A stretch of 61,891 nt of DNA, taken from positions 1 to 61,891 of IMG/VR virus record IMGVR_UViG_3300037242_000090. One strand, given 5' to 3'. Numbering within the stretch: position 1 is the stretch's first letter; every line of letters starts with the position of its first letter. Positions 1 to 61,891 of the stretch are shown here, in pieces. A model generated the notes under the pieces. That model did no database searches. It saw nothing but the letters and a program-made list of their open reading frames with translations, and was not told the DNA's origin. The position numbers were made by a program, and so were the translations under genes. This DNA is from a virus.

Positions 1-22
1 GACGCCGAGCGCCCTGGAAGCT
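1..22. repeat. 22-bp terminal direct repeat (circular join)
   Basis: The first 22 bases are identical to bases 61870-61891. Overlapping the two copies keeps the reading frame of the decapeptide-repeat gene open across the join, which supports a circular or permuted molecule. The overlap falls inside 30-bp tandem repeats, so the true repeat copy number at the join is uncertain. Confidence 0.85.
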
Positions 23-472
23 GCGGGCTGGACGCTGAGCGCCCTGGAAGCTGCGGGGTGGACGCCGAGCGACGTGGAAGCTGCGGGGTGGACGCCGAGC
101 TCCCTGGTAGCTGCGGGCTGGACGCTGAGCGACGTGGAAGCCATCCAATCAGACGCCGAATCGGACATAAAAGAAAAAGCAATCAAGATGGGTCGCGATG
201 AATCGATGTTCGTCTGCGAAACGCTCCGGCTCGGGTTAATGGATGGTTCACAATACGGCACCCTGCTGGAAAGTTGCGGCTGCTTCATTGGAAGCGCCGC
301 AAAAAAGGCCGGGCTGAGCACTGGAGAATTTTGCCGCAAAGCTGGCATTGTGCGCGATGGATCAAGCCCAGCCGAAAAATGGTTCATCGGAATTCGCCCT
401 GGCGATACGCCGGAAAACAGCTACGCCGCGAATATGGGCGTGAAGTGGATCGAAGAGTTGTGGAATAAGTAA
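2..472 (+). CDS. Decapeptide-repeat protein, C-terminal part (starts at 61637)
   Basis: This frame is open from the first bases and is continuous with the partial gene at 61637-61891 through the 22-bp terminal overlap; the joined protein is about 234 residues. It carries about eight tandem 10-residue units of the type AGWTPSALEA, with P or L at position 5 and A, D or S at position 7. They encode a regular amphipathic repeat ending near base 150. The remaining ~107 residues contain IKMGRDESMFVCETLRLG and a stretch ending in WIEELWNK, and I recognise no family. Similar decapeptide repeats usually form alpha-solenoid-like binding surfaces; the function here is unknown. An in-frame GTG at 74 is internal and not the start. 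Confidence 0.75.
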   Translation, partial: TPSALEAAGWTLSALEAAGWTPSDVEAAGWTPSSLVAAGWTLSDVEAIQSDAESDIKEKAIKMGRDESMFVCETLRLGLMDGSQYGTLLESCGCFIGSAAKKAGLSTGEFCRKAGIVRDGSSPAEKWFIGIRPGDTPENSYAANMGVKWIEELWNK

Positions 473-562
473 TCTGGACCAGCATCGGATATACTTGGCT
501 CATGCGCCAAAATGGCAGCTCAAAGAAAAACGAGAAAAATCGTAAAAATCGCAAATAGGCAC

Positions 563-591
563 TTGACGCATGCGCCGATACTCGATAGGAT
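563..591 (+). promoter_or_regulatory. Sigma-70-type promoter
   Basis: TTGACG (563-568) and TAGGAT (586-591) are separated by 17 bp. The same arrangement with 17-bp spacing occurs at 61078-61106 within a duplicated block, ahead of an unrelated gene. Conservation of the boxes and leader in both copies supports a real promoter. Confidence 0.6.
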
Positions 592-597
592 ACAGGC

Positions 598-645
598 GTC
601 GGATGGAATTGGCCAGCCGACAGGACCGGCGAAAGCCGGAAGGAA
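598..645 (+). promoter_or_regulatory. Structured 5' leader with GNRA-capped hairpin and Shine-Dalgarno
   Basis: The leader has two predicted hairpins. GTCGG (598-602) pairs with CCGAC (617-621), and CCGGC (626-630) pairs with GCCGG (635-639) around a GAAA tetraloop. AAGGAA follows at once and is spaced correctly for the ATG at 652. The copy at 61113-61160 keeps both stems. It could stabilise the transcript or position the ribosome; the role is inferred. Confidence 0.5.
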
Positions 646-651
646 AATCAG

Positions 652-981
652 ATGAACGGCGAAATGAAATCACACTATGAACTTTCGCGAGGCAACGAAT
701 GGCTGAGTTCTCACTCTACCTTAGAGGCTGCGGCTGCGGCTGCAAAAATAATAATATCCGACGAAAATCCTCAATTTCGAATGACGCCCGTCGGCTCCGG
801 CCGATTAAATGAATTTTCGACCGCAATGCTTGCCCACAATCTTTCGATCTGCGAGTCCACGATCGTGGAGCGTTCCCCCGACCCAGAAACCGCCATGGCC
901 GCAAGGAAAAAATGGGCCGAAATGCAGAAAAACGGCCTAGGATGGGACGGAACAGCCGCGACGTACCGTCCCGTGGAATAA
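652..981 (+). CDS. Hypothetical protein, 109 aa
   Basis: The start is fixed by AAGGAA at 640-645 and by the promoter-leader module upstream. The protein is soluble-looking, with a short alanine run (LEAAAAAAK) near residue 30 and a charged C-terminus. I recognise no domain. It sits between the left repeat of the transposon and the transposase, so it is probably cargo. The paralogous module at 60997 carries a different, unrelated gene (61166) in the same slot, which suggests that this is an exchangeable position. Confidence 0.65.
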   Translation: MNGEMKSHYELSRGNEWLSSHSTLEAAAAAAKIIISDENPQFRMTPVGSGRLNEFSTAMLAHNLSICESTIVERSPDPETAMAARKKWAEMQKNGLGWDGTAATYRPVE

Positions 982-1078
982 TGAATCCTTGCCGCGCCGC
1001 AGCGCAAGCTGGAAACCAGCTAGGCTTCGGCCAAGATTAGCTCGGTGCTCGTAGGCTGTGAGAGAGCATCCGGCGCGG

Positions 1079-1090
1079 CTCCTTCGGGAG
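1079..1090 (+). promoter_or_regulatory. UUCG-capped hairpin over transposase Shine-Dalgarno
   Basis: CTCC (1079-1082) can pair with GGAG (1087-1090) across a TTCG tetraloop. GGAG is also the apparent ribosome binding site for the transposase ATG at 1098, so the fold would hide it. Reduced translation of transposases by such hairpins is known in other insertion sequences. A second hairpin (AGCTGG, AAA, CCAGCT; 1007-1021) lies upstream. Confidence 0.35.
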
Positions 1091-1097
1091 AGCGAAA

Positions 1098-2042
1098 ATG
1101 GACGAACCCAACTCACTACTTGCGGCCGCGCAATACTTCGCCGATCCGGCGGTCTGCAATCAGTACATGCGGCGGATCAAGTGGCCAGACGGGAAAATCG
1201 CGTGCCCTAAATGTTCGGGCGCGAATATCGGCGAAATCGCCACGCGCCACATTCTGCAATGTCGCGATTGCGGCAAGCAGTTTTCGTACAAAGTCGGCAC
1301 GATTTTTGAGGACTCTCCGCTTGGCCTCGATAAATGGTTCACGGCGGTTTGGTCCGTCGCCAATGCGAAAAACGGGATTAGCAGTCACGAATTAGGCCGG
1401 GCAATGGGTGTGACCCAAAAGACGGCATGGTTTATGACACACCGGATTCGCGAGGCCATGACGACGGGAACATTCCGCAAGCTGTCGGGGACCGTTGAGA
1501 CGGACGAAACTTTCGTCGGCGGCAAAGCCGAGAACATGCACAAGAAAATCCGAGAAAAGAAGATTCGCGGGCGCGGAGCAGTTGGCAAGCGAATCGTTCA
1601 CGGCCTATTGGAGCGCGGCGGCGAGGTCCGCGCCAAGGTCGTTGACTCGACGGAAGCCGCCGATCTCCATCCCGTCATAATTTCTAACGTCGAAAAAGGC
1701 GCGAATCTCTACAGTGATGCCGCTGCCAGCTACGAAGCACTGGCGAGCCGCTACGCCCATGAAGCGGTCAACCACGCCATCGAGTACGTCCGTGAAAATG
1801 TCCACACGAATGGTATGGAGAATTTCTGGGCATTATTCAAACGCTGCATCAAGGGTACGCATATCCAGCTTTCGCCGATGCACCTACAGCGGTATGTGGA
1901 CGAAGAGGTTTTCCGATTCAACCAGCGCAAGACGGATGATGCTGGACGGTTCGCGGCCCTGATGGCACAGACTCCCGGAAAGCGGTTGACCTACAGGCTT
2001 TTAACCGGACAAGACGGTGCCGGATTCATGGGACTCGAATGA
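1098..2042 (+). CDS. IS1595-family (ISXO2-like) transposase, 314 aa
   Basis: DDE-type transposase for cut-and-paste or related movement of elements with matching terminal repeats. An N-terminal zinc ribbon (C37-x2-C40 and C55-x2-C58) is followed by a helical region and the catalytic core. Candidate catalytic residues are D136 in TDETFVGGK, D207 in YSDAAASYE and N238/E241 in NGMENFWALFKR, with the usual K248. The length is typical for the family and the reading frame is intact. The C-terminal tail LTYRLLTGQDGAGFMGLE is notable because near-copies end small proteins at 19577 and 56047. Start chosen for the GGAG at 1087. The stop overlaps the ATG of the next gene (ATGA), implying coupled translation. 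It is the only intact transposase in the window and so the likely enzyme for the other cassettes. Confidence 0.92.
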   Translation: MDEPNSLLAAAQYFADPAVCNQYMRRIKWPDGKIACPKCSGANIGEIATRHILQCRDCGKQFSYKVGTIFEDSPLGLDKWFTAVWSVANAKNGISSHELGRAMGVTQKTAWFMTHRIREAMTTGTFRKLSGTVETDETFVGGKAENMHKKIREKKIRGRGAVGKRIVHGLLERGGEVRAKVVDSTEAADLHPVIISNVEKGANLYSDAAASYEALASRYAHEAVNHAIEYVRENVHTNGMENFWALFKRCIKGTHIQLSPMHLQRYVDEEVFRFNQRKTDDAGRFAALMAQTPGKRLTYRLLTGQDGAGFMGLE

Positions 2043-2152
2043 AAAAACCAAAGGGATTCAAGGCGTTCGATTCGCTCGCTCGGCTACTCGTTCAAGTGCC
2101 AAAATCTGAGCTTCCGGCTCGCAAACCCAAGTGGAAACGGAAGAAAAAGTGA
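2039..2152 (+). CDS. Basic microprotein KKPKGF family, 37 aa (copy 1)
   Basis: Starts by a 4-base overlap with the transposase stop. The protein begins MKKPKGFKAFDSLARLL and ends in a lysine/arginine-rich tail (KWKRKKK). Two paralogues, at 20418 and 56688, keep the same KKPKGFK-x-FD-x-L pattern and basic tail. Each lies just upstream of a right-hand 23-bp inverted repeat. The high positive charge suggests nucleic-acid binding, for example at the element end or on the transposase; this is inference. I know of no named family. Confidence 0.75.
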   Translation: MKKPKGFKAFDSLARLLVQVPKSELPARKPKWKRKKK

Positions 2153-2243
2153 ACAGCGCTTTTATTCAAAAAACGGTGCTCAATGAGCCAAGTATATCAA
2201 TCCCAATCTGATTACCGGAATGTCCCTGGGGATGGAGTATAAA

Positions 2244-2444
2244 ATGGGTGATTATATACTTGACTCACCCTGCGACTCCTTGCTTGGCTCGGAATGGAAG
2301 GCGTTTGCATTGCACGGCAAGCCCGGATTGGTAATGGTTTGGAGACCAATCGGCGAATCGAACATCAATGAGGCGCTTCGGACCTGCACAACGTGCAGAC
2401 AGTTCGGAAACTGGATTTTCGGCATCAGCGTGAGGACGAAATGA
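2244..2444 (+). CDS. Hypothetical protein, 66 aa
   Basis: ATG 2244 is preferred because GGAG (2234-2237) is well placed; in-frame starts at 2220 and 2232 are possible. The first ten residues (MGDYILDSPC) are encoded by a solo inverted repeat, so the gene's present start may have come from an insertion. The rest (around KAFALHGKPGLVMVWRPIGE) has no recognised domain. Two cysteines near the end (CTTC) could bind metal. The stop overlaps the next start as ATGA. Confidence 0.5.
   Translation: MGDYILDSPCDSLLGSEWKAFALHGKPGLVMVWRPIGESNINEALRTCTTCRQFGNWIFGISVRTK
2247..2269 (+). repeat. Solo 23-bp left inverted repeat
   Basis: Matches the left end of the IS1595-related elements (GGTGATTATATACTTGAC followed by TCACC). 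The same tip occurs at 28621. No partner in the opposite orientation and no flanking 8-bp duplication were found, so it looks like the remnant of a decayed element. It lies inside the 5' end of the gene at 2244. Confidence 0.6.
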
Positions 2445-2644
2445 CCCAACGGCTTCTCGAACTCAAAGATCAGATCGCCATTCGGGCCGAAGCAATCCGG
2501 GCATTGTTCAAGCCGGGAGCTAAGGTCACGATTGTTGTTACACAACCGGCGCATCGCGGCGACGCTGGCGTTGTCGTCACTGGCGACGATATCGACACCG
2601 TAATAGCCGAGCTTCAAAGAGCAAAGGAAAGACGGGACACATGA
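2441..2644 (+). CDS. Hypothetical protein, 67 aa
   Basis: Start set by the 4-base overlap with the preceding stop and by GAGGACG upstream. A helical N-terminus (MTQRLLELKDQIAIRAEAI) is followed by a beta-rich segment (KVTIVVTQPAHRGDAGVVVT) and a final helix. It is a coupled member of the 2244-3545 operon. No family recognised. Confidence 0.6.
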   Translation: MTQRLLELKDQIAIRAEAIRALFKPGAKVTIVVTQPAHRGDAGVVVTGDDIDTVIAELQRAKERRDT

Positions 2645-3039
2645 AAAAGCCCAAAGGCCACACATTTTTCGATGCCCACGGAACGACGCCCTATATGACG
2701 CGATACACGCTCATCGATTGTCGATGGTTCACTTTGAAGCTACACCACTTTCATCGTGGCGATTCTGATCCGGATTTTCACGATCATCCTTGGCCGTTTG
2801 TCGCCTTGATTTTGTGCGGCGGCTATTGGGAGCACACGTCGCGGGGCATTTCATGGAAGGCTCCCGGATCACTCGTATTGCATCGAGCGGCGGATGCTCA
2901 TCGCGTAACGATGGCATCGCCGACATGGACGCTTCTGCTTTGTGGAAAGAAGGTCCGGGACTGGGGATTTCATACTCCATCCGGATGGTGTCGATGGAAA
3001 ACTTATGTGGCCGGGGCGGCCGCTGGGGGTGCGCGATGA
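2641..3039 (+). CDS. Cupin-like protein, 132 aa
   Basis: The segment HFHRGDSDPDFHDHPWPF, with later HTSRG and HRAADAHRV, gives a histidine pattern like that of small phage-borne cupins, where histidines and an acidic residue hold a metal. A single cupin domain fills the protein. The substrate is unknown. It overlaps both neighbours by ATGA, so it is translated as part of the 2244-3545 operon. The first six residues (MKKPKG) resemble the start of the KKPKGF microproteins, perhaps because the gene start was captured from one. Confidence 0.6.
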   Translation: MKKPKGHTFFDAHGTTPYMTRYTLIDCRWFTLKLHHFHRGDSDPDFHDHPWPFVALILCGGYWEHTSRGISWKAPGSLVLHRAADAHRVTMASPTWTLLLCGKKVRDWGFHTPSGWCRWKTYVAGAAAGGAR

Positions 3040-3545
3040 CGGCGATGGAGATCCTGATGAAGGAGTTTGCCTATTGGCGGGACCGGCCAGAGGGCAGCGT
3101 GGCTGCTCCGGGGACCGAGATCGGGGCGATGGGCGCGATCGCGAATGTAATCGCGGCGATTCATGGACATCCGGCGCCCTGGCATATGGGCAAGCTCGGC
3201 GCAATGGACTGCTACCGGACCGAGGACCTGCTGCGCATTGGCATGAAGCTCTATCGCCAGATTCGAGACGAGGACGAGGCGTGGAGCCGCAAGGTCCAGC
3301 GCGGTCATACTAAATTTGATCCTGAAATTGCCCGGCACTTCCGTAAGCGATATGAGGAATGGTACGCACCGTGCGACGCCGTGCTCGTTCTCGTGCAGGA
3401 CATGGAAAGGGATTACGGCCCACTTGCGGGAGGCAACGAATTCAAACTCGCCCGCGTCACAGTCAAACGGATTTTGGCTACGCCCATAGATCAAGTCTGC
3501 AATTCAATGGAACGGATCGCTAAGGGCGACTACGAAGCCTTATGA
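3036..3545 (+). CDS. Hypothetical protein, 169 aa
   Basis: ATG 3036 overlaps the previous stop; earlier in-frame starts would read through the cupin gene. The protein is mostly helical and charged, with the motif HFRKRYEEWYAPCDAVLVLVQDM near the middle. No domain recognised. It is the last clear member of the coupled operon that starts at 2244. Confidence 0.6.
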   Translation: MTAMEILMKEFAYWRDRPEGSVAAPGTEIGAMGAIANVIAAIHGHPAPWHMGKLGAMDCYRTEDLLRIGMKLYRQIRDEDEAWSRKVQRGHTKFDPEIARHFRKRYEEWYAPCDAVLVLVQDMERDYGPLAGGNEFKLARVTVKRILATPIDQVCNSMERIAKGDYEAL

Positions 3546-3636
3546 CTGCCCCAGGGGAAGGTAGCGGAACGTTCACGACGGCAGTATTCAAGGGAATCCG
3601 GACGTCCAACCCAATCACAAGCCGGCCACCGCACCC

Positions 3637-3918
3637 ATGGCGCCCGACCGTATCGAGTGTGGGGGCTGCGGCACCAGCATCATGTGCGGGAGCTTCACCG
3701 ACTCGCCAGCCCAATACCTGGACGATCTGAAGGCATGGGCCATCCGCCGGGCCGCGCCGTGCGATACCTGTGGCGCCGTGACCGTCTGGTGGGAACTGGC
3801 ATCCGAGCATGGGCGTCCGCTCGGGACGATTTTGCAGGTGCAGACGCCACGGGTGTTGCGGGGAGATGCGGCGCGGGAGTTTTTTTATTCACGGGATAAT
3901 GCCGCGTCCAATTGCTGA
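3637..3918 (+). CDS. Small zinc-ribbon-like protein, 93 aa
   Basis: Two CxxC-type pairs (IECGGCG near residue 8 and PCDTCGAVT near residue 43) suggest a metal-binding ribbon. The start is uncertain: ATG 3637 has no clear ribosome site. A coupled ATG at 3542 opens a different frame that stops at 3730. A frameshift between them, or a short leader peptide, would explain the layout. Moderate confidence that the 3637 frame is coding. Confidence 0.45.
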   Translation: MAPDRIECGGCGTSIMCGSFTDSPAQYLDDLKAWAIRRAAPCDTCGAVTVWWELASEHGRPLGTILQVQTPRVLRGDAAREFFYSRDNAASNC

Positions 3919-3945
3919 TCGAGTCGGCGGTGCAACTGCGCAGCA

Positions 3946-3982
3946 GAGTCTATCCAACCCCGCCCTGAGAGCAATCCGCAAC
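3946..3982 (-). repeat. Dispersed repeat, partial copy D (reverse)
   Basis: These 37 bases are the reverse complement of the first 37 bases of the 91-bp repeat found at 24802 and 26317. It lies in the 130-base non-coding stretch between the zinc-ribbon gene and the repressor gene. Nothing else was identified in that stretch. Confidence 0.8.
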
Positions 3983-4049
3983 TGGTCGCCTGTCCGGCAT
4001 TTTTATTGCGCCAAGAATCCTACCGCGCGTTTCTTCTAATACAAGTAGA

Positions 4050-4643
4050 TTATTTCTTCGGCGGCTTCCCATCACCGCCCCTTGGTTTTCCCGACGCCGC
4101 CTTTTTCACCCCCGGCTCCTGCCACTCCCTGATGCCACCCCATAGCAAAGCGATTACCGCTGCGTCGTGGGTGACGTCGTTGGATTTGGCATAGGAACGC
4201 ACCTGTGCGGCCAGATCGGGCGGCAGGGCCGAAGTCGCCGGAAGTGACGGGAACTGGCTGGAAGTCGCCGGGAGTGGCGTGGAGTGGCGGCCAGCGTCGG
4301 TGGGCTTCTGCGCATCTCCCCCGCCCAGCGGGGCGGCGGGTGGGGCAACCGATGATTCAGTGTCGGGAACGACGAATGCTGCGTAGAATTCGTCCTGAGA
4401 CATCTTCAGGGCTTTGGCCCAGAGCCTTGTCGCATTCGTGAAGATGGGTGCCCGCTCCTGGCGTTCCACCTTGTAGATGCCGCTGGCGGAATAGCCCACC
4501 TCAATACCAAACGACGCTTGGCTATATCCAGCCTTCTTTCGCGCCTTGGCAAATTTTCTGCCAAAAATCTTGACGGTTCTTTCGTCTGTTTCTTCTTCCG
4601 TAACCATGGATGGATCAATCATTAACGGCGTCGGCTGATCCAT
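4050..4643 (-). CDS. XRE-family repressor (CI-like), 197 aa
   Basis: An N-terminal helix-turn-helix of the XRE/Cro-CI type spans about residues 25-80 (FAKARKKAGYSQASFGIEVG followed by SASGIYKVERQE). A proline/alanine-rich linker and a short C-terminal region follow; no LexA-type protease domain is seen. It faces the Cro-like gene at 4719 with a shared operator between, the usual arrangement for a lysogeny switch. ATG 4643 is preferred over the TTG at 4646. A TAAAAT box (4656-4651 on this strand) lies so close that the mRNA would be nearly leaderless. The gene is one of few on this strand, as expected for a lysogeny function. Confidence 0.8.
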   Translation of the reverse strand: MDQPTPLMIDPSMVTEEETDERTVKIFGRKFAKARKKAGYSQASFGIEVGYSASGIYKVERQERAPIFTNATRLWAKALKMSQDEFYAAFVVPDTESSVAPPAAPLGGGDAQKPTDAGRHSTPLPATSSQFPSLPATSALPPDLAAQVRSYAKSNDVTHDAAVIALLWGGIREWQEPGVKKAASGKPRGGDGKPPKK

Positions 4644-4648
4644 CAACC

Positions 4649-4679
4649 TGATTTTATTGTGATTTTTACTCTGATTTTA
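4649..4679. promoter_or_regulatory. Candidate operator: three direct repeats
   Basis: TGATTTTA at 4649, TGATTTTTA at 4660 and TGATTTTA at 4672 are spaced 11-12 bp, about one helical turn, between the divergent repressor and Cro-like genes. Such spacing places bound dimers on the same DNA face. It overlaps the predicted repressor promoter. Confidence 0.55.
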
Positions 4680-4681
4680 CC

Positions 4682-4709
4682 TTGACTCTACCGATAGTCA
4701 TAATAAAAT
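4682..4709 (+). promoter_or_regulatory. Rightward early promoter
   Basis: TTGACT (4682-4687) and TAAAAT (4704-4709) are separated by 16 bp. The expected transcription start is about 4716, only about three bases before ATG 4719, so the Cro-like mRNA would be leaderless. No Shine-Dalgarno sequence is present. Confidence 0.55.
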
Positions 4710-4718
4710 GCTATTCCG

Positions 4719-4943
4719 ATGAGAGATTCATTTAAGAGCATCAGGGAGCGACTGGCCGAATCACAGACGGATTTTGCCGTCCGGGCCGGACTCTCGGTCA
4801 GCACGATCGGCGCGTTTGAATCTGGCCGGGACAGCGAGTTCTCGCCTGGCACAAGGCGCAAGCTGGCCACCGCCTACGGCGTCACCATCGCCGACATTGA
4901 CGCCGCCTGCTCTAGCAAGCCTGCATCGGCGCAGCCGGCCTGA
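4719..4943 (+). CDS. Cro-like XRE-family regulator, 74 aa
   Basis: A compact helix-turn-helix protein: IRERLAESQTDFAVRAGLSV with STIGAFESGRDSEF matches the XRE fold across residues 7-60. It is transcribed away from the repressor and heads the rightward operon. Size and position fit a Cro analogue that turns off repressor synthesis. The short alanine/proline-rich tail is unremarkable. Confidence 0.75.
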   Translation: MRDSFKSIRERLAESQTDFAVRAGLSVSTIGAFESGRDSEFSPGTRRKLATAYGVTIADIDAACSSKPASAQPA

Positions 4944-5090
4944 GCGTACAGGACTGCCGGATGTGTCCGCCAAGGGAATCCGGCGTAGGGCGGCCGCGCG
5001 TGCAACGGATCGGTTTGGTTTATGACGGATAACGCGGATATGCGGGCGTCCGGCGCCCCGGCGGCGTGAGTGGGGCATCATAAAGGTGTC

Positions 5091-5186
5091 ATGGATGAGA
5101 CACGGGAATTGTGGCGAAGTCTTTCGGTTGCGACAGGAACGGAATGGACCGTAATACGAAACAAACTCGCCGAGAGGTTCCATTAA
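5091..5186 (+). CDS. Small hypothetical protein, 31 aa
   Basis: ATG 5091 begins MDETRELWRSLSVATGTEW and ends at TAA 5184. The frame reads like helical coding sequence and sits between the Cro-like gene and the coupled series from 5203. No clear ribosome site. Low to moderate confidence. Confidence 0.35.
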   Translation: MDETRELWRSLSVATGTEWTVIRNKLAERFH

Positions 5187-5202
5187 GCGCCAAGCTGCCG
5201 CC

Positions 5203-5430
5203 TTGGAGCAATTGTACGACACATTGAAAAACATCGTGGAGTTCGATGACGCCGTTATTGCCCAGGCTTCAGGCGCACAGCCCAACTCCTTCCACAACCC
5301 TCCGTCGCCAGCGCCCAACGGCGCGGCGGCGGATTCACTTTGCGGCGGTGCGGCTGCCGTTAATGACGTGCCGGCAGTCGCGACGTCTGATTTAAGCCAG
5401 GGAAGGATTTCGCCATGGAGTGCCCCATGA
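5203..5430 (+). CDS. Hypothetical protein, 75 aa
   Basis: Proposed TTG start at 5203; the frame is open from 5155 and contains no ATG. A helical N-terminus (MEQLYDTLKNIVEFDDAVIA) is followed by a proline/alanine-rich half. Its stop overlaps the ATG at 5427, which supports translation of this frame. Confidence 0.45.
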   Translation: MEQLYDTLKNIVEFDDAVIAQASGAQPNSFHNPPSPAPNGAAADSLCGGAAAVNDVPAVATSDLSQGRISPWSAP

Positions 5431-5810
5431 CAATTTTCGAGAAAATAGTAGCCGTTGACCGGTCAAGGAACGTTGCGTTTACCGCTGTTGAGCGGCTTAC
5501 CGACAAAGCGCAAATGCGCGAGTTCATGGAAGGCTACATCAAGTGGTTGGCGACTAATCCGAGGATCGAGAACGCGAAGGCCGTTGCGGAAGCGGGTTCG
5601 ATCACCTGGGAATCCCTGAGCGACGGGCAGCGCGAGGTGCTGGCCGAGAAGTTCGCCCATGAGCGGGCTGACATGGTGCGCGATGCGCTGCTGGACAACG
5701 ACGAAGGCTTTCCCCTGACGGCTGCTCGGTGCATCGGCCAGAGCATCGTTGATGCATTCTGTGACTGGCGGGAGCAGCGGATTGACGCGATGAACGCGGA
5801 GACAAAATGA
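5427..5810 (+). CDS. Hypothetical protein, 127 aa
   Basis: ATG 5427 overlaps the previous stop (ATGA); an in-frame ATG at 5415 is also possible. The protein is helical and acidic throughout (for example SDGQREVLAEKFAHERADM and SIVDAFCDWREQRIDAMN). No domain recognised. Part of the coupled rightward early operon. Confidence 0.65.
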   Translation: MTIFEKIVAVDRSRNVAFTAVERLTDKAQMREFMEGYIKWLATNPRIENAKAVAEAGSITWESLSDGQREVLAEKFAHERADMVRDALLDNDEGFPLTAARCIGQSIVDAFCDWREQRIDAMNAETK

Positions 5811-5944
5811 TCCCAACCAAAAAAGGCGGCGTCGGGATCGCATCGGGGTTGGCGATGGGCATCCTCGCGATTTGCCGCCGGCAAAAACCGTCCGTGACCA
5901 GCGCGACTAGGGATGAGTTCCCCCGGCTCGGCAAGGATCGATGA
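5807..5944 (+). CDS. Small hypothetical protein, 45 aa
   Basis: Starts by ATGA overlap with the preceding stop. Residues 8-22 (VGIASGLAMGILAIC) are hydrophobic and could span a membrane; the C-terminus is basic. Its coupling on the left and the gene at 5951 on the right support expression. Confidence 0.45.
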   Translation: MIPTKKGGVGIASGLAMGILAICRRQKPSVTSATRDEFPRLGKDR

Positions 5945-5950
5945 GCGCCC

Positions 5951-6085
5951 ATGAGAATTCCAGAACGATATTGGTCGCTGATCGCCTGGGCCGAGCAAGG
6001 CGACGCTGATTCTGGCGCCGCGGTCTTGGATGTGGTCCTGGTGGCGATAGTAATGCTGGCGATGCTTTTTTTTGCCCGCCGGTGA
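5951..6085 (+). CDS. Small single-pass membrane protein, 44 aa
   Basis: MRIPERYWSLIAWAEQGDAD leads into a strongly hydrophobic C-terminal segment (VLDVVLVAIVMLAMLFF) ending in ARR. This gives one membrane helix with a positive end. It is the last gene of the early operon before the dam cassette. Confidence 0.55.
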   Translation: MRIPERYWSLIAWAEQGDADSGAAVLDVVLVAIVMLAMLFFARR

Positions 6086-6119
6086 ACGACTTTAAGGTGT
6101 GCGGCGGAGTCATTGGATG

Positions 6120-6627
6120 GGTACTGACATACTTGGCTCACCATGCACCAAAGTTTAACAAAACCAGCCGATAACAAGTTCCACGTCGGCAACCGCGCAG
6201 ACGGTAAGCACTATTGGCTAACGCCACCAGCGATTTATGCTCAACTCGACGCCGAATTTCATTTTGACTTCGATCCATGCCCTCATCCGCTGCCACCGGG
6301 GTTTGACGGGCTTTTGTGCGAATGGGGGCAATCGAATTATGTCAACCCGCCATTCGGATCCATCATCCACCAGGGATGCAAGAAAGGACCGACGGCATGG
6401 GTGCGGAAGGCCATCGCTGAACACGCCAAGGGCAAGACGGTTGTTTTGGTTTATCCGGTGGACAAATGGGTTTTGATGCTTCTTAACGTCATTGGTGCGA
6501 GCGTTCGCAACCTCGGCGACGTGCGATGGTGCGCGACCGAGGATGGTACGCCGGGAAGGGGAACGGGCCGACACATTGCCTGTTTTACCCTAGGAAGAGG
6601 ACGCGGTGAGTGAAGTATATCAGTACC
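6120..6627 (+). mobile_element. Transposase-less mobile insertion cassette carrying dam
   Basis: The 508-bp cassette has perfect structural hallmarks. The left repeat (6120-6142, GGTACTGACATACTTGGC then TCACC) and the right repeat (6605-6627) are near-perfect inverted copies. The 8 bp immediately outside are identical, ATTGGATG at 6112-6119 and 6628-6635. An 8-bp duplication is typical of IS1595-family transposition, and the repeats match those around the transposase at 1098. The only gene inside is the adenine methylase, whose ATG directly follows the left repeat and whose stop lies in the right repeat. The insertion separates the early operon from its terminator at 6673. Confidence 0.9.
6143..6613 (+). 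CDS. dam: DNA N6-adenine methyltransferase (phage Dam type), 156 aa
   Basis: Matches the short phage-type Dam family. It begins with a segment around HYWLTPPAIYAQLDAEFHFD, followed by DPCPHP (44-49) and the catalytic motif NPPFG (68-72). The second half (KTVVLVYPVDKW) forms the next strand. It would transfer methyl from S-adenosylmethionine to adenine, probably protecting phage DNA from restriction. The start abuts the left inverted repeat. TATACT/CATACT within the repeat could act as a -10 box, giving a leaderless message. The gene fills the mobile cassette completely, so it arrived as cargo. Confidence 0.85.
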   Translation: MHQSLTKPADNKFHVGNRADGKHYWLTPPAIYAQLDAEFHFDFDPCPHPLPPGFDGLLCEWGQSNYVNPPFGSIIHQGCKKGPTAWVRKAIAEHAKGKTVVLVYPVDKWVLMLLNVIGASVRNLGDVRWCATEDGTPGRGTGRHIACFTLGRGRGE

Positions 6628-6672
6628 ATTGGATGATTCCGCTCCGGAGGCGAGCTATAACGCCGCCGGGAT

Positions 6673-6709
6673 GGGCCGGGAGTTTGTTCGGTATTCCCGG
6701 CCCCTTTTT
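6673..6709 (+). terminator. Rho-independent terminator
   Basis: A perfect 9-bp stem, GGGCCGGGA (6673-6681) with TCCCGGCCC (6695-6703), is followed by CTTTTT. It would end transcription from the early operon and from the dam cassette. Confidence 0.8.
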
Positions 6710-6741
6710 GAAAAATTCTCCAGACTGAATGGGAAACGAAA

Positions 6742-6915
6742 ATGTGTCTTGGAATATCGGCTGAAATCGGAATCTTCGACGGGGTGCTCAAAGTCTGGCT
6801 GGGCGACCCCGACTGCACCGGACCGGATCGCGATAGGCATGAAAAGATCAGGAATTTTCACAAACTCAAAATCGATAACGGCGACCCCCGCCGGCATCGC
6901 CCACCGCCCGTCTGA
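6742..6915 (+). CDS. Small hypothetical protein, 57 aa
   Basis: Begins MCLGISAEIGIFDGVLKVWL and continues with a charged half (RDRHEKIRNFHKLKIDNG). It is the only frame here that reads like protein; the longer frame from 6629 is rich in Ser/Thr/Pro and looks like a shadow. It starts just past the terminator. No family recognised. Confidence 0.5.
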   Translation: MCLGISAEIGIFDGVLKVWLGDPDCTGPDRDRHEKIRNFHKLKIDNGDPRRHRPPPV

Positions 6916-6955
6916 GGCGCGTGAACTTGTGGAAGTTGGAGGCGCGGCATAGCCC

Positions 6956-7507
6956 ATGACCACAGACGCCCCCACAACTCCGCAGCCTACAACATCGCTT
7001 ACTTCGCTGCACGTTCCAGATCTGCAATCTCTGACAATGCAGATTATAGGTCGGGACGCGCAGCTTTCTAAAGAGCAAATCGCCCTGGCGTATGACACCA
7101 TCGCTAGGGTCAAGGAGTTCACCCAAGAACTGAAGATGGCCCTAGACGAGCAAACCATCAACTTTATCAGGGATTACGGCGACTTCTCTGTTGAGGGCAT
7201 CCGTTATTATTTTGGCATCCCCAAAAAGTACAGCATTAATGATGTCGAGCGCGCCCTGGAAGTGGCGCTGGAAGTCGAAGGGGGCGACCTATCCGCCGTC
7301 GCGCAATGGTTCGCATCAGATCCGATCAAGGCTGGGTACGCCCGCTCCCGCCTGGAGGAAAAGGGCAGGCCGGAATTGTTCGACCAGCTTTTCGCAACCG
7401 ACGAAACAGAGGAGGTGAGAGAGGGCAAGCCAAAACAAGAAAAGAAACTGATTAAGGTGAGTGAAGATTTTATACCAAAGCGACTTAACTCAACATCACA
7501 AGGATAA
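6956..7507 (+). CDS. Hypothetical protein, 183 aa
   Basis: First of a run of recombination/replication-type genes. The N-terminus is Thr/Pro-rich and flexible. Residues 30-110 are predicted helical (LSKEQIALAYDTIARVKEF), and the C-terminus is charged and repeats short acidic/basic blocks. ATG 6956 overlaps the stop of a possible 12-codon leader (GTG 6921). No domain recognised. Confidence 0.65.
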   Translation: MTTDAPTTPQPTTSLTSLHVPDLQSLTMQIIGRDAQLSKEQIALAYDTIARVKEFTQELKMALDEQTINFIRDYGDFSVEGIRYYFGIPKKYSINDVERALEVALEVEGGDLSAVAQWFASDPIKAGYARSRLEEKGRPELFDQLFATDETEEVREGKPKQEKKLIKVSEDFIPKRLNSTSQG

Positions 7508-7512
7508 TCCAA

Positions 7513-8121
7513 ATGAACATCAACGATGTATACCCGAGCCGATGGCTCAAGGCATCCGATTTAAGCGGAGATACAACCGTCACAATCAAGTCCGTCAAAG
7601 CCGAAAGCGTCGGCAAGGGCAATGATGCCAAAGACAACCGGGCGGTCGCCTATTTTAACGAACTTGAAAAGGGCTGCGTTCTGAATGTGACCAACAAGAA
7701 CACCATCGTCAATCTATATGGTTTGCTCACCGAACAGTGGATCGGTAAGCGTATTACGCTCTTTGCGACCGAAGTGGATTACCAGGGCAGCCAGATTTTG
7801 GCAATTCGTGTGCGGATGCGTGCGCCGGAATCAGCGCAGTCGGCACCAACGGGAGGAGTCCAGGGCGGGATTACCGTCGAACAGCTCAGGGATGAAGCCA
7901 AGCGGGCCGCATGGGCGCAGTTCAAGGCGGCCTATCCGAATTTGGCACAAGATGCTTTGGTTTATCAGTTCAAACAGTCTGCCACTGCGTATTTCAACGG
8001 CACACCGCCGGACGCGACGGGTTGGCGTCGATTCGCTGATGACAGGTTTACTAAACAGCCGGTCACCGCACCGGCTTTCGATGAGATTGGACCGGGCGCC
8101 GACATAGACTGCCCATTTTGA
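7513..8121 (+). CDS. SSB-like phage protein, 202 aa
   Basis: The N-terminal ~100 residues (around DTTVTIKSVKAESVG, AVAYFNELEKGCVLN and WIGKRITLFATEV) have an alternating beta pattern, as in a phage family often found beside recombination genes. The last residues, GADIDCPF, are an acidic tip ending in Pro-Phe like the partner-binding tail of bacterial SSB. This suggests a single-stranded-DNA-binding protein, but the assignment is by pattern only. The AAGGAT upstream and 5-base spacing from the previous gene indicate one operon. Confidence 0.5.
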   Translation: MNINDVYPSRWLKASDLSGDTTVTIKSVKAESVGKGNDAKDNRAVAYFNELEKGCVLNVTNKNTIVNLYGLLTEQWIGKRITLFATEVDYQGSQILAIRVRMRAPESAQSAPTGGVQGGITVEQLRDEAKRAAWAQFKAAYPNLAQDALVYQFKQSATAYFNGTPPDATGWRRFADDRFTKQPVTAPAFDEIGPGADIDCPF

Positions 8122-8167
8122 TCATCGCCTTAAGCAACGGCGCACGGGATAAACCCCGTTCGCTGTT

Positions 8168-8650
8168 ATGAACATGGCCACAGATCGTGTTGTCAACTTC
8201 TCCGACATTACCCAAAAGCGAGAGCTTTTGTCTAAGCTGGGCGCACTCCGGGGTCGTCAGCGCGTCCGCATAACCAAATTCCAGAGTCACCGGACACTGG
8301 CACAAAATAGTTTCTGGTGGGCGGCGATTATCACGCCATTACGCGATTGGCTCATCGAGCAAACCGGCGATGTAACAATCACGCTGGAACAAACTGCGGT
8401 GATACTCAAGCTGGAAATCAATTGGGTAAAGGAAGTCATCAGCCCCGTGACCGGGGAAGTGCAGCGGATTCCGAAGGACACACACAACCTGGGCGTTTCT
8501 GATTTCTCGGAACTGATTGAGCTTGCGGGCAACTGGGAAGCTAAATTCTGTGATATCGTGATTGCGGACGTAGCGAATTACATCGAGCCGCCGGCGCAGG
8601 CCAAGCCGAAGCGGCTGGTGGAAGCGAAGGAGGCGCAGCATGTCTGTTGA
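8168..8650 (+). CDS. NinB/Orf-like recombination protein, 160 aa
   Basis: The motif SHRTLAQNSFWWAAIITPL (around residues 40-60) resembles the 'RSLxQNRxxW' signature of phage NinB/Orf proteins, which help load recombinases on gapped DNA. The length fits. A Pro/Lys/Ala-rich tail ends the protein. Start may be 8168 or the ATG at 8174. The position after the SSB-like gene supports a role in recombination. Confidence 0.5.
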   Translation: MNMATDRVVNFSDITQKRELLSKLGALRGRQRVRITKFQSHRTLAQNSFWWAAIITPLRDWLIEQTGDVTITLEQTAVILKLEINWVKEVISPVTGEVQRIPKDTHNLGVSDFSELIELAGNWEAKFCDIVIADVANYIEPPAQAKPKRLVEAKEAQHVC

Positions 8651-9263
8651 AACAACGTATCGGTGCGATATATGTAAAGGAGAAAAGTGCAACGGCAGCA
8701 CCGTTCCCCTTTTTGGATTTAACGTCGGGCGCGATCGCATTAAGGCATGCCCAGTCGCCAAGGCGAATTATCATGCTTGCAGCGGTTGTCTGGATAATCT
8801 CATCAACGCGGGATCGGCACTGTTGCTGGCTTCGCCGCAGCTTCCTTCCGATAAAGCAGGGGCATCGCCTGCACCCCGCCGTCCCCGTCGCGCCACGCTC
8901 CCCACCGGCCTAGGCGTAGACCCCGCGCGTATCGCCGAGCAACCGCCGCCGGATGATGCACCAATTGCTACCACCGGCGCCGAGCCACAGAAACTTGCAA
9001 GCGCTGGCCGCGCTCCCGCGCCGCCCAAAACTGACAGTGAACACGTCAACATAGATGACGCCCTGAGCCAGCCCTGGGACAAACGCCTGATCTTCCTACA
9101 CGATACAGTAGAAAAATTATTACCCGGCTTGATGTTCGATGTGTTCAAAAAAGCGATTGAGCTGAAGATCGGGCTGCTTGGGTACAAGGGCAAGGAATCG
9201 AAGATGCCCACGGAAAAACGTCGGGAACTGTACGAAATGGTTGTTAAGGGAGAGGTGCCGTAG
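8640..9263 (+). CDS. Hypothetical protein with N-terminal zinc finger, 207 aa
   Basis: Cysteines near the N-terminus (YRCDICKGEKC and later ACSGCLDNL) form a likely zinc site in residues 8-50. A Pro/Ala-rich linker (85-130) leads to a helical C-terminal domain (VEKLLPGLMFDVFKKAIELK). It overlaps the previous gene by 11 bases. Function unknown. Confidence 0.6.
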   Translation: MSVETTYRCDICKGEKCNGSTVPLFGFNVGRDRIKACPVAKANYHACSGCLDNLINAGSALLLASPQLPSDKAGASPAPRRPRRATLPTGLGVDPARIAEQPPPDDAPIATTGAEPQKLASAGRAPAPPKTDSEHVNIDDALSQPWDKRLIFLHDTVEKLLPGLMFDVFKKAIELKIGLLGYKGKESKMPTEKRRELYEMVVKGEVP

Positions 9264-9272
9264 GAGCCACAA

Positions 9273-9827
9273 ATGAACACGGAAGATAAAAACGATATGG
9301 CCTATTGGTTCCCGATATTGCAGTCCACGGGCGTCTTGGTTCCGCGCACTGAAATAATCAAAACCGACGTTGAGCTGATCGCTCTCATGGATGGGAAAAA
9401 GCCCGATGGCTTCGACGAGTTTGTCCGGTGCCTGCGCGCGGCAGCGGATGAATTTGGATACCCCGCATTTTTGCGAACCGGCCAAACAAGCGGAAAGCAT
9501 TTTTGGAATCGAACGTGTTTTTTGGAAAGCGCCGACAACATCAATCAGTGCATTTATGAACTTGTAGAGTTCAGCGAGATTGCCGATTTTATCGGGCTTC
9601 CTTACGGCACTTGGGCGGTACGCGAGTTTCTTAATCTGGAGAGTTCGTTCACGGCGTTTCCGGGCAGAATGCCCGTCAATATGGAGCGGCGATATTTTAT
9701 CGAGGATGGTCATGTTCTTTGCCATCACCCGTATTGGCCAGCATATTCAATTGAGGATCAACGCCCGTCCGCGCCAAACTGGCGAGACCTGCTTGGTAAA
9801 CTGAACCTGGAATCCGATCTTGTTTGA
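9273..9827 (+). CDS. ATP-grasp-like phage protein, 184 aa
   Basis: The segments AFLRTGQTSGKHFWNRTCFL, WAVREFLNLESSFTAFPGRM and ERRYFIEDG follow the pattern of small ATP-grasp proteins found in phages, where lysine and acidic residues hold ATP and metal. The substrate is not known. RBS-like GGAG upstream (GTAGGAGCCACAA). Assignment by motif reading only. Confidence 0.5.
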   Translation: MNTEDKNDMAYWFPILQSTGVLVPRTEIIKTDVELIALMDGKKPDGFDEFVRCLRAAADEFGYPAFLRTGQTSGKHFWNRTCFLESADNINQCIYELVEFSEIADFIGLPYGTWAVREFLNLESSFTAFPGRMPVNMERRYFIEDGHVLCHHPYWPAYSIEDQRPSAPNWRDLLGKLNLESDLV

Positions 9828-9952
9828 CAAGAAGGGCCATCGGCTCATCACCAAAATCAAAACGAAGGATTTCGCCTAATGAAGTTCCGCAGCCTGTCAA
9901 TCTTCCCCCGCCGCACCCGCCAATTCAGGATGGGCGGGAAGGTATATATACC

Positions 9953-10213
9953 ATGAGCAAGCTGCTGACAATTTCCGAAGTGGCCAACGTCCTGCGCTGT
10001 CACCCAAAGAGCGTACTACGGCTCATCCAGCGCGGAAGACTTCGCGCCGTGCATCGTCCGATTACCCAATCGGGTAGGGGCAAGCGCCCCACCCATTTGG
10101 TGTTTGAGACAGATTTGGAAGCCTACATCAATGGTCTTCCTGAAGCGCCTACAGCACAAGGATATCGTAAAGAGAAGCGCCCCCGAGCCCATGCGGTTAT
10201 CCAACTCGTTTAG
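9953..10213 (+). CDS. xis: Excisionase-type helix-turn-helix protein, 86 aa
   Basis: LLTISEVANVLRCHPKSVLR and LIQRGRLRAVHRP form the DNA-binding domain typical of MerR-like/HTH_17 excisionases, which direct integrase towards excision. ATG 9953 follows GGAAGG; an upstream TTG (9824) would add a low-complexity leader. The 3' end overlaps the integrase 3' end on the other strand by 17 bases, giving an excisionase-integrase pair in convergent orientation. Confidence 0.7.
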   Translation: MSKLLTISEVANVLRCHPKSVLRLIQRGRLRAVHRPITQSGRGKRPTHLVFETDLEAYINGLPEAPTAQGYRKEKRPRAHAVIQLV

Positions 10214-11444
10214 ACTTCGAAAAAAGTTGGCGTTCGATATGTCGTGCGACTTTCATCAATTTCTCCCGCATCTCGCCCCTGAGATAGAATTCGTCTATGG
10301 GGAACCGGAGCTTGCGCCCCATGATGACCGCGATCAGGTCTGGATCAATGTCCGCGCCCAACATCATCGTACGGCACATCGCTCGCAGGGTTTTGAATCC
10401 CGTCCGTTTCTTGGCCAGCCCGATCCTGCGCACCATGCGGGAAAAATTCTTGCCGATGGTGTCATTTCTGGATGCGGTCAATGGCCCCAACTCATCAGAG
10501 CGAACCTTGGCGGCGTTACATTTTTGGCCGGCCATGGTCGCAAAGAGCAAATTTCCGTCACCGCGGCGGTGAGCAAGGCTGCTGTAAATTGCATCGACGA
10601 CGCGGCGTGGAATAAAGCAGGCCCTAGGGCGACCCTTTATCTTAACTCTTGGGAAGCGGATCAAACCAGTTTTCAGGTCAACCGAAATCTTGGGCATAGC
10701 GGAAAGATCATCCGAGCCAAACGCACCAAACAATGCCAAAAGGATCTGGGCGTGAAGGTGCGGGTTGCGCGGCGGCAATTTCCTTCCCGATTTGGCGCGG
10801 CGATATTCCCCCAGGCGGCCGGCCTCGGCGATGATGCGACGCAGTTCCGCGATTGTCCAGGCTCGCTCGCCATATTCTCTGTCGCGCGATTCGCGGTGGC
10901 TGTCCAGTTCATGCTTGGGCGGCGGGTCGAACTCGTCCAGGTAGTCGGGGGCCAGCATCATGCTGCGCTTGGCCGCGAACCTAAAAAGCGCTCGGACAAT
11001 TACAATGTGCCGGCTGGCCGCAGAGGGTCCTCGCCTCCGCGCAGCAAGCCGAATGGTTTTGAACAGCTCTGCGGGCTGATTATCCCCGGGCCAGCGACAA
11101 CGGAAATCATGGAGAGGCGTTTTGGGGCTTATGGCCTTGGGCAACATCTTCTGGAGTTCAAGCCGGTATTTGCCAATCTGAACGTCGCTGAGCTTCCCGT
11201 CGGCGTGACGGCCGCACAGGCGCGTCCAGAAAAGATTGATGGCATCGCCGAGGGAATAGCCCTTGGGGGTGTCCCGCTCAGCGTGTCCCCGCTTCCGGTT
11301 TTCTTCGTCGATATTGTAGAGCCGTTCGCTTTCCTCGGCGTCGGCCGTGTATCGCATTTCCCGGCCCTGGCGTTTGCACATCCAGTAGCCGCGCTTATGC
11401 CAATACAGCGGGAAGTCCTTCCTGGGCTTTTGGGGCCGAATCAT
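10197..11444 (-). CDS. int: Tyrosine-family integrase, 415 aa
   Basis: Phage integrase for site-specific recombination at attP. The SAM-like core-binding region (IWALFWTR-type, around GKLSDVQIGKYRLELQKML) is followed by a C-terminal catalytic domain. Box II is FKTLRAMCRTMMLG and the likely nucleophile lies in DEFYLRGEM. Box I (LFGAFGSDDLSAMP) lacks the usual arginine, as in several divergent planctomycete integrases. Start 11444 (MIRPQKPRKDFP) is preferred. The frame opens to 11588, but those 48 residues (for example GRIRICDLVLIRDS) are the antisense of a tRNA fragment, that is, attP sequence. No strong ribosome site. Confidence 0.85.
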   Translation of the reverse strand: MIRPQKPRKDFPLYWHKRGYWMCKRQGREMRYTADAEESERLYNIDEENRKRGHAERDTPKGYSLGDAINLFWTRLCGRHADGKLSDVQIGKYRLELQKMLPKAISPKTPLHDFRCRWPGDNQPAELFKTIRLAARRRGPSAASRHIVIVRALFRFAAKRSMMLAPDYLDEFDPPPKHELDSHRESRDREYGERAWTIAELRRIIAEAGRLGEYRRAKSGRKLPPRNPHLHAQILLALFGAFGSDDLSAMPKISVDLKTGLIRFPRVKIKGRPRACFIPRRVVDAIYSSLAHRRGDGNLLFATMAGQKCNAAKVRSDELGPLTASRNDTIGKNFSRMVRRIGLAKKRTGFKTLRAMCRTMMLGADIDPDLIAVIMGRKLRFPIDEFYLRGEMREKLMKVARHIERQLFSKSKRVG

Positions 11445-11522
11445 TTGCCGCAGTGTGCAACAAGTGTGGAAGAATTTCAACCCCCCCTTGCATCGCTCGG
11501 GAAATGCGATACATTTGGCGCT

Positions 11523-12209
11523 ATGGCTACTGTCCCTGATAAGGACGAGGTCGCAGATTCGAATTCTGCCGAGCCCAATGCAAATCATCCGACAAAGCAG
11601 GTCGATTCAGACGAATCGCCCAATTTGTTCAGCGTCGCCACATTAGACAATAAATACCTGACGGACGCCGTACATGGTGTGGCGGCGGGTGTGCAGAAGG
11701 GGAACGGGCGCGATACCGGGAGTCGTGCCAAGGATCGTGTCGCAACATGCCGTGTCTGCGGAAAGCCCTTCCCGATAAGTGAACGTCAGCTTGTGCGATA
11801 CGATCAACACTGCTGCTCGACTAGATGCATCAGCGCTCGTTCCCGTGCAATTGCTCTTGAACAGCTTGCCCAGAGATTTACGGTTCCCGAATCAACCGAA
11901 CGCCAGCGACGGAGCGCCCATAAGCTTGTTAGTGGTCGCATCCGGCGCGGCGCGATGGTTCGCCCCGATACCTGCCAGTTTTGCGGCGAACCATGCGGGC
12001 CGCGCGCCCATCACCTTGACTACAACAAGCCAGACGAGGTGATATTTCTTTGTGATTCATGCCACAAGAAATGCCACTATCGCCCGGGCTTTGAAGCGAT
12101 GGCCCTATCGCGTGTTGCGCCGACTTCAATTCCAAAAAGCAAAACGGATGGACAGCATCGGGAGCGATCCACTTCCATCTCCCGCACCGGCGGATCGGGG
12201 GGAGAATGA
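11523..12209 (+). CDS. HNH-like zinc protein, 228 aa, 5' end overlaps attP
   Basis: Two metal-site regions are visible. One is CRVCGKPFPISERQ with CCSTRC (residues 75-105). The second is CQFCGEP, then AHHLDYNKPDEVIFLCDSCH and HKKCH, a compact HNH/zinc-ribbon pattern common in small phage nucleases. Residues 4-20 are encoded by the attP tRNA fragment, so integration would cut the gene from its upstream DNA and replace that with host sequence. It overlaps the methyltransferase start by 4 bases. An alternative is that translation starts downstream of attP. Confidence 0.55.
   Translation: MATVPDKDEVADSNSAEPNANHPTKQVDSDESPNLFSVATLDNKYLTDAVHGVAAGVQKGNGRDTGSRAKDRVATCRVCGKPFPISERQLVRYDQHCCSTRCISARSRAIALEQLAQRFTVPESTERQRRSAHKLVSGRIRRGAMVRPDTCQFCGEPCGPRAHHLDYNKPDEVIFLCDSCHKKCHYRPGFEAMALSRVAPTSIPKSKTDGQHRERSTSISRTGGSGGE
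11531..11577 (+). other. attP: attP core: 3' half of tRNA-Ile(GAT)
   Basis: The sequence folds as the 3' half of a tRNA. The anticodon arm is TGTCC-CTGATAA-GGACG (anticodon GAT), followed by variable loop AGGTC, a perfect T-arm GCAGA-TTCGAAT-TCTGC, the 3' acceptor strand CGAGCCC and discriminator A. There is no 5' half. Phages that integrate into tRNA genes carry exactly this portion so that the host tRNA is restored. It lies 87 bases upstream of the integrase start, and inside the 5' end of the gene at 11523. Confidence 0.85.
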
Positions 12210-13759
12210 AACCACTGCGGTTCGGCACATTCTGCTCTGGCATCGGCGCGCCCGAGTGCGCATGGCGCGGGCTGGGCTGGCAACCGGCGTGGTGCAGCGA
12301 AATCGATCCGTTCGCATCGGCGGTTCTGGCGCATCATTTCCCGAACGTCCCCAACCACGGCGATATGACCAAATTGCAGGGAGGCGATCTTGAGCGAGTT
12401 GACCTTGTTTGCGCCGGGACCCCCTGCCAATCCTTCTCTGTCGCGGGCCAAAGAGGTGGAATGGATGACCCGCGTGGCAACCTGGCACTCCGATTTTCTG
12501 AGCATGTTGGCGTTATACGCCCCAAGCAGCTGGTCTGGGAGAATGTCCCCGGCATCCTATCAAGCTGGACGGATGAGACGACGTATGCTCCGTCCGAAGG
12601 ATCGCTTGCCGTTGTTGGAGAAATTGAGCGAATTAGAAAAACCCTTGAGGTGGATGGCATTGACGTTGGCCCAAAAATCAGCAGTAGAGACTTTGAAGAG
12701 GTTGACCAGACCAACGATTTTGACCAATTCACATTCGCCCTTCTTGAACGCGGGCATAGTCTCGCGTGGGGAATCCTGGACGCTCAATATTTCGGAGTTC
12801 CGCAGCGGCGCCGTCGCGTCTTCGTTGTCGGAAGTCTTGGAAACTGGACCGATCCCGCCGCAATATTATTTGACCGCGCTTGCCTGTCTGGGCATCCTGC
12901 GCCGAGCCGAGAGACGGGGCAAGGAATTGCCGCAAGCCTTACGCACGGCGCTGATGGCGGTTGCAATGGCGGATACGCAGGGCGACGGCGCGAAGACGAC
13001 ACAAATCTAATCGCCGCGCCGCTTCGCGCGGTTGGGCCTGGATCGGCGCGCGTCGGCGATTCTCGCGGGCAGGATGCCCTAGTCGCTGGAACCCTGAGTT
13101 GGAACGGTAAGGCTGCGGAGAGCGCCACTCAACAGGACGCCGAATCAAATTTACTAATCGCGCACACACTGAGTGCCGATGGCTTTGACGCCAGCGAAGA
13201 TGGAACGGGGCGCGGGACACCGATCATTCCTATTCTGGAGGTAGGTAAGGGAACAACTTCTCGCGGTGCTGGTCCCAATGGCGCTGGTATCGGCAACGCG
13301 AATGATCCAATGTTCACCCTTCAGGCTGGCGCGCAACACGCAATCGCCTTCCAGAGCAGAGCATCCTCCTGCCAGAGTATGAATCCAAATGAAATCGCGC
13401 CGTCATTGGATGTCGGGAAATCCGGTGGTCTTGCAGTGGCTTTCCAAACTCGCATCGCGCGCAACGGTCGCGGCCAGCCAAAGGAAATCGCCGACGCACT
13501 GACAAGTTGTGAAGGCGGCACGCATGCCGACAGTAAGCCGCATGTCGCGGTGGCCAGCGGAGTGCGCCGATTAACACCACTGGAATGCGAGAGACTTCAG
13601 GGGCTGCCGGACGGGTGGACGGACATCATCTATTGCGGCAAGCACGCCAAGGATTCACCACGTTATCGAGCGATCGGAAACTCAATGGCGGTTCCGGTGC
13701 TGCGCTGGATCGCCCAGCACATCCGATCCGTGGATGAGATTGCGGGGAATCTCCCATGA
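12206..13759 (+). CDS. dcm: C5-cytosine DNA methyltransferase, 517 aa
   Basis: All core motifs are readable: motif I FCSGIGAPE (9-17), motif IV GTPCQSF with catalytic Cys 74, motif VI ENVPGI (112-117), motif VIII QRRRRVFVVG (near 200), motif IX RRLTPLECERLQGLP and motif X RAIGNSMAVPV. The long variable region between VIII and IX (about 230 residues) would carry target recognition and contains glycine/asparagine-rich segments. It methylates cytosine in DNA, probably against host restriction. Start fixed by ATGA overlap. The last residues SVDEIAGNLP recur at the end of the methylase at 14037. Confidence 0.93.
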   Translation: MKPLRFGTFCSGIGAPECAWRGLGWQPAWCSEIDPFASAVLAHHFPNVPNHGDMTKLQGGDLERVDLVCAGTPCQSFSVAGQRGGMDDPRGNLALRFSEHVGVIRPKQLVWENVPGILSSWTDETTYAPSEGSLAVVGEIERIRKTLEVDGIDVGPKISSRDFEEVDQTNDFDQFTFALLERGHSLAWGILDAQYFGVPQRRRRVFVVGSLGNWTDPAAILFDRACLSGHPAPSRETGQGIAASLTHGADGGCNGGYAGRRREDDTNLIAAPLRAVGPGSARVGDSRGQDALVAGTLSWNGKAAESATQQDAESNLLIAHTLSADGFDASEDGTGRGTPIIPILEVGKGTTSRGAGPNGAGIGNANDPMFTLQAGAQHAIAFQSRASSCQSMNPNEIAPSLDVGKSGGLAVAFQTRIARNGRGQPKEIADALTSCEGGTHADSKPHVAVASGVRRLTPLECERLQGLPDGWTDIIYCGKHAKDSPRYRAIGNSMAVPVLRWIAQHIRSVDEIAGNLP

Positions 13760-14040
13760 CCCCGGCCGCCCCCGACATCCTCGTGTTCCCGCAACCAATT
13801 ATCGCGCAGGCCGACGCTACCGCGCTGCCCCTGGCTGATGCGTCGGTTGATCTGGTTTTCACTTCGCCGCCCTATGTTGACGCCCGCACCTACGGGATCG
13901 GCGCGCAGCGAGATTGCGTCGAGTGGATCGACTGGATGAAGGGCGGCGAGATTTCACAGGCGATCCCGCCTGCTTATACAGAGTTCATCGGTAAACAGTT
14001 TCTCGCGCATGTCGTAGCGCAGACTGCGGTGGTCACATGA
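13756..14040 (+). pseudogene. Internally deleted DNA methyltransferase, 94 aa
   Basis: The first ~60 residues contain the beta-class catalytic motif (VDLVFTSPPYVDARTYGIG) and DCVEWIDWM. The text then jumps to a C-terminal-type sequence (GGEISQAIPPAYTEFIG). Full-length relatives of this kind usually have 200 or more residues between these parts. The S-adenosylmethionine-binding motif is missing, so activity is unlikely. The frame is intact and coupled on both sides, so the deletion may be tolerated because translation of the neighbours depends on it. Confidence 0.6.
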
Positions 14041-14786
14041 AGCTCCCGGTCCCATATTTCGAGCGCGACGGGATAACGATCTACCACGGCGATTGCCGCG
14101 AGCTGATGCCGTCTCTTATCGGATCGCTTGAGGCTGACGTTTGCATTGTCGATCCCGTCTGGCCCAATTCGGTGGCTAGCCTGATGGGCTATGAGCGCCC
14201 GGCGGAACTGTTTGCTGAGACCGTCAAGTTCATCCCGCAAATCACCGGCCGTCTTGTGGTTCATTTGGGTTGCGACAGCGATCCGCGATTCCTCGCGTCG
14301 GTGCCACCTTCGATGAAATTCATTCGGTGCTGTTGCCTGGAATACGCATTGGCCAGACCAAAGGGGCGCATTCTCTACACCGGGGACGTTGCGTATGCTT
14401 TTGGCCAACCACCAAAGCCACGGCCAGGTCGATCAATTATCCCAGGCCGAATGATAAGTACCAAATCGGATTATCGTCGCCCGCGCACAATGCCGTCATC
14501 ACGCAAGGCATTCGAGGGCAAATGGACTTTTCATCCGTGCCCGCGTCGGCTCGAACATGTTGCCTGGATCGTGAAGTGGTTCGCCGATGGGCTTGTGTTT
14601 GATCCATTCTGCGGTGTCGGAACAACACTCCTGGCGGCAAAGATGGCCGGGCTGCCGGCGGTCGGGATCGAAATTGACGAAAACTTTTGCAAGAAGGCGG
14701 CGCGTCGGATGGATCAGGGAGTTTTGTTCGGGTCACCTTCCGAGCGCATCCAATCCGTGGATGAGATTGCGGGGGCTCTCCCATGA
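14037..14786 (+). CDS. DNA N4/N6 methyltransferase, 249 aa
   Basis: Beta-type order: the catalytic motif DPVWPN (near residue 39) is N-terminal, and the S-adenosylmethionine motif DPFCGVGTTLLAAKMAGLPA with GIEIDENF lies near residues 186-215. DPVW in place of DPPW/DPPY is a known variant in a phage lineage. HPCPRRLEHVAWIVKWF precedes motif I as usual. The enzyme modifies an amino group of A or C. Coupled to both neighbours. Its last residues, SVDEIAGALP, repeat those of the Dcm gene at DNA level, marking a shared cassette junction. Confidence 0.85.
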   Translation: MKLPVPYFERDGITIYHGDCRELMPSLIGSLEADVCIVDPVWPNSVASLMGYERPAELFAETVKFIPQITGRLVVHLGCDSDPRFLASVPPSMKFIRCCCLEYALARPKGRILYTGDVAYAFGQPPKPRPGRSIIPGRMISTKSDYRRPRTMPSSRKAFEGKWTFHPCPRRLEHVAWIVKWFADGLVFDPFCGVGTTLLAAKMAGLPAVGIEIDENFCKKAARRMDQGVLFGSPSERIQSVDEIAGALP

Positions 14787-15808
14787 CCACCAGCGCCCCC
14801 GACATTCCGGCGATCGGTGCTGTCGCCCCCTGGTTCGGAAGCAATCGCATGCTCGCGAGTGAAGTCGGCAAACGACTTGACGGTTGCTCGTGGGTTGGCG
14901 TCCCGTTCGCTGGCGGAATGTGTGAACTGCCGTACATCACGGCGCGCACGCTGATGATCAACGACGTTCACCGGCACGTGATCAACCTGGCCCGCGTTAT
15001 GGCCGATCCGCAATTGGGGCCCCGATTGTATCGCCGACTGCGACGGCGACTTTTTCATCCCGACGAACTTGTGCGCGCCCAGGCAATGTGTTTGGTTGTC
15101 GAAGCGGAAATCGGCACGAAAGAAGGCTCGGGGCTTTTTACGGATGAGGAACACGATCGCCTTTTAAATCGATATTCCAGCGGGGACCTCAACTGGGCCG
15201 AGGCCTATTTCGTCTCCGCCTGGATGCCACGACACGGGTCTTCTGGAACATCCGGCGAGCTGAACGCCGGACTTTCGACCCGATGGAATGCTGGCGGTGG
15301 CGACTCCGCAAAGCATTACTGGAACGCTGTCGCGTCGATCCAGGCGTGGCGGCGCATTCTTCGCCGCGCCAATTTCACCACTTTGGACTTCCGCGACTTC
15401 CTTGCCAAATGCAAAGAAATGGGCGTTGCAGGAATCAGTATAGGTCGCGAATTGGATTTGGTGATCGCTGCGCCAGCAAAACCCAGCAGATATATTCCAG
15501 AGTCGATTAAGCGAGAAGTGTATAAAAAGCCCTGCGTAATCTGCGGCGGTAATTTCGGCATCCACGTTGACCACATCAAGCCAATCTCTCTTGGTGGCTC
15601 AAATCATCCGTCGAATCTGCAATCGTTGTGTTGGCTCTGCAACAATAAAAAGAGCAATCGTCTATCAAACACAGAGCTACGCAGGTGGTATCTCGCCGAT
15701 CCAGACTGGTTCAAACAAATGGAGGAGTATCGCCAACGGACTTTAGGCATTAGTCCATTCGACAAACCACCACGCCCGCGGCACAAGGAGGAAATAGGTT
15801 ATGCCTAA
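14783..15808 (+). CDS. Chimera: N-terminal D12-class adenine methylase fused to HNH, 341 aa
   Basis: Residues 1-60 (APWFGSNRMLASEVGKRL with WVGVPFAGGMCELPYI) match the S-adenosylmethionine-binding start of D12-class DNA adenine methylases. About residue 215, the sequence enters VAGISIGRELD and changes to a complete HNH endonuclease (CVICGGNFGIHVDHIKPIS, GGSNHPSNLQSLCWLC, NNKKSN). The catalytic DPPY motif of the methylase, expected after this point, is absent. The gene therefore looks like a methylase overwritten by an HNH homing-type nuclease. Methylation is unlikely; nuclease activity is plausible. Coupled upstream; overlaps 15801 by 8 bases. Confidence 0.7.
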   Translation: MTTSAPDIPAIGAVAPWFGSNRMLASEVGKRLDGCSWVGVPFAGGMCELPYITARTLMINDVHRHVINLARVMADPQLGPRLYRRLRRRLFHPDELVRAQAMCLVVEAEIGTKEGSGLFTDEEHDRLLNRYSSGDLNWAEAYFVSAWMPRHGSSGTSGELNAGLSTRWNAGGGDSAKHYWNAVASIQAWRRILRRANFTTLDFRDFLAKCKEMGVAGISIGRELDLVIAAPAKPSRYIPESIKREVYKKPCVICGGNFGIHVDHIKPISLGGSNHPSNLQSLCWLCNNKKSNRLSNTELRRWYLADPDWFKQMEEYRQRTLGISPFDKPPRPRHKEEIGYA

Positions 15809-16673
15809 CCGAATCGTGCGTCGCGGTTTTGTTGATTCCGAACACGTCTGCGCTCTCTCTGACTGGACGCACCGCGTCTATGCAAATCTTCTGATCGAGT
15901 GCGATGATGCAGGTCGATTTGACGGCAGGCTGGAAGTTCTCCGCTCTCGTCTTTTCCCACTTGGATCGAGTCGTCGAACCGAAGATTTCGAGCGCGCCGT
16001 CGCGGAGATGGAATCCAATCTCCTGCTGATCCGGTACGCCTTTGCCGAGCGCCCGCTAGTCCAACTATTGCGGTGGCAGCGGAGCGGAAAGTCCCTTACA
16101 TCAAAGTTCCCATGGAAAGATGGAACCTTTGATATTTGCTACACTTCCCGTCTAACTTCTGATGGTAACAAGGAATTTGTTACCACGTCGATATGTGATA
16201 ACGATGGGATGACTATGCCACCATTATACGGTGTTCATGGGGAACCTTCCAAGTCCAATACGGAGACGGAGACGGAGACGGAGACGGAGACGGAGACGAA
16301 TAAACAGGCTGCGCCTGTTTCCGGCGAGGCGGCCGTACCGCCGTCGCCAGCGGAGGTCGCCGTTCTCTTTTTCCCCACAATCCATCGCAGCGGAGAGCGT
16401 GAATCCTGGCCGCTGTTTCCGTCACAAATTGAAGAATGGTCCAAGGTTTTTGTCGGAATCGACGTGGGGGCCGAGGTTCGCATGGCTCATGCCTGGACCG
16501 ATGCCAATCCGAAACAACGAAAAACTGCTGGCGGCATGAAAAGATTTCTCAATTCCTGGCTCAGCAGAAGCCAAAACCGGGCTAGGGGGAATGGGCAACC
16601 CTTTGGCAAGCGAGTGACTACAGGGCTTCAGGCCAACGTCGAAAAAAACACACAATTTCTGGAGACATTGTGA
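15801..16673 (+). CDS. Replication initiator/organiser-like protein, 290 aa
   Basis: The N-terminal 110 residues (VRRGFVDSEHVCALSDWTHR and the following VYANLLIECDDAGRFDG) resemble the winged-helix start of phage replication organisers. The C-terminus (AHAWTDANPKQRKTAGGMKR followed by FLNSWLSR) is the typical end of such proteins. Between them is a low-complexity TE repeat and a Pro/Ala linker. The likely role is origin recognition and helicase recruitment. Strong AAGGAGG upstream. No origin iterons were recognised within the gene other than the hexamer repeat. Confidence 0.65.
   Translation: MPNRIVRRGFVDSEHVCALSDWTHRVYANLLIECDDAGRFDGRLEVLRSRLFPLGSSRRTEDFERAVAEMESNLLLIRYAFAERPLVQLLRWQRSGKSLTSKFPWKDGTFDICYTSRLTSDGNKEFVTTSICDNDGMTMPPLYGVHGEPSKSNTETETETETETETNKQAAPVSGEAAVPPSPAEVAVLFFPTIHRSGERESWPLFPSQIEEWSKVFVGIDVGAEVRMAHAWTDANPKQRKTAGGMKRFLNSWLSRSQNRARGNGQPFGKRVTTGLQANVEKNTQFLETL
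16261..16296 (+). repeat. Hexanucleotide microsatellite (cggaga)x6
   Basis: Six perfect copies of CGGAGA encode alternating Thr-Glu in the linker of the replication protein. Copy-number change would keep the frame, so it alters linker length rather than switching the gene off. Confidence 0.9.
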
Positions 16674-17302
16674 ACCACGGCGAAGCAAAGCGTGTTGGAA
16701 CGTTGGTCGCCAAGTTGTGGCCGGCGGTGACGACGGGCCAACTGGAGGAGGTCGTCGATGAGGTTCAAAAGTACAAGTACGACCGTGCTCTGGCCGTGGT
16801 GAAAACATGCGCGAAGAACGAGAAACACTTATTTTTCAATTGGCCGGGGCTCTGCGGGGCGTTTAAGGATGACGCGATTAAGCACGCCGATCGCAAGAAT
16901 ATCCTAACCCACCGGCGCATCGTGGATTGGATCAGGGACAAGGCGCGGGAACGCAACGATGATCGGTTCGCCGCGCTGGACGACGAGAATTTAATCACGC
17001 TGCATTTCGGTGACTGCGCACAGGCACAGCGCGACCACCAGCCGACGCTTACACAGGAAGTCATCGGAACCGCGCTGGGCATGATCCTGGGCCATGCAGT
17101 GGCGGCGTATCGGGAGATTGGCCTGGACGATGCCAGCGCGCACGAGTTAGCGCGGGCGATCGTTGGCGAATTCAAGCCGTGGAAGCTGGAAAGCGTAAAG
17201 CTGAAACCGCTTCCACCAGCGGACATCGCCAAGGCGCAGGCGAAGCAACTCAGGGAACTGGAACAAGCGCCCGTCGCGGCGGAAAAAGTGACAGCAGCGT
17301 GA
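16670..17302 (+). CDS. Possible helicase-loader-like protein, 210 aa
   Basis: GTG start overlapping the stop of the replication protein. The first 70 residues (VGTLVAKLWPAVTTGQLEEV and KYKYDRALAVVKTCAKNE) follow the helical pattern of small phage helicase loaders/inhibitors of the G39P type, where 'WP' and a run of helices precede a flexible tail. The C-terminal half is alanine-rich. Position directly after the initiator supports a replication role; the homology is tentative. Confidence 0.45.
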   Translation: MNHGEAKRVGTLVAKLWPAVTTGQLEEVVDEVQKYKYDRALAVVKTCAKNEKHLFFNWPGLCGAFKDDAIKHADRKNILTHRRIVDWIRDKARERNDDRFAALDDENLITLHFGDCAQAQRDHQPTLTQEVIGTALGMILGHAVAAYREIGLDDASAHELARAIVGEFKPWKLESVKLKPLPPADIAKAQAKQLRELEQAPVAAEKVTAA

Positions 17303-17324
17303 CCATTTAAGATTGAGGATGATG

Positions 17325-17549
17325 ATGGACACAACGGCTACAACAAATCGGGCCACGTCTGACACCGGCCGGATAGCGTTCTCGGTTCGGAGCAAGCCTC
17401 AGGCTTACGGCGACGGGGCCACCTTCCATGAATATCTCGTCATCATGCGCGCCGACAACAAAATTGTGGGCGTCAAAGCTGGTCCACGTCGCGAACACAA
17501 ACACGCGCCGCGTGTCGTGCTGCTGGCTACCGTTGCATCCAGAAACTAA
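17325..17549 (+). CDS. Hypothetical protein, 74 aa
   Basis: GAGG (17315-17318) suits ATG 17325; ATGs at 17319 and 17322 are alternatives. The protein is beta-rich (GRIAFSVRSKPQAYG, EYLVIMRADNKIVGVKAG) and ends APRVVLLATVASRN. The neighbour at 17711 ends similarly (AGRVVLVKLTYAAK), suggesting a tandem duplication. No family recognised. Confidence 0.5.
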   Translation: MDTTATTNRATSDTGRIAFSVRSKPQAYGDGATFHEYLVIMRADNKIVGVKAGPRREHKHAPRVVLLATVASRN

Positions 17550-17710
17550 AAACGCACCGGCTATTCGTCGTCGAAGTCAGCAAGAAAGACATCGAAAACG
17601 GTGAAGAGCGTTCATGCCGGGCGTGCGCGATCGCTCAGGCTCTGTGGATCAGCCGTGCTATCCAAGACCGGGTGGCTGAGTTGGATAAGCGGGAAGGGAA
17701 GGAAAAAAGG

Positions 17711-17920
17711 ATGAGCCATAAGAAGCAAACGCAACGCAACACCGAATTTGCATGGGGCGTGCGCATAGGAAGTCGTCCCCAAAACCAGCCATACCTTCAG
17801 CTCGACGAACATGGCGCGGGACCGGCCCTGTTTGACAGCAGGAAAACGGCGCTGCGCTACCGATCGGCCCCCGTGGCCGGAAGGGTTGTGCTGGTTAAGC
17901 TGACGTATGCCGCCAAGTGA
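17711..17920 (+). CDS. Hypothetical protein, 69 aa
   Basis: ATG 17711 follows the strong site GGAAGGGAAGG. The frame is open upstream to about 17520 and reads like protein (VVEVSKKDIENGEERSC, CRACAIAQALW, a pattern seen at the start of some small phage proteins) but has no usable start there except GTG 17672. Either an upstream gene has lost its start or a frameshift is present. The C-terminus resembles that of the 17325 product. Confidence 0.5.
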   Translation: MSHKKQTQRNTEFAWGVRIGSRPQNQPYLQLDEHGAGPALFDSRKTALRYRSAPVAGRVVLVKLTYAAK

Positions 17921-17961
17921 GAGAGGTAAGTCGAACAAATACTGAAGGGAAGGTTGATTCT

Positions 17962-18594
17962 ATGGAACACAGGGAACTCACGCCGCTCAAGTGGCCGGAA
18001 GGCTGGGGGCGGACGCTGATAGCCGTTCGTAAGAACAACGGTGTGTGGAAAAAGCCGCTGGGCTTTTATCACGATGCCGTGCTGAATGAACTGAAGAAGC
18101 TTGGCGTATCCGCCGCCACCGTGTCTTACAATGGCCCACCCAGAGAGCGCGTCGACCCCGGCGCTGCGGTATGGTTTTCGCTGAAACCCGCTGCGGATTT
18201 TACTTGGCAACCCGAATTGCAGTTGGAGAACCCGGCACCGTCGCTAGAAGAAATAGATGCGCAGTATCGCTTGCTCGTTCGCAAACATCATCCCGACGCC
18301 GTGGATCTCGGCTCCGGAGGCGATAAACAGATATATCTTCGCCTGAGCGATGCTCGAAAGCGTGCGAAAGCCTGGGTCCTGGGCAACGATGCGCCGGTCC
18401 TGGACAACTGCATCCCATGCGACCGCTTCACGGAGATTCGCCAAAACCTCGCGGCGATCCGCTTGGCGCTGGCGGCGTTCCGGCAACTTGAGAGGGTCGG
18501 CATCCCGGCAATCCTTGAGCGCGTGATGGACCGCGCTTTCAGGACCGCGTTGCCTAAAGATGGAGGGGTGAGCAATGCCACAGCGAATGCTTGA
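17962..18594 (+). CDS. J-domain (DnaJ-like) protein, 210 aa
   Basis: LEEIDAQYRLLVRKHHPDAV (around residues 95-115) with HPD at 110-112, then LRLSDARKRAKAWVLG, has the helix II-HPD-helix III layout of a J-domain. J-domains stimulate DnaK ATPase. In phages they can recruit the host chaperone to the replication complex. The domain is internal, preceded by a ~90-residue unknown segment. ATG 17962 with AAGG is preferred over the GTG at 17917. It lies in the replication region. Confidence 0.65.
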   Translation: MEHRELTPLKWPEGWGRTLIAVRKNNGVWKKPLGFYHDAVLNELKKLGVSAATVSYNGPPRERVDPGAAVWFSLKPAADFTWQPELQLENPAPSLEEIDAQYRLLVRKHHPDAVDLGSGGDKQIYLRLSDARKRAKAWVLGNDAPVLDNCIPCDRFTEIRQNLAAIRLALAAFRQLERVGIPAILERVMDRAFRTALPKDGGVSNATANA

Positions 18595-19078
18595 AGGTGA
18601 GATCGTCGATAGTCAGCCCAACAGCGCGCCCGGAGAAACGGAACGGCTGCGCGCCGCCGTCGACCGGCTGACGCGCGAACGCGATGCGCTCCGAGAGGAA
18701 AACACGGATCTGCAACGGCGCGTTGCCGAGGACACGGCCCCGCTTGCCCGACTGCGCAAGGTTTTAGAGCCGCTCTACCGCGCGCTGCAATCAGTGTTTA
18801 ACGAGTTGGAGTCGGTCGCGCCGGCGCCAGACGTAGCGCAAGCCGTTCCAGTGAGTAATCACGTCGCGGCGGCTTGGGAAGAATGGAAAACCAAATTGGG
18901 AGGTGCTTGCGCCAGCATCATCACGGCGCTGCAAAAGCACGGCAGCGCCAATTACAGCCAATTGATGATCCTGATTGGAGTCAAGCGAAGGCAAACCGTC
19001 TACGACGCGATTCTTAAGCTGAACAAGTCTGGCCTGATCGACAAGAACGGCGACCGCTTTTCTCTGAAAGAACTCTAG
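18575..19078 (+). CDS. Coiled-coil plus winged-helix protein, 167 aa
   Basis: Residues 20-55 (ERLRAAVDRLTRERDALREE) form a coiled coil. The last 60 residues (SIITALQKHGSANYSQLMIL, RRQTVYDAILKLNKSGLI) have a winged-helix pattern like small MarR/ArsR-type readers. It is a possible DNA-binding regulator or replication accessory. Overlaps the J-domain gene by 20 bases; AAAGATGGAGGGG upstream serves as the ribosome site. Confidence 0.6.
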   Translation: MPQRMLEGEIVDSQPNSAPGETERLRAAVDRLTRERDALREENTDLQRRVAEDTAPLARLRKVLEPLYRALQSVFNELESVAPAPDVAQAVPVSNHVAAAWEEWKTKLGGACASIITALQKHGSANYSQLMILIGVKRRQTVYDAILKLNKSGLIDKNGDRFSLKEL

Positions 19079-19092
19079 GGAGTCGTGCTGAA

Positions 19093-19401
19093 ATGATCGG
19101 CGTATTCAAAAATGTCTGGATCGTGATGGCGGATGTCGGAAATTACAGCGACTCAACAGGTTGGGTCGTGGCTGTGTTTTCTAGTAAACGTAGCGCCGAC
19201 AAACACCGGGAGTTGGCGGACGCGGAATCGCGGCGACTTTGCGACAAGTATCGTGGTCGCGTCACCGAATATGATATTCGGAACGACGACAACGAAGATT
19301 ATCCCGTGGTCGCGGCGAGCAAATATGACGACGGCTTTGTAGAGCATGGATCGGGACGCGAGCCGACGTATTCGGTTGAAGAAGCGAAGATGTTTATGTG
19401 A
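19093..19401 (+). CDS. Hypothetical protein, 102 aa
   Basis: Alternating strands and helices (WIVMADVGNYSDSTGWVVAV, FSSKRSADKHRELADAESR) resemble small phage proteins that read 'how to display' type beta-alpha folds; no family named with confidence. AGGGAGT precedes ATG 19093. Upstream neighbour of the interrupted gene. Confidence 0.6.
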   Translation: MIGVFKNVWIVMADVGNYSDSTGWVVAVFSSKRSADKHRELADAESRRLCDKYRGRVTEYDIRNDDNEDYPVVAASKYDDGFVEHGSGREPTYSVEEAKMFM

Positions 19402-19414
19402 CCACGGAGGCGCC

Positions 19415-19534
19415 ATGGGACAGAAATTCAGATCGGAATATTTAGTTAAAATCGTCGATGTCGCGCTCGAAGAAACCCACGGCCTCGGCAGACACAACAG
19501 GCTGATCGTGACGGCGAGAAATGGTTGGCAATGA
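19415..19534 (+). pseudogene. 5' part of a gene split by a mobile cassette (39 codons)
   Basis: Excellent ribosome site (CGGAGG) before ATG 19415. The frame MGQKFRSEYLVKIVDVALEE... reaches TARNGW and then ends three codons into the cassette inserted at 19527. Deleting the cassette and one AAATGGTT copy joins this to bases 20598-20695 in frame, giving a 69-residue protein. The present product is truncated by about 31 residues. Confidence 0.75.
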
Positions 19535-19576
19535 CTTACTTGACTCATCATCATCGCGATCCGCTTGCACCCCTTC

Positions 19577-19663
19577 ATGGGCGGGAGCCGCGTCGTGGGC
19601 CGTCGAGTCACTTGGCGTCAATTGTGCGAAATAGACGGGTGCGGATTCATGGGACTTCAATAG
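19577..19663 (+). pseudogene. Transposase-tail relic, 28 codons
   Basis: Reads MGGSRVVGRRVTWRQLCEID then GCGFMGLQ. The same tail ends the full transposase (GKRLTYRLL...GFMGLE) and the microprotein at 56047. It looks like the surviving 3' end of a transposase gene from which the rest was deleted. A competing frame from ATG 19531 (53 codons) is less likely. A further DNA-level trace (GGAGTCATGGGATTGGAGTAA) occurs at 19900-19920 without an open frame. Confidence 0.5.
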
Positions 19664-19672
19664 GAGAATTCG

Positions 19673-19885
19673 ATGAGCAAGACCATCTATAAAAACCTCG
19701 TTGTTGTGCTTTACGATCTTGATGAAAACGGCGAGGCCATCGCCAGTCACTTCTACTGCTCGGACAAATGCCGCTCCACGGTTGGGCATCAATACGAGCA
19801 AGAAGGGGAGACGTTTGATTGCATCGCCGGCACGCAATGCGAAGCCTGCGGAGAGAAAATCGAAGCGGAGTATGTCGGAGAGTGA
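19673..19885 (+). CDS. Small zinc-binding protein, 70 aa
   Basis: FYCSDKC (26-32) and TQCEACGEKI (53-62) give two CxxC-like pairs, a treble-clef or zinc-ribbon arrangement. TAGGAG upstream is a good ribosome site. It is cargo of the cassette 19527-20589. The role is unknown; small proteins of this form may bind RNA, DNA or a protein partner. Confidence 0.7.
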   Translation: MSKTIYKNLVVVLYDLDENGEAIASHFYCSDKCRSTVGHQYEQEGETFDCIAGTQCEACGEKIEAEYVGE

Positions 19886-19930
19886 AAACGGCCGCCCAAT
19901 GGCTGTGGAGTCATGGGATTGGAGTAACCA

Positions 19931-20497
19931 ATGTGGAAGAAAGCCGAAGAAGTTCCCAAAGCTGATGCGGACGCGATTTTGGAGCGATGGGATATGACCG
20001 CGCCCGATATTCGGCGCATGGTCGTCCTCCAATATATTCTCGACATTGAAGCCCTCAAATCGGCGATGGAAGACTGGGACGCCGACGACCTTGCAGAGCT
20101 GCACAGGATGATCCCGGACCTGAACGGCGTTCTGACGCACAATCCGATCAGTCAAGTGGCGTTCCGCGCTGGGCTTTTGGCCTGCCGGGAATATATGGCG
20201 AGATTTGTCGAGCAAGGCGGCGGTGATGTTGAAAAGAGCATTGCACAGTCGATTCGCGCCAATTGGTGGCCGTCCCTGGGCGATGATCCGGGACCGCCTA
20301 GACAGCTTCGTTACGACGAGATTGCCGACGAAAAGCCCAGCGGACGGATTGACCACAAAGAGATGTCGCCGAGCGTAGAAGCCCTGCCGCGAGCGTTTGC
20401 GTTCATTGGAGGCCGCAATGGCAAAGAAGCCGAAGGGATTCAAGGCGTTCGACCGCCTGATGCGCAAGCTGGTCAAGGTTCCACCGTCGGAACTTAA
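19931..20497 (+). CDS. Hypothetical cassette protein, 188 aa
   Basis: Largest cargo gene of the cassette. Mostly helical and acidic: MWKKAEEVPKADADAILERW, DMTAPDIRRMVVLQYILDIE and QVAFRAGLLACREYMARF. The last ~30 residues overlap the microprotein gene at 20418 in another frame and may not be functional. No family recognised. Confidence 0.6.
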   Translation: MWKKAEEVPKADADAILERWDMTAPDIRRMVVLQYILDIEALKSAMEDWDADDLAELHRMIPDLNGVLTHNPISQVAFRAGLLACREYMARFVEQGGGDVEKSIAQSIRANWWPSLGDDPGPPRQLRYDEIADEKPSGRIDHKEMSPSVEALPRAFAFIGGRNGKEAEGIQGVRPPDAQAGQGSTVGT

Positions 20498-20528
20498 ACC
20501 GAAGCGACCGAAGAAAAGGCGAAAATGA
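20418..20528 (+). CDS. Basic microprotein KKPKGF family, 36 aa (copy 2)
   Basis: Begins MAKKPKGFKAFDRLMRKLV and ends KPKRPKKRRK. It matches the copy after the transposase (2039) and the one at 56688 in both the N-terminal motif and basic tail. As there, it directly precedes a right inverted repeat. Its stop overlaps ATG 20525. Nested within the 3' end of 19931 in a different frame. Confidence 0.7.
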   Translation: MAKKPKGFKAFDRLMRKLVKVPPSELKPKRPKKRRK

Positions 20529-20695
20529 GAACTTGGGAAACCCATCATGGAATCAGTCAAATGCCGGGTGAGTCAAGTAAGTCAGTCCCAAATGGTTGGG
20601 GGACCACACTAATATTCAAGGTTCCCGCGAACCGCTGCGCGTCCTACACGATTGGCCGCGAGGTCGACGTATCGTTTGGTATACGGGCGAAGTGA
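20525..20695 (+). CDS. Fusion of cassette end to 3' part of the split gene, 56 aa
   Basis: Starts by ATGA overlap with the microprotein. The first ~24 residues (MRTWETHHGISQMPGESSKS) come from the cassette end. The remainder (NGWGTTLIFKVPANRCASYT and beyond) is the native 3' half of the gene split at 19526, in its original frame. The cassette thus supplies a new start to the stranded half. The opening bases are near-identical to the start of the RNase H gene at 58357. Confidence 0.6.
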   Translation: MRTWETHHGISQMPGESSKSVPNGWGTTLIFKVPANRCASYTIGREVDVSFGIRAK

Positions 20696-20732
20696 AGGCC
20701 AGCGATGAACTGTTTGGGTGAACGGAGGCACC

Positions 20733-20960
20733 ATGTCGGCGATCTGTACGCTACCGGCCAAGCAAGGCAATGGATTCGTCCGCCTGTGCAGTACTCGCGT
20801 ACAGCTTGCCAAACGATTCAAGGTGTCCCCGCAGCGCATTGGGCAATTGGAGCAGCGGGCGCTACTCAAGATTCGCCTAGCTTTGCTGGATGATCCCGAG
20901 GTTGTGGAAGTGTTGCAGGAAATGGGGATGGGGGGCTTGTCTTCCGAAGATTCACCGTAG
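20733..20960 (+). CDS. Sigma-70 region 4-like small protein, 75 aa
   Basis: RVQLAKRFKVSPQRIGQLEQ and RALLKIRLALLDDPE (residues 22-55) strongly resemble the region 4.2 helix-turn-helix of sigma-70 factors, which contacts the -35 element, without regions 2 or 3. It could act as an anti-sigma, appropriator or late-gene activator by binding the RNA polymerase beta flap. ATG 20733 follows GGAGG; a GTG at 20718 is less likely. It sits ahead of the late regions. Confidence 0.6.
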   Translation: MSAICTLPAKQGNGFVRLCSTRVQLAKRFKVSPQRIGQLEQRALLKIRLALLDDPEVVEVLQEMGMGGLSSEDSP

Positions 20961-20996
20961 AATAAACGCGGGCACGGGCATTATCGGGAGGTACGA

Positions 20997-21596
20997 ATGG
21001 GCGCTTGCTTCGCGGCTTCATCGCCGATGCAATTATCTTGTTCTGACACTATCTCCCCCGCTGACGCGATCCTTGCGGCCCTACCACTTCAAACGATCCA
21101 CGAACAGCAGGAATCCATCAACAGCCACACCGCGCGGGCGCACCTGCCCCTGAAAATCTGGCTGCGGGAGTGGATGCGCGTCGACCTGGAGCTTAAGGCA
21201 TTCGACCGTGAGTTGGCCAAGCGACAGAAGGGGGAACGCAAGCGAGCGGAAGCCGCGCAGCGCCAGCAGAAACGCCAGATCGACGCACTGAAGGTTCCGT
21301 GCTCCTGCCAGCAATGCCGGGGCTTGGCGAAGTGTCCCAGCTATTACACCCAGCGAGTCAGGATCGTTACTGGGGAGGCGGCTGGTGTGGTTACAACCCT
21401 ATTCCAAGAGTGCTACTGGGAGTTTCAGGACATCGAGCCGGGGACGCTGGATCGATTGGCAAGGGAGGTGCGGGAGCATTTTGCGTCGCTCATGCCGGAC
21501 AGGCCCATGCACGGATCGGCGATCATGGCGCGAAGGCGGGAGCGTAAAAAAAGCGAGAAAATAGAAAATCTCATAAGGCCAAGCGATGCAAGGTAG
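20997..21596 (+). CDS. Hypothetical protein with cysteine cluster, 199 aa
   Basis: A basic coiled coil (residues 70-100, FDRELAKRQKGERKRAEAAQ) is followed by VPCSCQQCRGLAKCPSYY, a probable metal site, and a beta/helical C-terminus. GGGAGG lies before ATG 20997. Ends in a basic segment (MARRRERKKSEKIE). Possibly nucleic-acid binding; no named family. Confidence 0.6.
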   Translation: MGACFAASSPMQLSCSDTISPADAILAALPLQTIHEQQESINSHTARAHLPLKIWLREWMRVDLELKAFDRELAKRQKGERKRAEAAQRQQKRQIDALKVPCSCQQCRGLAKCPSYYTQRVRIVTGEAAGVVTTLFQECYWEFQDIEPGTLDRLAREVREHFASLMPDRPMHGSAIMARRRERKKSEKIENLIRPSDAR

Positions 21597-21891
21597 TTAC
21601 GGCGATATTCCGACTCAAAACGGCGTTCCGATGTTCACTAGCGCGCCAGTATGTACAGAAGGTCTACCTTTTTTTGTGCCATCTCTATTCGCGCGTCAAA
21701 ACGAGGCCGTGCGGCTGCGCAATGATCAGCATTGCAGCATCGCGCGGATTGGGGAGCTTATGGGGGTGACGGCGCGGGCGGTCTTTTATCTGCTGGCCCG
21801 GGCGCGCAGGCGCGGTTTAGGGGTGTGGACACCGCCGTTGCCGAGCCACGGCCGTCATATCCAGGGCGGCGACAGCCTCGGGAACTTGTAG
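21586..21891 (+). CDS. Helix-turn-helix protein, 101 aa
   Basis: EAVRLRNDQHCSIARIGELM with GVTARAVFYLLARARRRG (residues 40-78) has the layout of a simple helix-turn-helix, as in small phage regulators. Overlaps the previous stop by 11 bases and abuts the next start exactly, so it is translated with its neighbours. Confidence 0.55.
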   Translation: MQGSYGDIPTQNGVPMFTSAPVCTEGLPFFVPSLFARQNEAVRLRNDQHCSIARIGELMGVTARAVFYLLARARRRGLGVWTPPLPSHGRHIQGGDSLGNL

Positions 21892-22230
21892 ATGCGGAAG
21901 TTGCAAGCGATCGATGGCCTGAATCAGATCATCGGTTCGGGCTGCCGGACCGCTAAAAATCACCTGCCGATCCACCAGTACTTCAAGGCTGCTGTGACCC
22001 CGAAAAGCGAGTATTGCGAAATCTGGGTCAACGGCGAGCGCGTCGGGCCATGTATCGAAGCGGACGCGCGGCAGGGCTGGGCGCTGGTCTATGTCACCGA
22101 TAGGTGCGGCTGGGTGCTGCATGACGAGCTTGGCAATCCGCGGACAAAGACGATCAAGGGTGCGATTGAGATTCGGTTCGCACCGCCGAACATTCTGGCT
22201 GGGTTGGCGTTTGCATTGACGGGGCTTTAG
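21892..22230 (+). CDS. Hypothetical protein, 112 aa
   Basis: Starts immediately after the preceding stop. Strand-rich central part (EYCEIWVNGERVGPCIEADA, WALVYVTDRCGWVLHD) resembles a small beta barrel. No family recognised. The next gene again follows with no gap. Confidence 0.6.
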   Translation: MRKLQAIDGLNQIIGSGCRTAKNHLPIHQYFKAAVTPKSEYCEIWVNGERVGPCIEADARQGWALVYVTDRCGWVLHDELGNPRTKTIKGAIEIRFAPPNILAGLAFALTGL

Positions 22231-22551
22231 ATGTCGATCAGCATCGAGAGGTTTGCATCGAGCGGTCAGTTCCCCACATTCGGTCCCCACGCCGAAGGTT
22301 CTCAGCGAGTCGCCATTTTCCAGTTGCAGTGCCACTACTGCGGGTTTGAACCTGAAGATACAGCCACCCGAATATGCCCCAAGTGTCACGGCCAGTCCTG
22401 GGAACGGTTCACCCGACCCCACAGCATTTTCGATAACGCCGCGCGTGAGCAACTTCGACTACGACCTTCCGACGCGCCGCAGCGCGATGCAACTGTTGGC
22501 GCTGCTCCCACCACCGCCACGCGCGATCGGGATCATGGAACTGGCGGGTGA
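22231..22551 (+). CDS. Zinc-ribbon protein, 106 aa
   Basis: QCHYCGFEPEDTATRICPKC followed by HGQSWERF is a classic two-knuckle rubredoxin-like ribbon (residues 34-58). The last 35 residues overlap the gene at 22445 in another frame and look low-complexity, so the functional protein may be just the ribbon. Confidence 0.6.
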   Translation: MSISIERFASSGQFPTFGPHAEGSQRVAIFQLQCHYCGFEPEDTATRICPKCHGQSWERFTRPHSIFDNAAREQLRLRPSDAPQRDATVGAAPTTATRDRDHGTGG

Positions 22552-22714
22552 TTTGCAAATTGATCGGCGCGGGATTCTGGGCCTGATAACTACGCTTCAG
22601 CACCGGGGATTCGGAATCGAGCGGGATCTGGATACGCAAACAGCATGGGCGACCAAGGCGGGTTGGGAGCGGATAGAGCATGAAGCGGGGCGGTGGATCG
22701 ATGAAAATGAATAG
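22445..22714 (+). CDS. Winged-helix protein, 89 aa
   Basis: Proposed GTG start at 22445. AIGIMELAGDLQIDRRGILG with LITTLQHRGFGIERDLD reads as a winged helix of the biotin-operon or DeoR type, a plausible DNA-binding regulator. Its 5' end overlaps the zinc-ribbon gene. Confidence 0.5.
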   Translation: MSNFDYDLPTRRSAMQLLALLPPPPRAIGIMELAGDLQIDRRGILGLITTLQHRGFGIERDLDTQTAWATKAGWERIEHEAGRWIDENE

Positions 22715-22736
22715 GGTGGCCGGGTGGCCGAATTAA

Positions 22737-22925
22737 ATGCTCCCGCAATCTGCTGAGTCTCTGTCCAACGAAATTGAGTTTACCCGCCGCAAGATCGACA
22801 TGGTTAAGGCCGCGCATGACGTACAGGGTATGGATCGCGACCTGCGCCCACTGAACCATCGGTTGGCGGAACTGATTGATGAGCAAGAGCAACGTGCCGA
22901 AGCAAAAGCAAAATCGGCAGATTGA
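22737..22925 (+). CDS. Small coiled-coil protein, 62 aa
   Basis: Entirely helical and charged (SLSNEIEFTRRKIDMVKAAH, LIDEQEQRAEAKAKSAD). TTG/ATG context is weak: ATG 22737 has no clear Shine-Dalgarno. Its 3' third overlaps the next small gene in a different frame. Confidence 0.5.
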   Translation: MLPQSAESLSNEIEFTRRKIDMVKAAHDVQGMDRDLRPLNHRLAELIDEQEQRAEAKAKSAD

Positions 22926-23037
22926 CATTGATGCGCTTTGCAGGCGAGCCGCAGAGCGGCGTGATGCTGAAATCGCCGCCGCGCCACGCCAACTTTACGA
23001 GCCGGAAAAACCTGAGCCGAAACTATCAATCGCGTAG
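22879..23037 (+). CDS. Small hypothetical protein, 52 aa
   Basis: ATG 22879 opens MSKSNVPKQKQNRQIDIDAL and continues CRRAAERRDAEIAAAPRQLY to a charged tail. The region after 22925 has no other good frame, which supports this one. Basic N-terminus, alanine-rich centre. No family recognised. Confidence 0.5.
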   Translation: MSKSNVPKQKQNRQIDIDALCRRAAERRDAEIAAAPRQLYEPEKPEPKLSIA

Positions 23038-23046
23038 GGAAGCAAA

Positions 23047-23799
23047 ATGAATCTGAATAGGCTGACAGGACAATCCGGCTCGCGCATTCTCTCGCACGGC
23101 AGCAACGGCCATGGCACGCTTACCCGCGCCAAACGCCATCGGCAGGCCATGGACATCCTAAGGCTGGCGGCGGTGCTGGCCGGCCTGGGGGTGATGTGGG
23201 CGCTGTTCGGGTGCGGCCCGGTGATTTCCCCACAGGCCACGGCGCAGATTAGCGCGGACTACAGCCAAGCCAAGGTGGATGGACAGAGGGCCACGGATGC
23301 CGCCGCATTGAAGTCGCAGCAAGCCAAGGCGGATGCCGACGCCGCGATTGCCAAGGCCAAGGCGGACGCCACGCTGCTTGCGGCGAAGGCAGAGTTTAGC
23401 CCCATGGCCCATCCGATCGCCGCGTCCAATTATGTAATTCAAAAGATCAGGCCGTATCTGATCGGGCTCGCCATTGCGTTCGCGCTGGCGTTTGCCGCTG
23501 GCATCATCCTCAAGGGATGGTTCCCGTCTCTTGGCGGCTCGCTGATGGAGGATGGGCTTAAGGGGTTTTTGGCGTTTGCGGGGGCCGCGATACTCTCGGC
23601 GTTGTTTGCACCAATCATATTCATAGCGACCGGGGCGTTCGTTGCTTGGTTCATCGCCCTAGTGATTATCGACAAGGGCAATGTCAAGGAAGCGGCGACG
23701 ACCATTGCAACGGATGTCGGCCTGGAAACGCCCGCGACGACGGTAACGACGGTAACAAAAACGACGGTGGCCGCTGCGCCCGCGCCGCCGATTACCTGA
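23047..23799 (+). CDS. Membrane protein with lipobox, possible lysis protein, 250 aa
   Basis: GGAAG precedes ATG 23047. A second start at 23149 would place MDILRLAAVLAGLGVMWALF before GC, a lipoprotein signal with Cys in the lipobox position. An alanine/lysine coiled coil (residues 75-125) is followed by two or three hydrophobic segments (about 140-215). This layout (lipid anchor, coiled coil, membrane helices) suggests a spanin- or holin-like lysis or superinfection protein. The exact role is not shown. Confidence 0.5.
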   Translation: MNLNRLTGQSGSRILSHGSNGHGTLTRAKRHRQAMDILRLAAVLAGLGVMWALFGCGPVISPQATAQISADYSQAKVDGQRATDAAALKSQQAKADADAAIAKAKADATLLAAKAEFSPMAHPIAASNYVIQKIRPYLIGLAIAFALAFAAGIILKGWFPSLGGSLMEDGLKGFLAFAGAAILSALFAPIIFIATGAFVAWFIALVIIDKGNVKEAATTIATDVGLETPATTVTTVTKTTVAAAPAPPIT

Positions 23800-23831
23800 T
23801 CTGATCCATCCTTCCCTGGGTGGCGTGGCAA

Positions 23832-23910
23832 GCCGAGAGGTCCACGCCTCAAATGGTAGAGCTGCTGTTTTGTAAACAGCGGGTTGTCAGTTCGATTCTG
23901 ACTTGCGGCT
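23832..23910 (+). tRNA. tRNA-Thr(TGT)-like gene with irregular D-arm
   Basis: Acceptor GCCGAGA pairs with TTGCGGC (one A-G mismatch and one G-T). The anticodon arm GCTGT-TTTGTAA-ACAGC gives anticodon TGT. The T-arm GTCAG-TTCGATT-CTGAC is perfect; discriminator T is followed by a T run. The D region is about six bases too long, with only a 3-4 bp stem, so it is either a divergent phage tRNA or decaying. CCA is not encoded. Confidence 0.6.
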
Positions 23911-24042
23911 CTTTTTTTTGCAACATGACGAACCGTGAAAAAACTTGCACAACTCATCGTTACGCTTCGCCTAGAACTCGCCAAACTGAAAGAGGGCGGC
24001 GGAGTAGACACATACATATACAAACTTTTGGAAAGGATTATT

Positions 24043-24582
24043 ATGCCAACGCTAGATGATGTTGTCGTAGCGGCAACAAGCCAAATCGTAAGCCAGGCAG
24101 CGCAAATTGTAGCACTAAACGCGCAAGTCGGCAGTCTTACTGCCCAGCTTGCGACGGCTCAAGCCGGCAATGCTCCGCCAGCTCTGGGTCTTGATACAAA
24201 CTCTGTCACCGATGTGAATGGGCTGGGCGCGGTGCTGACGCCGCCTATCGCGCCGGTCAACGGGACTCCGCTTGCTGCGGCGAGTGCTGGGTCCGCGACC
24301 ACGCTGTCCGTCAGCGCCCCGTCCACTGCCGCTGTCGGCACGCCCATCCAAGTCACCGTCACCGCGCAGAACGCGGCTGGTGCCACGGCCACCGGCTACA
24401 CCGGCACGGTTACGCTGGGGAGCACCGATGGCGCCGCAACGCTGCCCCCAGGAGCCGCACTGGTTAATGGCGTGGGCACGTTCACTGTCACGCTCAACAC
24501 GGTTGGGACGCAGACGATTACTGCGGCGGACAATTCCACGCCGTCGCTGGGCGGTTCTAGCGCGCCGATCACCGTTTCGTAA
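24043..24582 (+). CDS. Ig-like domain protein, 179 aa
   Basis: The first 45 residues form a helical or coiled segment (VVAATSQIVSQAAQIVALNA). A Pro/Ala/Gly linker then leads to a bacterial Ig-like domain (TPIQVTVTAQNAAGATATGY, GTVTLGSTDGAATLPPGAAL), as in surface adhesins and phage decorations. ATG 24043 with GGAAAGGA is preferred. The frame extends to a GTG at 23935, adding a lysine-rich helix (MKKLAQLIVTLRLELAKLKE) that could be a separate function. Likely virion surface or host-surface protein. Confidence 0.6.
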   Translation: MPTLDDVVVAATSQIVSQAAQIVALNAQVGSLTAQLATAQAGNAPPALGLDTNSVTDVNGLGAVLTPPIAPVNGTPLAAASAGSATTLSVSAPSTAAVGTPIQVTVTAQNAAGATATGYTGTVTLGSTDGAATLPPGAALVNGVGTFTVTLNTVGTQTITAADNSTPSLGGSSAPITVS

Positions 24583-24659
24583 CGCGGCACACTTCCCATG
24601 CCGGCGGTGGTCTTTGCCCGATTCCATCGCCGGCCTTTTGGAACAACAAGGAGCGGTCA

Positions 24660-24782
24660 ATGAAAAATATCCGTAGACGGTTCGGCCTTACGACTGGTGA
24701 GGTTGGCGGCGGTATCGCCATCATCGTTGCCGTGGTGTTGGCTACCCTGTTCATTGTCGAGCTTATTAGGGGGCACCACTAA
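24660..24782 (+). CDS. Small single-pass membrane protein, 40 aa
   Basis: AAGGAG precedes ATG 24660 at good spacing. A basic start (MKNIRRRFGL) leads to a membrane helix (GGGIAIIVAVVLATLFIVEL). This is a typical pinholin- or lysis-accessory-sized protein within a cluster of membrane genes. Confidence 0.65.
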   Translation: MKNIRRRFGLTTGEVGGGIAIIVAVVLATLFIVELIRGHH

Positions 24783-24801
24783 GGGGTTGCCGGCGTTCTC
24801 T

Positions 24802-24892
24802 GTTGCGGATTGCTCTCAGGGCGGGGTTGGATAGACTCGCTCGAAGCGCAAGCCCTGGGCAACCGTGAGCTTGACGGCGGATGCGCTCAGAA
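24802..24892 (+). repeat. 91-bp dispersed repeat, copy A
   Basis: Identical over 91 bp to 26317-26407; 55 bp recur at 26189-26243 and 37 bp inverted at 3946-3982. One frame gives ...RIALRAGLDRLARSASPGQP followed by a stop that overlaps GTG, opening MSLTADALR.... After copy A that second frame runs to 25002 (45 codons). Confidence 0.9.
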
Positions 24893-24959
24893 AAATTCGA
24901 GCTGCTTCGGCTGGGTTGGCGGAAGCTTTCGCATTTTTCCCCAGAAGATTTGCATCCGC

Positions 24960-25046
24960 ATTTAACGCCGTTGATTATTGGAATTGCGGGGCTTTGGATT
25001 GACTCCCGCAATACCCGGCGCGCCGCCGAAAAAGATGAGCGAGATA
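24960..25046 (+). repeat. 87-bp direct duplication (partner 25373-25459)
   Basis: Bases 24960-25046 and 25373-25459 are identical. The second copy lies within the membrane protein at 25264 (TPLIIGIAGLWIDSRNTRRA). The first is a detached fragment of that gene in a stretch (24783-25139) with no convincing gene of its own, next to repeat copy A. Confidence 0.9.
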
Positions 25047-25139
25047 TCTCCGATTCCCGCGACAGGATGCACGTTGTGCGCCGCGCGGGAACCGTCTCGC
25101 CCGAGCGATTCAGCACCGCTCGGGTTTTTGAAACACCCG

Positions 25140-25229
25140 ATGCAATTCACGGCTTGGCTCATCCTGTCTTTGGCCGCTGTCTCTGTACTGGTCGGCGTGG
25201 CCAGCGCCGGCGCGGATAGGCTGCGGTAA
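25140..25229 (+). CDS. Small signal-peptide-like protein, 29 aa
   Basis: MQFTAWLILSLAAVSVLVGV followed by ASAGADRLR looks like a membrane helix or signal peptide with an AxA-type cleavage site. It ends 34 bases before the next membrane gene. Ribosome site weak. Possibly a lysis accessory. Confidence 0.4.
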   Translation: MQFTAWLILSLAAVSVLVGVASAGADRLR

Positions 25230-25263
25230 TGGCGACACCGCCGACGGCCGCCAGTGAGCCAAC

Positions 25264-25812
25264 ATGTTAGCCTTCCCGCCCAGAACATGGCCAGGACTGA
25301 TCGGTACTGCCGGGCTGGGGGTTATCGCCTTTGCGTTGGGTGATGGCTTTAAGGCGGAGTCGCTGCTTCCTTATTTAACGCCGTTGATTATTGGAATTGC
25401 GGGGCTTTGGATTGACTCCCGCAATACCCGGCGCGCCGCCGAAAAAGATGAGCGAGATACCAGGCTTGCGGCGGCTAAGGAGGAGCGCGATACCCGGCGC
25501 TCCGAGGAGCAACGCAAGGCGACGACCGAACTTACTGCCGCCAACAACACGCTGCACCTGACCATCAACAGCAATATGGAGGCTTATAAGCGAGTCGCCG
25601 AGGAAGCTGCAAGGCTGCAAGGATTCGCGGCGGGCTTGGCTTCCGCAGAGGCAAAGGCGGCAGAACGCGCCAAGGGGGCGAAGGAAACGACGGACGCCAC
25701 GGCCGCCGCTATCGTCAGGTCAGCGGTTGCTGCTGCCCCGGCGCCACCTCCGACCGAGTTGCCGGCGCCAGCGTCAGGCGAACAAAACCAAACCAACCAA
25801 GGAGAAAAATGA
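25264..25812 (+). CDS. Holin-like membrane protein with coiled coil, 182 aa
   Basis: Two hydrophobic segments (LIGTAGLGVIAFALGDGF and LLPYLTPLIIGIAGLW) are followed by a long charged coiled coil (SRNTRRAAEKDERDTRLAAA) and a Pro/Ala tail. Two membrane helices plus a charged C-terminus fit a class II-like holin or a lysis regulator. No sequence match to a named holin can be claimed. Contains one copy of the 87-bp duplication. Confidence 0.5.
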   Translation: MLAFPPRTWPGLIGTAGLGVIAFALGDGFKAESLLPYLTPLIIGIAGLWIDSRNTRRAAEKDERDTRLAAAKEERDTRRSEEQRKATTELTAANNTLHLTINSNMEAYKRVAEEAARLQGFAAGLASAEAKAAERAKGAKETTDATAAAIVRSAVAAAPAPPPTELPAPASGEQNQTNQGEK

Positions 25813-25994
25813 ATATCCCCAACCCCAGCCCCAACCAGCAAAATCCGGCTCCGCATCAGGGCCACTCCCATAAACATGCCGACGCGGAGAAACAGGCGCA
25901 GGCCGATAAGGCCGCCGCTGAAAAAGCTGCTGCGGAAAAGCAGGCGGCCGGCGACGTTGCCGATGAGCAGGACGACGAACAGCCGGCGAAGTGA
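25809..25994 (+). CDS. Low-complexity Ala/Lys-rich protein, 61 aa
   Basis: AAGGAG before ATG, and overlap with the previous stop. Begins MNIPNPSPNQQNPAPHQGHS and continues with an AAAEKQA coiled segment ending in acidic residues. Histidine/Pro-rich start. Function unknown; coupled to membrane genes on both sides. Confidence 0.5.
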   Translation: MNIPNPSPNQQNPAPHQGHSHKHADAEKQAQADKAAAEKAAAEKQAAGDVADEQDDEQPAK

Positions 25995-26221
25995 TGGTCA
26001 AGCGCAAGGTGGTAGTGGAGCGCAGGCAGTCCCCGCCACTCATAGAGCGCTGGGGAGGATGGGGAACGTTGCTGACGCTGGCATCGGTCATCTTCGCCGC
26101 TGGCGGCGGATGGAAGACGCTGGCGGACCATGGGGAGAAGATCAACGCGATACAGCAACAGCTCGACAAGCTGTGGGATACCGTGAAAGTTGCGGATTGC
26201 TCTCAGGGCGGGGTTGGATAG
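25994..26221 (+). CDS. Single-pass membrane protein, 75 aa
   Basis: A basic start (MVKRKVVVERRQ) is followed by a membrane segment (GTLLTLASVIFAAGGGWKTL) and a helix (INAIQQQLDKLWDTVKV). The last residues, ADCSQGGVG, and the stop codon come from repeat copy B, so the repeat inserted at the gene's 3' end. Typical small phage holin-like size. Confidence 0.6.
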   Translation: MVKRKVVVERRQSPPLIERWGGWGTLLTLASVIFAAGGGWKTLADHGEKINAIQQQLDKLWDTVKVADCSQGGVG

Positions 26222-26243
26222 ACTCGCTCGAAGCGCAAGCCCT
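26189..26243 (+). repeat. Dispersed repeat, partial copy B (55 bp)
   Basis: First 55 bases of the 91-bp repeat. It supplies the C-terminus and stop codon of the membrane gene at 25994, in a frame different from that used by copy C. Confidence 0.9.
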
Positions 26244-26293
26244 CTTATCGTCATCGTGCTGAATCGTGTTGCTGCTGAGGCACTGAGGGAATC

Positions 26294-26383
26294 ATGAGCG
26301 TAACCGTATTCGACGGGTTGCGGATTGCTCTCAGGGCGGGGTTGGATAGACTCGCTCGAAGCGCAAGCCCTGGGCAACCGTGA
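26294..26383 (+). CDS. Repeat-encoded small protein, 29 aa
   Basis: ATG 26294 gives MSVTVFDG and then continues into repeat copy C (LRIALRAGLDRLARSASPGQP). Its stop overlaps GTG 26380. The only support is frame and coupling; expression is uncertain. Confidence 0.3.
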   Translation: MSVTVFDGLRIALRAGLDRLARSASPGQP

Positions 26384-26407
26384 GCTTGACGGCGGATGCG
26401 CTCAGAA
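26317..26407 (+). repeat. 91-bp dispersed repeat, copy C
   Basis: Identical to copy A at 24802. Contains CTCAGGGC and GCCCTGGG, which could pair, and a stop/start overlap (GTGA) near its end. No target duplication is visible at its edges. Confidence 0.9.
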
Positions 26408-26493
26408 CGCGCGAGCCGGTGCAGGGCGAACTTGATTGCCCGAGTATGCACGACGGATTTCTGGTGTTGAAACGGATTGGCGGCGCGAAATGA
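26380..26493 (+). CDS. Small protein opening in repeat copy C, 37 aa
   Basis: GTG 26380 gives MSLTADALR from the repeat, then TREPVQGELDCPSMHDGFLV and a basic end. Its stop overlaps ATG 26490. The chain of overlaps suggests coupled translation, but no ribosome site is visible. Confidence 0.35.
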   Translation: MSLTADALRTREPVQGELDCPSMHDGFLVLKRIGGAK

Positions 26494-26957
26494 ATAACAT
26501 CGATCATGACGACAATGGCACAATCGTGTCGGGCAATCCGTTACTTTCCACCGACGAAGCCAACGCCGCAATGCACGATCCCCGCACGGCCAAGAAAATC
26601 TGTCGCGATGAATGCTGGTGCAACGGATTTATCTGCACCCTTCCGCTGGGGCATGAGGGCGGTCACTTCAACGCGCCGTCGCGGAATAGTTGGGGAAGGA
26701 ATATCGCGCGTCGGGTCAACGGCAACGATCCATCGGCCCGGTGTGCCACACGCGGGCCATTTTTATGCGCGGGTAGGCGCAGAACGACCTTCCGCACTTG
26801 GGGCAAGCCACGGAATCGTCATCGGCATCGGCCAAGCAATAGGGGCAAAGTTTCATGGCCCACATTATATCGTTGTTCCTATGGATCGCCTACGGCGCGT
26901 TCGCCTTCATCGTGGGCGCGATGGCTGGGCGGTGGCATGAGCGGAGCAGCGGCCTAA
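26490..26957 (+). CDS. Hypothetical cysteine-containing protein, up to 155 aa
   Basis: ATG 26490 begins MNNIDHDDNGTIVSGNPLLS and continues KKICRDECWCNGFICTLPLG with HEGGHFN, a Cys/His-rich part that could bind zinc. After about residue 75 the frame becomes Arg-rich, and it overlaps a minus-strand zinc-ribbon gene. The functional part is probably only the first half. Confidence 0.45.
   Translation: MNNIDHDDNGTIVSGNPLLSTDEANAAMHDPRTAKKICRDECWCNGFICTLPLGHEGGHFNAPSRNSWGRNIARRVNGNDPSARCATRGPFLCAGRRRTTFRTWGKPRNRHRHRPSNRGKVSWPTLYRCSYGSPTARSPSSWARWLGGGMSGAAA
26716..26856 (-). CDS. Minus-strand zinc-ribbon protein, 46 aa
   Basis: Reads MKLCPYCLADADDDSVACPK then CGRSFCAYPRIKM. CPYC and CPKC are 15 residues apart, a standard zinc ribbon. 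Its ATG overlaps the ATG of the plus-strand membrane gene at 26855 (CATG). This resembles the other isolated minus-strand zinc gene at 28654. Confidence 0.65.
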   Translation of the reverse strand: MKLCPYCLADADDDSVACPKCGRSFCAYPRIKMARVWHTGPMDRCR

Positions 26958-27037
26958 TGACCTGTATCGGGTTGGGCGTTTTCTTTGTCGTTGGATTTTT
27001 TATCGGGATCGTCGTGTCCACGCTGGGGGACCAATAG
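26855..27037 (+). CDS. Two-helix membrane protein, 60 aa
   Basis: MAHIISLFLWIAYGAFAFIV followed by GAMAGRWHERSSG and MTCIGLGVFFVVGFFIGIVV gives two membrane helices joined by a charged loop. Size and topology fit a class II holin. Lies just before the beta-helix gene. Confidence 0.6.
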   Translation: MAHIISLFLWIAYGAFAFIVGAMAGRWHERSSGLMTCIGLGVFFVVGFFIGIVVSTLGDQ

Positions 27038-27041
27038 AACC

Positions 27042-28613
27042 ATGAGCGCTTCTACGCCAGTAATCATGTCAACCAATCTGCTGCCCTTGCAAGCGCTGCC
27101 TGGGGTCGTCTACCCCAGCGACGCTTGGCTGGCGACCCTTGCGCCATGCCGCACGGCGGATTTGTTCTTTGACTTCAACGCCTACGCGCTGGCCAATAAA
27201 TACGCGTTTATCTATCTCGGTACGCAACCGGGTGATTATGCGAATCTCAAGGCGCTGTACGCCGCGGGGGCCGCTGTCCTTGCTGCTGGCAAGCCCCTAT
27301 GTATGCAAGTGCGCCGCAACCAGACGGTGACATTGGCGCAGATTGGTAGCCAAGTACTCATCATGTGCGGAACGTCCCCGGCACTGCCCGTGATCTTGAT
27401 GGCCACGCCGGATATCCAGAACCCACGGCCGATTTTTGAGGGGCGACTTAGCATCGGCAATCCGCACGGCGTTGTTCAGAACGTGGTGATAGATGCCCCG
27501 GATTTTTATGATCCGCTGGCCGATCCGTCCAACCCCCTATTCGCTGGTGCCGCGACAAGCGCGCAAGAGTCTGGGATTTATCTGGTCAGTAATCAGGCCA
27601 ACAACCACATTCTGGTCCAAGATGCCCGCGTGCAATTCATGCAAGGTGGTTTTGACATCGAAGGGATAGGCAATGATCCGCTCAGCACGATCATTTTGCA
27701 CCGCTGCACGGTCGCCAACTGCTATGGTCAGAGATGGGGGTTGTATGTTTCGAATACCCAGGATTTGCTGACACTCGATTGCATATTCGCGCACAACGGA
27801 TACGCCGCGCCGGTCGGGAAATGGCCCGGTGTTCCAAAAGCCGTAACCAACCAAAACATCTATCTTCAAAGCTGGGACAGCGAGTACATCGACGCGCCGT
27901 ACCTGAACGCGAATCCGATGACGCGGACCATCGGCCTGATTTCGGCGGATCCAGCGGCCGAAGGAATCGAGCAGCGCACGGGCGGCTTAATCGACACGGC
28001 GGTATTCCTGGGCTGCCCGATTACCGGGTTGATCGGCGCGACTGGCGGCCCAGCGGTCGTTATGAATGTCGTGATCGACTTCGGCGGTGGCGCGTTCGAC
28101 TTGACCAGCGGGCCGGGTGGTGGGGTGGCCTGGGGATTCTTGGACGTTTGCTCGCCGAGCGTCGATTTCTTGAACATCTACGGTGTCAACCAATCGCCGA
28201 CCCAACCCGCGCCATGGGTCATCGGGCTTCAATGTACGGCCACCCAAGACGGCGTGGCGATCGCGGCGCCCACGGATGCCAATCTCCTGAAGTGTATAGT
28301 TGTTGATCCATCCAACAAATCCTTCTCAGTGACATCGGGAACGGCGGGGAAGATCGTATTCGAGCAATGTGTTTTGCCGGGGACTACTGCGGCAAACGGA
28401 ATCATTACCAATCCTACATTTGTGAACGCCGCGTGGACCGTGGGCAAATACTTCGCCAGCCTGGGCATTCCCGGCGTGGTGGATGCGCCGAGCGGGCTCA
28501 AATTTATCGTGGCTAATCAGCGACGCGGAAACTGGAACGCTCTGCTAACCGCCCAGGCAATCGTCGCGGCGGCCGCTGCGGAGCTTACGGTGCTGCCGGC
28601 GGTGGCGGCGTGA
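27042..28613 (+). CDS. Right-handed beta-helix protein, 523 aa
   Basis: Repeated short strands with hydrophobic ladders (ANNHILVQDARVQFM, STIILHRCTVANC, TQDLLTLDCIFAHNG, SKSFSVTSGTAGKIVFEQC) indicate a parallel beta-helix, as in tailspikes and polysaccharide lyases. Start ATG 27042; an earlier in-frame start would read through the membrane gene. No signal peptide. It probably binds or cuts host surface glycan, or is a virion fibre; the catalytic residues cannot be assigned. Confidence 0.65.
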   Translation: MSASTPVIMSTNLLPLQALPGVVYPSDAWLATLAPCRTADLFFDFNAYALANKYAFIYLGTQPGDYANLKALYAAGAAVLAAGKPLCMQVRRNQTVTLAQIGSQVLIMCGTSPALPVILMATPDIQNPRPIFEGRLSIGNPHGVVQNVVIDAPDFYDPLADPSNPLFAGAATSAQESGIYLVSNQANNHILVQDARVQFMQGGFDIEGIGNDPLSTIILHRCTVANCYGQRWGLYVSNTQDLLTLDCIFAHNGYAAPVGKWPGVPKAVTNQNIYLQSWDSEYIDAPYLNANPMTRTIGLISADPAAEGIEQRTGGLIDTAVFLGCPITGLIGATGGPAVVMNVVIDFGGGAFDLTSGPGGGVAWGFLDVCSPSVDFLNIYGVNQSPTQPAPWVIGLQCTATQDGVAIAAPTDANLLKCIVVDPSNKSFSVTSGTAGKIVFEQCVLPGTTAANGIITNPTFVNAAWTVGKYFASLGIPGVVDAPSGLKFIVANQRRGNWNALLTAQAIVAAAAAELTVLPAVAA

Positions 28614-28620
28614 TGGTTTT

Positions 28621-28643
28621 GGTGATTATATACTTGGCTCACC
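28621..28643 (+). repeat. Solo 23-bp left inverted repeat
   Basis: GGTGATTATATACTTGGC then TCACC, the same tip as at 2247. It begins 8 bases after the beta-helix gene stop. No opposite-orientation partner was found to the right within the next few kb, so it marks an element remnant, perhaps one that delivered the minus-strand gene at 28654. Confidence 0.6.
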
Positions 28644-28653
28644 TTACCACGCC

Positions 28654-28854
28654 CTATAGAAAATTGTCCATATCCGGCTCTGGATCGGGAGGGTCTTCAA
28701 CGCCCGACCCGCCGCACCGTGAACAGGTCCGCTCCGCGTCGTCGTCGCCTGTGATTGTTCCCATACCAGCGCATTCGGGGCATTCAATGCCTTCCGCATC
28801 GGGCGGACCGTATTTCCAGTCGTCCGGCTCAATTGGGCATTCGTGTAGTCCCAT
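28654..28854 (-). CDS. DnaJ-type zinc-finger protein, 66 aa
   Basis: IECPECAGMGTITGDDDAER then TCSRCGGSGVEDPP has CxxCxGxG and CxxCxGxG motifs, the cysteine-rich module of DnaJ. It lacks a J-domain. Opposite strand to its neighbours and next to a solo inverted repeat, so it may be displaced cargo. It could act as a protein-binding module. Confidence 0.7.
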   Translation of the reverse strand: MGLHECPIEPDDWKYGPPDAEGIECPECAGMGTITGDDDAERTCSRCGGSGVEDPPDPEPDMDNFL

Positions 28855-28929
28855 TACTTATTCCCCTTGCGGCGTGGCCGCTGTTTGGGTTTGAAACTAA
28901 CAATTATACCTGAAACCAACCGGAGCGAT

Positions 28930-30405
28930 ATGTTTCGAACGCTCATTGAACATCTTGAACCGCGCCGCCTGCTCTCGGCCAGCACTCCCGTAGCACCACC
29001 ACCTGGGAAGCTGCCGGTACAAATATTTGTAGAGGATGCGTGGAACAACACCACCATCACCGCTGAGTCCGCACCGTTTCAGGCATCGTTCAGCGCAACG
29101 CCCTACCAGAACGATGAGAATGTGGTGATTGGTTTGTCCAATGGGCCGGCTAGCGCCTACGCGGACTTGGCCGCGATCGTTCGGTTCAATCCAACCGGGC
29201 AAATCGACGTGCGCGACGGCTCGAATTACCAGGCCGACAACACGGTAAATTACGTTGCGGACACGGTGTACAAATTCACGATGGACGTGAACCCGGCGAA
29301 CCAGACATACGGTGTGTACGTCACGCCCGCCGGCGGTTCGCAAATCGAGCTGGCATCGAATTACGCGTTCCGAACCGAGCAGGCGACCACCTCGACCTTG
29401 AATAACCTGGGCGATTATGCCCTGGCCGGCAATGCGGGCGTGAGCGGCCTCGTGGTGGCGCCGCTGGCGACATCGCCCCCCCCGCCACCGCCCATCGTTG
29501 GGAATCCTGGGAGTGCCGGTCCAACGGATATGCCGAACGCATCGAACACGGGCCCGCAGGGCGGCACTTCGTTGACGCCCTACTATGGCATTCTCGATAC
29601 AACGGCCAATGGGCAGGTCATCAAAGACCTGGCGATTCAACCGGGCGACGGCGACATCATTGGGCAGATCAACGTTTTCAACGACAACGTCACCATCGAC
29701 GACTGCACGATCGACGGTGGCGCGGTTGGCCCGGGCACAAAGGGTGGATCTGCCTGGATCATTAAAATAATGCCCGGTGTAACGGGGACGGTCATCGAGA
29801 ATTGCTCCATAACCGAAACGGGCGATGGCGAAGTCTGCGTCACGGTTTGTGGGAACAACACCACGATCAGCAATTGCCAGTTCTTTAACACCGCCGGTTC
29901 GGTGTTCATGTTGGACGCCAGCAATGTGACAGTGGAGGGAAACTGGTTGTATGAAATTGGTTTCGATGCCGTAGGGACGGACAACAGCGATGATCCAGCC
30001 GATTTTCATGTGGACGATTGCTTCCTGGAGTCCGGCACAGGCGACATCATTGAGAATAACCTTTTCGACACACCGTGGCAGACAACGATTAACGGTGTGG
30101 AGTATGGCGACACAACAGATTTTTTCATTGACCCATTCGCGTCCACCGATGTTGTCGGTACGGTACTAATCCAAAACAACTACCTAGCCGGCGGCGGTTC
30201 GTACATTTTTTATTGCATGGGTCAAGGCACTGTGACCTTTGCGAACAACGAGATTGCATCGGGCTATCACGATGGGATTATCTATCCATCGTATGTAGGC
30301 GACGAAATAAATTGGTCGAACAACGTTCTTGCGCCGAGCGGACAGCAGCTTTCCGCCCCCGTGGTATCTGGGACGCACTTGGTAACGGACGCGCAGCCCG
30401 CGTGA
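28930..30405 (+). CDS. Secreted beta-helix protein with planctomycete LEPRRLLSA signal, 491 aa
   Basis: The N-terminus MFRTLIEHLEPRRLLSASTP carries the motif found at the start of many planctomycete secreted and surface proteins. A beta-sandwich-like part (30-180) is followed by a proline hinge and a right-handed beta-helix (VIKDLAIQPGDGDIIGQINV, NTTISNCQFFNTAGSVFM, ASNVTVEGNWLYEIGFDA). A phage protein with this host export motif is probably displayed on the infected or lysogenic cell, or was taken from the host. GGAG upstream (ACCGGAGCGAT) supports ATG 28930. Confidence 0.75.
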   Translation: MFRTLIEHLEPRRLLSASTPVAPPPGKLPVQIFVEDAWNNTTITAESAPFQASFSATPYQNDENVVIGLSNGPASAYADLAAIVRFNPTGQIDVRDGSNYQADNTVNYVADTVYKFTMDVNPANQTYGVYVTPAGGSQIELASNYAFRTEQATTSTLNNLGDYALAGNAGVSGLVVAPLATSPPPPPPIVGNPGSAGPTDMPNASNTGPQGGTSLTPYYGILDTTANGQVIKDLAIQPGDGDIIGQINVFNDNVTIDDCTIDGGAVGPGTKGGSAWIIKIMPGVTGTVIENCSITETGDGEVCVTVCGNNTTISNCQFFNTAGSVFMLDASNVTVEGNWLYEIGFDAVGTDNSDDPADFHVDDCFLESGTGDIIENNLFDTPWQTTINGVEYGDTTDFFIDPFASTDVVGTVLIQNNYLAGGGSYIFYCMGQGTVTFANNEIASGYHDGIIYPSYVGDEINWSNNVLAPSGQQLSAPVVSGTHLVTDAQPA

Positions 30406-30492
30406 TGATTCTCCAAAAAGTCCGGCCAGCGCAACGCAACTGTGCTGTCCGGACTACCTAAAACACTACACCGCTTAAGCGCATACTCACGC

Positions 30493-30732
30493 ATGAGAGA
30501 CGAAATCCTAGTACGCGCCATCGTTGGCGGGACGACGCTGGTCCTGATGGCGCTGGACATCTTTCTCGTCTGGACGGGTCGCGCATCAATCACCAGTCAG
30601 TGCCGCTGGCTCAACGAAAAGACGCAGTACTTGTTCGCGCTGGTGCTGGCGTCGATATGGGTCCACCTGTTCATTTACCCACTGGTCAAGCGATGGCTGG
30701 CATGGCACACCCTGATACCGCAGGGGAAATAA
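30493..30732 (+). CDS. Two-helix membrane protein, 79 aa
   Basis: RAIVGGTTLVLMALDIFLVW and QYLFALVLASIWVHLFIYPL are membrane helices. Weak ribosome site at ATG 30493. Another holin-sized protein in the 23-31 kb membrane cluster. Confidence 0.5.
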   Translation: MRDEILVRAIVGGTTLVLMALDIFLVWTGRASITSQCRWLNEKTQYLFALVLASIWVHLFIYPLVKRWLAWHTLIPQGK

Positions 30733-30785
30733 TCTGCCCTGAGCAATGCGTCGGCTTCACTGAAATTATTCTTTGGAGGTTGAAG

Positions 30786-30923
30786 ATGAAGGGTTATCAC
30801 AAAGTTCCATTTCGTAGTATCTATTGCGACACTTGGCGCAGTTGGCTTGCTGAGACAATTTACTGTTTGATTGTGTTGAAGCTGGAGCTGCCAAAGCCCC
30901 GATTGAGTGCGGCCCAAAAATAA
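30786..30923 (+). CDS. Small protein with hydrophobic segment, 45 aa
   Basis: GGAGG precedes ATG 30786. MKGYHKVPFRSIYCDTWRSW is followed by LAETIYCLIVLKLEL, a short amphipathic or membrane segment. The stop overlaps the ATG at 30923. Confidence 0.5.
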   Translation: MKGYHKVPFRSIYCDTWRSWLAETIYCLIVLKLELPKPRLSAAQK

Positions 30924-31384
30924 TGTACCGCACCATCGCCATCCTCGGCGCACTGTTTCTCGAATGGCTGCTGATCATCGTGGCCATCGTGTTTTTGATT
31001 AACCGTGCGCGCCACGGCCAGACGCAGGAGTTTCCCGCCAAGCCGGTAAGGCCAGCGCCACCTGCGCAGGCACCCGCGCCCGCACAGAAGCCCATCGATG
31101 GCGCGATTTTCCGTCGCCACGAATACATCCGCAATGGAAAGAAAATTGACTGCTGGCTAAACGAACATGGCCAGCCCAAACAGATAATTGGGATTGCTCC
31201 GACTTCGTTCAAGCATCCGTTCACGCATGAACCGTGTCTTGCGATGGTGGGCTTTGTGATTGATGCCTGGAATCTGGCGGACGCGTGGGCGGTCTTCGAC
31301 CGCTTGGCAGCTCAAGCCCAGCGAGATTTCCACTGTGGGCGTAGAAAGCTGGAACTTCAAATGATGCGGGGAGAATCCATATAA
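30923..31384 (+). CDS. N-terminally membrane-anchored protein, 153 aa
   Basis: One N-terminal membrane helix (AILGALFLEWLLIIVAIVFL), a Pro/Ala linker (residues 38-60), then a soluble domain (FRRHEYIRNGKKIDCWLNEH, VIDAWNLADAWAVFDRLAAQ). This could be a spanin-like or tail-associated protein; it overlaps the pectate-lyase-fold gene start. Confidence 0.5.
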   Translation: MYRTIAILGALFLEWLLIIVAIVFLINRARHGQTQEFPAKPVRPAPPAQAPAPAQKPIDGAIFRRHEYIRNGKKIDCWLNEHGQPKQIIGIAPTSFKHPFTHEPCLAMVGFVIDAWNLADAWAVFDRLAAQAQRDFHCGRRKLELQMMRGESI

Positions 31385-32430
31385 TGCCATTTGCGCCTAC
31401 GACACCACCGCCCGCATCTACGCCGATTCTTCTGCCCATCAACGTCAAGAATTATGGTGCGCGTGGCGACGGCGTTACTCCCGACGATGCCGCTATCCGT
31501 CTGGCAATCGCCACGGCGGTGGGGCTCGGTAAGCCGCTGGCCAGCAATTCCACGTTAATCAGCTACGTTCCGTCGATCTACTTCCCACCCGGAAACTATC
31601 TGACGGCGCAGCCGGGAACGTTTAACCCAACAGTACCAGTCGGCAATTCAATCCAGGGTCTTGCTTTCGTCGGTGACGCTTACGGCAACACGCAAATCAC
31701 GGTCAGCGCGGCGACATACGCCGTCGGGCCTACGGATTGGTTATTCAACAATCTCAATCTGGCGTCGCTGGTCAGCTTCAAGAACATTCAGTTTGTGGGC
31801 GGCACGGGTACGGAGCAGTGCATGTATTTTGCCTGCACTGCGGGCGGCCGCGTCTACGACTCCCGATTTGAAGACTGTGATTTCAGGAACTTCGCCCAGG
31901 CGCTTCTCTACGGTGGGTCACAGAACACCTCGGAGAATAAATTCACGCGCACCTCGTTCTTCCTGGGCCCGAACCAGACGGGCATCACGATAGACAATGA
32001 GCAGTCTGTCAACTTCGACTTCAACGTGCTGAACGTGGGCGCGAACGGGGGCGGGACGTTCATCAACCTGATGCAGGGGGGTTTCATCAAGGCGCGGGAC
32101 ATCAACGCCTCGCTGCTCGGCGGTGGCGTGCTGTTGCAGACTCAGCCGCCCAACGCCGGCATCGGGCGCAATAACGACGGCATCTTCTTTGACGGGATGC
32201 GATGCGAGGTGTCGGGAGCCGCCCAGGTCGCGGTCGTGCAGAACAGTTTTCGCATGACGATCCAGAACTCCATGATCGGTCCGGTTCTTGGGGCGTACAC
32301 GGGAACCACGGGCCACTTGGCGGTGACAAACGGCAGCACGATCAAGTGCAAGAACTGCATTTACGATCCGTTGATAATCACTTTTGGTGCGGGCGTGACA
32401 TTCGACTCGGATTGCAGCTCGGCGAATTAA
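31384..32430 (+). CDS. Pectate-lyase-fold tailspike-like protein, 348 aa
   Basis: INVKNYGARGDGVTPDDAAI is the hallmark start of the Pectate_lyase_3 domain of phage tailspikes, here at residues 19-38. Beta-helix coils follow (VSFKNIQFVGGTGTEQCMYF, RVYDSRFEDCDFRNFAQALL). It likely binds and cleaves a surface polysaccharide. It is compact, with no clear virion-anchoring domain beyond ~15 residues. Confidence 0.8.
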   Translation: MPFAPTTPPPASTPILLPINVKNYGARGDGVTPDDAAIRLAIATAVGLGKPLASNSTLISYVPSIYFPPGNYLTAQPGTFNPTVPVGNSIQGLAFVGDAYGNTQITVSAATYAVGPTDWLFNNLNLASLVSFKNIQFVGGTGTEQCMYFACTAGGRVYDSRFEDCDFRNFAQALLYGGSQNTSENKFTRTSFFLGPNQTGITIDNEQSVNFDFNVLNVGANGGGTFINLMQGGFIKARDINASLLGGGVLLQTQPPNAGIGRNNDGIFFDGMRCEVSGAAQVAVVQNSFRMTIQNSMIGPVLGAYTGTTGHLAVTNGSTIKCKNCIYDPLIITFGAGVTFDSDCSSAN

Positions 32431-32458
32431 GGCGCGTGAGCGGCGCGGGTGTTGGCAG

Positions 32459-33235
32459 TTATTTATCGAGTAACGGCGCGAGGCGTGATTCCAGCCTCAC
32501 GCAACCCAGGCCCATCGGATGGATACCGTCAGGCGCGAGGGAAGAATCGAGCTGGCCCGTTGCGTCTTGGGCCGCCGAGCCGACATCCACAAAACCGACG
32601 CCTTCTCCGGAGGCCATGGTTTTCAGCCGAGCATTAAGCTCGCCGATAATGGGATTCATCGCCGTCGTCGATGGCTTTCCCAAGGGCAACAGGGCGACAA
32701 CGACAATGCGCGTCTGCGGCGATCCCGACTTCAATCGGTCGATGATTTGTCGGTAGGTCTGGGCGACCTGCGAAGGCGGACGGTCCTTGGTCAGATCGTT
32801 GATCCCGCACCAGAGGAAAAGCTGGCGTGGGTGAAGGTCGATCAGGTTTTGCTCTCTGTCGAGCAAGCCCTCCGCCGTCTCTCCGGCGATGCATCGGTCG
32901 CGAATGTCGGGCAATGCGGCGTGCCAAGCCGCATCGGCATCACCCTCGTGGTCGCGGTCCAGCTCGAAGGCGAGCAGGGCGGCTGGGATGCTGTCGCCCG
33001 CGAAGACGATACATCCACGCGGCGCGCGAAGTGTCTGAAACCGGGCGTCTGACCAATCACGGAAAAAAGGATGGTAAGCCAGCGCGTTGCCGGGCGCGAT
33101 CTTTTTCCGCTGCTCCGCCACTTCGTGCCGAACGGCCAGGGCAATGCCAGCGACGTTTAGAAGCAGCGATGCGAACACCAGGCCAATACAAACGGCGTCT
33201 AGAAGCGGCGATGCGAACCGTGTCCATTTAAGCAT
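32459..33235 (-). CDS. SGNH-type hydrolase, membrane-anchored, 258 aa
   Basis: An N-terminal membrane helix (LLDAVCIGLVFASLLLNVAG) is followed by an SGNH esterase. Block I is IVFAGDSIPAALL (Ser nucleophile), block III is WCGINDLT and block V is DGIHPMGLG with Asp and His. The usual block II glycine is less clear. Opposite strand to the surrounding tail genes, so it is possibly a moron or conversion gene that modifies host surface acyl groups. Confidence 0.8.
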   Translation of the reverse strand: MLKWTRFASPLLDAVCIGLVFASLLLNVAGIALAVRHEVAEQRKKIAPGNALAYHPFFRDWSDARFQTLRAPRGCIVFAGDSIPAALLAFELDRDHEGDADAAWHAALPDIRDRCIAGETAEGLLDREQNLIDLHPRQLFLWCGINDLTKDRPPSQVAQTYRQIIDRLKSGSPQTRIVVVALLPLGKPSTTAMNPIIGELNARLKTMASGEGVGFVDVGSAAQDATGQLDSSLAPDGIHPMGLGCVRLESRLAPLLDK

Positions 33236-33259
33236 TCGGGAATCTCCTGCTGAGCAATT

Positions 33260-33724
33260 ATGCCACGAAACAACATAGCCGGCATCATCGGCTCGATTTT
33301 CCAGCGCCGCCGCTGCAAGGTTACGCGGGTGTGGTGGGGCGCCTTAACGGGAACAGCATCACAGTTTATCCTGTCCTATTCGTCGTCGACACCATCGAAC
33401 GGTAACTTTTTTTCCACCACAGATTACAACGAAATGATCCTTCATGCGGTGGCGCAGACGCCCGGGGCGAGCTACGCGAACATGACGGGTCTTACCGTGC
33501 TGCTGCAAAAGTTCAGCCCCGTATCCCAGGACTGGATCACGCTTCAGACGCTCAGTGTTGGCGCTTTAACGGGCGGACCCGCCGGCAACGGGACCGGCAC
33601 TTATTCGTGGGGTTCGCCTGGGATTTATACCAATTTTGGCGATCTGTGTCGCGTTGCCGTCTATGGCAGTGGTAGTTCCCCTGGGGCTGGATACCTGCAC
33701 ATCTTTGCCACGATGAAGGGATGA
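33260..33724 (+). CDS. Hypothetical structural protein, 154 aa
   Basis: Predicted beta-rich (VTRVWWGALTGTASQFILSY, YANMTGLTVLLQKFSPVSQD), with Gly/Ser-rich ends. It lies directly before the plus-strand SGNH gene and probably belongs to the receptor-binding apparatus. Confidence 0.55.
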   Translation: MPRNNIAGIIGSIFQRRRCKVTRVWWGALTGTASQFILSYSSSTPSNGNFFSTTDYNEMILHAVAQTPGASYANMTGLTVLLQKFSPVSQDWITLQTLSVGALTGGPAGNGTGTYSWGSPGIYTNFGDLCRVAVYGSGSSPGAGYLHIFATMKG

Positions 33725-33725
33725 A

Positions 33726-35024
33726 ATGAGCGCACTTACCGTTACATCCCTTCTGAATTCAAATAGCTCCGTGACCTTGACGGGAACTTGGGCCAACTCA
33801 AGCAATACCGGGTCTAATCCGCTTTCGACCAACGTAAAGGTAACAACACATGTTGGCGATACGGCGACCGTTGTATTCACCGGCAGGGCGCTCTATCTTT
33901 TGACGGAGACCTACCAGACTCGTGGACCATTTACAGTCACGATCGACGGCAATCCCGTAACCGGCGACTTCCACTGCCAGAACTCACCCACGGCGGCTAC
34001 CGATTCGTTGTTGTCCAATCCCGGCGGCGCGTATTATGATCGGGTACTCGTTCCTATCGCCAGCGGGTTGACCGATAACGTTTCGCACACCGCGGTTTTG
34101 ACTTGCGCGCAGACGACCGTAAGAAGCGTAGCCGGCGCGAGTGGTCTAGCCGTTGACGCCTTTATTGTGGTGAGCGGTCAGCAGCTTAGTCCTACGGCGG
34201 GGATTTATGTTCCGCTGGGCGATAGCTGGGGAACGGGCGGTGGTCAGCCTTACTTTTACGATTTTGTATATCCCTACGTTGTCACCCGCGCGCTTCAGGC
34301 CGCGCTACAGCGGTCTATCACGATCCAGAACGGGTGTCGCTCTGGTTCGCTTTACTGTGCAAGCGCGGGTACCGGGGCCGTCGGCGGCATGTCTCGATTA
34401 TTCACCGGCGATGACACATGGGGCACCGCCGCTGTCAACGGGCTTTACGGGTTGCTCTCGTTTTCGCCGGAATTTGTGACGATCTTATTCGGCGCTAACG
34501 ATCTGCGCAGTGAAGCAAGCGGCGGCTCTTATACCGCCAACGGCGTTTCTGCGGCCGACTACGCGCGGCATGTGGTTGGTACGCTCCAATTCATGCAGGA
34601 TACTTTGGACGTGGTTGGGACGTATGGAACGCCCGTGAAGGTGGCGATTGGTACGCCGCCCTATTTGCCGCCGAATATGTTATGGGATTCCGTTCAGACC
34701 TACGCGGGTTCATCGACCTTTACCATCGCTGGCCTGGACAACGTTGAATTTGCGGTCGCACTGACTCGGCGAGTGTGCGACAGATATTCGTGGGTGCGTT
34801 GTGCCGGAATCTTCGAAGCGATGCAATACAACGATAGTTTGCTGATCCCCAACGCCAACACCGGCCAATCGGTTTATGGCTATAACAACGTCACATATAC
34901 AACCGATACCGGGTTGCATCCTTCCGAGCCGGCCAGTGGACTTATAGGCGAGGAGTTCGCGTCGACGTTGTTAGGCTTGACCTTCGATCAGCCAAACTAC
35001 AACCCGAATTTCTTCGCGCGGTAA
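33726..35024 (+). CDS. SGNH/GDSL-like esterase with beta-sandwich, 432 aa
   Basis: Residues 1-150 form a beta-sandwich or carbohydrate-binding-like domain. The hydrolase follows: block I IYVPLGDSWGTGG (nucleophile in GDSW), block III FGANDLRSE and block V DTGLHPSEPA. It probably deacetylates host surface glycan during adsorption. The short 1-base gap to the previous gene and 3-base gap to the fibre gene point to one transcript. Confidence 0.8.
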   Translation: MSALTVTSLLNSNSSVTLTGTWANSSNTGSNPLSTNVKVTTHVGDTATVVFTGRALYLLTETYQTRGPFTVTIDGNPVTGDFHCQNSPTAATDSLLSNPGGAYYDRVLVPIASGLTDNVSHTAVLTCAQTTVRSVAGASGLAVDAFIVVSGQQLSPTAGIYVPLGDSWGTGGGQPYFYDFVYPYVVTRALQAALQRSITIQNGCRSGSLYCASAGTGAVGGMSRLFTGDDTWGTAAVNGLYGLLSFSPEFVTILFGANDLRSEASGGSYTANGVSAADYARHVVGTLQFMQDTLDVVGTYGTPVKVAIGTPPYLPPNMLWDSVQTYAGSSTFTIAGLDNVEFAVALTRRVCDRYSWVRCAGIFEAMQYNDSLLIPNANTGQSVYGYNNVTYTTDTGLHPSEPASGLIGEEFASTLLGLTFDQPNYNPNFFAR

Positions 35025-35027
35025 TCG

Positions 35028-37943
35028 ATGGCCAGCCTTCCCTATCCGTTCATGGTGCGCGACATTTACGGCAATCCGGTTGCTGGCGCAACCCTGACGG
35101 TATATGGCGTGACGGCGCTATCCAACGGTTCAACCGTTTCGGTTACGCCCACCACTCTTGATTTGGGTGATGGAGATTATGTCGCTTATTACGACGCGCA
35201 GGCGAACGGTGAGGCGAAGATCAAATTCACCGCGACCAAAAGCGGGGCGAACATAGCCGCGAATCCGGTTGTCATTGCCACGCTGGATAGCTCGCGGATT
35301 CAGACTTCGCTACCCGCTCCCGCCGCAGCGGCCTCGGGCGGTTTGCCCACCATCGGCGGAGGTTCTGGCCAGATCAACCCCGACGGCGCGGGCAACGTCA
35401 GTCTTTCCGCCGCCGCGCTGCAGACGATCGCGCAGGAACTTTGTGGCATCTCTGGAACGGTCTGGTTCGTCAGCACCGCAGGCAGCGACAGCAATACGGG
35501 AAAATCGTGGGGACAGGCGTTTCTCACACCCACCCACGCCGCATCGGTGGCCGTGGCCGGCGATCTGATCATCGTCGGGCCGGGAACATTCGCCCTGGGC
35601 GCTACCGCGATCAACCTGCCCGATCATGTTTCGATTTACGGGGCAGGGAAGTACGTCACCTTCATCACCAGCACGATCGCCAGCGATACGGGGATCGTCG
35701 CGCCGGGCAGTGATTCTGTGGTGCAGGACCTGAACATCACCGGCATCGCATCCTCGGGCGCGTTCCAGGCCCCGATCGGAAAGGCAAATGGGAATACCCC
35801 GACCTATGCGCTGATACGCCGCTGCAGCCTCAACGCCGACACCGACGGGATTTACTTTAACAACACGGTGGGCGGCGGCACGATCGACGTCGTCGATTGC
35901 GACATCAGCACCAAATACGACACGCTCAACGCCAGCCCCACGTTCGGCACGATCACCGTCAATTTCTACAACGTGCGCTCCAGCGCCGTCGGCCCCTCGG
36001 GCGGCTCTTCGGGACTGATTACCAGGGGCATCGTCGCGTCCGCCAACAGCATCGTGAACGTGTACGGCGGATATTCCTACGCCTCCAACAGCGGGGCGGG
36101 GCAGACGATCCTCTGCGCCGCGGCATCCGAGGGTGGCGGGCTTAATTGCTACGGCGTACGGTTCAACACCGTGCAATCCGGCTCGGCGACGACCAGCGCG
36201 GACGTGGTGAACGGGGGCGGCACGGTCACGCTGAGCGATTGCCTTGGCTCGGGAACCGGCGGCGCGGTGCAGACCAGCGGCACGATCAAGCTGCAAAATA
36301 CCTCCATTAGCGCGGCGGGACAGATCGCTTCGGGCGCGATCGCGGGGCCGCAGGCGTTTAACAACACCGGGCAGACAACCAACCTGCCGGTCGATGTTCA
36401 GACGATCAAGGGGCAAACCATCACGGCCACCGCTGGGTTCAGTTACGACGCCCAGACGACCGCTCAGACCAACATCGGCAATATTTCATCCGGCACAACG
36501 GTCATCCGCGCCAACGATTTTGGGGGCAATCACGTGGCGTTGGCATCGTCGATCCTGACCGGAGCGCAGATCGCAACCGCTGTCTGGCAGGATGCGACTT
36601 CCGGAGATTTCACGACCGCCGCCAGCGCCGGCAAGATGCTCATGACCACGTTGCCGGCCGACGTGCTGGCGATTCCCACCAATCCATACACGGGCACACC
36701 GCCCACAACGGCGCAAATTGCAACGGCGGTTTGGCAAGACGTGACCAGCGGAAGCGACTTCACAACGGCCAGCAGCATCGGGCTTCTGCTGGCGACCGAC
36801 ATCAACGCCACGATCAGCAGCCGCAGTACCTTCGCTGCCGGCGGCCCGGTCAACGCCACGCAGTGGGGCGGGGTGAACGTCACCGGCATGCCCATGCCGA
36901 CGTATACCCAGCCCACAGGGTTCCTCGCCGCGACGTTCCCGACGCTGGTCAGCAGCTATGCCGGTGGCGCGGTCGCCAGTGTCACCGCCGCGGTAACGGT
37001 TGCCGCCAGTGGCATCGCCAGCCCGCAGGCGTTTAACAACACAGGGCAGACGAGCTATCTGCCCGCTAACGTCATGCAGATCGACGGCCAATCCGCGCTG
37101 GCCAGCGGTAGCGTCACGTTCCCATCGATCATTGGCACAAGCACGCTCTCCGCTGGCGCTCAAATGGATCTGGTGAATTCGCCCAACGCCACCGCCCTGA
37201 GCGCGATCGCGACGGCGGTCTGGGCGGCCACCACACGCACACTCACTGGCTTTGGCTCATTAGTCGCCTCTATCGCCGCGGCGATCCTCAAGACGCCGGC
37301 GAACCTGCTGGCCACGGACTCCAATGGGAATGTAACTGGCACGATCGGCGGCTACGCCAGCGGCCAGGACCCGGCAACCTTGCTGACTAACAGCAGCGGA
37401 TATCTGGCGGCGGTAGCCAACGCGATATGGACGGCGGCTACACGCACGCTGAGTTCATTTGGAAGCTTTGTCAGCGCCATTGCGGCCGCAATTCTGAAAA
37501 CGCCGGCCAATCTTCTGGCCACCGACTCAAGCGGCAACGTGACGTTCAACAACGCCACGGGTCCGGTGAATGTCACGATTTATTCCCCGGTGGTGGCTCC
37601 GGGTGTGGTAGCCAATATTTACCGTGGTGACGATTATCTAGCCGCAGACGGGCTGGCGATCACCGGGCCGATTACTAATTACACTGGCCCGAGCCTCGCC
37701 GGCGCGACCGGGGAATTCAAGTTACTATCTATAGCTTCTCCGCAGGTAGCCACGGCTTTTGCAACAACCGCCGCGATTAACGTTAGCGGGACGAACGTAA
37801 CATTTAGTGCGGACATGCACGACACGGACACCGCAGACTTGTCCCCAGGTATTTACCCAGCCTTCTTCAAGGCCATCTTGGCGAGCGGAAGTGTCGCCAC
37901 TCGGGTTGTCGGCGTCGTGAACGTCTTGCAAGCTCCGCAATAG
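35028..37943 (+). CDS. Large fibre protein, 971 aa
   Basis: An N-terminal Ig-like segment (FMVRDIYGNPVAGATLTVYG) leads to a beta-helix (residues 140-450, TVWFVSTAGSDSNTGKSW). Internal repeats follow: AQIATAVWQD...SGDFTTA occurs twice, AFNNTGQT twice and ILKTPANLLATDS twice. The C-terminal domain (NIYRGDDYLAADGLAITGPI) resembles BppU-type baseplate N-domains. Probably the main receptor-binding or tail fibre. No chaperone gene follows. Confidence 0.75.
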   Translation: MASLPYPFMVRDIYGNPVAGATLTVYGVTALSNGSTVSVTPTTLDLGDGDYVAYYDAQANGEAKIKFTATKSGANIAANPVVIATLDSSRIQTSLPAPAAAASGGLPTIGGGSGQINPDGAGNVSLSAAALQTIAQELCGISGTVWFVSTAGSDSNTGKSWGQAFLTPTHAASVAVAGDLIIVGPGTFALGATAINLPDHVSIYGAGKYVTFITSTIASDTGIVAPGSDSVVQDLNITGIASSGAFQAPIGKANGNTPTYALIRRCSLNADTDGIYFNNTVGGGTIDVVDCDISTKYDTLNASPTFGTITVNFYNVRSSAVGPSGGSSGLITRGIVASANSIVNVYGGYSYASNSGAGQTILCAAASEGGGLNCYGVRFNTVQSGSATTSADVVNGGGTVTLSDCLGSGTGGAVQTSGTIKLQNTSISAAGQIASGAIAGPQAFNNTGQTTNLPVDVQTIKGQTITATAGFSYDAQTTAQTNIGNISSGTTVIRANDFGGNHVALASSILTGAQIATAVWQDATSGDFTTAASAGKMLMTTLPADVLAIPTNPYTGTPPTTAQIATAVWQDVTSGSDFTTASSIGLLLATDINATISSRSTFAAGGPVNATQWGGVNVTGMPMPTYTQPTGFLAATFPTLVSSYAGGAVASVTAAVTVAASGIASPQAFNNTGQTSYLPANVMQIDGQSALASGSVTFPSIIGTSTLSAGAQMDLVNSPNATALSAIATAVWAATTRTLTGFGSLVASIAAAILKTPANLLATDSNGNVTGTIGGYASGQDPATLLTNSSGYLAAVANAIWTAATRTLSSFGSFVSAIAAAILKTPANLLATDSSGNVTFNNATGPVNVTIYSPVVAPGVVANIYRGDDYLAADGLAITGPITNYTGPSLAGATGEFKLLSIASPQVATAFATTAAINVSGTNVTFSADMHDTDTADLSPGIYPAFFKAILASGSVATRVVGVVNVLQAPQ

Positions 37944-37947
37944 CCCG

Positions 37948-40077
37948 ATGGCAGCGCCGTACAAACGCAAACAGCGATCGGCCAACCAAGCTGCCGCAGA
38001 TTACGCCAAGCATTCCGAGCGGGCGGCAACGCGACAAGCCGATGCCAGCCGCGCGGGCCGCGACATCGGCGAAATTCCAAAGGTCGCCGATCCGGCCCGC
38101 AAGGAACGTGGGAGTAAGAGCCTTGAGTTTTTCCTGCGGGCGTATCTGGGCAAGCGGTTTTACTTGCCATGGTCCGAGGACCATATCAAGGCGATCGACA
38201 AGACCCAGCGGGCCATTCTCAGCGGAATCGCCGAGTTATTCGCTTGGGCCATGCCGCGCGGCGGCGGGAAAACCTCGATCGTTGTGGGCGCGGCGTTGTG
38301 GGCGCTGCTCTACTTCCCCCAGATGTTCCTGCTGCTGCTGGCGGCGACCGATGATCTGGCGAAGAATCTGCTGAGCAGCATCAAGGCGGAGCTTGAAACC
38401 AACACAGTGCTGGCGGCTGATTTCCCGGAAGTCTGTTATCCAGTTAGCAAACTCGATGGGATCGCCAATCGCGCACAGGCCCAGCTCTATCGCAAAGAGC
38501 GCACGCGGCTGAAATGGGGATCCGATGAGATTATTTTCCCCAGCATCCCCGGCTCTGTATGTGCTGGCACGATCGTCCGGGTAGCTGGAATCACCGGTGC
38601 CTTTCGCGGCGCGTCATTTACCCGATCAGATGGCTCGACAGTTCGACCGCGGGTTGTGATTTTAGATGATCCGCAGACCGATGAAGTTGCCAAAGGCTTC
38701 AATCAGGTCGACAAGCTCGAGGCGATTATCAACGGCGCGGTGCTCGGTCTGGCCGGCCCCAATGAAACAGTAACGGTCCTGATGCCATGCACGGTCATTG
38801 CCCCCGATGACCTGAGCGACCGCTTCCTTGACCGCGAGAAAAACCCGATCTGGCAGGGTGAGCGGGCCAAGATGATCTATGGCTGGCCGGCCCACGAAGA
38901 CCTCTGGGACCAATACGCCAAGATTCGCGGTGATGCACTCCGCGCGGGATTGGATCAGACAGAGGCCACTACCTTCTATCGGGCCAATCGTGCGGCGATG
39001 GATGATGGCGCCGCGGCCGCATGGCCGGTTCGCAAACTGCCGGATGACCTGAGCGCCATCCAGCACGCGATGAATCTGTTTTACAAGATCGGCCGCCGCG
39101 CATTCTTCTCTGAATATCAAAACGATCCGATCCCCGAAGACAAAAAGGACGCGCTGGCGCTGACGGTTGAACTTACTGCGTCCAAGGCCAACGGGATGCC
39201 GCGCGGCTTGGTGCCATTGGAATCCACCCGGCTGGTCGCGTTCATCGACGTTCAGAAGGAATTGCTGTTTTACGTCGTGGCCGCCGTCGATGGGGCGTTC
39301 GGTGGTCATGTATGCGACTACGGTACTTATCCCGACCAGAAGCGTGAGGTGTTCAGCAAGTCCGATGTGCGCCGCACATTGATGTTGGCAGAGAAGGCCA
39401 ACCGGTGGGAAGAGGGTGTGCGGCGTGGGCTTGATGCCATTGCATCGCTCATCATTGGGCACAAGTGGACACGAGACGGCGGCGGCGTCGCGACGATTCA
39501 GCGATCCCTGGTCGACGCACACTGGGGGGATTCGACCGAAATTGTCAAAAACTTCTGCCGCAGCAGCGTGCATTCTTCGGTGCTGACGCCCAGCTATGGC
39601 CTGGGCATCACGGCCGGCAAGCTCCCGATCAATGACAAGCCGGTGAAGCCGGGCGAGCGGGCTGGGTTGAACTGGAGGATGCCGATACCAAAGCCCGGCC
39701 AAGTGCGGCATATCACTTTCGACGCCAACTTCTGGAAGTCATTTGCCGCCGCACGACTCATGCAGGCCGAGCGGACTTCGGGCAATTGGACTATTTGGGG
39801 AAGCCCCGAGGATCACCCGCTTCTGTGCCGCCATTGGACCAGCGAATACCCGACACCAACCGAGGGTCGCGGACGCAAGGTTACAGAGTGGAGCTTGAGG
39901 CCGGATCGGCCGGACAACGATTGGTGGGATGGATTGGTCGGTTGCATGGTGGCGGCGTCGATGGAAGGCGCAGCCTTGGCCGAAATGCCCAATGGCGATC
40001 CGGCTAAACCGAGGGTGCGGAAGAGCCAGATCCAGGCGGCACGCCGGCAATGGCAGGCAAAACAAGGAAAAAATTAA
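37948..40077 (+). CDS. terL: Terminase large subunit, 709 aa
   Basis: The packaging motor. Walker A GGGKT (residues 105-109) sits in AMPRGGGKTSIVVG and Walker B VVILDD lies at 236-241. The ATPase region ends with ISYRD-like segments about 360. The nuclease domain is marked by LVAFIDVQKELLFYVVAAVD (acidic residue for metal) and GATWxx-type GWDGLVGCM near the end. No separate small subunit was recognised beside it; the gene at 40078 is a joining-type protein. Starts 5 bases after the fibre gene. Confidence 0.9.
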   Translation: MAAPYKRKQRSANQAAADYAKHSERAATRQADASRAGRDIGEIPKVADPARKERGSKSLEFFLRAYLGKRFYLPWSEDHIKAIDKTQRAILSGIAELFAWAMPRGGGKTSIVVGAALWALLYFPQMFLLLLAATDDLAKNLLSSIKAELETNTVLAADFPEVCYPVSKLDGIANRAQAQLYRKERTRLKWGSDEIIFPSIPGSVCAGTIVRVAGITGAFRGASFTRSDGSTVRPRVVILDDPQTDEVAKGFNQVDKLEAIINGAVLGLAGPNETVTVLMPCTVIAPDDLSDRFLDREKNPIWQGERAKMIYGWPAHEDLWDQYAKIRGDALRAGLDQTEATTFYRANRAAMDDGAAAAWPVRKLPDDLSAIQHAMNLFYKIGRRAFFSEYQNDPIPEDKKDALALTVELTASKANGMPRGLVPLESTRLVAFIDVQKELLFYVVAAVDGAFGGHVCDYGTYPDQKREVFSKSDVRRTLMLAEKANRWEEGVRRGLDAIASLIIGHKWTRDGGGVATIQRSLVDAHWGDSTEIVKNFCRSSVHSSVLTPSYGLGITAGKLPINDKPVKPGERAGLNWRMPIPKPGQVRHITFDANFWKSFAAARLMQAERTSGNWTIWGSPEDHPLLCRHWTSEYPTPTEGRGRKVTEWSLRPDRPDNDWWDGLVGCMVAASMEGAALAEMPNGDPAKPRVRKSQIQAARRQWQAKQGKN

Positions 40078-40302
40078 ATGACTGATGATCTTCTCCCCAG
40101 CATTCAAACCAACGCCGCGGCGCCCAGGACCGTAGACGTTGACGGCACGAGTGTCACCCAACAAACCTTGGGCGACCAGATCAAGGCGGACAAGTATTCC
40201 AAGCAGGCCCAGGCCCAGGCCGCCCGCGCCGTGCCGTTCCGCCAGGTCAAACTCCGCCTGCCCGGCGCCTCTGGCGTGGATATCCACGACGGCCGTTTTT
40301 GA
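40078..40302 (+). CDS. Small head-joining-type protein, 74 aa
   Basis: Begins right after the terminase stop and overlaps the portal start by 4 bases. Position and length match gpW-like head-tail joining proteins in lambda-type phages. Contains a helical, Ala/Gln-rich centre (ADKYSKQAQAQAARAV) and no recognisable motif. Confidence 0.5.
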   Translation: MTDDLLPSIQTNAAAPRTVDVDGTSVTQQTLGDQIKADKYSKQAQAQAARAVPFRQVKLRLPGASGVDIHDGRF

Positions 40303-41909
40303 TGCAGAATTTCGACCCATCCGCATTGAGCGAAGACATCCTGCCGACGACGGCGACGGTGCTTGCGCGTCGCACCGACGGTGATCGCCCCAAGATCGTC
40401 GGCGAGCAGGAGAATCGCCGGCTGTTGCGCCAGCGTTTCCCCGCAGAAATCAAAGCTCGGTTTGATACCCAGTTCACTACCGACGACAACCGCCGGCACT
40501 GGGCTCTGTCCGACGGGATGTCGATTGACGCGCAGGCGTCGTGGATGGTGCGGCGCATCCTGAGAATGCGCTGCCGGTATGAGTACCATAACAATCCGTA
40601 TTTCAGCGGCGCCGCAAATCGTCTAGCGCGGTTTGTGATCGGTCCCACCGGCCCCCGGCTGCACGTTGCGCTAGGCAACGGTCTGGCGGCCAAGAAGTTG
40701 GGTCGCCAAATTGAGAACAGTTTTAGCGCCTGGTCCAAGCAAATCCGTTTGGCCCGCAAGCTTCGCACCTCCCGGGCCTCTCGGTTCTACAACGGCGAGG
40801 GGTTTCTGCTGCTTCGCACCAACCCCAACGTCCGACACCGGGTCAAGCTGGACGTCTTTGAGGTCGAGTGCGATCAAGTCAGTAGCCCCTTGTTTGGGAT
40901 GTACCCGGCCAATTATCCCGATCAGTTTTTCGACGGAGTGGTGTTGGATCCCTGGGGAAACCCCGAGGTCTATCACATATTGCGTCAGCACCCCGGCGCT
41001 TTTGGCGCGTTCGTGATTATGGGGTATGAGTTCGAGCAGTGGCCCGCCAAATATGTGATTCACGACTACGGCGCGCTGCGGCCGGGTCAGCAGCGTGGGA
41101 TAGGCGAGGCGGTGCCGGCGCTGGACCTCTACGCCGACCTGCGGCGGTTCAGAAAGGCGGTTTGCAAGGCGGCCGAAGCGGCGGCGCGGTTTCCGATGGC
41201 AGTCAAGACCCAGGGTCCGGCCGATATTAATTCCGATCAAAGCCAGTGGAACAAGCCCGACACCTATGAGGTTGGAGATGTGCAGTTGACCGTGCTACCC
41301 GATGGAACGGACCTAGCCGGGGTCAAGGCCGAGCAACCCACGACGACGCACGATGCCTTCAGCATGTCACTGCTGACCGAGATCGGCCAGGTGATCGATA
41401 TGCCGCTGTTCATTCTGTCCGGAGATGCGCGCTTGGCTAACATGGCCAGTGCCTACATCGCCAGTGAACCATTCGTCAACTTCGTCAGTACCGATCGCGC
41501 CGAAAATTACGAGCTGCATTGCGACCGAATCCTGGGGGAATTTATTCCGGAAGCCATTCTTTGCGGCGAGCTGCCCCGCGATACGCCACAGGAGTTCGAG
41601 CACACCTGGCGTTGGAGCCGGGTCAGAAACCACGCCGATCCGGCGAAGATGGCCGCAGCACAGGCTCAGCGATTGGACAGCGGCACAACCTCGATTCCGC
41701 ATGAAGCTGCGTTGGATGGAAACGACTGGGAAGAAATGCAGGAGTCCGACGCCAAGTCACTTGGGATGACGATCGTCGAATACCGCGCGGCCCTCAGGCA
41801 GAAGCGGTTCGCCATTCGCGGCCAACCCTCGCCGGCGACGGTTGATCCAGAGCCAGCCGATCCCAAGGACGGCCCGGGTGACCCGATCGACGACAACGAA
41901 AACGAGTGA
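40299..41909 (+). CDS. Portal protein, lambda family, 536 aa
   Basis: CRYEYHNNPYFSGAANRLAR followed by FVIGPTGPRLHV is the signature N-terminal region of lambda-type portals. Later helix segments (AVPALDLYADLRRFRKAVCK, KAAEAAARFPMAVKT) and the PDDxxGF-like tail (SLLTEIGQVIDMPLFILSGD) fit. The C-terminus is acidic (DPIDDNENE). It forms the dodecameric vertex ring for DNA entry. Confidence 0.9.
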   Translation: MMQNFDPSALSEDILPTTATVLARRTDGDRPKIVGEQENRRLLRQRFPAEIKARFDTQFTTDDNRRHWALSDGMSIDAQASWMVRRILRMRCRYEYHNNPYFSGAANRLARFVIGPTGPRLHVALGNGLAAKKLGRQIENSFSAWSKQIRLARKLRTSRASRFYNGEGFLLLRTNPNVRHRVKLDVFEVECDQVSSPLFGMYPANYPDQFFDGVVLDPWGNPEVYHILRQHPGAFGAFVIMGYEFEQWPAKYVIHDYGALRPGQQRGIGEAVPALDLYADLRRFRKAVCKAAEAAARFPMAVKTQGPADINSDQSQWNKPDTYEVGDVQLTVLPDGTDLAGVKAEQPTTTHDAFSMSLLTEIGQVIDMPLFILSGDARLANMASAYIASEPFVNFVSTDRAENYELHCDRILGEFIPEAILCGELPRDTPQEFEHTWRWSRVRNHADPAKMAAAQAQRLDSGTTSIPHEAALDGNDWEEMQESDAKSLGMTIVEYRAALRQKRFAIRGQPSPATVDPEPADPKDGPGDPIDDNENE

Positions 41910-41938
41910 TCTGCGGAAGAAATAGAGAGCGACAAGCG

Positions 41939-42040
41939 GTGGGTGGCGTGCTGTTCAGGATTATGCTGGATGAAATTGAAATGTTGAAAAGTGATCAGCA
42001 ATTGGCTGGACCGAGATTTGTTCGAATGTGTCCGGGTTGA
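41939..42040 (+). CDS. Possible small protein, 33 aa
   Basis: GTG 41939 opens MGGVLFRIMLDEIEMLKSDQ and ends at 42040, overlapping the open frame of the capsid gene. Only the frame supports it. If real, it would favour the capsid gene start at 42088. Confidence 0.25.
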   Translation: MGGVLFRIMLDEIEMLKSDQQLAGPRFVRMCPG

Positions 42041-42087
42041 GGAAATTGAGGGACGCTAGGGACGCTGGCGAATCAGTGTTACAAAAC

Positions 42088-44880
42088 ATGACACACACAC
42101 TCAACCGCAAGGCACTGGAGTGCCTCAAGGCGATGGTCCGTGCCGGCGATTTCGTGGACAAGCCATGGAACTGGGACGCCGCCGCCTCTAACCAACTGCT
42201 GGGCGATCCGGCCAATTGGACGGACTACGCCAAGTGGTTCCTGGGGATTCTGGAAGGCAAGGCCGACGCCGCCCAGGACTTTGCCGACGACGCTCAGAAC
42301 CAGCCACACAAAGATTGGTTTGCCTATCCCTACGGGGATGGGGTGAAGGTTAACCTGCAGGCGCTGCGGGCCATTGCCAGCCGAGCCAGCGCCCAGGGCG
42401 ATCAGCACATCGCCGACGCCGCCAGTGAAGCACTCAAGGACGCCAACTCGATGTTGGCCGATCGGGCCAGCGCCTGCGACGCGCCCCTGGAAATTACGGC
42501 GACGCTGCAAATCAAAGCTGGTGCCGCTGGCGCCGATGGCAAGCCGTCGGTCCCGACCTACGAAATGGACCCGTACAACGGCGGCCCGCTACGACTCAAG
42601 GGCTGGCAGCATCCGGTGGTCGTTGATCTGGATGGGTTGCAGGGCATGGATCGCCCTAGACCGAATTTCCGGGATCACGATCCGTCCAAGATCGCCGGCC
42701 ACACAAAATCGGTTTCGGTGCAGCAGGAGAATGGACGCCCGATACTCAAGGCGTCTGGCGTGATGAGCGGGCAAGGACATCCACATGCCGACGAAATTAT
42801 CAGCCACTCCAAGAATGGTTTTCCCTGGCAGGCGTCAATCGGCGCCCGCGTTTTGAAGAACCAATTTGTGCCCGAGGGCGAGACGGCCCAAGCCAACGGG
42901 CAAACCTGGCATGGGCCTGTCAACATCGCGCGGCGAACGTCGCTGGGCGAGATTTCATTTGTCGCTTTGGGCGCCGACGATACCACGTCCGCCCGCATCG
43001 CGGCCAACGCCGCAGGAGCATCCGTCATGAAGAAGAAGTTTGCCGCATGGGCCAAAGCCCGCGGTCTCAAGGCGTCCGAGCTGGATGAGGCCAGCATGAA
43101 GGCCGCCAAGGCGCTCTACAAGGCGCAGATGAAGTGCGAGGCGGACGATGAGTCTGATGAAGACTACGACGAAGAGCAGGACGCTAAAGATGAGGACAAA
43201 AAGAAGAAGAAGGACGCCGATACCAAGAAGAAGGCCGACGCCAAGGCTAAGGAGCTTGCGATACAGGCATCCGCCGACAACGACGATGCGTCCGAGACTG
43301 TGATCGACGGCACGGCCGGCATCGACATGAAGAAGATCGCTGCGCAGGCGGCCGCAGAGACGCGCAAGGCGGCTCTGGCGGAGCGACGCAAGGTCGCTGC
43401 GATCACGGCCAAGCTCGATGAGTTCAAACCCCAGATTGAGGCCAAGAAGTTCGCCGACATCGAGGCCAAGGCTTTTGAGGAAGATTGGGACTGCGATCGG
43501 GTTGAGCTTGAATGCCGCCGCAGCGCCCGCGCCGGCAAGCCGGCCAATGCCGCTTGGGCGGGCGTTCCGTTCGTGAACACCGGGGTGGGCGAGGAGCCGA
43601 CCGAGGAAATCATTGCCGCGGCCTGCGCGCTCAACGGCAATGTCTCGGAGAAGTATGCCCTGGCCGGACTGAATGAACAGCAGAAGAATATCGTCGCTAG
43701 CGGCAAGTTCCGCCGCGGCTTCTCCAGCATCTACGACATCTGCGACGTCGTAGCCGCCGCGCACGGCCTGCACCTGGGATCAAATCACATGGACCGCGAT
43801 GTGCTCGAGGCCATGCAGAAGGTCGAGATGCGGCGGGTGATGGAGATCCGGGCCGAAGGTGGCGCGGGCGGATTCTCGACGATGAGCCTGTCGGGAATCA
43901 CCGAGAATATCCTCAACAAGGCGATGCTTGAGGCGTACGGCATGGTCAAGAGCCTGGTGCCGATGTTTTGCTACGAGACCGACACGACTGATTTCAAGAC
44001 CTTCAAGCGCTATCGGCTCACTGCCAGCGGCATCTTGGCAGCTCTGGGGGCGACCGGAGAATTGAAGTCGATCAGTCTGCAGGATGAAAGTTATCCCAAC
44101 CAAGTCAAGACACAGGGCGTGATACTGAACATCTCGCGCCAGATCCTGCTCAATGACGACATGGGGGCACTCACGCAGACCCCGACGGTGCTGGGCCGCG
44201 GCTCGGCGCTATACCGGGAAATGATCTTCTTTGCCAACCTGCTTTCGGCCACCGGTGCGATCGCGCCGGGCGCCAGCGTGGGACAGGTCGCCAACAACTT
44301 CAAGTTCTTCAGCAGCGGGGCAAATAACTATCTCAGTGGCGCCTCCAGCGCCCTACAGGTTTCGGCCGTGTCGACGGCGATCCAGTATTTCCGCCAGCAG
44401 ACCGACGCCAATGGGATGCCGATCATGCTGGATCCCGATCGCTTTCTCCTGCCCCCGGCCCTGGAGGCAACCGGCTTCCAGCTTTGGAACGGCGCTGAGC
44501 TGGTCGTGACCGCGCTGACCAGCACTTCGGCGGCGGTCAAGACCTACGACCCGAACATCAACGCGCACAAGGGCAAGTACACGCCTTATGTGTCGCCGTT
44601 CCTGTCCGCGACAGTGGGCACGGCTCTGGCCAAGCTCAACAAGAGCGATCCGGTGCTCTCTAACTTCTCCAATGCCAGCGACACAGCCTGGTATGTGGGG
44701 TGTAATCCCTCCGGCGGGTTCGCGCCGGTGCAGATCGGATACCTGCGTGGCCAGCGCGTGCCGATCATCGAGCGCGGTGAGACCAACTTCAACACGCTGG
44801 GGATATCCCTGCGGGCCTACTACGACTTCGGCGTGGCCCTCCACGATTCCCGATGCGCCGTCATGAGCGCCGGCGTGTAA
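42088..44880 (+). CDS. Prohead protease-major capsid fusion, 930 aa
   Basis: The first ~110 residues (KDWFAYPYGDGVKVNLQALR) match the N-terminal part of phage protease/capsid fusions. A protease region follows (about 170-320), with RPNFRDHDPSKIAGHT and GFPWQASIGARV. A charged Lys/Asp/Ala scaffold-like linker (residues ~355-430) precedes the capsid shell part (FSTMSLSGITENILNKAMLE, GRGSALYREMIFFANLLS). Fusing protease, scaffold and capsid allows self-cleaved assembly; this architecture is known in tailed phages. GTG 42028 is an alternative start. Confidence 0.8.
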   Translation: MTHTLNRKALECLKAMVRAGDFVDKPWNWDAAASNQLLGDPANWTDYAKWFLGILEGKADAAQDFADDAQNQPHKDWFAYPYGDGVKVNLQALRAIASRASAQGDQHIADAASEALKDANSMLADRASACDAPLEITATLQIKAGAAGADGKPSVPTYEMDPYNGGPLRLKGWQHPVVVDLDGLQGMDRPRPNFRDHDPSKIAGHTKSVSVQQENGRPILKASGVMSGQGHPHADEIISHSKNGFPWQASIGARVLKNQFVPEGETAQANGQTWHGPVNIARRTSLGEISFVALGADDTTSARIAANAAGASVMKKKFAAWAKARGLKASELDEASMKAAKALYKAQMKCEADDESDEDYDEEQDAKDEDKKKKKDADTKKKADAKAKELAIQASADNDDASETVIDGTAGIDMKKIAAQAAAETRKAALAERRKVAAITAKLDEFKPQIEAKKFADIEAKAFEEDWDCDRVELECRRSARAGKPANAAWAGVPFVNTGVGEEPTEEIIAAACALNGNVSEKYALAGLNEQQKNIVASGKFRRGFSSIYDICDVVAAAHGLHLGSNHMDRDVLEAMQKVEMRRVMEIRAEGGAGGFSTMSLSGITENILNKAMLEAYGMVKSLVPMFCYETDTTDFKTFKRYRLTASGILAALGATGELKSISLQDESYPNQVKTQGVILNISRQILLNDDMGALTQTPTVLGRGSALYREMIFFANLLSATGAIAPGASVGQVANNFKFFSSGANNYLSGASSALQVSAVSTAIQYFRQQTDANGMPIMLDPDRFLLPPALEATGFQLWNGAELVVTALTSTSAAVKTYDPNINAHKGKYTPYVSPFLSATVGTALAKLNKSDPVLSNFSNASDTAWYVGCNPSGGFAPVQIGYLRGQRVPIIERGETNFNTLGISLRAYYDFGVALHDSRCAVMSAGV

Positions 44881-44951
44881 TCCCCCGCCGGCAATTTTTC
44901 TCCCCTCCATTCACTCGGTGGATTTCCCGCCACCATACAAGGAAAAATCTT

Positions 44952-45875
44952 ATGTGGATTCCCTCTGCAAAACGGGCCCAAGGCCCGACTTTTTCTCTCG
45001 ACTACACGCCGACGGCTTTTGTGGCCGCCGGTTCGGTCGTTGTCATCGGCGGACGCGTAGGCGTCGCAGATCAAGACATCCCGGCCAATACGCTGGGCGC
45101 CCTGAATGTTTTGGGCGCTTATGACGTGATCAACGATGGCAACGCGGTAAGCGATCGCCAGGACCAGTACTGGTTGACCCAGCCGGCGGTGACCATCAGC
45201 AGCATCACGACCACAACCACCACCGCCACGGCGACCACCAGCTCGGCGCACCTGCTGCAAACGGGCCAGAACGTGATCGTCAGCGGCGCCAACCAGGCTG
45301 CCTACAATGGGCTGCAAAGCAACATCACCGTCACCGGCTCGACCACTTTTACGTTCACCGTGCCAGCCGGCACCACGACGCCGGCGACCGGCACTATGAG
45401 CGTGGGTTCCACCACGGGCGGACTGCTGACTCCCCTGGCATCCGGCAACACCTACTTCGGCTATGCCGACGGAGCGGTGGCCAGCAGCACCATTGGGACC
45501 ACCACCACTCGCGTGGTGATGACACCCAATGGATCGGCGATCGCTACCGTCGGCGAAATCATTGCCGATCCCGGCGCCACCAATGCCATACCCATTACCA
45601 ATTCTGGCATCGTCAATCTGGTATCCGCGGCCACCGAAACCCGCACCTTGGCAGCCCCGGCCAGCGCAGGCCTGAGCCTGATCCTCAACGCCCAGAACGT
45701 CACGGCGGGCACGATCACCGTCAACAGCGCCACCACCAATGTCGGCAGCGGCAGCAAGTCCCATATCGCCCTGTCCGCCAATGGCCAGGCGATTGAACTG
45801 CTGTCGATCACCAGCAGCACCGCGGGTGTGTACAGGTGGATGGTCCGTGGTAACGACGGCACGGTTCTGTCGTAA
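44952..45875 (+). CDS. Head decoration-like protein with inserted Ig-like domain, 307 aa
   Basis: AAGGA before ATG 44952. The ends (TAFVAAGSVVVIGGRVGVAD at 22-41, and SKSHIALSANGQAIELLSIT near the C-terminus) match a decoration or capsid-stabilising family. A Thr-rich Ig-like insertion (AVTISSITTTTTTATATTSS) occupies the middle. Position directly after the capsid gene supports head decoration. Confidence 0.6.
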   Translation: MWIPSAKRAQGPTFSLDYTPTAFVAAGSVVVIGGRVGVADQDIPANTLGALNVLGAYDVINDGNAVSDRQDQYWLTQPAVTISSITTTTTTATATTSSAHLLQTGQNVIVSGANQAAYNGLQSNITVTGSTTFTFTVPAGTTTPATGTMSVGSTTGGLLTPLASGNTYFGYADGAVASSTIGTTTTRVVMTPNGSAIATVGEIIADPGATNAIPITNSGIVNLVSAATETRTLAAPASAGLSLILNAQNVTAGTITVNSATTNVGSGSKSHIALSANGQAIELLSITSSTAGVYRWMVRGNDGTVLS

Positions 45876-46255
45876 TGTCCAACCTGCTGCAAAACGGGAC
45901 GGCGTGGCTCATCGCCACGCTCAAGTCGCCGGCAGTTGCCGGAATCCAGGTCGTGTATTCGCGCGTTGGCCTGGGAAGCGCGTCCATCTTGGTCGTCAAG
46001 AAGCGCACCCCAGAGCAGTTGACGACCGAAGACGGCACGGTCATGGATGCGCATGTTCCTGGCTATCTGATTGAGGTGGCCGACTTGGTGTTGGCTGGGA
46101 GTCCCGTGCAGCCACAGGTCGGAGATGAGATCACCGAATCCGATGGAACCGTGTCCCGCGTTATGGATATCGACGCCAAGGAAGGCTGCTTTGGCTGGCG
46201 CGGTCTATTTAGAACGATCTACGATGTCCACACCAAGCAGGTCGCCGCGTCATGA
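45875..46255 (+). CDS. Head-tail connector/stopper candidate, 126 aa
   Basis: Beta-rich throughout (QVVYSRVGLGSASILVVKKR, EVADLVLAGSPVQPQVGDEI). Short barrel-like proteins at this position act as stoppers or adaptors between portal and tail. It overlaps the decoration gene (TAATG) and the next gene (ATGA). No motif allows a firmer name. Confidence 0.5.
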   Translation: MSNLLQNGTAWLIATLKSPAVAGIQVVYSRVGLGSASILVVKKRTPEQLTTEDGTVMDAHVPGYLIEVADLVLAGSPVQPQVGDEITESDGTVSRVMDIDAKEGCFGWRGLFRTIYDVHTKQVAAS

Positions 46256-46725
46256 GCGAGATTTACCAGATCGCCGATGCGGTGGTGGCGGCAATCCAGG
46301 CGGCGACACTGCCGGTCACCGGCTTGATGCCGCAGCGGATTTATATGCCGCGGGAGGAATTGGAAGACCTCTCACCCTCGGCCAAGCCCACGGTTCTGGT
46401 CTATCCCCAGCTCGACGGTATCAGCCTGGTTGCTCGGGACACGCTCAATGAGGATGTCACGATCAACGTGGCGCTGATCCAAGCCCTTCCAGCCGGCACC
46501 GTTCCCTACACGGTGGCCGCTAATGCCGTGATCGACCCGCTGGTGCAGTTGGCCAGGTCCATCGCACTGACGGTTTTTGCGCCGGGTTCCAACGCGGCTG
46601 GAGCGGGTTGGGTTGAGACCAAATACCCGCTGGTTTGCAATTCGGACTATTTGCGGACCAAGACGGCTTTCCTGGCCATTATTCATTTCAAGTTTCGCCA
46701 GCCTAATGCGCCGGCGAGCGTTTAG
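46252..46725 (+). CDS. Tail completion/neck protein candidate, 157 aa
   Basis: A helix (IYQIADAVVAAIQAATLPVT), then RIYMPREELEDLSPSAKPTV and VLVYPQLDGISLVARDTLNE, follow the pattern of small tail terminator or completion proteins. It lies between the stopper candidate and the tail tube. Coupled upstream. Confidence 0.5.
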   Translation: MSEIYQIADAVVAAIQAATLPVTGLMPQRIYMPREELEDLSPSAKPTVLVYPQLDGISLVARDTLNEDVTINVALIQALPAGTVPYTVAANAVIDPLVQLARSIALTVFAPGSNAAGAGWVETKYPLVCNSDYLRTKTAFLAIIHFKFRQPNAPASV

Positions 46726-46737
46726 GAGATACAACAC

Positions 46738-47238
46738 ATGCTACTCGGCATCAAAGCATCGATCTCATGGCTCGCCACCACTTCGCAACCGCGCATAGCG
46801 TGGACTGGCACGGCCACCAATGGCTATACCCCCGGCGCCCAGCCAATAGGCCTACAGGCTGTAACCCGCGTGGGAAACATCAAGGTTGCAGCGGAGAAGG
46901 AACAGGCGGATGGCTCGAGCCGCGATTCCAACTTCTTTCTGACCGGGGGAGCGCTGCTCAAGATTCCGGTCGATTTCAAAATCCTGTGGGACCCATCCAA
47001 CGATCCATCCCATATCGCCTTGGCGATGGTGGCGTTTAGTTCCGGCCTCTATATCCCACTGCTGGTCAGCGATCAGGTCGTCACGGTCCATACGAACAAC
47101 TATGGCGTGTGGGCGGATTGGGAGGTCTTGAAGTTAGAGCAAGGCGACGATCTGAACAACTTCGAGACCTACGACGTTTCGATCCAGCCCAGCGCCCTCA
47201 GCTCGGTCTACCCGCAGCGCGTCAGCGTCACGGGATAA
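46738..47238 (+). CDS. Major tail tube protein candidate, 166 aa
   Basis: AGGAG before ATG 46738. Strand-rich (GLQAVTRVGNIKVAAEKEQA, GALLKIPVDFKILWDPSNDP and VSIQPSALSSVYPQRVSVTG), with length and position of a siphovirus tail tube protein. No sheath gene is present, so the tail is probably non-contractile. Confidence 0.6.
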   Translation: MLLGIKASISWLATTSQPRIAWTGTATNGYTPGAQPIGLQAVTRVGNIKVAAEKEQADGSSRDSNFFLTGGALLKIPVDFKILWDPSNDPSHIALAMVAFSSGLYIPLLVSDQVVTVHTNNYGVWADWEVLKLEQGDDLNNFETYDVSIQPSALSSVYPQRVSVTG

Positions 47239-47325
47239 GCCGCGCGCACCATTTGGCTAATTATCTCAATCAACGTCTTTTGATCGGCCGTTACTGGTAT
47301 CCGTAAATCAACATTTGGAGAAATC

Positions 47326-47583
47326 ATGGACCCAATCACACCCAGCGATCCGATCCTGGCACCTCCGGCCACTGTCCAGCCGGTGCCAGCACTTGTCACC
47401 GAGGATGCCCTGTCTGCAAAGCTGCTGGACGCGCACAAGCACGTCGGCCTGAAGGAAACCGCATACCATCTGGCGGATATGGCGCGTGGCGAGGCCGGGA
47501 AGCTGCTGGACAAGGCCAAGGCCGATCTGGCCAAGGCCACAGAGGCGCTTCATTTGTTCCATCGTTCCAAGAAGCAGGGGTAA
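47326..47583 (+). CDS. Hypothetical tail-region protein, 85 aa
   Basis: GGAG (AACATTTGGAGAAATC) before ATG 47326. A Pro/Ala start (DPITPSDPILAPPATVQPVP) precedes a lysine/alanine helix (EAGKLLDKAKADLAKATEAL). Possibly a minor tail assembly factor. Confidence 0.5.
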   Translation: MDPITPSDPILAPPATVQPVPALVTEDALSAKLLDAHKHVGLKETAYHLADMARGEAGKLLDKAKADLAKATEALHLFHRSKKQG

Positions 47584-47588
47584 AGATA

Positions 47589-48065
47589 ATGGCCAAGTTC
47601 AAAGACCGCGACGGCCGGGAATGGTCGATCGCGCTGGATTACCTGGTGGTTGAAAAGGTCGAATCCGCCACGGGATTCAATATCCTGGACCTGTTCGACC
47701 CAAAGGTAGCCAAGGACCTGACCGGGCTCAAGCTGTTGGCGATTCTGTGGGCGATATGCGAGAGCGAGGCGGAATCGCGGAAGATGAGTCGGGACGATTT
47801 TAAGCGGGCTTTTGATCCGGACAGCGTTGCCGAAGCTGGAAGCCAACTTGAGATCGAGTTGATAAATTTCTCCCCGCGCCGCCTCCAGACGGCGCTACAC
47901 AGCCTGAGGGAAAAGACCCAGGCCCTGCGGGCGGCGGTGGAGACTCAATCGATGGAAATGGTGCAGAAGATGGACCCGGCAAAGATGGCGCAGCAGATCA
48001 CCGAGAAAATGGAGAAAGTGCTGGTCGCCGATATATCCGGATCGGCTATGAAGCCGCCGGAATAG
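47589..48065 (+). CDS. Tail assembly chaperone, 158 aa (gpG-like)
   Basis: MAKFKDRDGREWSIALDYLV and the helical middle (LLAILWAICESEAESRKMSR) fit the G-like tail chaperone that binds the tape measure. It immediately precedes a second short frame that lies in the -1 phase and the tape measure gene, the arrangement used for G/GT pairs. The GGGGTAAAGATAATGG start region is adequate. Confidence 0.65.
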   Translation: MAKFKDRDGREWSIALDYLVVEKVESATGFNILDLFDPKVAKDLTGLKLLAILWAICESEAESRKMSRDDFKRAFDPDSVAEAGSQLEIELINFSPRRLQTALHSLREKTQALRAAVETQSMEMVQKMDPAKMAQQITEKMEKVLVADISGSAMKPPE

Positions 48066-48109
48066 TCGGCGTTGACCCGGGCCGCTTCACGCTACGGCGT
48101 CTGATCTAC

Positions 48110-48316
48110 ATGCGCGATGCGGCGCTGCGCGAGCGATGGGACCGCACCAGTTTCATTGCGGCCTGCCTGATCAATTCCAACCCGTTCCGCAAAGGTCCGG
48201 CGATCTCGCCACAACGCCTCAACCCCTACGCCAATTCAGCGCGGCGCAAGCCGACGATGGTTATGACCATCGGGCAGTTTCTGGACCTCAACCCCGACGC
48301 TTTCGGCGCGCGGTAA
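48110..48316 (+). CDS. Second tail chaperone frame (gpT-like), 68 aa as opened
   Basis: From ATG 48110: MRDAALRERWDRTSFIAACL, then INSNPFRKGPAISPQRLNPY. The frame is open upstream and overlaps the end of 47589 in the -1 phase. No ribosome site precedes ATG 48110, so it is probably expressed as a -1 frameshift extension of the chaperone. A canonical X_XXY_YYZ slip site was not found, so the slip point is unknown. Confidence 0.6.
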   Translation: MRDAALRERWDRTSFIAACLINSNPFRKGPAISPQRLNPYANSARRKPTMVMTIGQFLDLNPDAFGAR

Positions 48317-48319
48317 ACA

Positions 48320-48772
48320 ATGGGTTCAAACCTCAAAATCAAGGAGCTATTCTTCGATCGCGACAAGGTGGTAAGCGCCTACCACGATGGCCGCGGCAAG
48401 GTGTTGTCGCACATCGGGGCATTCATCCGGCAGCGGATGAAGTCAATCACCAGCCATAGGTCTTCTGGTTCGGCGCAACCCGGTCAACCCCCCAAGCGCC
48501 ACATTGGGCATCTCCACGACCTGATTTTTTTTGCGGCCGAGCCGGATCATGGCGGCGTGGTTATCGGGCCGCTGAAATTCACCTCTGCCGCCGGCGAGGA
48601 TATTGGCGCTGATGTCCTGGAGCATGGCGGCGACGAAACGATCGTGGTCAACAGGGCCGGACGAAAAAAGCTCGCCCACTTCCACGGCAACCCGTTCGCC
48701 GCGCCCTCCCTCAAAGCGGAGATCGCGGCAGGGACGATTCCAGCGGCCTTTTCCGGGTGTGTGAGGGGCTGA
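48320..48772 (+). CDS. Tail morphogenesis-like protein, 150 aa
   Basis: KVLSHIGAFIRQRMKSITSH then PPKRHIGHLHDLIFFAAEPD, with VVIGPLKF, resembles HK97 gp10-type virion morphogenesis proteins. It lies between the chaperone and the tape measure, slightly out of the usual order (normally earlier). Confidence 0.5.
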   Translation: MGSNLKIKELFFDRDKVVSAYHDGRGKVLSHIGAFIRQRMKSITSHRSSGSAQPGQPPKRHIGHLHDLIFFAAEPDHGGVVIGPLKFTSAAGEDIGADVLEHGGDETIVVNRAGRKKLAHFHGNPFAAPSLKAEIAAGTIPAAFSGCVRG

Positions 48773-48773
48773 T

Positions 48774-50789
48774 ATGGCTGGCGCAAATGACATCAGAGCC
48801 GGCGGCGCTTATGTCGAGGTCAGGACAGAGGACGCTGCGCTTATGGCTGGGCTGGACAGGGCCGCGGACAAATTGCGAGCATTTGGGGCATCCGTCACCG
48901 CGGCTGGGTTTCAGGCATCGCTCGCTGGCGGCGCGTTGTCAGCCCCAATCGTCGCATCGGCCACGGCGTATGGGGAACACGGCAAATCGCTGACATTGGG
49001 GGCCGCAAAGACGGGTGTAAGCGTCGAGGCGCTGAGCCTGCTGCAATATGCGGCTAAGCAGTCCGGCGTGGACATCGATCAACTTAACAATGGCCTCAAT
49101 CGGATGGGCCATTTCCTCACCGGCGCGGTGCAAGGCTCGAAAGAGGCGGCCACGGCGCTGGCCACGATTCACCTGTCGATCGCCGATCTGAACGCACTCT
49201 CGCCACAAGATAGATTTAAGACAATCGCAGAGGCCATTCGGAATGTGCGCGATCCATCGGTGCGGGCTGCCGAGGCGATCGCCGTTTTCGGGCGCTCTGG
49301 GGCCGACCTTTTGCCGCTGGCGGCTAACATCGATACCCTCACGGCAAACGGCCGCATCCTCGGCCAGCAATGGAGCGGCGAGGACGCCGCCGCAGGGATG
49401 ATTTTTGCCAGCGCGATCACCGATCTTTGGGACGTTCTGCGCCGGGGATCGGAGATCATCGGGTCTTCGCTGGCCCCCAGCATGCTGGCGTTTACGAATA
49501 TTCTGATCCGCGGAGCCCTCTATGCCAAAGAATGGGCGGCGGAACACACCAAGGCGTTCTCGATCATCAAGGCGGTGGGCATAACCCTGACCGCAGTAGG
49601 CGCCGGGCTTCTTTTGCTGGGCGCCACGTTTTCGGTGTTGGGCGTGGCACTGGGCACAATCGCATCGCTTGTCGGCGCGGTGGGCGCGGCATTCTCGGCG
49701 GTTCTGTCGCCGATTGGCCTGGTCATCGTCGGAATCGGAGGCGCGGCCGGTGCGCTGATGTATTTCAGCGGGATCGGCACATTGGTGGGCAACGCGCTCA
49801 TCGACGCCTTCAAAAGCATTTACGGCATGATCAAGTTTGTCCTGGACAACACATCCAGCGCATCCCAGGCGTGGGGCGCGGTGATGCACGAAACGATCCT
49901 ATTCGTTCAGCAGGAGTGGGCCCGGGCGAAGGGGTATCTGGTTGATATTTGGATCGACTTCAAAGGCTTCATGTCTAACCTCTGGGACGACATTGGGATC
50001 GACATCGTTTCGGCGGCGTCGGATGCGACCAAAACCTTTCTGGATATCTGGGCCAAGGCGATGCACGGATGGAGCAGCTTGGTCAACACGACGGCGGATT
50101 GGATTCAGCAGACCTTCCTCGACACCGGGAAGGCGGAACTAAAAACCGCGCTCGAGCAAATCGACCAGCAGGAGCATTCGGGACAGCTAACGCCCAAACA
50201 GGCGGAGCAAGGCCGCGCCGCCGCCCATAAAACTTTCGACGATTACGACGCCCAGCAGAGGGCGATGCGAGACAAGGCCAATGACGATGATTTGCAAAAG
50301 AAACTAAACGACATCAAGGCTGAGGCCGACGCCAAGCAACAATATCTGAACGACCTGAGGGCCAAACAGCGGCAGGCCAATGATGCGGAGTCCGACGAAG
50401 AAAGAGCTGGCAACGACAAGAAGGCCGCAGATGCCGCCAAGGCTGCGGCCGACGCCCGGGCCGCTTACGAGCAGGCCCTAAAACAATCCTTTAAGGCCAG
50501 CGGCCAGCAATCGATCCTGGACCAGCTCAAATCACTGAGCAAGCCACTCACCAAGCCGGTCGCACCCGGAGCGCCGGATGTCCCCGATTTAGAGAGCGCG
50601 GCAAAATCAAGCCAAAAATCGCTGGGCACGTTTACCGGCGACAAGGTATTGCTGAGAGAAATCTTCGGCCATCCTTCTAAGCAAACGAAAGAGAAGCATG
50701 AGAAGGAGATCGCCGACAACACGCGGGAGATGAAGGCCAGCTTGAACAAGATCGCAAACAACCCATTCCCTGGATTAGTTACAACATAG
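48774..50789 (+). CDS. Tail tape measure protein, 671 aa
   Basis: A long helical protein with a transmembrane-like central block (VGITLTAVGAGLLLLGATFS, GTIASLVGAVGAAFSAVLSP, IVGIGGAAGALMYFSG) and charged coiled coils at the end. Its length predicts a tail of about 100 nm, using the usual 0.15 nm per residue. Starts one base after the preceding gene. The TAG stop is followed in the same frame by further open sequence to 51014. Confidence 0.8.
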   Translation: MAGANDIRAGGAYVEVRTEDAALMAGLDRAADKLRAFGASVTAAGFQASLAGGALSAPIVASATAYGEHGKSLTLGAAKTGVSVEALSLLQYAAKQSGVDIDQLNNGLNRMGHFLTGAVQGSKEAATALATIHLSIADLNALSPQDRFKTIAEAIRNVRDPSVRAAEAIAVFGRSGADLLPLAANIDTLTANGRILGQQWSGEDAAAGMIFASAITDLWDVLRRGSEIIGSSLAPSMLAFTNILIRGALYAKEWAAEHTKAFSIIKAVGITLTAVGAGLLLLGATFSVLGVALGTIASLVGAVGAAFSAVLSPIGLVIVGIGGAAGALMYFSGIGTLVGNALIDAFKSIYGMIKFVLDNTSSASQAWGAVMHETILFVQQEWARAKGYLVDIWIDFKGFMSNLWDDIGIDIVSAASDATKTFLDIWAKAMHGWSSLVNTTADWIQQTFLDTGKAELKTALEQIDQQEHSGQLTPKQAEQGRAAAHKTFDDYDAQQRAMRDKANDDDLQKKLNDIKAEADAKQQYLNDLRAKQRQANDAESDEERAGNDKKAADAAKAAADARAAYEQALKQSFKASGQQSILDQLKSLSKPLTKPVAPGAPDVPDLESAAKSSQKSLGTFTGDKVLLREIFGHPSKQTKEKHEKEIADNTREMKASLNKIANNPFPGLVTT

Positions 50790-50873
50790 CCCCGGGCGGC
50801 GATCAAGCTTTGGTTTGGTTACAAAAACAAACCATCAAGGTCGGGGATATACCGAACCACCACACGATCATTG

Positions 50874-51014
50874 GTGTTGATCGGAGGCGCGAGATCAAGA
50901 TGGACCGGCGAAGAATGGGAGCCATTGTCGGGGTGGGGAAATTACGACGCAAATTCCTCTGATTTCCTTTGGCAAGGCGACGGTCCGACCAGACGCGAGC
51001 CAATTTCAACGTAA
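50874..51014 (+). CDS. Possible small protein or tape-measure read-through tail, 46 aa
   Basis: The frame after the tape measure TAG stays open to TAA 51012-51014. From GTG 50874 it reads LIGGARSRWTGEEWEPLSGW and GNYDANSSDFLWQGDGPTRR. That is protein-like, unlike typical non-coding text. It could be a separate gene or an amber read-through extension. There is no clear ribosome site. Confidence 0.35.
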   Translation: MLIGGARSRWTGEEWEPLSGWGNYDANSSDFLWQGDGPTRREPIST

Positions 51015-51016
51015 TT

Positions 51017-51039
51017 GGTGAGCCAAGTATGTCAAATCC
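51017..51039 (-). repeat. Solo 23-bp right inverted repeat
   Basis: Reverse complement reads GGATTTGACATACTTGGC then TCACC, matching the dam-cassette ends. Right flank AAAGCAAA; no matching left end or duplicate was found within the tail region. The ATG at 51029 lies inside it. Confidence 0.65.
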
Positions 51040-51169
51040 AAAGCAAATTGACGAATTGGAGGGCGCAGGCTTTGTCCACAGCGATAACAGAATTTGGCTT
51101 TCCCAAGACCACGGCGGCACCAGCGGCCAATATCCGCACCGATCAAGTTTGAATGCAACGACTATCTGA
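51029..51169 (+). CDS. Small hypothetical protein, 46 aa
   Basis: ATG 51029 lies within the solo inverted repeat. The product MSNPKQIDELEGAGFVHSDN... is acidic then Ser/Gly-rich (RIWLSQDHGGTSGQYPHR). No family recognised. The start was probably supplied by the element end. Confidence 0.45.
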   Translation: MSNPKQIDELEGAGFVHSDNRIWLSQDHGGTSGQYPHRSSLNATTI

Positions 51170-51183
51170 GGAATTAAACCACC

Positions 51184-51498
51184 ATGAACAAAATCTGGCA
51201 AGCCTTCGGAACACCGCATTTCGATGATCAGGATCGCGAAATCCAGATCGAGCGCGAGGTATCCGTTGCTGGCTTCCGTGCCCAAATCAAGAGTGAGATT
51301 AGGTTCGTCGCCATCGTCGATATGAAGGTGGGTAACATCATCTTCCGCGGTCGGCGCGTGACCATCGACGACGCCAAGAATATCGACGACGCCTACGAGA
51401 AATACGAAGCGGCGGTCGACTCTGCCCGTGCCGAGTTCGAAGCCGCGCGTCAAAGCGCCATCCTTGCGGCCCCGTTCTCGCTTTCGCCGCTCCCATAA
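51184..51498 (+). CDS. Hypothetical tail-region protein, 104 aa
   Basis: Mixed strand/helix protein (FGTPHFDDQDREIQIEREVS, AVDSARAEFEAARQSAILAA). Position after the tape measure suggests a minor tail component. No motif recognised. Confidence 0.6.
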   Translation: MNKIWQAFGTPHFDDQDREIQIEREVSVAGFRAQIKSEIRFVAIVDMKVGNIIFRGRRVTIDDAKNIDDAYEKYEAAVDSARAEFEAARQSAILAAPFSLSPLP

Positions 51499-51508
51499 AC
51501 AACCTTCC

Positions 51509-52480
51509 GTGGCACTCAAGGCATCCGAAACCTGGAAAAGCGGCTCTGGCGGCCTGGGCCTCAACGCCTGGGACGAATACTCCTGCTGGATATGGGGCAA
51601 CCCCCTGCCCCTGGCCCAGGGCGGCGATAACGCGGATGATCCTGGCCAAATAAGCCTTGGCGCCCTGCCTCTATTCAGCATCATCAGTGAGATGGGCAAC
51701 GTGTTTTGCGATTTCAATCGCGAGCGCGTATCACCCGGCCGATGGCTGATCACCGCCAAGTACAAATCGCCCATCGCCGTCAAGCAAACCGGCGATGCCA
51801 CGTTCGCGTTCCAGATTGGCGGCGGGACCACACACATTTCCAGCAGCATCGCCACCAAGGGGTCGTACGCGCCGAGCGGACAGACGGCGCCAAATCACAA
51901 TAACGCGATCAACGTGGGCGCCGATGGGGCTGTGGGCGGCGTAGATATCCCTACCGGATCGTATTCGTTCCGCACGACGTTTTACACGACTATCGCCACG
52001 TTGAACGCCGGTTACTTGAACGAATTGAACGCCTCTGTCGGGCAATTCACCAACTCCGACGAAGTGACGATCAACGTTAACGGATTTATACAGGTGTTCC
52101 AGCCCGGATCACTACGGATCAAAAGTGTATCGGGACAGGAGCGGGCTGGGTTTGGCGATGTAGAAATGTCGCTCGACTGGGAATACGCACCCAACACCAC
52201 CAGCCCAATCACGATCGGCAGCGGATCCAATCAAATCACCATCCCCGGCGGCGTCAAGAACGGTTTCGATTACCTGTGGACGCAATACCTGCCGGCCAGC
52301 ATCAGCGGAACGACGATGGATTCGATACCCATTGCCGCCTACGTCGAGCAGGTCCTCACACCTGTTCCGCTGAGTGGCTTAGTGCTGCCCAACAGTTTCA
52401 ACCTCTCCAATATCCCCGGCTGGGGTGGGACACCAATTTACCCCGGCCTTCAATCCACCCTGTTCGGCGTTGGAAACTAA
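51509..52480 (+). CDS. Hypothetical minor tail protein, 323 aa
   Basis: GTG start 51509. Beta-rich with many Gly/Ser/Thr turns (ATFAFQIGGGTTHISSSIAT, TNSDEVTINVNGFIQVFQPG). Distal tail or baseplate-like protein by position. No named family. Confidence 0.6.
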   Translation: MALKASETWKSGSGGLGLNAWDEYSCWIWGNPLPLAQGGDNADDPGQISLGALPLFSIISEMGNVFCDFNRERVSPGRWLITAKYKSPIAVKQTGDATFAFQIGGGTTHISSSIATKGSYAPSGQTAPNHNNAINVGADGAVGGVDIPTGSYSFRTTFYTTIATLNAGYLNELNASVGQFTNSDEVTINVNGFIQVFQPGSLRIKSVSGQERAGFGDVEMSLDWEYAPNTTSPITIGSGSNQITIPGGVKNGFDYLWTQYLPASISGTTMDSIPIAAYVEQVLTPVPLSGLVLPNSFNLSNIPGWGGTPIYPGLQSTLFGVGN

Positions 52481-52492
52481 AAGGAAAATACA

Positions 52493-52948
52493 ATGGGACT
52501 GACACGCTCTGCGCTGTATGGCGGCACTATCACCAACGACACTTCCCCAAGCGGTGGCTCGGCTCTCGTCCGCAACGCCGACGGGTCGGGGAACCTCGCT
52601 GGTGTTGGCCTAATCACCACCGCTGTTGCCAACAGCGGCGGCGTGGTGAGTGGTGTCATTGTCTTGACCAGCACGCCCGCAGGCACTGTCGGCGCGGACA
52701 AGCTGTACTCATGCAATTGCACATCCGGCGTAATCGCGCCGCCCCTGCCGCCAGCTTCGGCATCGGCTGGCATGGAGCTGTCATTCGTGAAGACCGACAG
52801 CAGCGCTAACGCCATGACGATCACGGCCAATGGAACCGACAAGATTCTCACCTCTGGCGGCGGTGCCGGTGCGGGGACCGTCAGCACAACCACCCAAGGC
52901 GCAAGATTCGACCTGTGGTGCGACGGGACGATCTGGACGGCCAAATAA
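52493..52948 (+). CDS. Hypothetical structural protein, 151 aa
   Basis: AAAGGAAAATACA before ATG. Gly/Ala/Ser/Thr-rich beta repeat text (GVVSGVIVLTSTPAGTVGAD) resembles short fibre tips or collar proteins. Followed by a terminator at 52982. Confidence 0.55.
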   Translation: MGLTRSALYGGTITNDTSPSGGSALVRNADGSGNLAGVGLITTAVANSGGVVSGVIVLTSTPAGTVGADKLYSCNCTSGVIAPPLPPASASAGMELSFVKTDSSANAMTITANGTDKILTSGGGAGAGTVSTTTQGARFDLWCDGTIWTAK

Positions 52949-52981
52949 TCTCCGACTCCACCTCGCGACCAATAGCAGCAC

Positions 52982-53011
52982 AACCGCGCGAATGATATCG
53001 GGCGGTTTTTT
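52982..53011 (+). terminator. Rho-independent terminator
   Basis: AACCGC (52982-52987) pairs with GCGGTT (53002-53007), followed by a T run to 53011. It separates the gene at 52493 from the strongly expressed-looking gene at 53143. Confidence 0.6.
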
Positions 53012-53142
53012 CTTTGGGACACAGGCGACGTACTGGGATATCAAGGGTCCTTCCTTCCCTAATAAAAATCGGCCGATTGACTTGGGAACAGGCCGACAAG
53101 CGCACATACTTTCTTTCTTTTCCCAAAAGGATTTAGATAAAA

Positions 53143-53949
53143 ATGGCGGGTGACGTATTCAAAACCTACGCGACGGGCGATCGGTGGCAACCAAATGCGG
53201 GATGGCTCAACGCCTGCACGGGCGCGGCCAAGGCGTGGCTGGCGCAGAATAAACACGGCGGCAAGCTATCGGGTAACGTGCCCGATGGCCTGATCATGGT
53301 TCAGAACAACAGCGGCGCGGTTCGTAAGCCCGGCGAAATCCTGGCGATCAGGGCGCCGCTGATTGGCCCATCAGCCAACGTCAACCAGTTTCAATTCGCA
53401 CCCGCGATTACCGGCGTTCAGCCCACGACGGCGGACATCGGAAACTTCCTGGTGTGCTATTCTCCGATCGCGTCAGGTGCGCTGGGCGTGGGGTTCATGG
53501 CTGGGTTCGGGTATTGCACGGCCTGGGTCGACTTCCAGAACGTCAACGACGAGTTCGCGGACATCAAGGCGGGCGACTGTACGCAATTGATCAGCAACAA
53601 CCTGGCCGGCTCGGCGGCGCTGGCCTCTCATCCAAGCAGCACGGGCAAGCAGCAGATTTTGGTGGTGCTGGGGAATTTTCCGTTCGGCCAACATTTCGAC
53701 GTGGCGCTCAGTGGCCCCACCGGTTCGGTGAGCACGGGCTATAGCTACGTTGTGAAGGACACCAATGGGAACAACGTAACCAACTCGTTTAGTGGCTCAT
53801 CGCCATTCACGCCGACCTATCGGATGACTACTCCGAGCACGCTCAATCTGAACGGTTCAGCAACGGTTGGCCAGGGGCTGGTGAAGCCTAGCGGGGCTTT
53901 CGTTCTGAAATTCGCGGAAGAGACCTGGAACTTCGGAGATTGCACTTGA
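53143..53949 (+). CDS. Hypothetical structural protein, 268 aa
   Basis: AAGGAT precedes ATG 53143. Mixed beta protein (KLSGNVPDGLIMVQNNSGAV, ILVVLGNFPFGQHFDVALSG) in the distal tail region. No family recognised. Overlaps the next open frame by 10 bases. Confidence 0.6.
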   Translation: MAGDVFKTYATGDRWQPNAGWLNACTGAAKAWLAQNKHGGKLSGNVPDGLIMVQNNSGAVRKPGEILAIRAPLIGPSANVNQFQFAPAITGVQPTTADIGNFLVCYSPIASGALGVGFMAGFGYCTAWVDFQNVNDEFADIKAGDCTQLISNNLAGSAALASHPSSTGKQQILVVLGNFPFGQHFDVALSGPTGSVSTGYSYVVKDTNGNNVTNSFSGSSPFTPTYRMTTPSTLNLNGSATVGQGLVKPSGAFVLKFAEETWNFGDCT

Positions 53950-54776
53950 TCTGCCCACCGTCAATCCTCAATCGTCTTGGCCGGCCGCGACGGCGTTCGC
54001 CCATTGTGGACCGCTTCGGAGGGCCCGTCGACGCGCCGCCGCAAATTTGCCCGCGCTGTCGCAAGCCGACCCTGCGCACGCCGCGCAGACCAAGGCCCTG
54101 GTGGCGCGGGGGCGTTGACGCCCTGAACATGGCCGGCGGGGTCGGGCTGTGCAAGAGCGGCGTGGGACAATGCAAATCGGGGATGGGAATCACGGGGACC
54201 GCGGGCGATCCGTGCTGCTGCTCTGGGCCATGCACTTTTTGCACGGCATCGCGCACAACCTTGGGCGTGGATTTTTCCGGCACTGTCGCTTCTGGTTGCT
54301 GCAACGGCAGCGGGTGTTTCAACACCTACTCTACGTCAGGAACGATAGACGGGAGTTATGATCTAACCATTGGGTCGGGCGAATGCGAAGCACAGCTATT
54401 CGGCACTTATCCCAGCGGGAGCATTAACTCCTACGGAAGTGGCGTGGTGCCATGCTCAGGCACGCCAGCGTGCAGCGCTGGCCTAGCGATTATTCGCACA
54501 TACTTCGGCCCGGGCCCAACCATTCGGGTTACAGCCGCCATTTATTGCGATAGTGAAGGCGACCTGGGCGGCTGCGCCTTCGACTCGGGTACGATTTCCG
54601 ATACGACTGGTTTCTGCGCGGGCACCGTAAGTTCGGTGACTGTCTCCAATTCTTATACCACTGCGTGCGGTTCTGGCGGATGTGAGCCCGAGGGCTGCTG
54701 TAATGGCTTGGCGACCGAAGCGCAGAGTCTTTGCTGTATGTTCTATAGCGGGACAGCCACTTTGACTTGGGGTTGA
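53940..54776 (+). CDS. Cysteine-rich secreted-type protein, 278 aa
   Basis: Over 25 cysteines, clustered as CPRCRKP (N-terminal zinc knuckle), DPCCCSGPCTFC, SGCCNGSGC and EPEGCCNG. The first 70 residues are Arg/Pro-rich. Cys-rich proteins of this type recur at the tail end of planctomycete phages and in planctomycete surface proteins. Probably disulphide-stabilised virion tip protein. TTG start 53940 is tentative. Confidence 0.6.
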   Translation: MHLICPPSILNRLGRPRRRSPIVDRFGGPVDAPPQICPRCRKPTLRTPRRPRPWWRGGVDALNMAGGVGLCKSGVGQCKSGMGITGTAGDPCCCSGPCTFCTASRTTLGVDFSGTVASGCCNGSGCFNTYSTSGTIDGSYDLTIGSGECEAQLFGTYPSGSINSYGSGVVPCSGTPACSAGLAIIRTYFGPGPTIRVTAAIYCDSEGDLGGCAFDSGTISDTTGFCAGTVSSVTVSNSYTTACGSGGCEPEGCCNGLATEAQSLCCMFYSGTATLTWG

Positions 54777-55337
54777 ATGCCGCACAATAACGCACAATGT
54801 CGGCTTTGCGAGTTCAAGCGCCGCACTCCCCCAGGGCGCATCGAGTGTTCGATAGAGGCCGTCGCGGATGCCGAGAAAAAGGCCGATGAAAGGTTCCGCG
54901 TCTACACCACTGACGCACTGGTGCAACTCACGATCCGCTTTGTTCCAGTTGGCCAGGGTGTTGACATCATCGAACGCGGCAAGCGCGGCGAGTGTCCGAT
55001 TGGCAAATTCAAATATCCCAACACGGACAATCCCGACGCGCCCAAGCCCGGGCCGCCGGCTCCGCCGCCAAAGCCCGTTCACTACGCCGACTGGCCCGAC
55101 AACTGCAAGGCGCTGGCCAAAGAGGCCATACCCACAGACGCGGGCATCGGTGATGTGGTGACACGGATGATCGCCGAGAAACGGATCGGCGCTGTCACCG
55201 CCGGCCGAGTCCTGATAGATGAGTTTGGAGCGGCCAACACGACGAAGAACGCTATTGCTTGGGTACTCGGCAGACCATGCCAATGCTCGGATCATCAGGC
55301 GCACCTCAATCAGCTATACCCGCTGCCCACCACCTGA
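54777..55337 (+). CDS. Hypothetical protein with N-terminal cysteine pair, 186 aa
   Basis: Starts right after the previous stop. CRLCEFKRRTPPGRIECSIE near the N-terminus and CQCSDH near the C-terminus may bind metal. A Pro linker lies around 85-100 and a helical end domain follows (AIPTDAGIGDVVTRMIAEKR). No family recognised. Confidence 0.6.
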   Translation: MPHNNAQCRLCEFKRRTPPGRIECSIEAVADAEKKADERFRVYTTDALVQLTIRFVPVGQGVDIIERGKRGECPIGKFKYPNTDNPDAPKPGPPAPPPKPVHYADWPDNCKALAKEAIPTDAGIGDVVTRMIAEKRIGAVTAGRVLIDEFGAANTTKNAIAWVLGRPCQCSDHQAHLNQLYPLPTT

Positions 55338-55450
55338 CCCCGCACGCCCCATTCCCTTCTTTCCGACTTTCCGACTATCATTCTCACGGTACTATTCACT
55401 TGACAAAAGCAGCCCCAATGAGCGGTAGGGCCGCATCGGGCTTCCCCCGT

Positions 55451-55627
55451 CTACTTCCGCCGCCGCTTCTTCGGTTCTGAGATTGACGCTTCCGCCCTGA
55501 TCTGGGCCACGTCTGCCGGCTTGATCTTTAGCAGACCGGCTAGGGCTTGTTCTGGCGTCAACGGGTAGAGGGATATTGGATTACCCTTGCGGCCGTTGGG
55601 GTTTGGGTTGTGGCGCTTCTTGGCCAT
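55451..55627 (-). CDS. Minus-strand basic protein, 58 aa
   Basis: Reads MAKKRHNPNPNGRKGNPISL, then YPLTPEQALAGLLKIKPADV and a tail EPKKRRRK. It shares the basic tail style of the KKPKGF microproteins but not the KGF motif. Likely nucleic-acid-binding. It fills an otherwise gene-poor stretch between 55338 and 55780. Confidence 0.6.
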   Translation of the reverse strand: MAKKRHNPNPNGRKGNPISLYPLTPEQALAGLLKIKPADVAQIRAEASISEPKKRRRK

Positions 55628-55779
55628 GACGGCATTTTAGCATCACCCGAACGAACAAACAGGCTGTGCCGCTAGTCGCGTACTGTTATTCCGAATTTAC
55701 GGAGTAGTCGCCGGACTGTGAATCGCGGACTGTGGTTCCGGCGATATGACGCCATTGCGCGGAATGCCAGTTTGCCGGA

Positions 55780-56043
55780 GTGGGCGGCTTGATTCAGAAG
55801 TCGCTGTTCGGTATGCTTACCCGCACTATGCCAAATCTTCGGGAAGCGGTTCAAAAGGAACTGGAGCGGCGCGGATGGTCTGCCTACCGGCTCGTACAGG
55901 AATTGAAGGGCAAACGCAAGGATGGCAGAGACGTGCCGCCAGCAACGATTTACGAGTTTCTTCGCGGCGAAACGACGATCAACAGCGCCGATTTGGGCCT
56001 CATCTTTGACGCGCTGGGCCTTGAACCGAAGCGGAAGCGTTGA
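55780..56043 (+). CDS. XRE-like helix-turn-helix protein, up to 87 aa
   Basis: LREAVQKELERRGWSAYRLV and PPATIYEFLRGETTINSADL match the XRE fold (residues 20-75). The true start may be GTG 55780, ATG 55813 or ATG 55828; only the last two avoid an odd leader. The basic end (GLEPKRKR) resembles the element-linked proteins. Likely regulates the small-gene cluster that follows. Confidence 0.6.
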   Translation: MGGLIQKSLFGMLTRTMPNLREAVQKELERRGWSAYRLVQELKGKRKDGRDVPPATIYEFLRGETTINSADLGLIFDALGLEPKRKR

Positions 56044-56046
56044 CCA

Positions 56047-56196
56047 ATGAATTGCCCCGCCAAAAGCCTGATCGAAGCCGTCCGCTACTTCGCGGATCGG
56101 GCTGTCGATGACGTGATGAGCCGGGTCGTGGGCCGTCGAATCACTTGGCGGCAATTGTGCGAAGTGGACGGCGCTGGATTCATGGGATTGGAGTGA
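56047..56196 (+). pseudogene. Internally deleted transposase microprotein, 49 aa
   Basis: The N-terminal half (LIEAVRYFADRAVDDVM) aligns with the transposase start (LLAAAQYFADPAVCNQYM). The C-terminal half (VVGRRITWRQLCEVDGAGFM) aligns with its tail (GKRLTYRLLTGQDGAGFM). All catalytic and zinc residues are gone. The frame is intact, so it might act as a regulatory peptide; otherwise it is a fossil of the cassette's origin. Confidence 0.55.
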
Positions 56197-56198
56197 GC

Positions 56199-56408
56199 AT
56201 GGGTCTAAAAATGAATAGCGCCGGCGTGGCGTGGGAAGTCGAGGACGACGGGGGGATTCTGCACAGCGTCACACGTCTCCCGTCCGGTCGATATTCCGGG
56301 GAAATGCGCGTTTATGGCCGTGTTGTAATCGAAGGCGTTGAATACGAATTTGATCGCTGTGTAAAGGTGGCGATGAAAAAGCAAAAAGAGCCGGAGAATA
56401 ACACATGA
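56199..56408 (+). CDS. Hypothetical protein, 69 aa
   Basis: GAGTGAGC precedes ATG 56199. Beta-rich (VAWEVEDDGGILHSVTRLPS, EMRVYGRVVIEGVEYEFDRC). It overlaps the next ATG. Cargo-like position before a basic microprotein and a right inverted repeat. Confidence 0.55.
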   Translation: MGLKMNSAGVAWEVEDDGGILHSVTRLPSGRYSGEMRVYGRVVIEGVEYEFDRCVKVAMKKQKEPENNT

Positions 56409-56707
56409 GAATAGACATCGTGCTTCCTTCCGAGGTCACCATACCGGACGATCAGCTTCTCCATCTGGCAAAACGTATCCGAGAAAGATTTGAAATGGAT
56501 GACGACGCCCCCGTCGGCGGCCACGATTTGGTGGCCGAGGCAATTCTCGCCGGATTGCTGAATGGCGACGAATTTTCTGGCTGGGAGGTGGCCCCGCACG
56601 AGGACCAGGAATACACAGACGAGGAGCTTCGGGCCATCCAGCGAGAGGCGACGGAAAAGCATTCAGCCACAATCCGAAAGGGCAGGCATGGGAAGCAAAA
56701 AACCTAA
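56405..56707 (+). CDS. Hypothetical protein, 100 aa
   Basis: Starts by overlap with the preceding stop. Acidic helices (IPDDQLLHLAKRIRERFEMD, YTDEELRAIQREATEKHSAT). Its 3' end overlaps the microprotein at 56688 in another frame, as in the cassette at 19527. Confidence 0.55.
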   Translation: MRIDIVLPSEVTIPDDQLLHLAKRIRERFEMDDDAPVGGHDLVAEAILAGLLNGDEFSGWEVAPHEDQEYTDEELRAIQREATEKHSATIRKGRHGKQKT

Positions 56708-56795
56708 AGGCTTTAAAAACTTCGATGCTCTGATGCGCAAGCTAGTCAAGGTGCGACCGAAGGCGCGTAAACCGACGCCGCGAAAAACGAAATGA
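56688..56795 (+). CDS. Basic microprotein KKPKGF family, 35 aa (copy 3)
   Basis: MGSKKPKGFKNFDALMRKLV and then a KPTPRKTK tail. It is the third copy, again placed just upstream (33 bases) of a right inverted repeat. The downstream frames opening at 56792 look like shadows. Confidence 0.7.
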   Translation: MGSKKPKGFKNFDALMRKLVKVRPKARKPTPRKTK

Positions 56796-56827
56796 GAAAT
56801 CACGATGCAAAACTCGAACGGGATCAA

Positions 56828-56850
56828 GGTGAGTCAACTAAGTCATTACC
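56828..56850 (-). repeat. Right 23-bp inverted repeat without recognisable left partner
   Basis: Reverse complement reads GGTAATGACTTAGTTGAC then TCACC. The gene order to its left (transposase relic, hypothetical genes, KKPKGF microprotein) parallels the cassette at 19527, so this is probably the right end of a third cassette. A clear left end and target duplication were not found; the right flank is GAAGAAAA. Confidence 0.65.
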
Positions 56851-56885
56851 GAAGAAAAGGCACCTTTTAAAAAGAAGCCGAAAAA

Positions 56886-57314
56886 GTGAACCTTACCTCA
56901 TCCGACATCCACTCCCTTCCCGACGGCCCCGCGAAGCGGGACATGCTGCGCCAGCTTGGCAAGAGCGCATCATCCCAAGCGGCGCCTATCCGCGCATCCC
57001 TTCCCCGTGGGATGAACAAGCTGGAGAAGCGCTACGCCGATCACCTGGACTTTCTGAAGCGCGGTGGGGAGATCACCGCATGGTGGTACGAGTGCGTGCG
57101 GTTCAGAATCGGAGCGGGGGCTCAGTACAAACCAGACTTCATCGTGCTATTGCCGGACGGGAAGATTGAAGTGCACGAAACCAAGGGGTTCCGTCGTGAA
57201 GCTGCGATGGTGCGGATCAAGGCCGCTGCGGAGCGTTACGCGCCCATCCCCTTCTTTCTGGTGAGGGTGCTGCAAGGGCGGTGGTGCAGGACGAGAGTGG
57301 GGGAAGGGAGATAA
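56886..57314 (+). CDS. PD-(D/E)xK endonuclease-like protein (DUF1064 type), 142 aa
   Basis: NKLEKRYADHLDFLKRGGEI followed by YECVRFRIGAGAQYKPDFIV and KIEVHETKG fits the small phage nucleases of the DUF1064 type. The catalytic pattern is E in KLEKRY, PD in YKPDF and ExK in HETKG. It may cut recombination intermediates or branched DNA. GTG start 56886. Confidence 0.7.
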   Translation: MNLTSSDIHSLPDGPAKRDMLRQLGKSASSQAAPIRASLPRGMNKLEKRYADHLDFLKRGGEITAWWYECVRFRIGAGAQYKPDFIVLLPDGKIEVHETKGFRREAAMVRIKAAAERYAPIPFFLVRVLQGRWCRTRVGEGR

Positions 57315-57316
57315 TC

Positions 57317-58360
57317 ATGGGCACAAAGACGAATATTTCCTGGACGACACACTCCTACAATCCGTGGTGGGGCTGCGTGAAGGTCCACGACGGCTGCAAA
57401 AACTGTTATGCGGAGCGCGAGAGCAACCGATACGGCTATGATGTTTGGGGGCCGCACTCCGAGCGCCGCATGTTCGGCGATAAACACTGGAACGAACCGA
57501 TGAAATGGAACAAGGTGGCCGAGCGCGAAGGCCAGCGCCATCGCGTGTTCTGCGCCTCGATGGCCGACGTGTTTGAGGATCATCCCGCTCTGCCAAGGCC
57601 GCGCGGGCGTCTTTTCGATTTGATCTGTCGAACGCCTTATCTCGACTGGCAGGTGTTGACCAAGCGCCCAGAGAACGCGCTGCGGATGATGGTTGAGGCT
57701 GGACTATATGCTTGCGAGAATCCCGATCTGCCTTGTCCGCAACCAAATCTGTGGATCGGCACAAGCCCATGTAATCAAGCGACACTCGAACGTGAATATC
57801 CATTGCTGCGTAAAGTTCCGGCGGCACTCCGCTTTATTTCCTACGAGCCGGCGATTGATGAGGTGGATTTAACCGGATGCCTTGATGGGATTGGCTGGGT
57901 GATTATCGGCGGTGAATCCGGACCGAAAGCCCGCGAGTTCGATGTGCTGTGGGCGGAAAAGACTATCGGACAATGCCGCGCCGCCGGCGTTCCCGTGTTC
58001 GTGAAACAGCTTGGCGAGAATCCGATGATCGGTGACTCATCCGAACCGCACGGCTGGCCTCAGCGCCGCGGTGTAGTGGACTGGGAAACCGGCAAGATTC
58101 GGTTGCGCGACCGGAAGGGCGCCGATCCATCCGAATGGCCAGAACATTTGCGGGTCCAAGAGTTTCCTGTATCGCCGGCGGCATCGCATCCGATTCTGGC
58201 TCGCAAGCTGGTTAAGGTTCCGCCGACCGAATTGGTGACGTGGATTGGTTGCCCAATGTGTAATCCGCAAGGCAAGTCGCCGCATGTGTACATGGGAACG
58301 CCATGCCCCATGTGCAATGACGAAGGGTGGATCAAGCCTAAACGGAAAAAGCGAAAATGA
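57317..58360 (+). CDS. Phage Gp37/Gp68-like protein (DUF5131), 347 aa
   Basis: ISWTTHSYNPWWGCVKVHDG with CKNCYAERESNRYG (C20, C27, C30) is the hallmark of the phage Gp37/Gp68 family, and the C-x6-C-x2-C set probably holds an iron-sulphur cluster. WIGTSPCNQATLEREYPLLR and GWVIIGGESGPKAREFDVLW are further family signatures. It carries a C-terminal addition with two CPMC pairs (a zinc ribbon) and a basic tail KPKRKKRK like the microproteins. Function in phages is unproven; radical-type chemistry is suspected for the family. Confidence 0.85.
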   Translation: MGTKTNISWTTHSYNPWWGCVKVHDGCKNCYAERESNRYGYDVWGPHSERRMFGDKHWNEPMKWNKVAEREGQRHRVFCASMADVFEDHPALPRPRGRLFDLICRTPYLDWQVLTKRPENALRMMVEAGLYACENPDLPCPQPNLWIGTSPCNQATLEREYPLLRKVPAALRFISYEPAIDEVDLTGCLDGIGWVIIGGESGPKAREFDVLWAEKTIGQCRAAGVPVFVKQLGENPMIGDSSEPHGWPQRRGVVDWETGKIRLRDRKGADPSEWPEHLRVQEFPVSPAASHPILARKLVKVPPTELVTWIGCPMCNPQGKSPHVYMGTPCPMCNDEGWIKPKRKKRK

Positions 58361-58932
58361 GAACTTGGGAAAACCATCGCGATGTCTCCGAAGACCAACT
58401 GAACGCCGCTCACTGCGGAATCTTCGCAAAGAAATCGGCGCGGCGCGAACGGCCCGACGCATCACGGCCGCAGTTGTTCGCCGCACCGCCACCGCAACCA
58501 CAACCCAAACCATTCACCGGCATCCGCATCGACGGTGTGTTGCACTTCGATGGCTCATGTTTTCCAAACCCAGGCGAGAGCCAATGCGGATTCGCGCTGC
58601 ACGTCGGCATGAAAATCGTCGAACGATCAATCCGGCTCGGGCATGGGACGAACAACACCGCCGAATATAACGGCGCGATTCATGGCCTACGCGCAGCTCT
58701 GGAACTTGGCGTTACGCATCTTGAGATTTACGGTGACAGCCAACTTGTGATTCGCGGGCTGCAAAAGGGACCGTGGGCCAAGGGCAAGCCGCATTTGGAA
58801 GTGCTGAAAAAGGAATCGCTGGAATTAATGGCGCGATTCTCGGTTGTTGATCTGAATTGGGTGCCACGCGAAGAAAACGCGCGGGCGGATGAACTGTCGA
58901 CGGCCGGGGTTGATGCTTTGACTCGCGTGTGA
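58357..58932 (+). CDS. rnhA: Ribonuclease H-like protein, 191 aa
   Basis: An RNase HI fold with all four acidic residues: D65 in HFDGSC, E103 in NTAEYNGA, D127 in IYGDSQLV and D178 in NARADELS. It cleaves RNA in RNA-DNA hybrids and could remove primers. The N-terminal ~50 residues are a Pro/Arg-rich extension. Its first bases resemble the cassette end at 20525 (start MRTWE) and it is coupled to the gene before. Confidence 0.88.
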   Translation: MRTWENHRDVSEDQLNAAHCGIFAKKSARRERPDASRPQLFAAPPPQPQPKPFTGIRIDGVLHFDGSCFPNPGESQCGFALHVGMKIVERSIRLGHGTNNTAEYNGAIHGLRAALELGVTHLEIYGDSQLVIRGLQKGPWAKGKPHLEVLKKESLELMARFSVVDLNWVPREENARADELSTAGVDALTRV

Positions 58933-58996
58933 CGCCGGGATTTTGTTTGCGGCGGGATTGAGGCGGGGTAGGATTGGGGGTCCCGCGGGAGGCAAC

Positions 58997-59800
58997 ATGG
59001 TGGCTTTGCGGAAACGAGGCGGTCGTAGCGCTGCGGGCTGCCTAATAATGATCGTTGTCGGAACTATCGTCGGGGTTTGGATACACTCCGAGATTCCCCA
59101 AATCTCCAATAACACCGCGCCGCCACCGGCGCCGCAAATCTCCAGCCCAGAGCACTCGAGCGTTCCGCCAAGGAGCACCACGCAAACAGCCACACCCGAG
59201 CCCTCGATTTTTGACCTTGAGACGGCATTGAAAACCGCCAAACAACGCGAACTCAACGCCCGATTTGCCGTGATTACCGCCCTGGGCAATGACCCCAAAT
59301 ATATTTCTGCACAGCAAACGGTGAAATCTCTCTCGCATCAGGTAGAGGCCACCCGCAACGGCGGCGACGGAGATATTCAGGATCTCGCCAAGCAGCTGCT
59401 CGATGCAAGGCCGGTAATGGGAAAACTGGAAACAGCGGCGCTGGCTGAGAATGCCGAAGAGCAGGCCGCGGTCGCCGAAGTCGCCGGCTGCAAATCAAGA
59501 TACGATTTTGCGGCCGCCGCGAAACGCATCGCAGACGAAAAGACGCATGCCGATTTCAGGCGCGAGCTTGCAGACGAACAGGCCAAAATCGACAATGGCC
59601 CGATGAACATCGTCATAAGAAAGCATCAATTGATAGAGGGAATGACGATTGCGCAGGCCGTGGAGTCTTTAGGGAATCCGTACTCAATATCGAAATCCGG
59701 AAATACCACGGTTCTCGACTGGGCAAGAACTGACGGCGACTATTGGAGCGGAATATTTGTGGACGATTCCGCAGTCACCGTCACCCACACCAGGTTTTGA
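58997..59800 (+). CDS. Membrane-anchored coiled-coil protein, 267 aa
   Basis: GGGAGG precedes ATG 58997. A membrane helix (AAGCLIMIVVGTIVGVWIHS) and a Pro/Ser linker are followed by a coiled coil (residues 75-190). The C-terminal domain (HQLIEGMTIAQAVESLGNPY then SISKSGNTTVLDWARTDG) resembles SmpA/BamE-like folds. It would face the periplasm. A role in host envelope modification is plausible. Confidence 0.6.
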   Translation: MVALRKRGGRSAAGCLIMIVVGTIVGVWIHSEIPQISNNTAPPPAPQISSPEHSSVPPRSTTQTATPEPSIFDLETALKTAKQRELNARFAVITALGNDPKYISAQQTVKSLSHQVEATRNGGDGDIQDLAKQLLDARPVMGKLETAALAENAEEQAAVAEVAGCKSRYDFAAAAKRIADEKTHADFRRELADEQAKIDNGPMNIVIRKHQLIEGMTIAQAVESLGNPYSISKSGNTTVLDWARTDGDYWSGIFVDDSAVTVTHTRF

Positions 59801-59819
59801 GAATGACGGTATTATTCAC

Positions 59820-60059
59820 TTGACCATAGTACAGGCTATTGAGAGCCTTGAAGGTGAATTCACAAAACAGAACGTAATTGATTGGATCGACGAGAAATAC
59901 CCAGAGATGGGCGCCACGGGGAGAAAGCCCACCATCTCAACGCTGATTGCAAAACTGCGAACGAAACTGAATCTCGAAACGGTGGGTTCTCCGACAGGAT
60001 CAGAACCGCATAGGTTTCGGAAGAAGGGACCACCCGTAAAAACAGAGAAAGAGAGGTAG
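59820..60059 (+). CDS. Winged-helix-like protein, 79 aa
   Basis: TIVQAIESLEGEFTKQNVID then WIDEKYPEMGATGRKPTIST and LIAKLRTKL read as a winged helix. TTG 59820 is the proposed start; the frame is open upstream from before 59757. No ribosome site is visible, so the message may be leaderless. Confidence 0.45.
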   Translation: MTIVQAIESLEGEFTKQNVIDWIDEKYPEMGATGRKPTISTLIAKLRTKLNLETVGSPTGSEPHRFRKKGPPVKTEKER

Positions 60060-60066
60060 AGGAATA

Positions 60067-60098
60067 CCGAGACCTCCAGGGCCAACTGGAGGTCTCGG
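60067..60098. terminator. Strong hairpin, possible bidirectional terminator
   Basis: A perfect 13-bp stem (CCGAGACCTCCAG at 60067-60079 with CTGGAGGTCTCGG at 60086-60098) has a 6-base loop. It is followed only by AAAATCTT, so termination is less certain than stem strength suggests. It lies just after the gene at 59820. Confidence 0.5.
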
Positions 60099-60217
60099 AA
60101 AATCTTGGGCTACCGGACGGCCAGGGGCCGGGGTGAACCCGATACATCAGGCCACGTCAGTATCGGCGAAATCCCCTACGGCATCAAGTGAAAAGTCCGG
60201 AGTGGAGGCTTCCAGCG

Positions 60218-60424
60218 ATGGTAGCCAAACAATCTCCGTTCGCGCCGGCGGAGCAACATCCGGCGCAAGGTATTCCGCCACCATCAAGCGGAAAACATGT
60301 TGTCTTTGACAACGACGAGAGCGAGCCGGTTGCCATAAAGCATCGGCGCTGTCGGCGTAGCGGACAGTTTAGGCGCGTGCGGCCGTCAGATCCCACGCCA
60401 ATGTTGTTCGCGATGAACAACTAA
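60218..60424 (+). CDS. Hypothetical basic protein, 68 aa
   Basis: GGAGG (60203-60207) then ATG 60218; GTG 60188 is a possible longer start. Pro/Ala-rich start and basic middle (IKHRRCRRSGQFRRVRPSDP). It ends 8 bases before a terminator. No family recognised. Confidence 0.45.
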   Translation: MVAKQSPFAPAEQHPAQGIPPPSSGKHVVFDNDESEPVAIKHRRCRRSGQFRRVRPSDPTPMLFAMNN

Positions 60425-60431
60425 TTCTTCT

Positions 60432-60466
60432 GGACTGGAGGCGAGAAAGTCGTCTCCGGTCCTTTT
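60432..60466 (+). terminator. Rho-independent terminator before tRNA
   Basis: GGACTGGAG (60432-60440) pairs with CTCCGGTCC (60454-60462), a 9-bp stem with one G-T, followed by TTTT. The tRNA gene starts 2 bases later. Confidence 0.75.
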
Positions 60467-60467
60467 G

Positions 60468-60550
60468 GCGGTTGTGGCGGAACTGGTAGACGCCGTGCGC
60501 TTGGAGCGCGCCGGGCCATGCCCGTCCCGGTTCAAATCCGGGCAACCGCA
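60468..60550 (+). tRNA. Class II tRNA, anticodon uncertain (TGG or GGA)
   Basis: Acceptor GCGGTTG/CAACCGC is perfect. The D-arm is GCG...CGC with a Leu-like loop. The variable arm GGGC-CAT-GCCC and the T-arm CCCGG-TTCAAAT-CCGGG are perfect; discriminator A. The long variable arm means Leu or Ser type. The best 5-bp anticodon stem (GTGCG/CGCGC) reads loop CTTGGAG, giving TGG. A one-base shift reads TTGGAGC, giving GGA (Ser). Neither is a normal Leu anticodon, though the body looks Leu-like. CCA is not encoded. Confidence 0.85.
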
Positions 60551-60616
60551 GGAAATTTGAACGGAACGATCCGAAGAGTATCGTTAATCGCATCCGGTAT
60601 CAGGGGACGGTTACAT

Positions 60617-61048
60617 ATGCCGAACAAAGAAGCCTGGAAAACCATTCTGGAACATGAAAGGCTGTGCTGGGAGTCGGAGTGTGAAAACGCAGAGCGATTG
60701 GTAAACCGAATGCGAATGATGTCAGCAATAGCCGCCGTGGTTTTGGGCGTTGGCCTTTTCAAATTTGATTGGCTTTACACTCCGACCGACATCTCGCGGA
60801 TCGGTACCGGCTGGGTACTTTTCACTATTAGAATTCTTCTGGTCGCATCACTGATTTGTTTGGCAGTTGCTTTTTGGCACGCAATGAAGCCGAGCAGGCC
60901 TCGCCGAAAAACACATGCAAGCCATTATATGTTCCTACAAGATCGACACGTTACTGCCATGCCCACCACCGGATCGGGAGCCGCAGCCCTTATTTTGGGA
61001 TCGATATACTTGGCTCATAGGCCAAAATGGCAGCAAAAAGAAAAATGA
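60617..61048 (+). CDS. Two-helix membrane protein, 143 aa
   Basis: Membrane segments MSAIAAVVLGVGLFKFDWLY and FTIRILLVASLICLAVAFWH lie after a charged N-terminus. The C-terminal 17 residues (IYLAHRPKWQQKEK and stop) are encoded by the element end at 60997, so an insertion probably replaced the original C-terminus. Confidence 0.55.
   Translation: MPNKEAWKTILEHERLCWESECENAERLVNRMRMMSAIAAVVLGVGLFKFDWLYTPTDISRIGTGWVLFTIRILLVASLICLAVAFWHAMKPSRPRRKTHASHYMFLQDRHVTAMPTTGSGAAALILGSIYLAHRPKWQQKEK
60997..61019 (+). repeat. Left 23-bp inverted repeat of duplicated end module
   Basis: GGGATCGATATACTTGGC then TCATA. Its tip is closest to the right end at 2182-2204 (GGGATT...), better than the left end at 482. 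It begins a ~170-bp block that repeats 482-651 (inverted repeat, promoter, hairpin leader). The 8-bp flank CTTATTTT is not found next to 2204. Confidence 0.7.
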
Positions 61049-61077
61049 GAAAAATTGCAAAAATAACAAATAGGCAC

Positions 61078-61106
61078 TTGACTCAGTAGTCGATACTCGA
61101 TAGGAT
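61078..61106 (+). promoter_or_regulatory. Sigma-70-type promoter with structured leader (copy 2)
   Basis: TTGACT (61078-61083), 17 bp, TAGGAT (61101-61106). The leader repeats the hairpins GTCGG/CCGAC (61113-61136) and CCGGC-GAAA-GCCGG (61141-61154), and AAGGAA sets the start at 61166. Same module as at 563 but driving a different gene. Confidence 0.6.
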
Positions 61107-61165
61107 ACAGGCGTCGGGTGGAATTGGCCAGCCGACAGGACCGGCGAAAGCCGGAAGGAAAAGCA

Positions 61166-61567
61166 ATGCGATACATCCAGATCGACCACACTCCGTATCG
61201 AAGAATTGACTCTGGCGAGCCAGCCAGAGGCGTCAATGGCCTAGATTACGCCGATGCTGTTGCGGATCAGGGATATCAGATCGTTACCGCCGATTGCGCC
61301 TCTAATATAGCTATCGGTGATCTCATCAGTGTCGGGACGGGACACCTGACGGCTCCTGTCGCCGATCCGCGACCAGCGATATCCTCCGCGAATTACGGCG
61401 AGGGCCTCAAGCTGGTAAGTTCCACATTTTGCGCGGTCACAAAGATCGGGCGTCCATACAGAATGCTCAGTGAGTCCGTGATCGCCGACGAAAGTCACTC
61501 CTACGATGGACAGCACACTATAGGTATGACCACGATCTTTGTTTGCCGCGTTTATTTTGCCAAATGA
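61166..61567 (+). CDS. Hypothetical protein, 133 aa
   Basis: Start set by AAGGAA in the duplicated leader. Mixed beta/alpha protein (YIQIDHTPYRRIDSGEPARG, NYGEGLKLVSSTFCAVTKIG), unrelated in sequence to the 652 product that occupies the same slot. The bases after its stop (TGATTCTTTGCCGCGCCG) match those after the 652 gene, extending the shared scaffold. Confidence 0.65.
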   Translation: MRYIQIDHTPYRRIDSGEPARGVNGLDYADAVADQGYQIVTADCASNIAIGDLISVGTGHLTAPVADPRPAISSANYGEGLKLVSSTFCAVTKIGRPYRMLSESVIADESHSYDGQHTIGMTTIFVCRVYFAK

Positions 61568-61579
61568 TTCTTTGCCGCG

Positions 61580-61599
61580 CCGTCGCCCTTGGGCGACGG
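61580..61599 (+). promoter_or_regulatory. 8-bp hairpin upstream of repeat gene
   Basis: CCGTCGCC (61580-61587) pairs with GGCGACGG (61592-61599) over CTTG. No T run follows, so it is more likely an mRNA structure or processing site than a terminator. AGGAGG for the next gene lies 24 bases downstream. Confidence 0.4.
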
Positions 61600-61636
61600 G
61601 CAGAGAGCGTCTACGCAATCACAGGAGGACATTTTT

Positions 61637-61891
61637 ATGACGAATATATCAAATAAAACCCAGACGAATATACTGGATCTGTACACGCAATGGTCCGACG
61701 AGCAACGACGAGCCGCGCTGGTTTCGATGCCCCTGTACAGGAGGCGCGAATTGGTTTCGCAGCTCAGATTGGCGGGGTGGACGCCGAGCGCCCTGGAAGC
61801 TGCGGGCTGGACGCTGAGCGACCTGATAGCTGCGGGGTGGACGCCGAGCGCCCTGGAAGCTGCGGGGTGGACGCCGAGCGCCCTGGAAGCT
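61637..61891 (+). CDS. Decapeptide-repeat protein, N-terminal part (continues at 2)
   Basis: ATG 61637 follows AGGAGG. MTNISNKTQTNILDLYTQWS and EQRRAALVSMPLYRRRELVS form a helical N-terminal segment (about 43 residues), followed by AGWTPSALEA-type decapeptide repeats that run to the end of the window. The frame joins that at position 2 through the 22-bp overlap. Confidence 0.8.
   Translation, partial: MTNISNKTQTNILDLYTQWSDEQRRAALVSMPLYRRRELVSQLRLAGWTPSALEAAGWTLSDLIAAGWTPSALEAAGWTPSALEA

Follow-up and report, generated by a model that had tools for sequence, protein, structure and literature searches.

The window, by which we mean the whole stretch of 61,891 nucleotides analysed here (IMG/VR virus record IMGVR_UViG_3300037242_000090), represents a temperate tailed phage with an integrase, a repressor, a terminase, a portal, head and tape measure genes. 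At 6112-6635, two identical, exact 8-bp copies of ATTGGATG, termed target-site duplications (TSDs), enclose 508 bp that are filled by a single dam gene and hold no transposase. The left end, GGTACTGACATACTTGGCTCACC, and the right end, which reads GGTACTGATATACTTCACTCACC when reverse complemented, match at 20 of 23 positions. The ATG of dam directly follows the left repeat and its stop codon falls within the right one, and the frame at 6143-6613 (156 aa) is the sole long sense ORF inside. These readings bear out the preliminary description, which had proposed 23-bp inverted repeats and an 8-bp duplication with only dam between them. A window-wide scan blind to end sequence, for exact 8-bp duplications beside inverted ends matching at 15 or more of 20 positions, returned two places only, the dam cassette (17/20) and a second unit at 19527-20589 (18/20); the top score in 20 shuffles of the window was 15. 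With a lone passenger gene between insertion sequence (IS) ends and the transposase missing, the dam cassette has the build of a mobile insertion cassette (MIC).

The cargo is a putative Dam-type methylase. Its match to the PF05869 Dam family scores 27.6 bits, just below the curated cut-off of 28.1 (E 2.8e-6), and it matches the DNA methyltransferases of PHROG 111 at 2e-16; all 27 aligned dam relatives match PF05869 at E 0.001 or better. The catalytic (D/N)PP(Y/F) motif is conserved as NPPF among the relatives and reads NPPY in one. The predicted structure is of moderate confidence (pLDDT 78), and its Foldseek matches are weak, yet mostly methyltransferases, E. coli Dam among them. The gene is under purifying selection (dN 0.11-0.16, with dS saturated or >2) and, judged from sequence comparison, appears to be kept functional. 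That the methylase would protect phage DNA against host restriction we regard as slightly better than an even proposition; it may instead alter regulation. Two ordinary DNA methylases are also encoded in the window (12206-13759 and 14037-14786). Relatives of dam are common in phages (294 stretches), and the cassette cargo belongs to the same family as phage orphan Dam (PF05869, PHROG 111), with about 75-82% identity to many phage copies. Most of those copies, however, are ordinary phage genes without ends, cassettes making up 5 of the 112 distinct loci examined.

Both contig ends (1-472 and 61750-61891) carry the same 30-bp tandem repeat, which codes for a decapeptide-repeat protein, and they overlap exactly over 22 bp. 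It is likely that the genome is circular or has terminal redundancy and that assembly broke it at this repeat.

Table 1 Features of the window that relate to the dam cassette and to IS1595-type ends
Feature	Position	Strand	Evidence or remark
Degraded left end upstream of transposase	482-502	+	end score 14.8
IS1595-family transposase, candidate helper	1098-2042	+	NF033547 8e-55; PF12762 1.8e-41; PF12760
Small conserved ORF (MKKPKGFKAFD...), overlaps transposase stop	2039-2152	+	also in L040 and second cassette
Right end of transposase element	2184-2204	-	end score 30.7; no matching duplication
Solo IS1595-type end	2247-2267	+	no partner found
Left arm of 10-bp hairpin, GCGGAGTCAT	6104-6113	+	folding of rejoined flanks versus shuffles
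Left target-site duplication, ATTGGATG	6112-6119	.	direct reading, pattern search
Left terminal inverted repeat, GGTACTGACATACTTGGCTCACC	6120-6142	+	direct reading, end scan
dam-type N6-adenine DNA methyltransferase, 156 aa, DPCP and NPPF motifs intact	6143-6613	+	PF05869, PHROG 111, invariant motif columns
Right terminal inverted repeat, overlaps dam 3' end	6605-6627	-	direct reading, end scan
Right target-site duplication, ATTGGATG	6628-6635	.	direct reading, pattern search
Right arm of hairpin, ATGATTCCGC	6633-6642		folding of rejoined flanks
Second transposase-less cassette, TSD AAATGGTT (19519-19526, 20590-20597), ends 19527-19547 and 20569-20589	19519-20597	+	end scan, blind scan
Remnant, last codons of IS1595 transposase, in second cassette	19580-19663	+	translation versus L040
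Second-cassette cargo ORF, 70 aa, no family match	19673-19885	+	
Second-cassette cargo ORF, 188 aa, no convincing family match	19931-20497	+	
KKPKGF-type small ORF in second cassette	20418-20528	+	79% identity to the window's other copy
Solo IS1595-type end	28621-28641	+	no partner found
Solo IS1595-type end	51019-51039	-	no partner found
Solo IS1595-type end	56830-56850	-	no partner found
Another left end of this element type, better than that at 482	60997-61017	+	followed by the same promoter/leader and another passenger ORF, 61118-61567

IS1595-type ends in the window and in other viral contigs

The IS1595 family of insertion sequences is reportedly the subject of Siguier et al. 2009. Loci retrieved from viral contigs are given L-numbers here; the first scan used the shared core of the ends, and bounded elements were called by a weight matrix of the ends together with an 8-bp duplication. 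The retrieved loci hold about 60 distinct TSD-bounded elements; 24 show IS1595 transposase similarity, and the remaining bounded elements, which lack it, span 222 to ~1500 bp. Loci with an IS1595 transposase between such ends include L040, L011/L017 and L048. In L040, GGTACTGATATACTTGACTCACC, nearly identical to the cassette end, flanks a transposase on both sides (TSD GATGATTC), and this enzyme is 68% identical to the transposase of the window; another transposase element occupies the contig of L011 and L017 (TSD CAAATTTG). The same ends and exact 8-bp TSDs around full IS1595 elements uphold the earlier assignment of the dam cassette to the IS1595 type, and the search for these ends around other genes, which that description had proposed, returned them many times over. 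Its appeal to 8-bp duplications as an IS1595 trait also holds, since 8-bp direct repeats have been reported for the family member ISApl4 (PMC12561309). The dam cassette and ISApl4 thus have in common the transposase family, inverted ends starting with GG and 8-bp direct repeats, but the cassette lacks a transposase and its end begins GGTACTGAYATACTT..., versus the IS1016-type GGGGCTGTACTAGA quoted for ISApl4 (PMC12561309). Taken together, these comparisons strongly support the assignment of the dam unit as a transposase-less IS1595-type cassette.

Such repeats might instead be phage regulatory sites, promoters or operators that stand around dam by chance, the 8-bp match being coincidental. The core TATACTTGRCTCA does occur alone at 2247, 28621, 51039 and 56850 without target duplications, and the end motif includes a -10-like TATACT. 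We nonetheless rejected this reading as very improbable: the same ends bound the many TSD-flanked elements described above, with and without transposase similarity, a control with 6 offsets returned 2 matches, and the ends, which point inward, show conservation across ~22 bp. Relics are the best reading of the solo copies, which lie mostly near gene borders. Among the seven unpaired ends in the window, none has a partner with a TSD.

A search of 112 distinct dam loci, likewise blind to end sequence and admitting end matches of at least 15/20 with an exact TSD, returned five, all with IS1595-type ends, against a background of at most 14. These are the cassette of the window and the elements in L053 (532 bp), L064/L066 (531 bp), L042-44 (1357 bp) and L048 (1649 bp). 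L048 joins a transposase and dam in one element; the other four lack a transposase and are therefore MICs. The flanks of the five have no detectable mutual similarity, that is, the elements occupy five unrelated sites. On the dam tree the cassette label needs four changes, at least two of them forced by supported branches; this implies either repeated capture of dam or, in some lineages, loss of the ends from a shared cassette. The dam cassette at 7646-9002 of L042 has a ~200-bp direct repeat beside both ends, perhaps two small elements acting jointly.

L034, on a 26.2-kb contig, is closely related to the transposase element of the window; in it, an HNH-like endonuclease ORF seems to break up the transposase. 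On different contigs, three short cassettes (L212, L275 and L277; 306-325 bp) encode small, related-looking proteins of ~80 aa with no assigned function. L029, with two opposed ends, was rejected as an element for want of a TSD. The end pattern had no matches in 398 genomes of one bacterial phylum, a search that is not informative because this sample is small beside the viral collection.

Probable movement of the cassettes and the candidate helper

Very probably, the dam feature is an MIC, consisting of IS1595 ends and a single dam, that was inserted by an IS1595-type DDE transposase acting in trans. Such an enzyme would recognize the 22-23-bp ends and attach them where the phage DNA is cleaved with a stagger, whereby 8 bp (ATTGGATG) would be duplicated; over evolution, cassettes of this kind would carry DNA-modification genes between phages. 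The mobility of the dam cassette itself is a proposal drawn from comparison with its relatives. A cassette with a D12-class methylase, present in both L300 and L314, is 91% identical over all 1069 bp, its TSDs differ (AATCTGAA versus AAATTAAA) and its flanks are dissimilar; this pair is direct comparative evidence of movement. In L039, a 1.5-kb transposase-less cassette lies within an IS1595 transposase gene, and once its flanks are joined with one TSD, the transposase frame is open and its alignment to other transposases runs through the junction. The elements at 5419-8947 of L039 are nested: the cassette interrupts the transposase gene of a further IS1595 element, and a separate TSD bounds each. 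The C5-methylase cassette at 2249-2959 of L306 likewise lies in what appears to be another C5-methylase gene, and the joined flanks align to the methylase of L316.

For the window, the empty-site junction, taken as the flanks joined with one ATTGGATG (GCGGAGTCATTGGATGATTCCGC), was not found by exact search of the viral contigs. Close relatives of the window were found neither by terminase, where the best matches have 38-41% identity, nor through the downstream protein at 7513-8121; with terminase relatives only this distant, no syntenic empty allele can be read. Joining the flanks in this way restores a hairpin, GCGGAGTCAT-TGG-ATGATTCCGC, with one G-U pair, whose loop the cassette splits. The rejoined hairpin has a z of -2.1, with 6 of 200 shuffles folding as well, and lends modest support to insertion at 6112-6635; a target preference for hairpins is not a trend among the other elements.

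The candidate helper nearest at hand is the transposase at 1098-2042, a full-length ORF with a zinc ribbon and a DDE domain. The preliminary description had stated that the cassette repeats match those around this gene, which stands for the right end (2184-2204), a good match, but not for the left end at 482, which is degraded. The ends of the transposase element match those of the cassette at ~17/21 positions. The better left end at 60997 sits at the opposite contig edge, across the likely circular junction; it and the end at 482 have a promoter and leader of ~150 bp in common, after which different passenger ORFs follow. No target duplication was found to bound the element (482/60997-2204), so the 1098 transposase lies in no demonstrably intact element, its left end being degraded or distant; what this weakens is solely the case for this copy as helper. 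Because of the missing TSD, the degraded left end and the ~17/21 end match, the window's transposase may not be the helper, and we consider it an even call that the helper was this enzyme or a close relative.

Just short of even is our estimate that another transposase, from a host or prophage IS1595 element, moved the cassette, the 1098 copy being a bystander or dead. Beside the unbounded state of the 482/60997-2204 element, this view draws on the L040-type ends, a closer fit to the cassette than are the window's own ends, and on the dam-cassette contigs L064, L066, L042 and L053, some of them fragments, which hold no IS1595 transposase. The intact 1098 ORF, its identity to the L040 enzyme and the many ends of the same type that persist in the same genome speak against it. 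The 95-kb contig of L314 carries a methylase cassette together with a TSD-bounded transposase element and is a second case of a cassette beside a possible helper.

The second cassette of the window retains the tail of a transposase, which points to internal deletion as one way for such elements to arise. The dam cassette could be a dead fossil: an element with an internal deletion that became fixed in the distant past and has been retained solely for dam. The divergence between its two ends (20/23) and the deletion route indicated by the second cassette accord with this idea, which we nonetheless think unlikely: the TSD is still perfect, the D12 cassette, which is built alike, is almost intact at both of its unrelated sites, and dam elements in five unrelated contexts are more than one old event could account for.

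Cargo of the cassettes and relation to known systems

To describe the cargo, we took the elements that were found by end sequence alone, are bounded by TSDs, lack a transposase and hold an ORF of at least 140 aa (n = 21). DNA-modification genes, assigned by Pfam or, for dam, by homology, occupy 14 of these 21 elements. They comprise Dam (L263, on the contig of L053; L244, on that of L042; L291; L312), N4/N6 methylases (L209, L250, L256, L257, L261, L317), D12 methylases (L300, L314) and a C5 methylase (L306). L250 also has a Mom homologue and hence two different modification cassettes; they lie at 1658-2462 and 11961-12588 of one phage contig, with the N4/N6 methylase and the Mom homologue (PF25680) as their cargo. 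The other seven (L039, L202, L221, L241, L247, L273, L293) have other functions or none assigned. As a control, of the 148 ORFs of 140-480 aa that flank the elements in these loci, ~6 match methylase families, counted among the 25 commonest families listed (Fisher p ~3e-11; if one D12 copy is left out and ten methylases are assumed for the control, 7e-9). The end model was seeded partly from dam cassettes, so some bias toward dam itself may be present; the seed contained no D12, C5, N4/N6 or Mom. Methylases also occur in elements that have a transposase (Dam in L048, C5 in L253/L292 and L316, PHROG 757 in L248).

Most cassettes are one gene wide, with the start codon mostly 0 to ~35 bp inside the end, and the end reads inward as TGAYATACT or TTATATACT, near to an extended -10 box. 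An inserted cassette could draw a -35 element from its flank. That dam is expressed from a promoter made partly by the left end, with TGAYATACT just upstream of its start codon, is a somewhat doubtful but conceivable arrangement. Both cassettes of L250 and those of L300 and L314 have nearly the same leader after the end (ACAGCGAAATCAGCGGGTT-ATG and variants) before genes of different families, as if the frame were kept and the cargo gene exchanged behind a fixed end and leader.

Transposase-less passenger cassettes are reportedly represented by MIC231 of Bacillus cereus (De Palmenaer 2004) and by the qnrD MICs of Proteeae (Guillard 2014). The dam cassette shares with these the IS ends around a passenger gene and a presumed need for a helper in trans; those, however, are IS231-type or reside on bacterial plasmids, whereas the present cassette has IS1595-type ends, lies in a phage and carries a DNA methylase. 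MICs are a recognized class (PMC3129680), IS elements with passenger genes have been termed tIS (PMC7986276), and methyltransferases are named among IS passenger genes (PMC7232470). L048 and others resemble tIS in holding a transposase and a methylase between IS ends; the window's element, in contrast, has no transposase. Phage integron gene cassettes (PMC9892861) are similar as single-gene units with little spare DNA that move between phage genomes, but they use attC/IntI recombination instead of DDE transposition with 8-bp duplications and inverted ends. The open literature searched, outside which Siguier 2009 and ISfinder lie, contained no phage IS1595 cassettes and no bias toward modification genes. 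The earlier view that such a cassette is not described therefore stands, within that literature, for a methylase cassette of IS1595 type in a phage, but not for MICs or methyltransferase passengers as such, both of which are known (PMC3129680, PMC7232470).

Overall, these data suggest that phages trade protection against restriction enzymes via one-gene cassettes. More tentatively, and leaning somewhat toward doubt, we propose a cassette economy in which IS1595-type ends would form a standard frame that repeatedly captures single modification genes (Dam, D12, N4/N6, C5, Mom) and is moved between unrelated phages by helpers in trans, so that, in defense against host restriction, a single transposition could let a phage acquire or replace its modification specificity. 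Many phage genomes contain short transposase-less IS1595 elements (~200-1500 bp), of which annotation displays the cargo gene only. That the cassettes so strongly favor DNA-modification genes suggests selection by restriction systems, and jumping as one-gene cassettes offers a concrete mechanism for the patchy scatter of orphan DNA methylases among phages.
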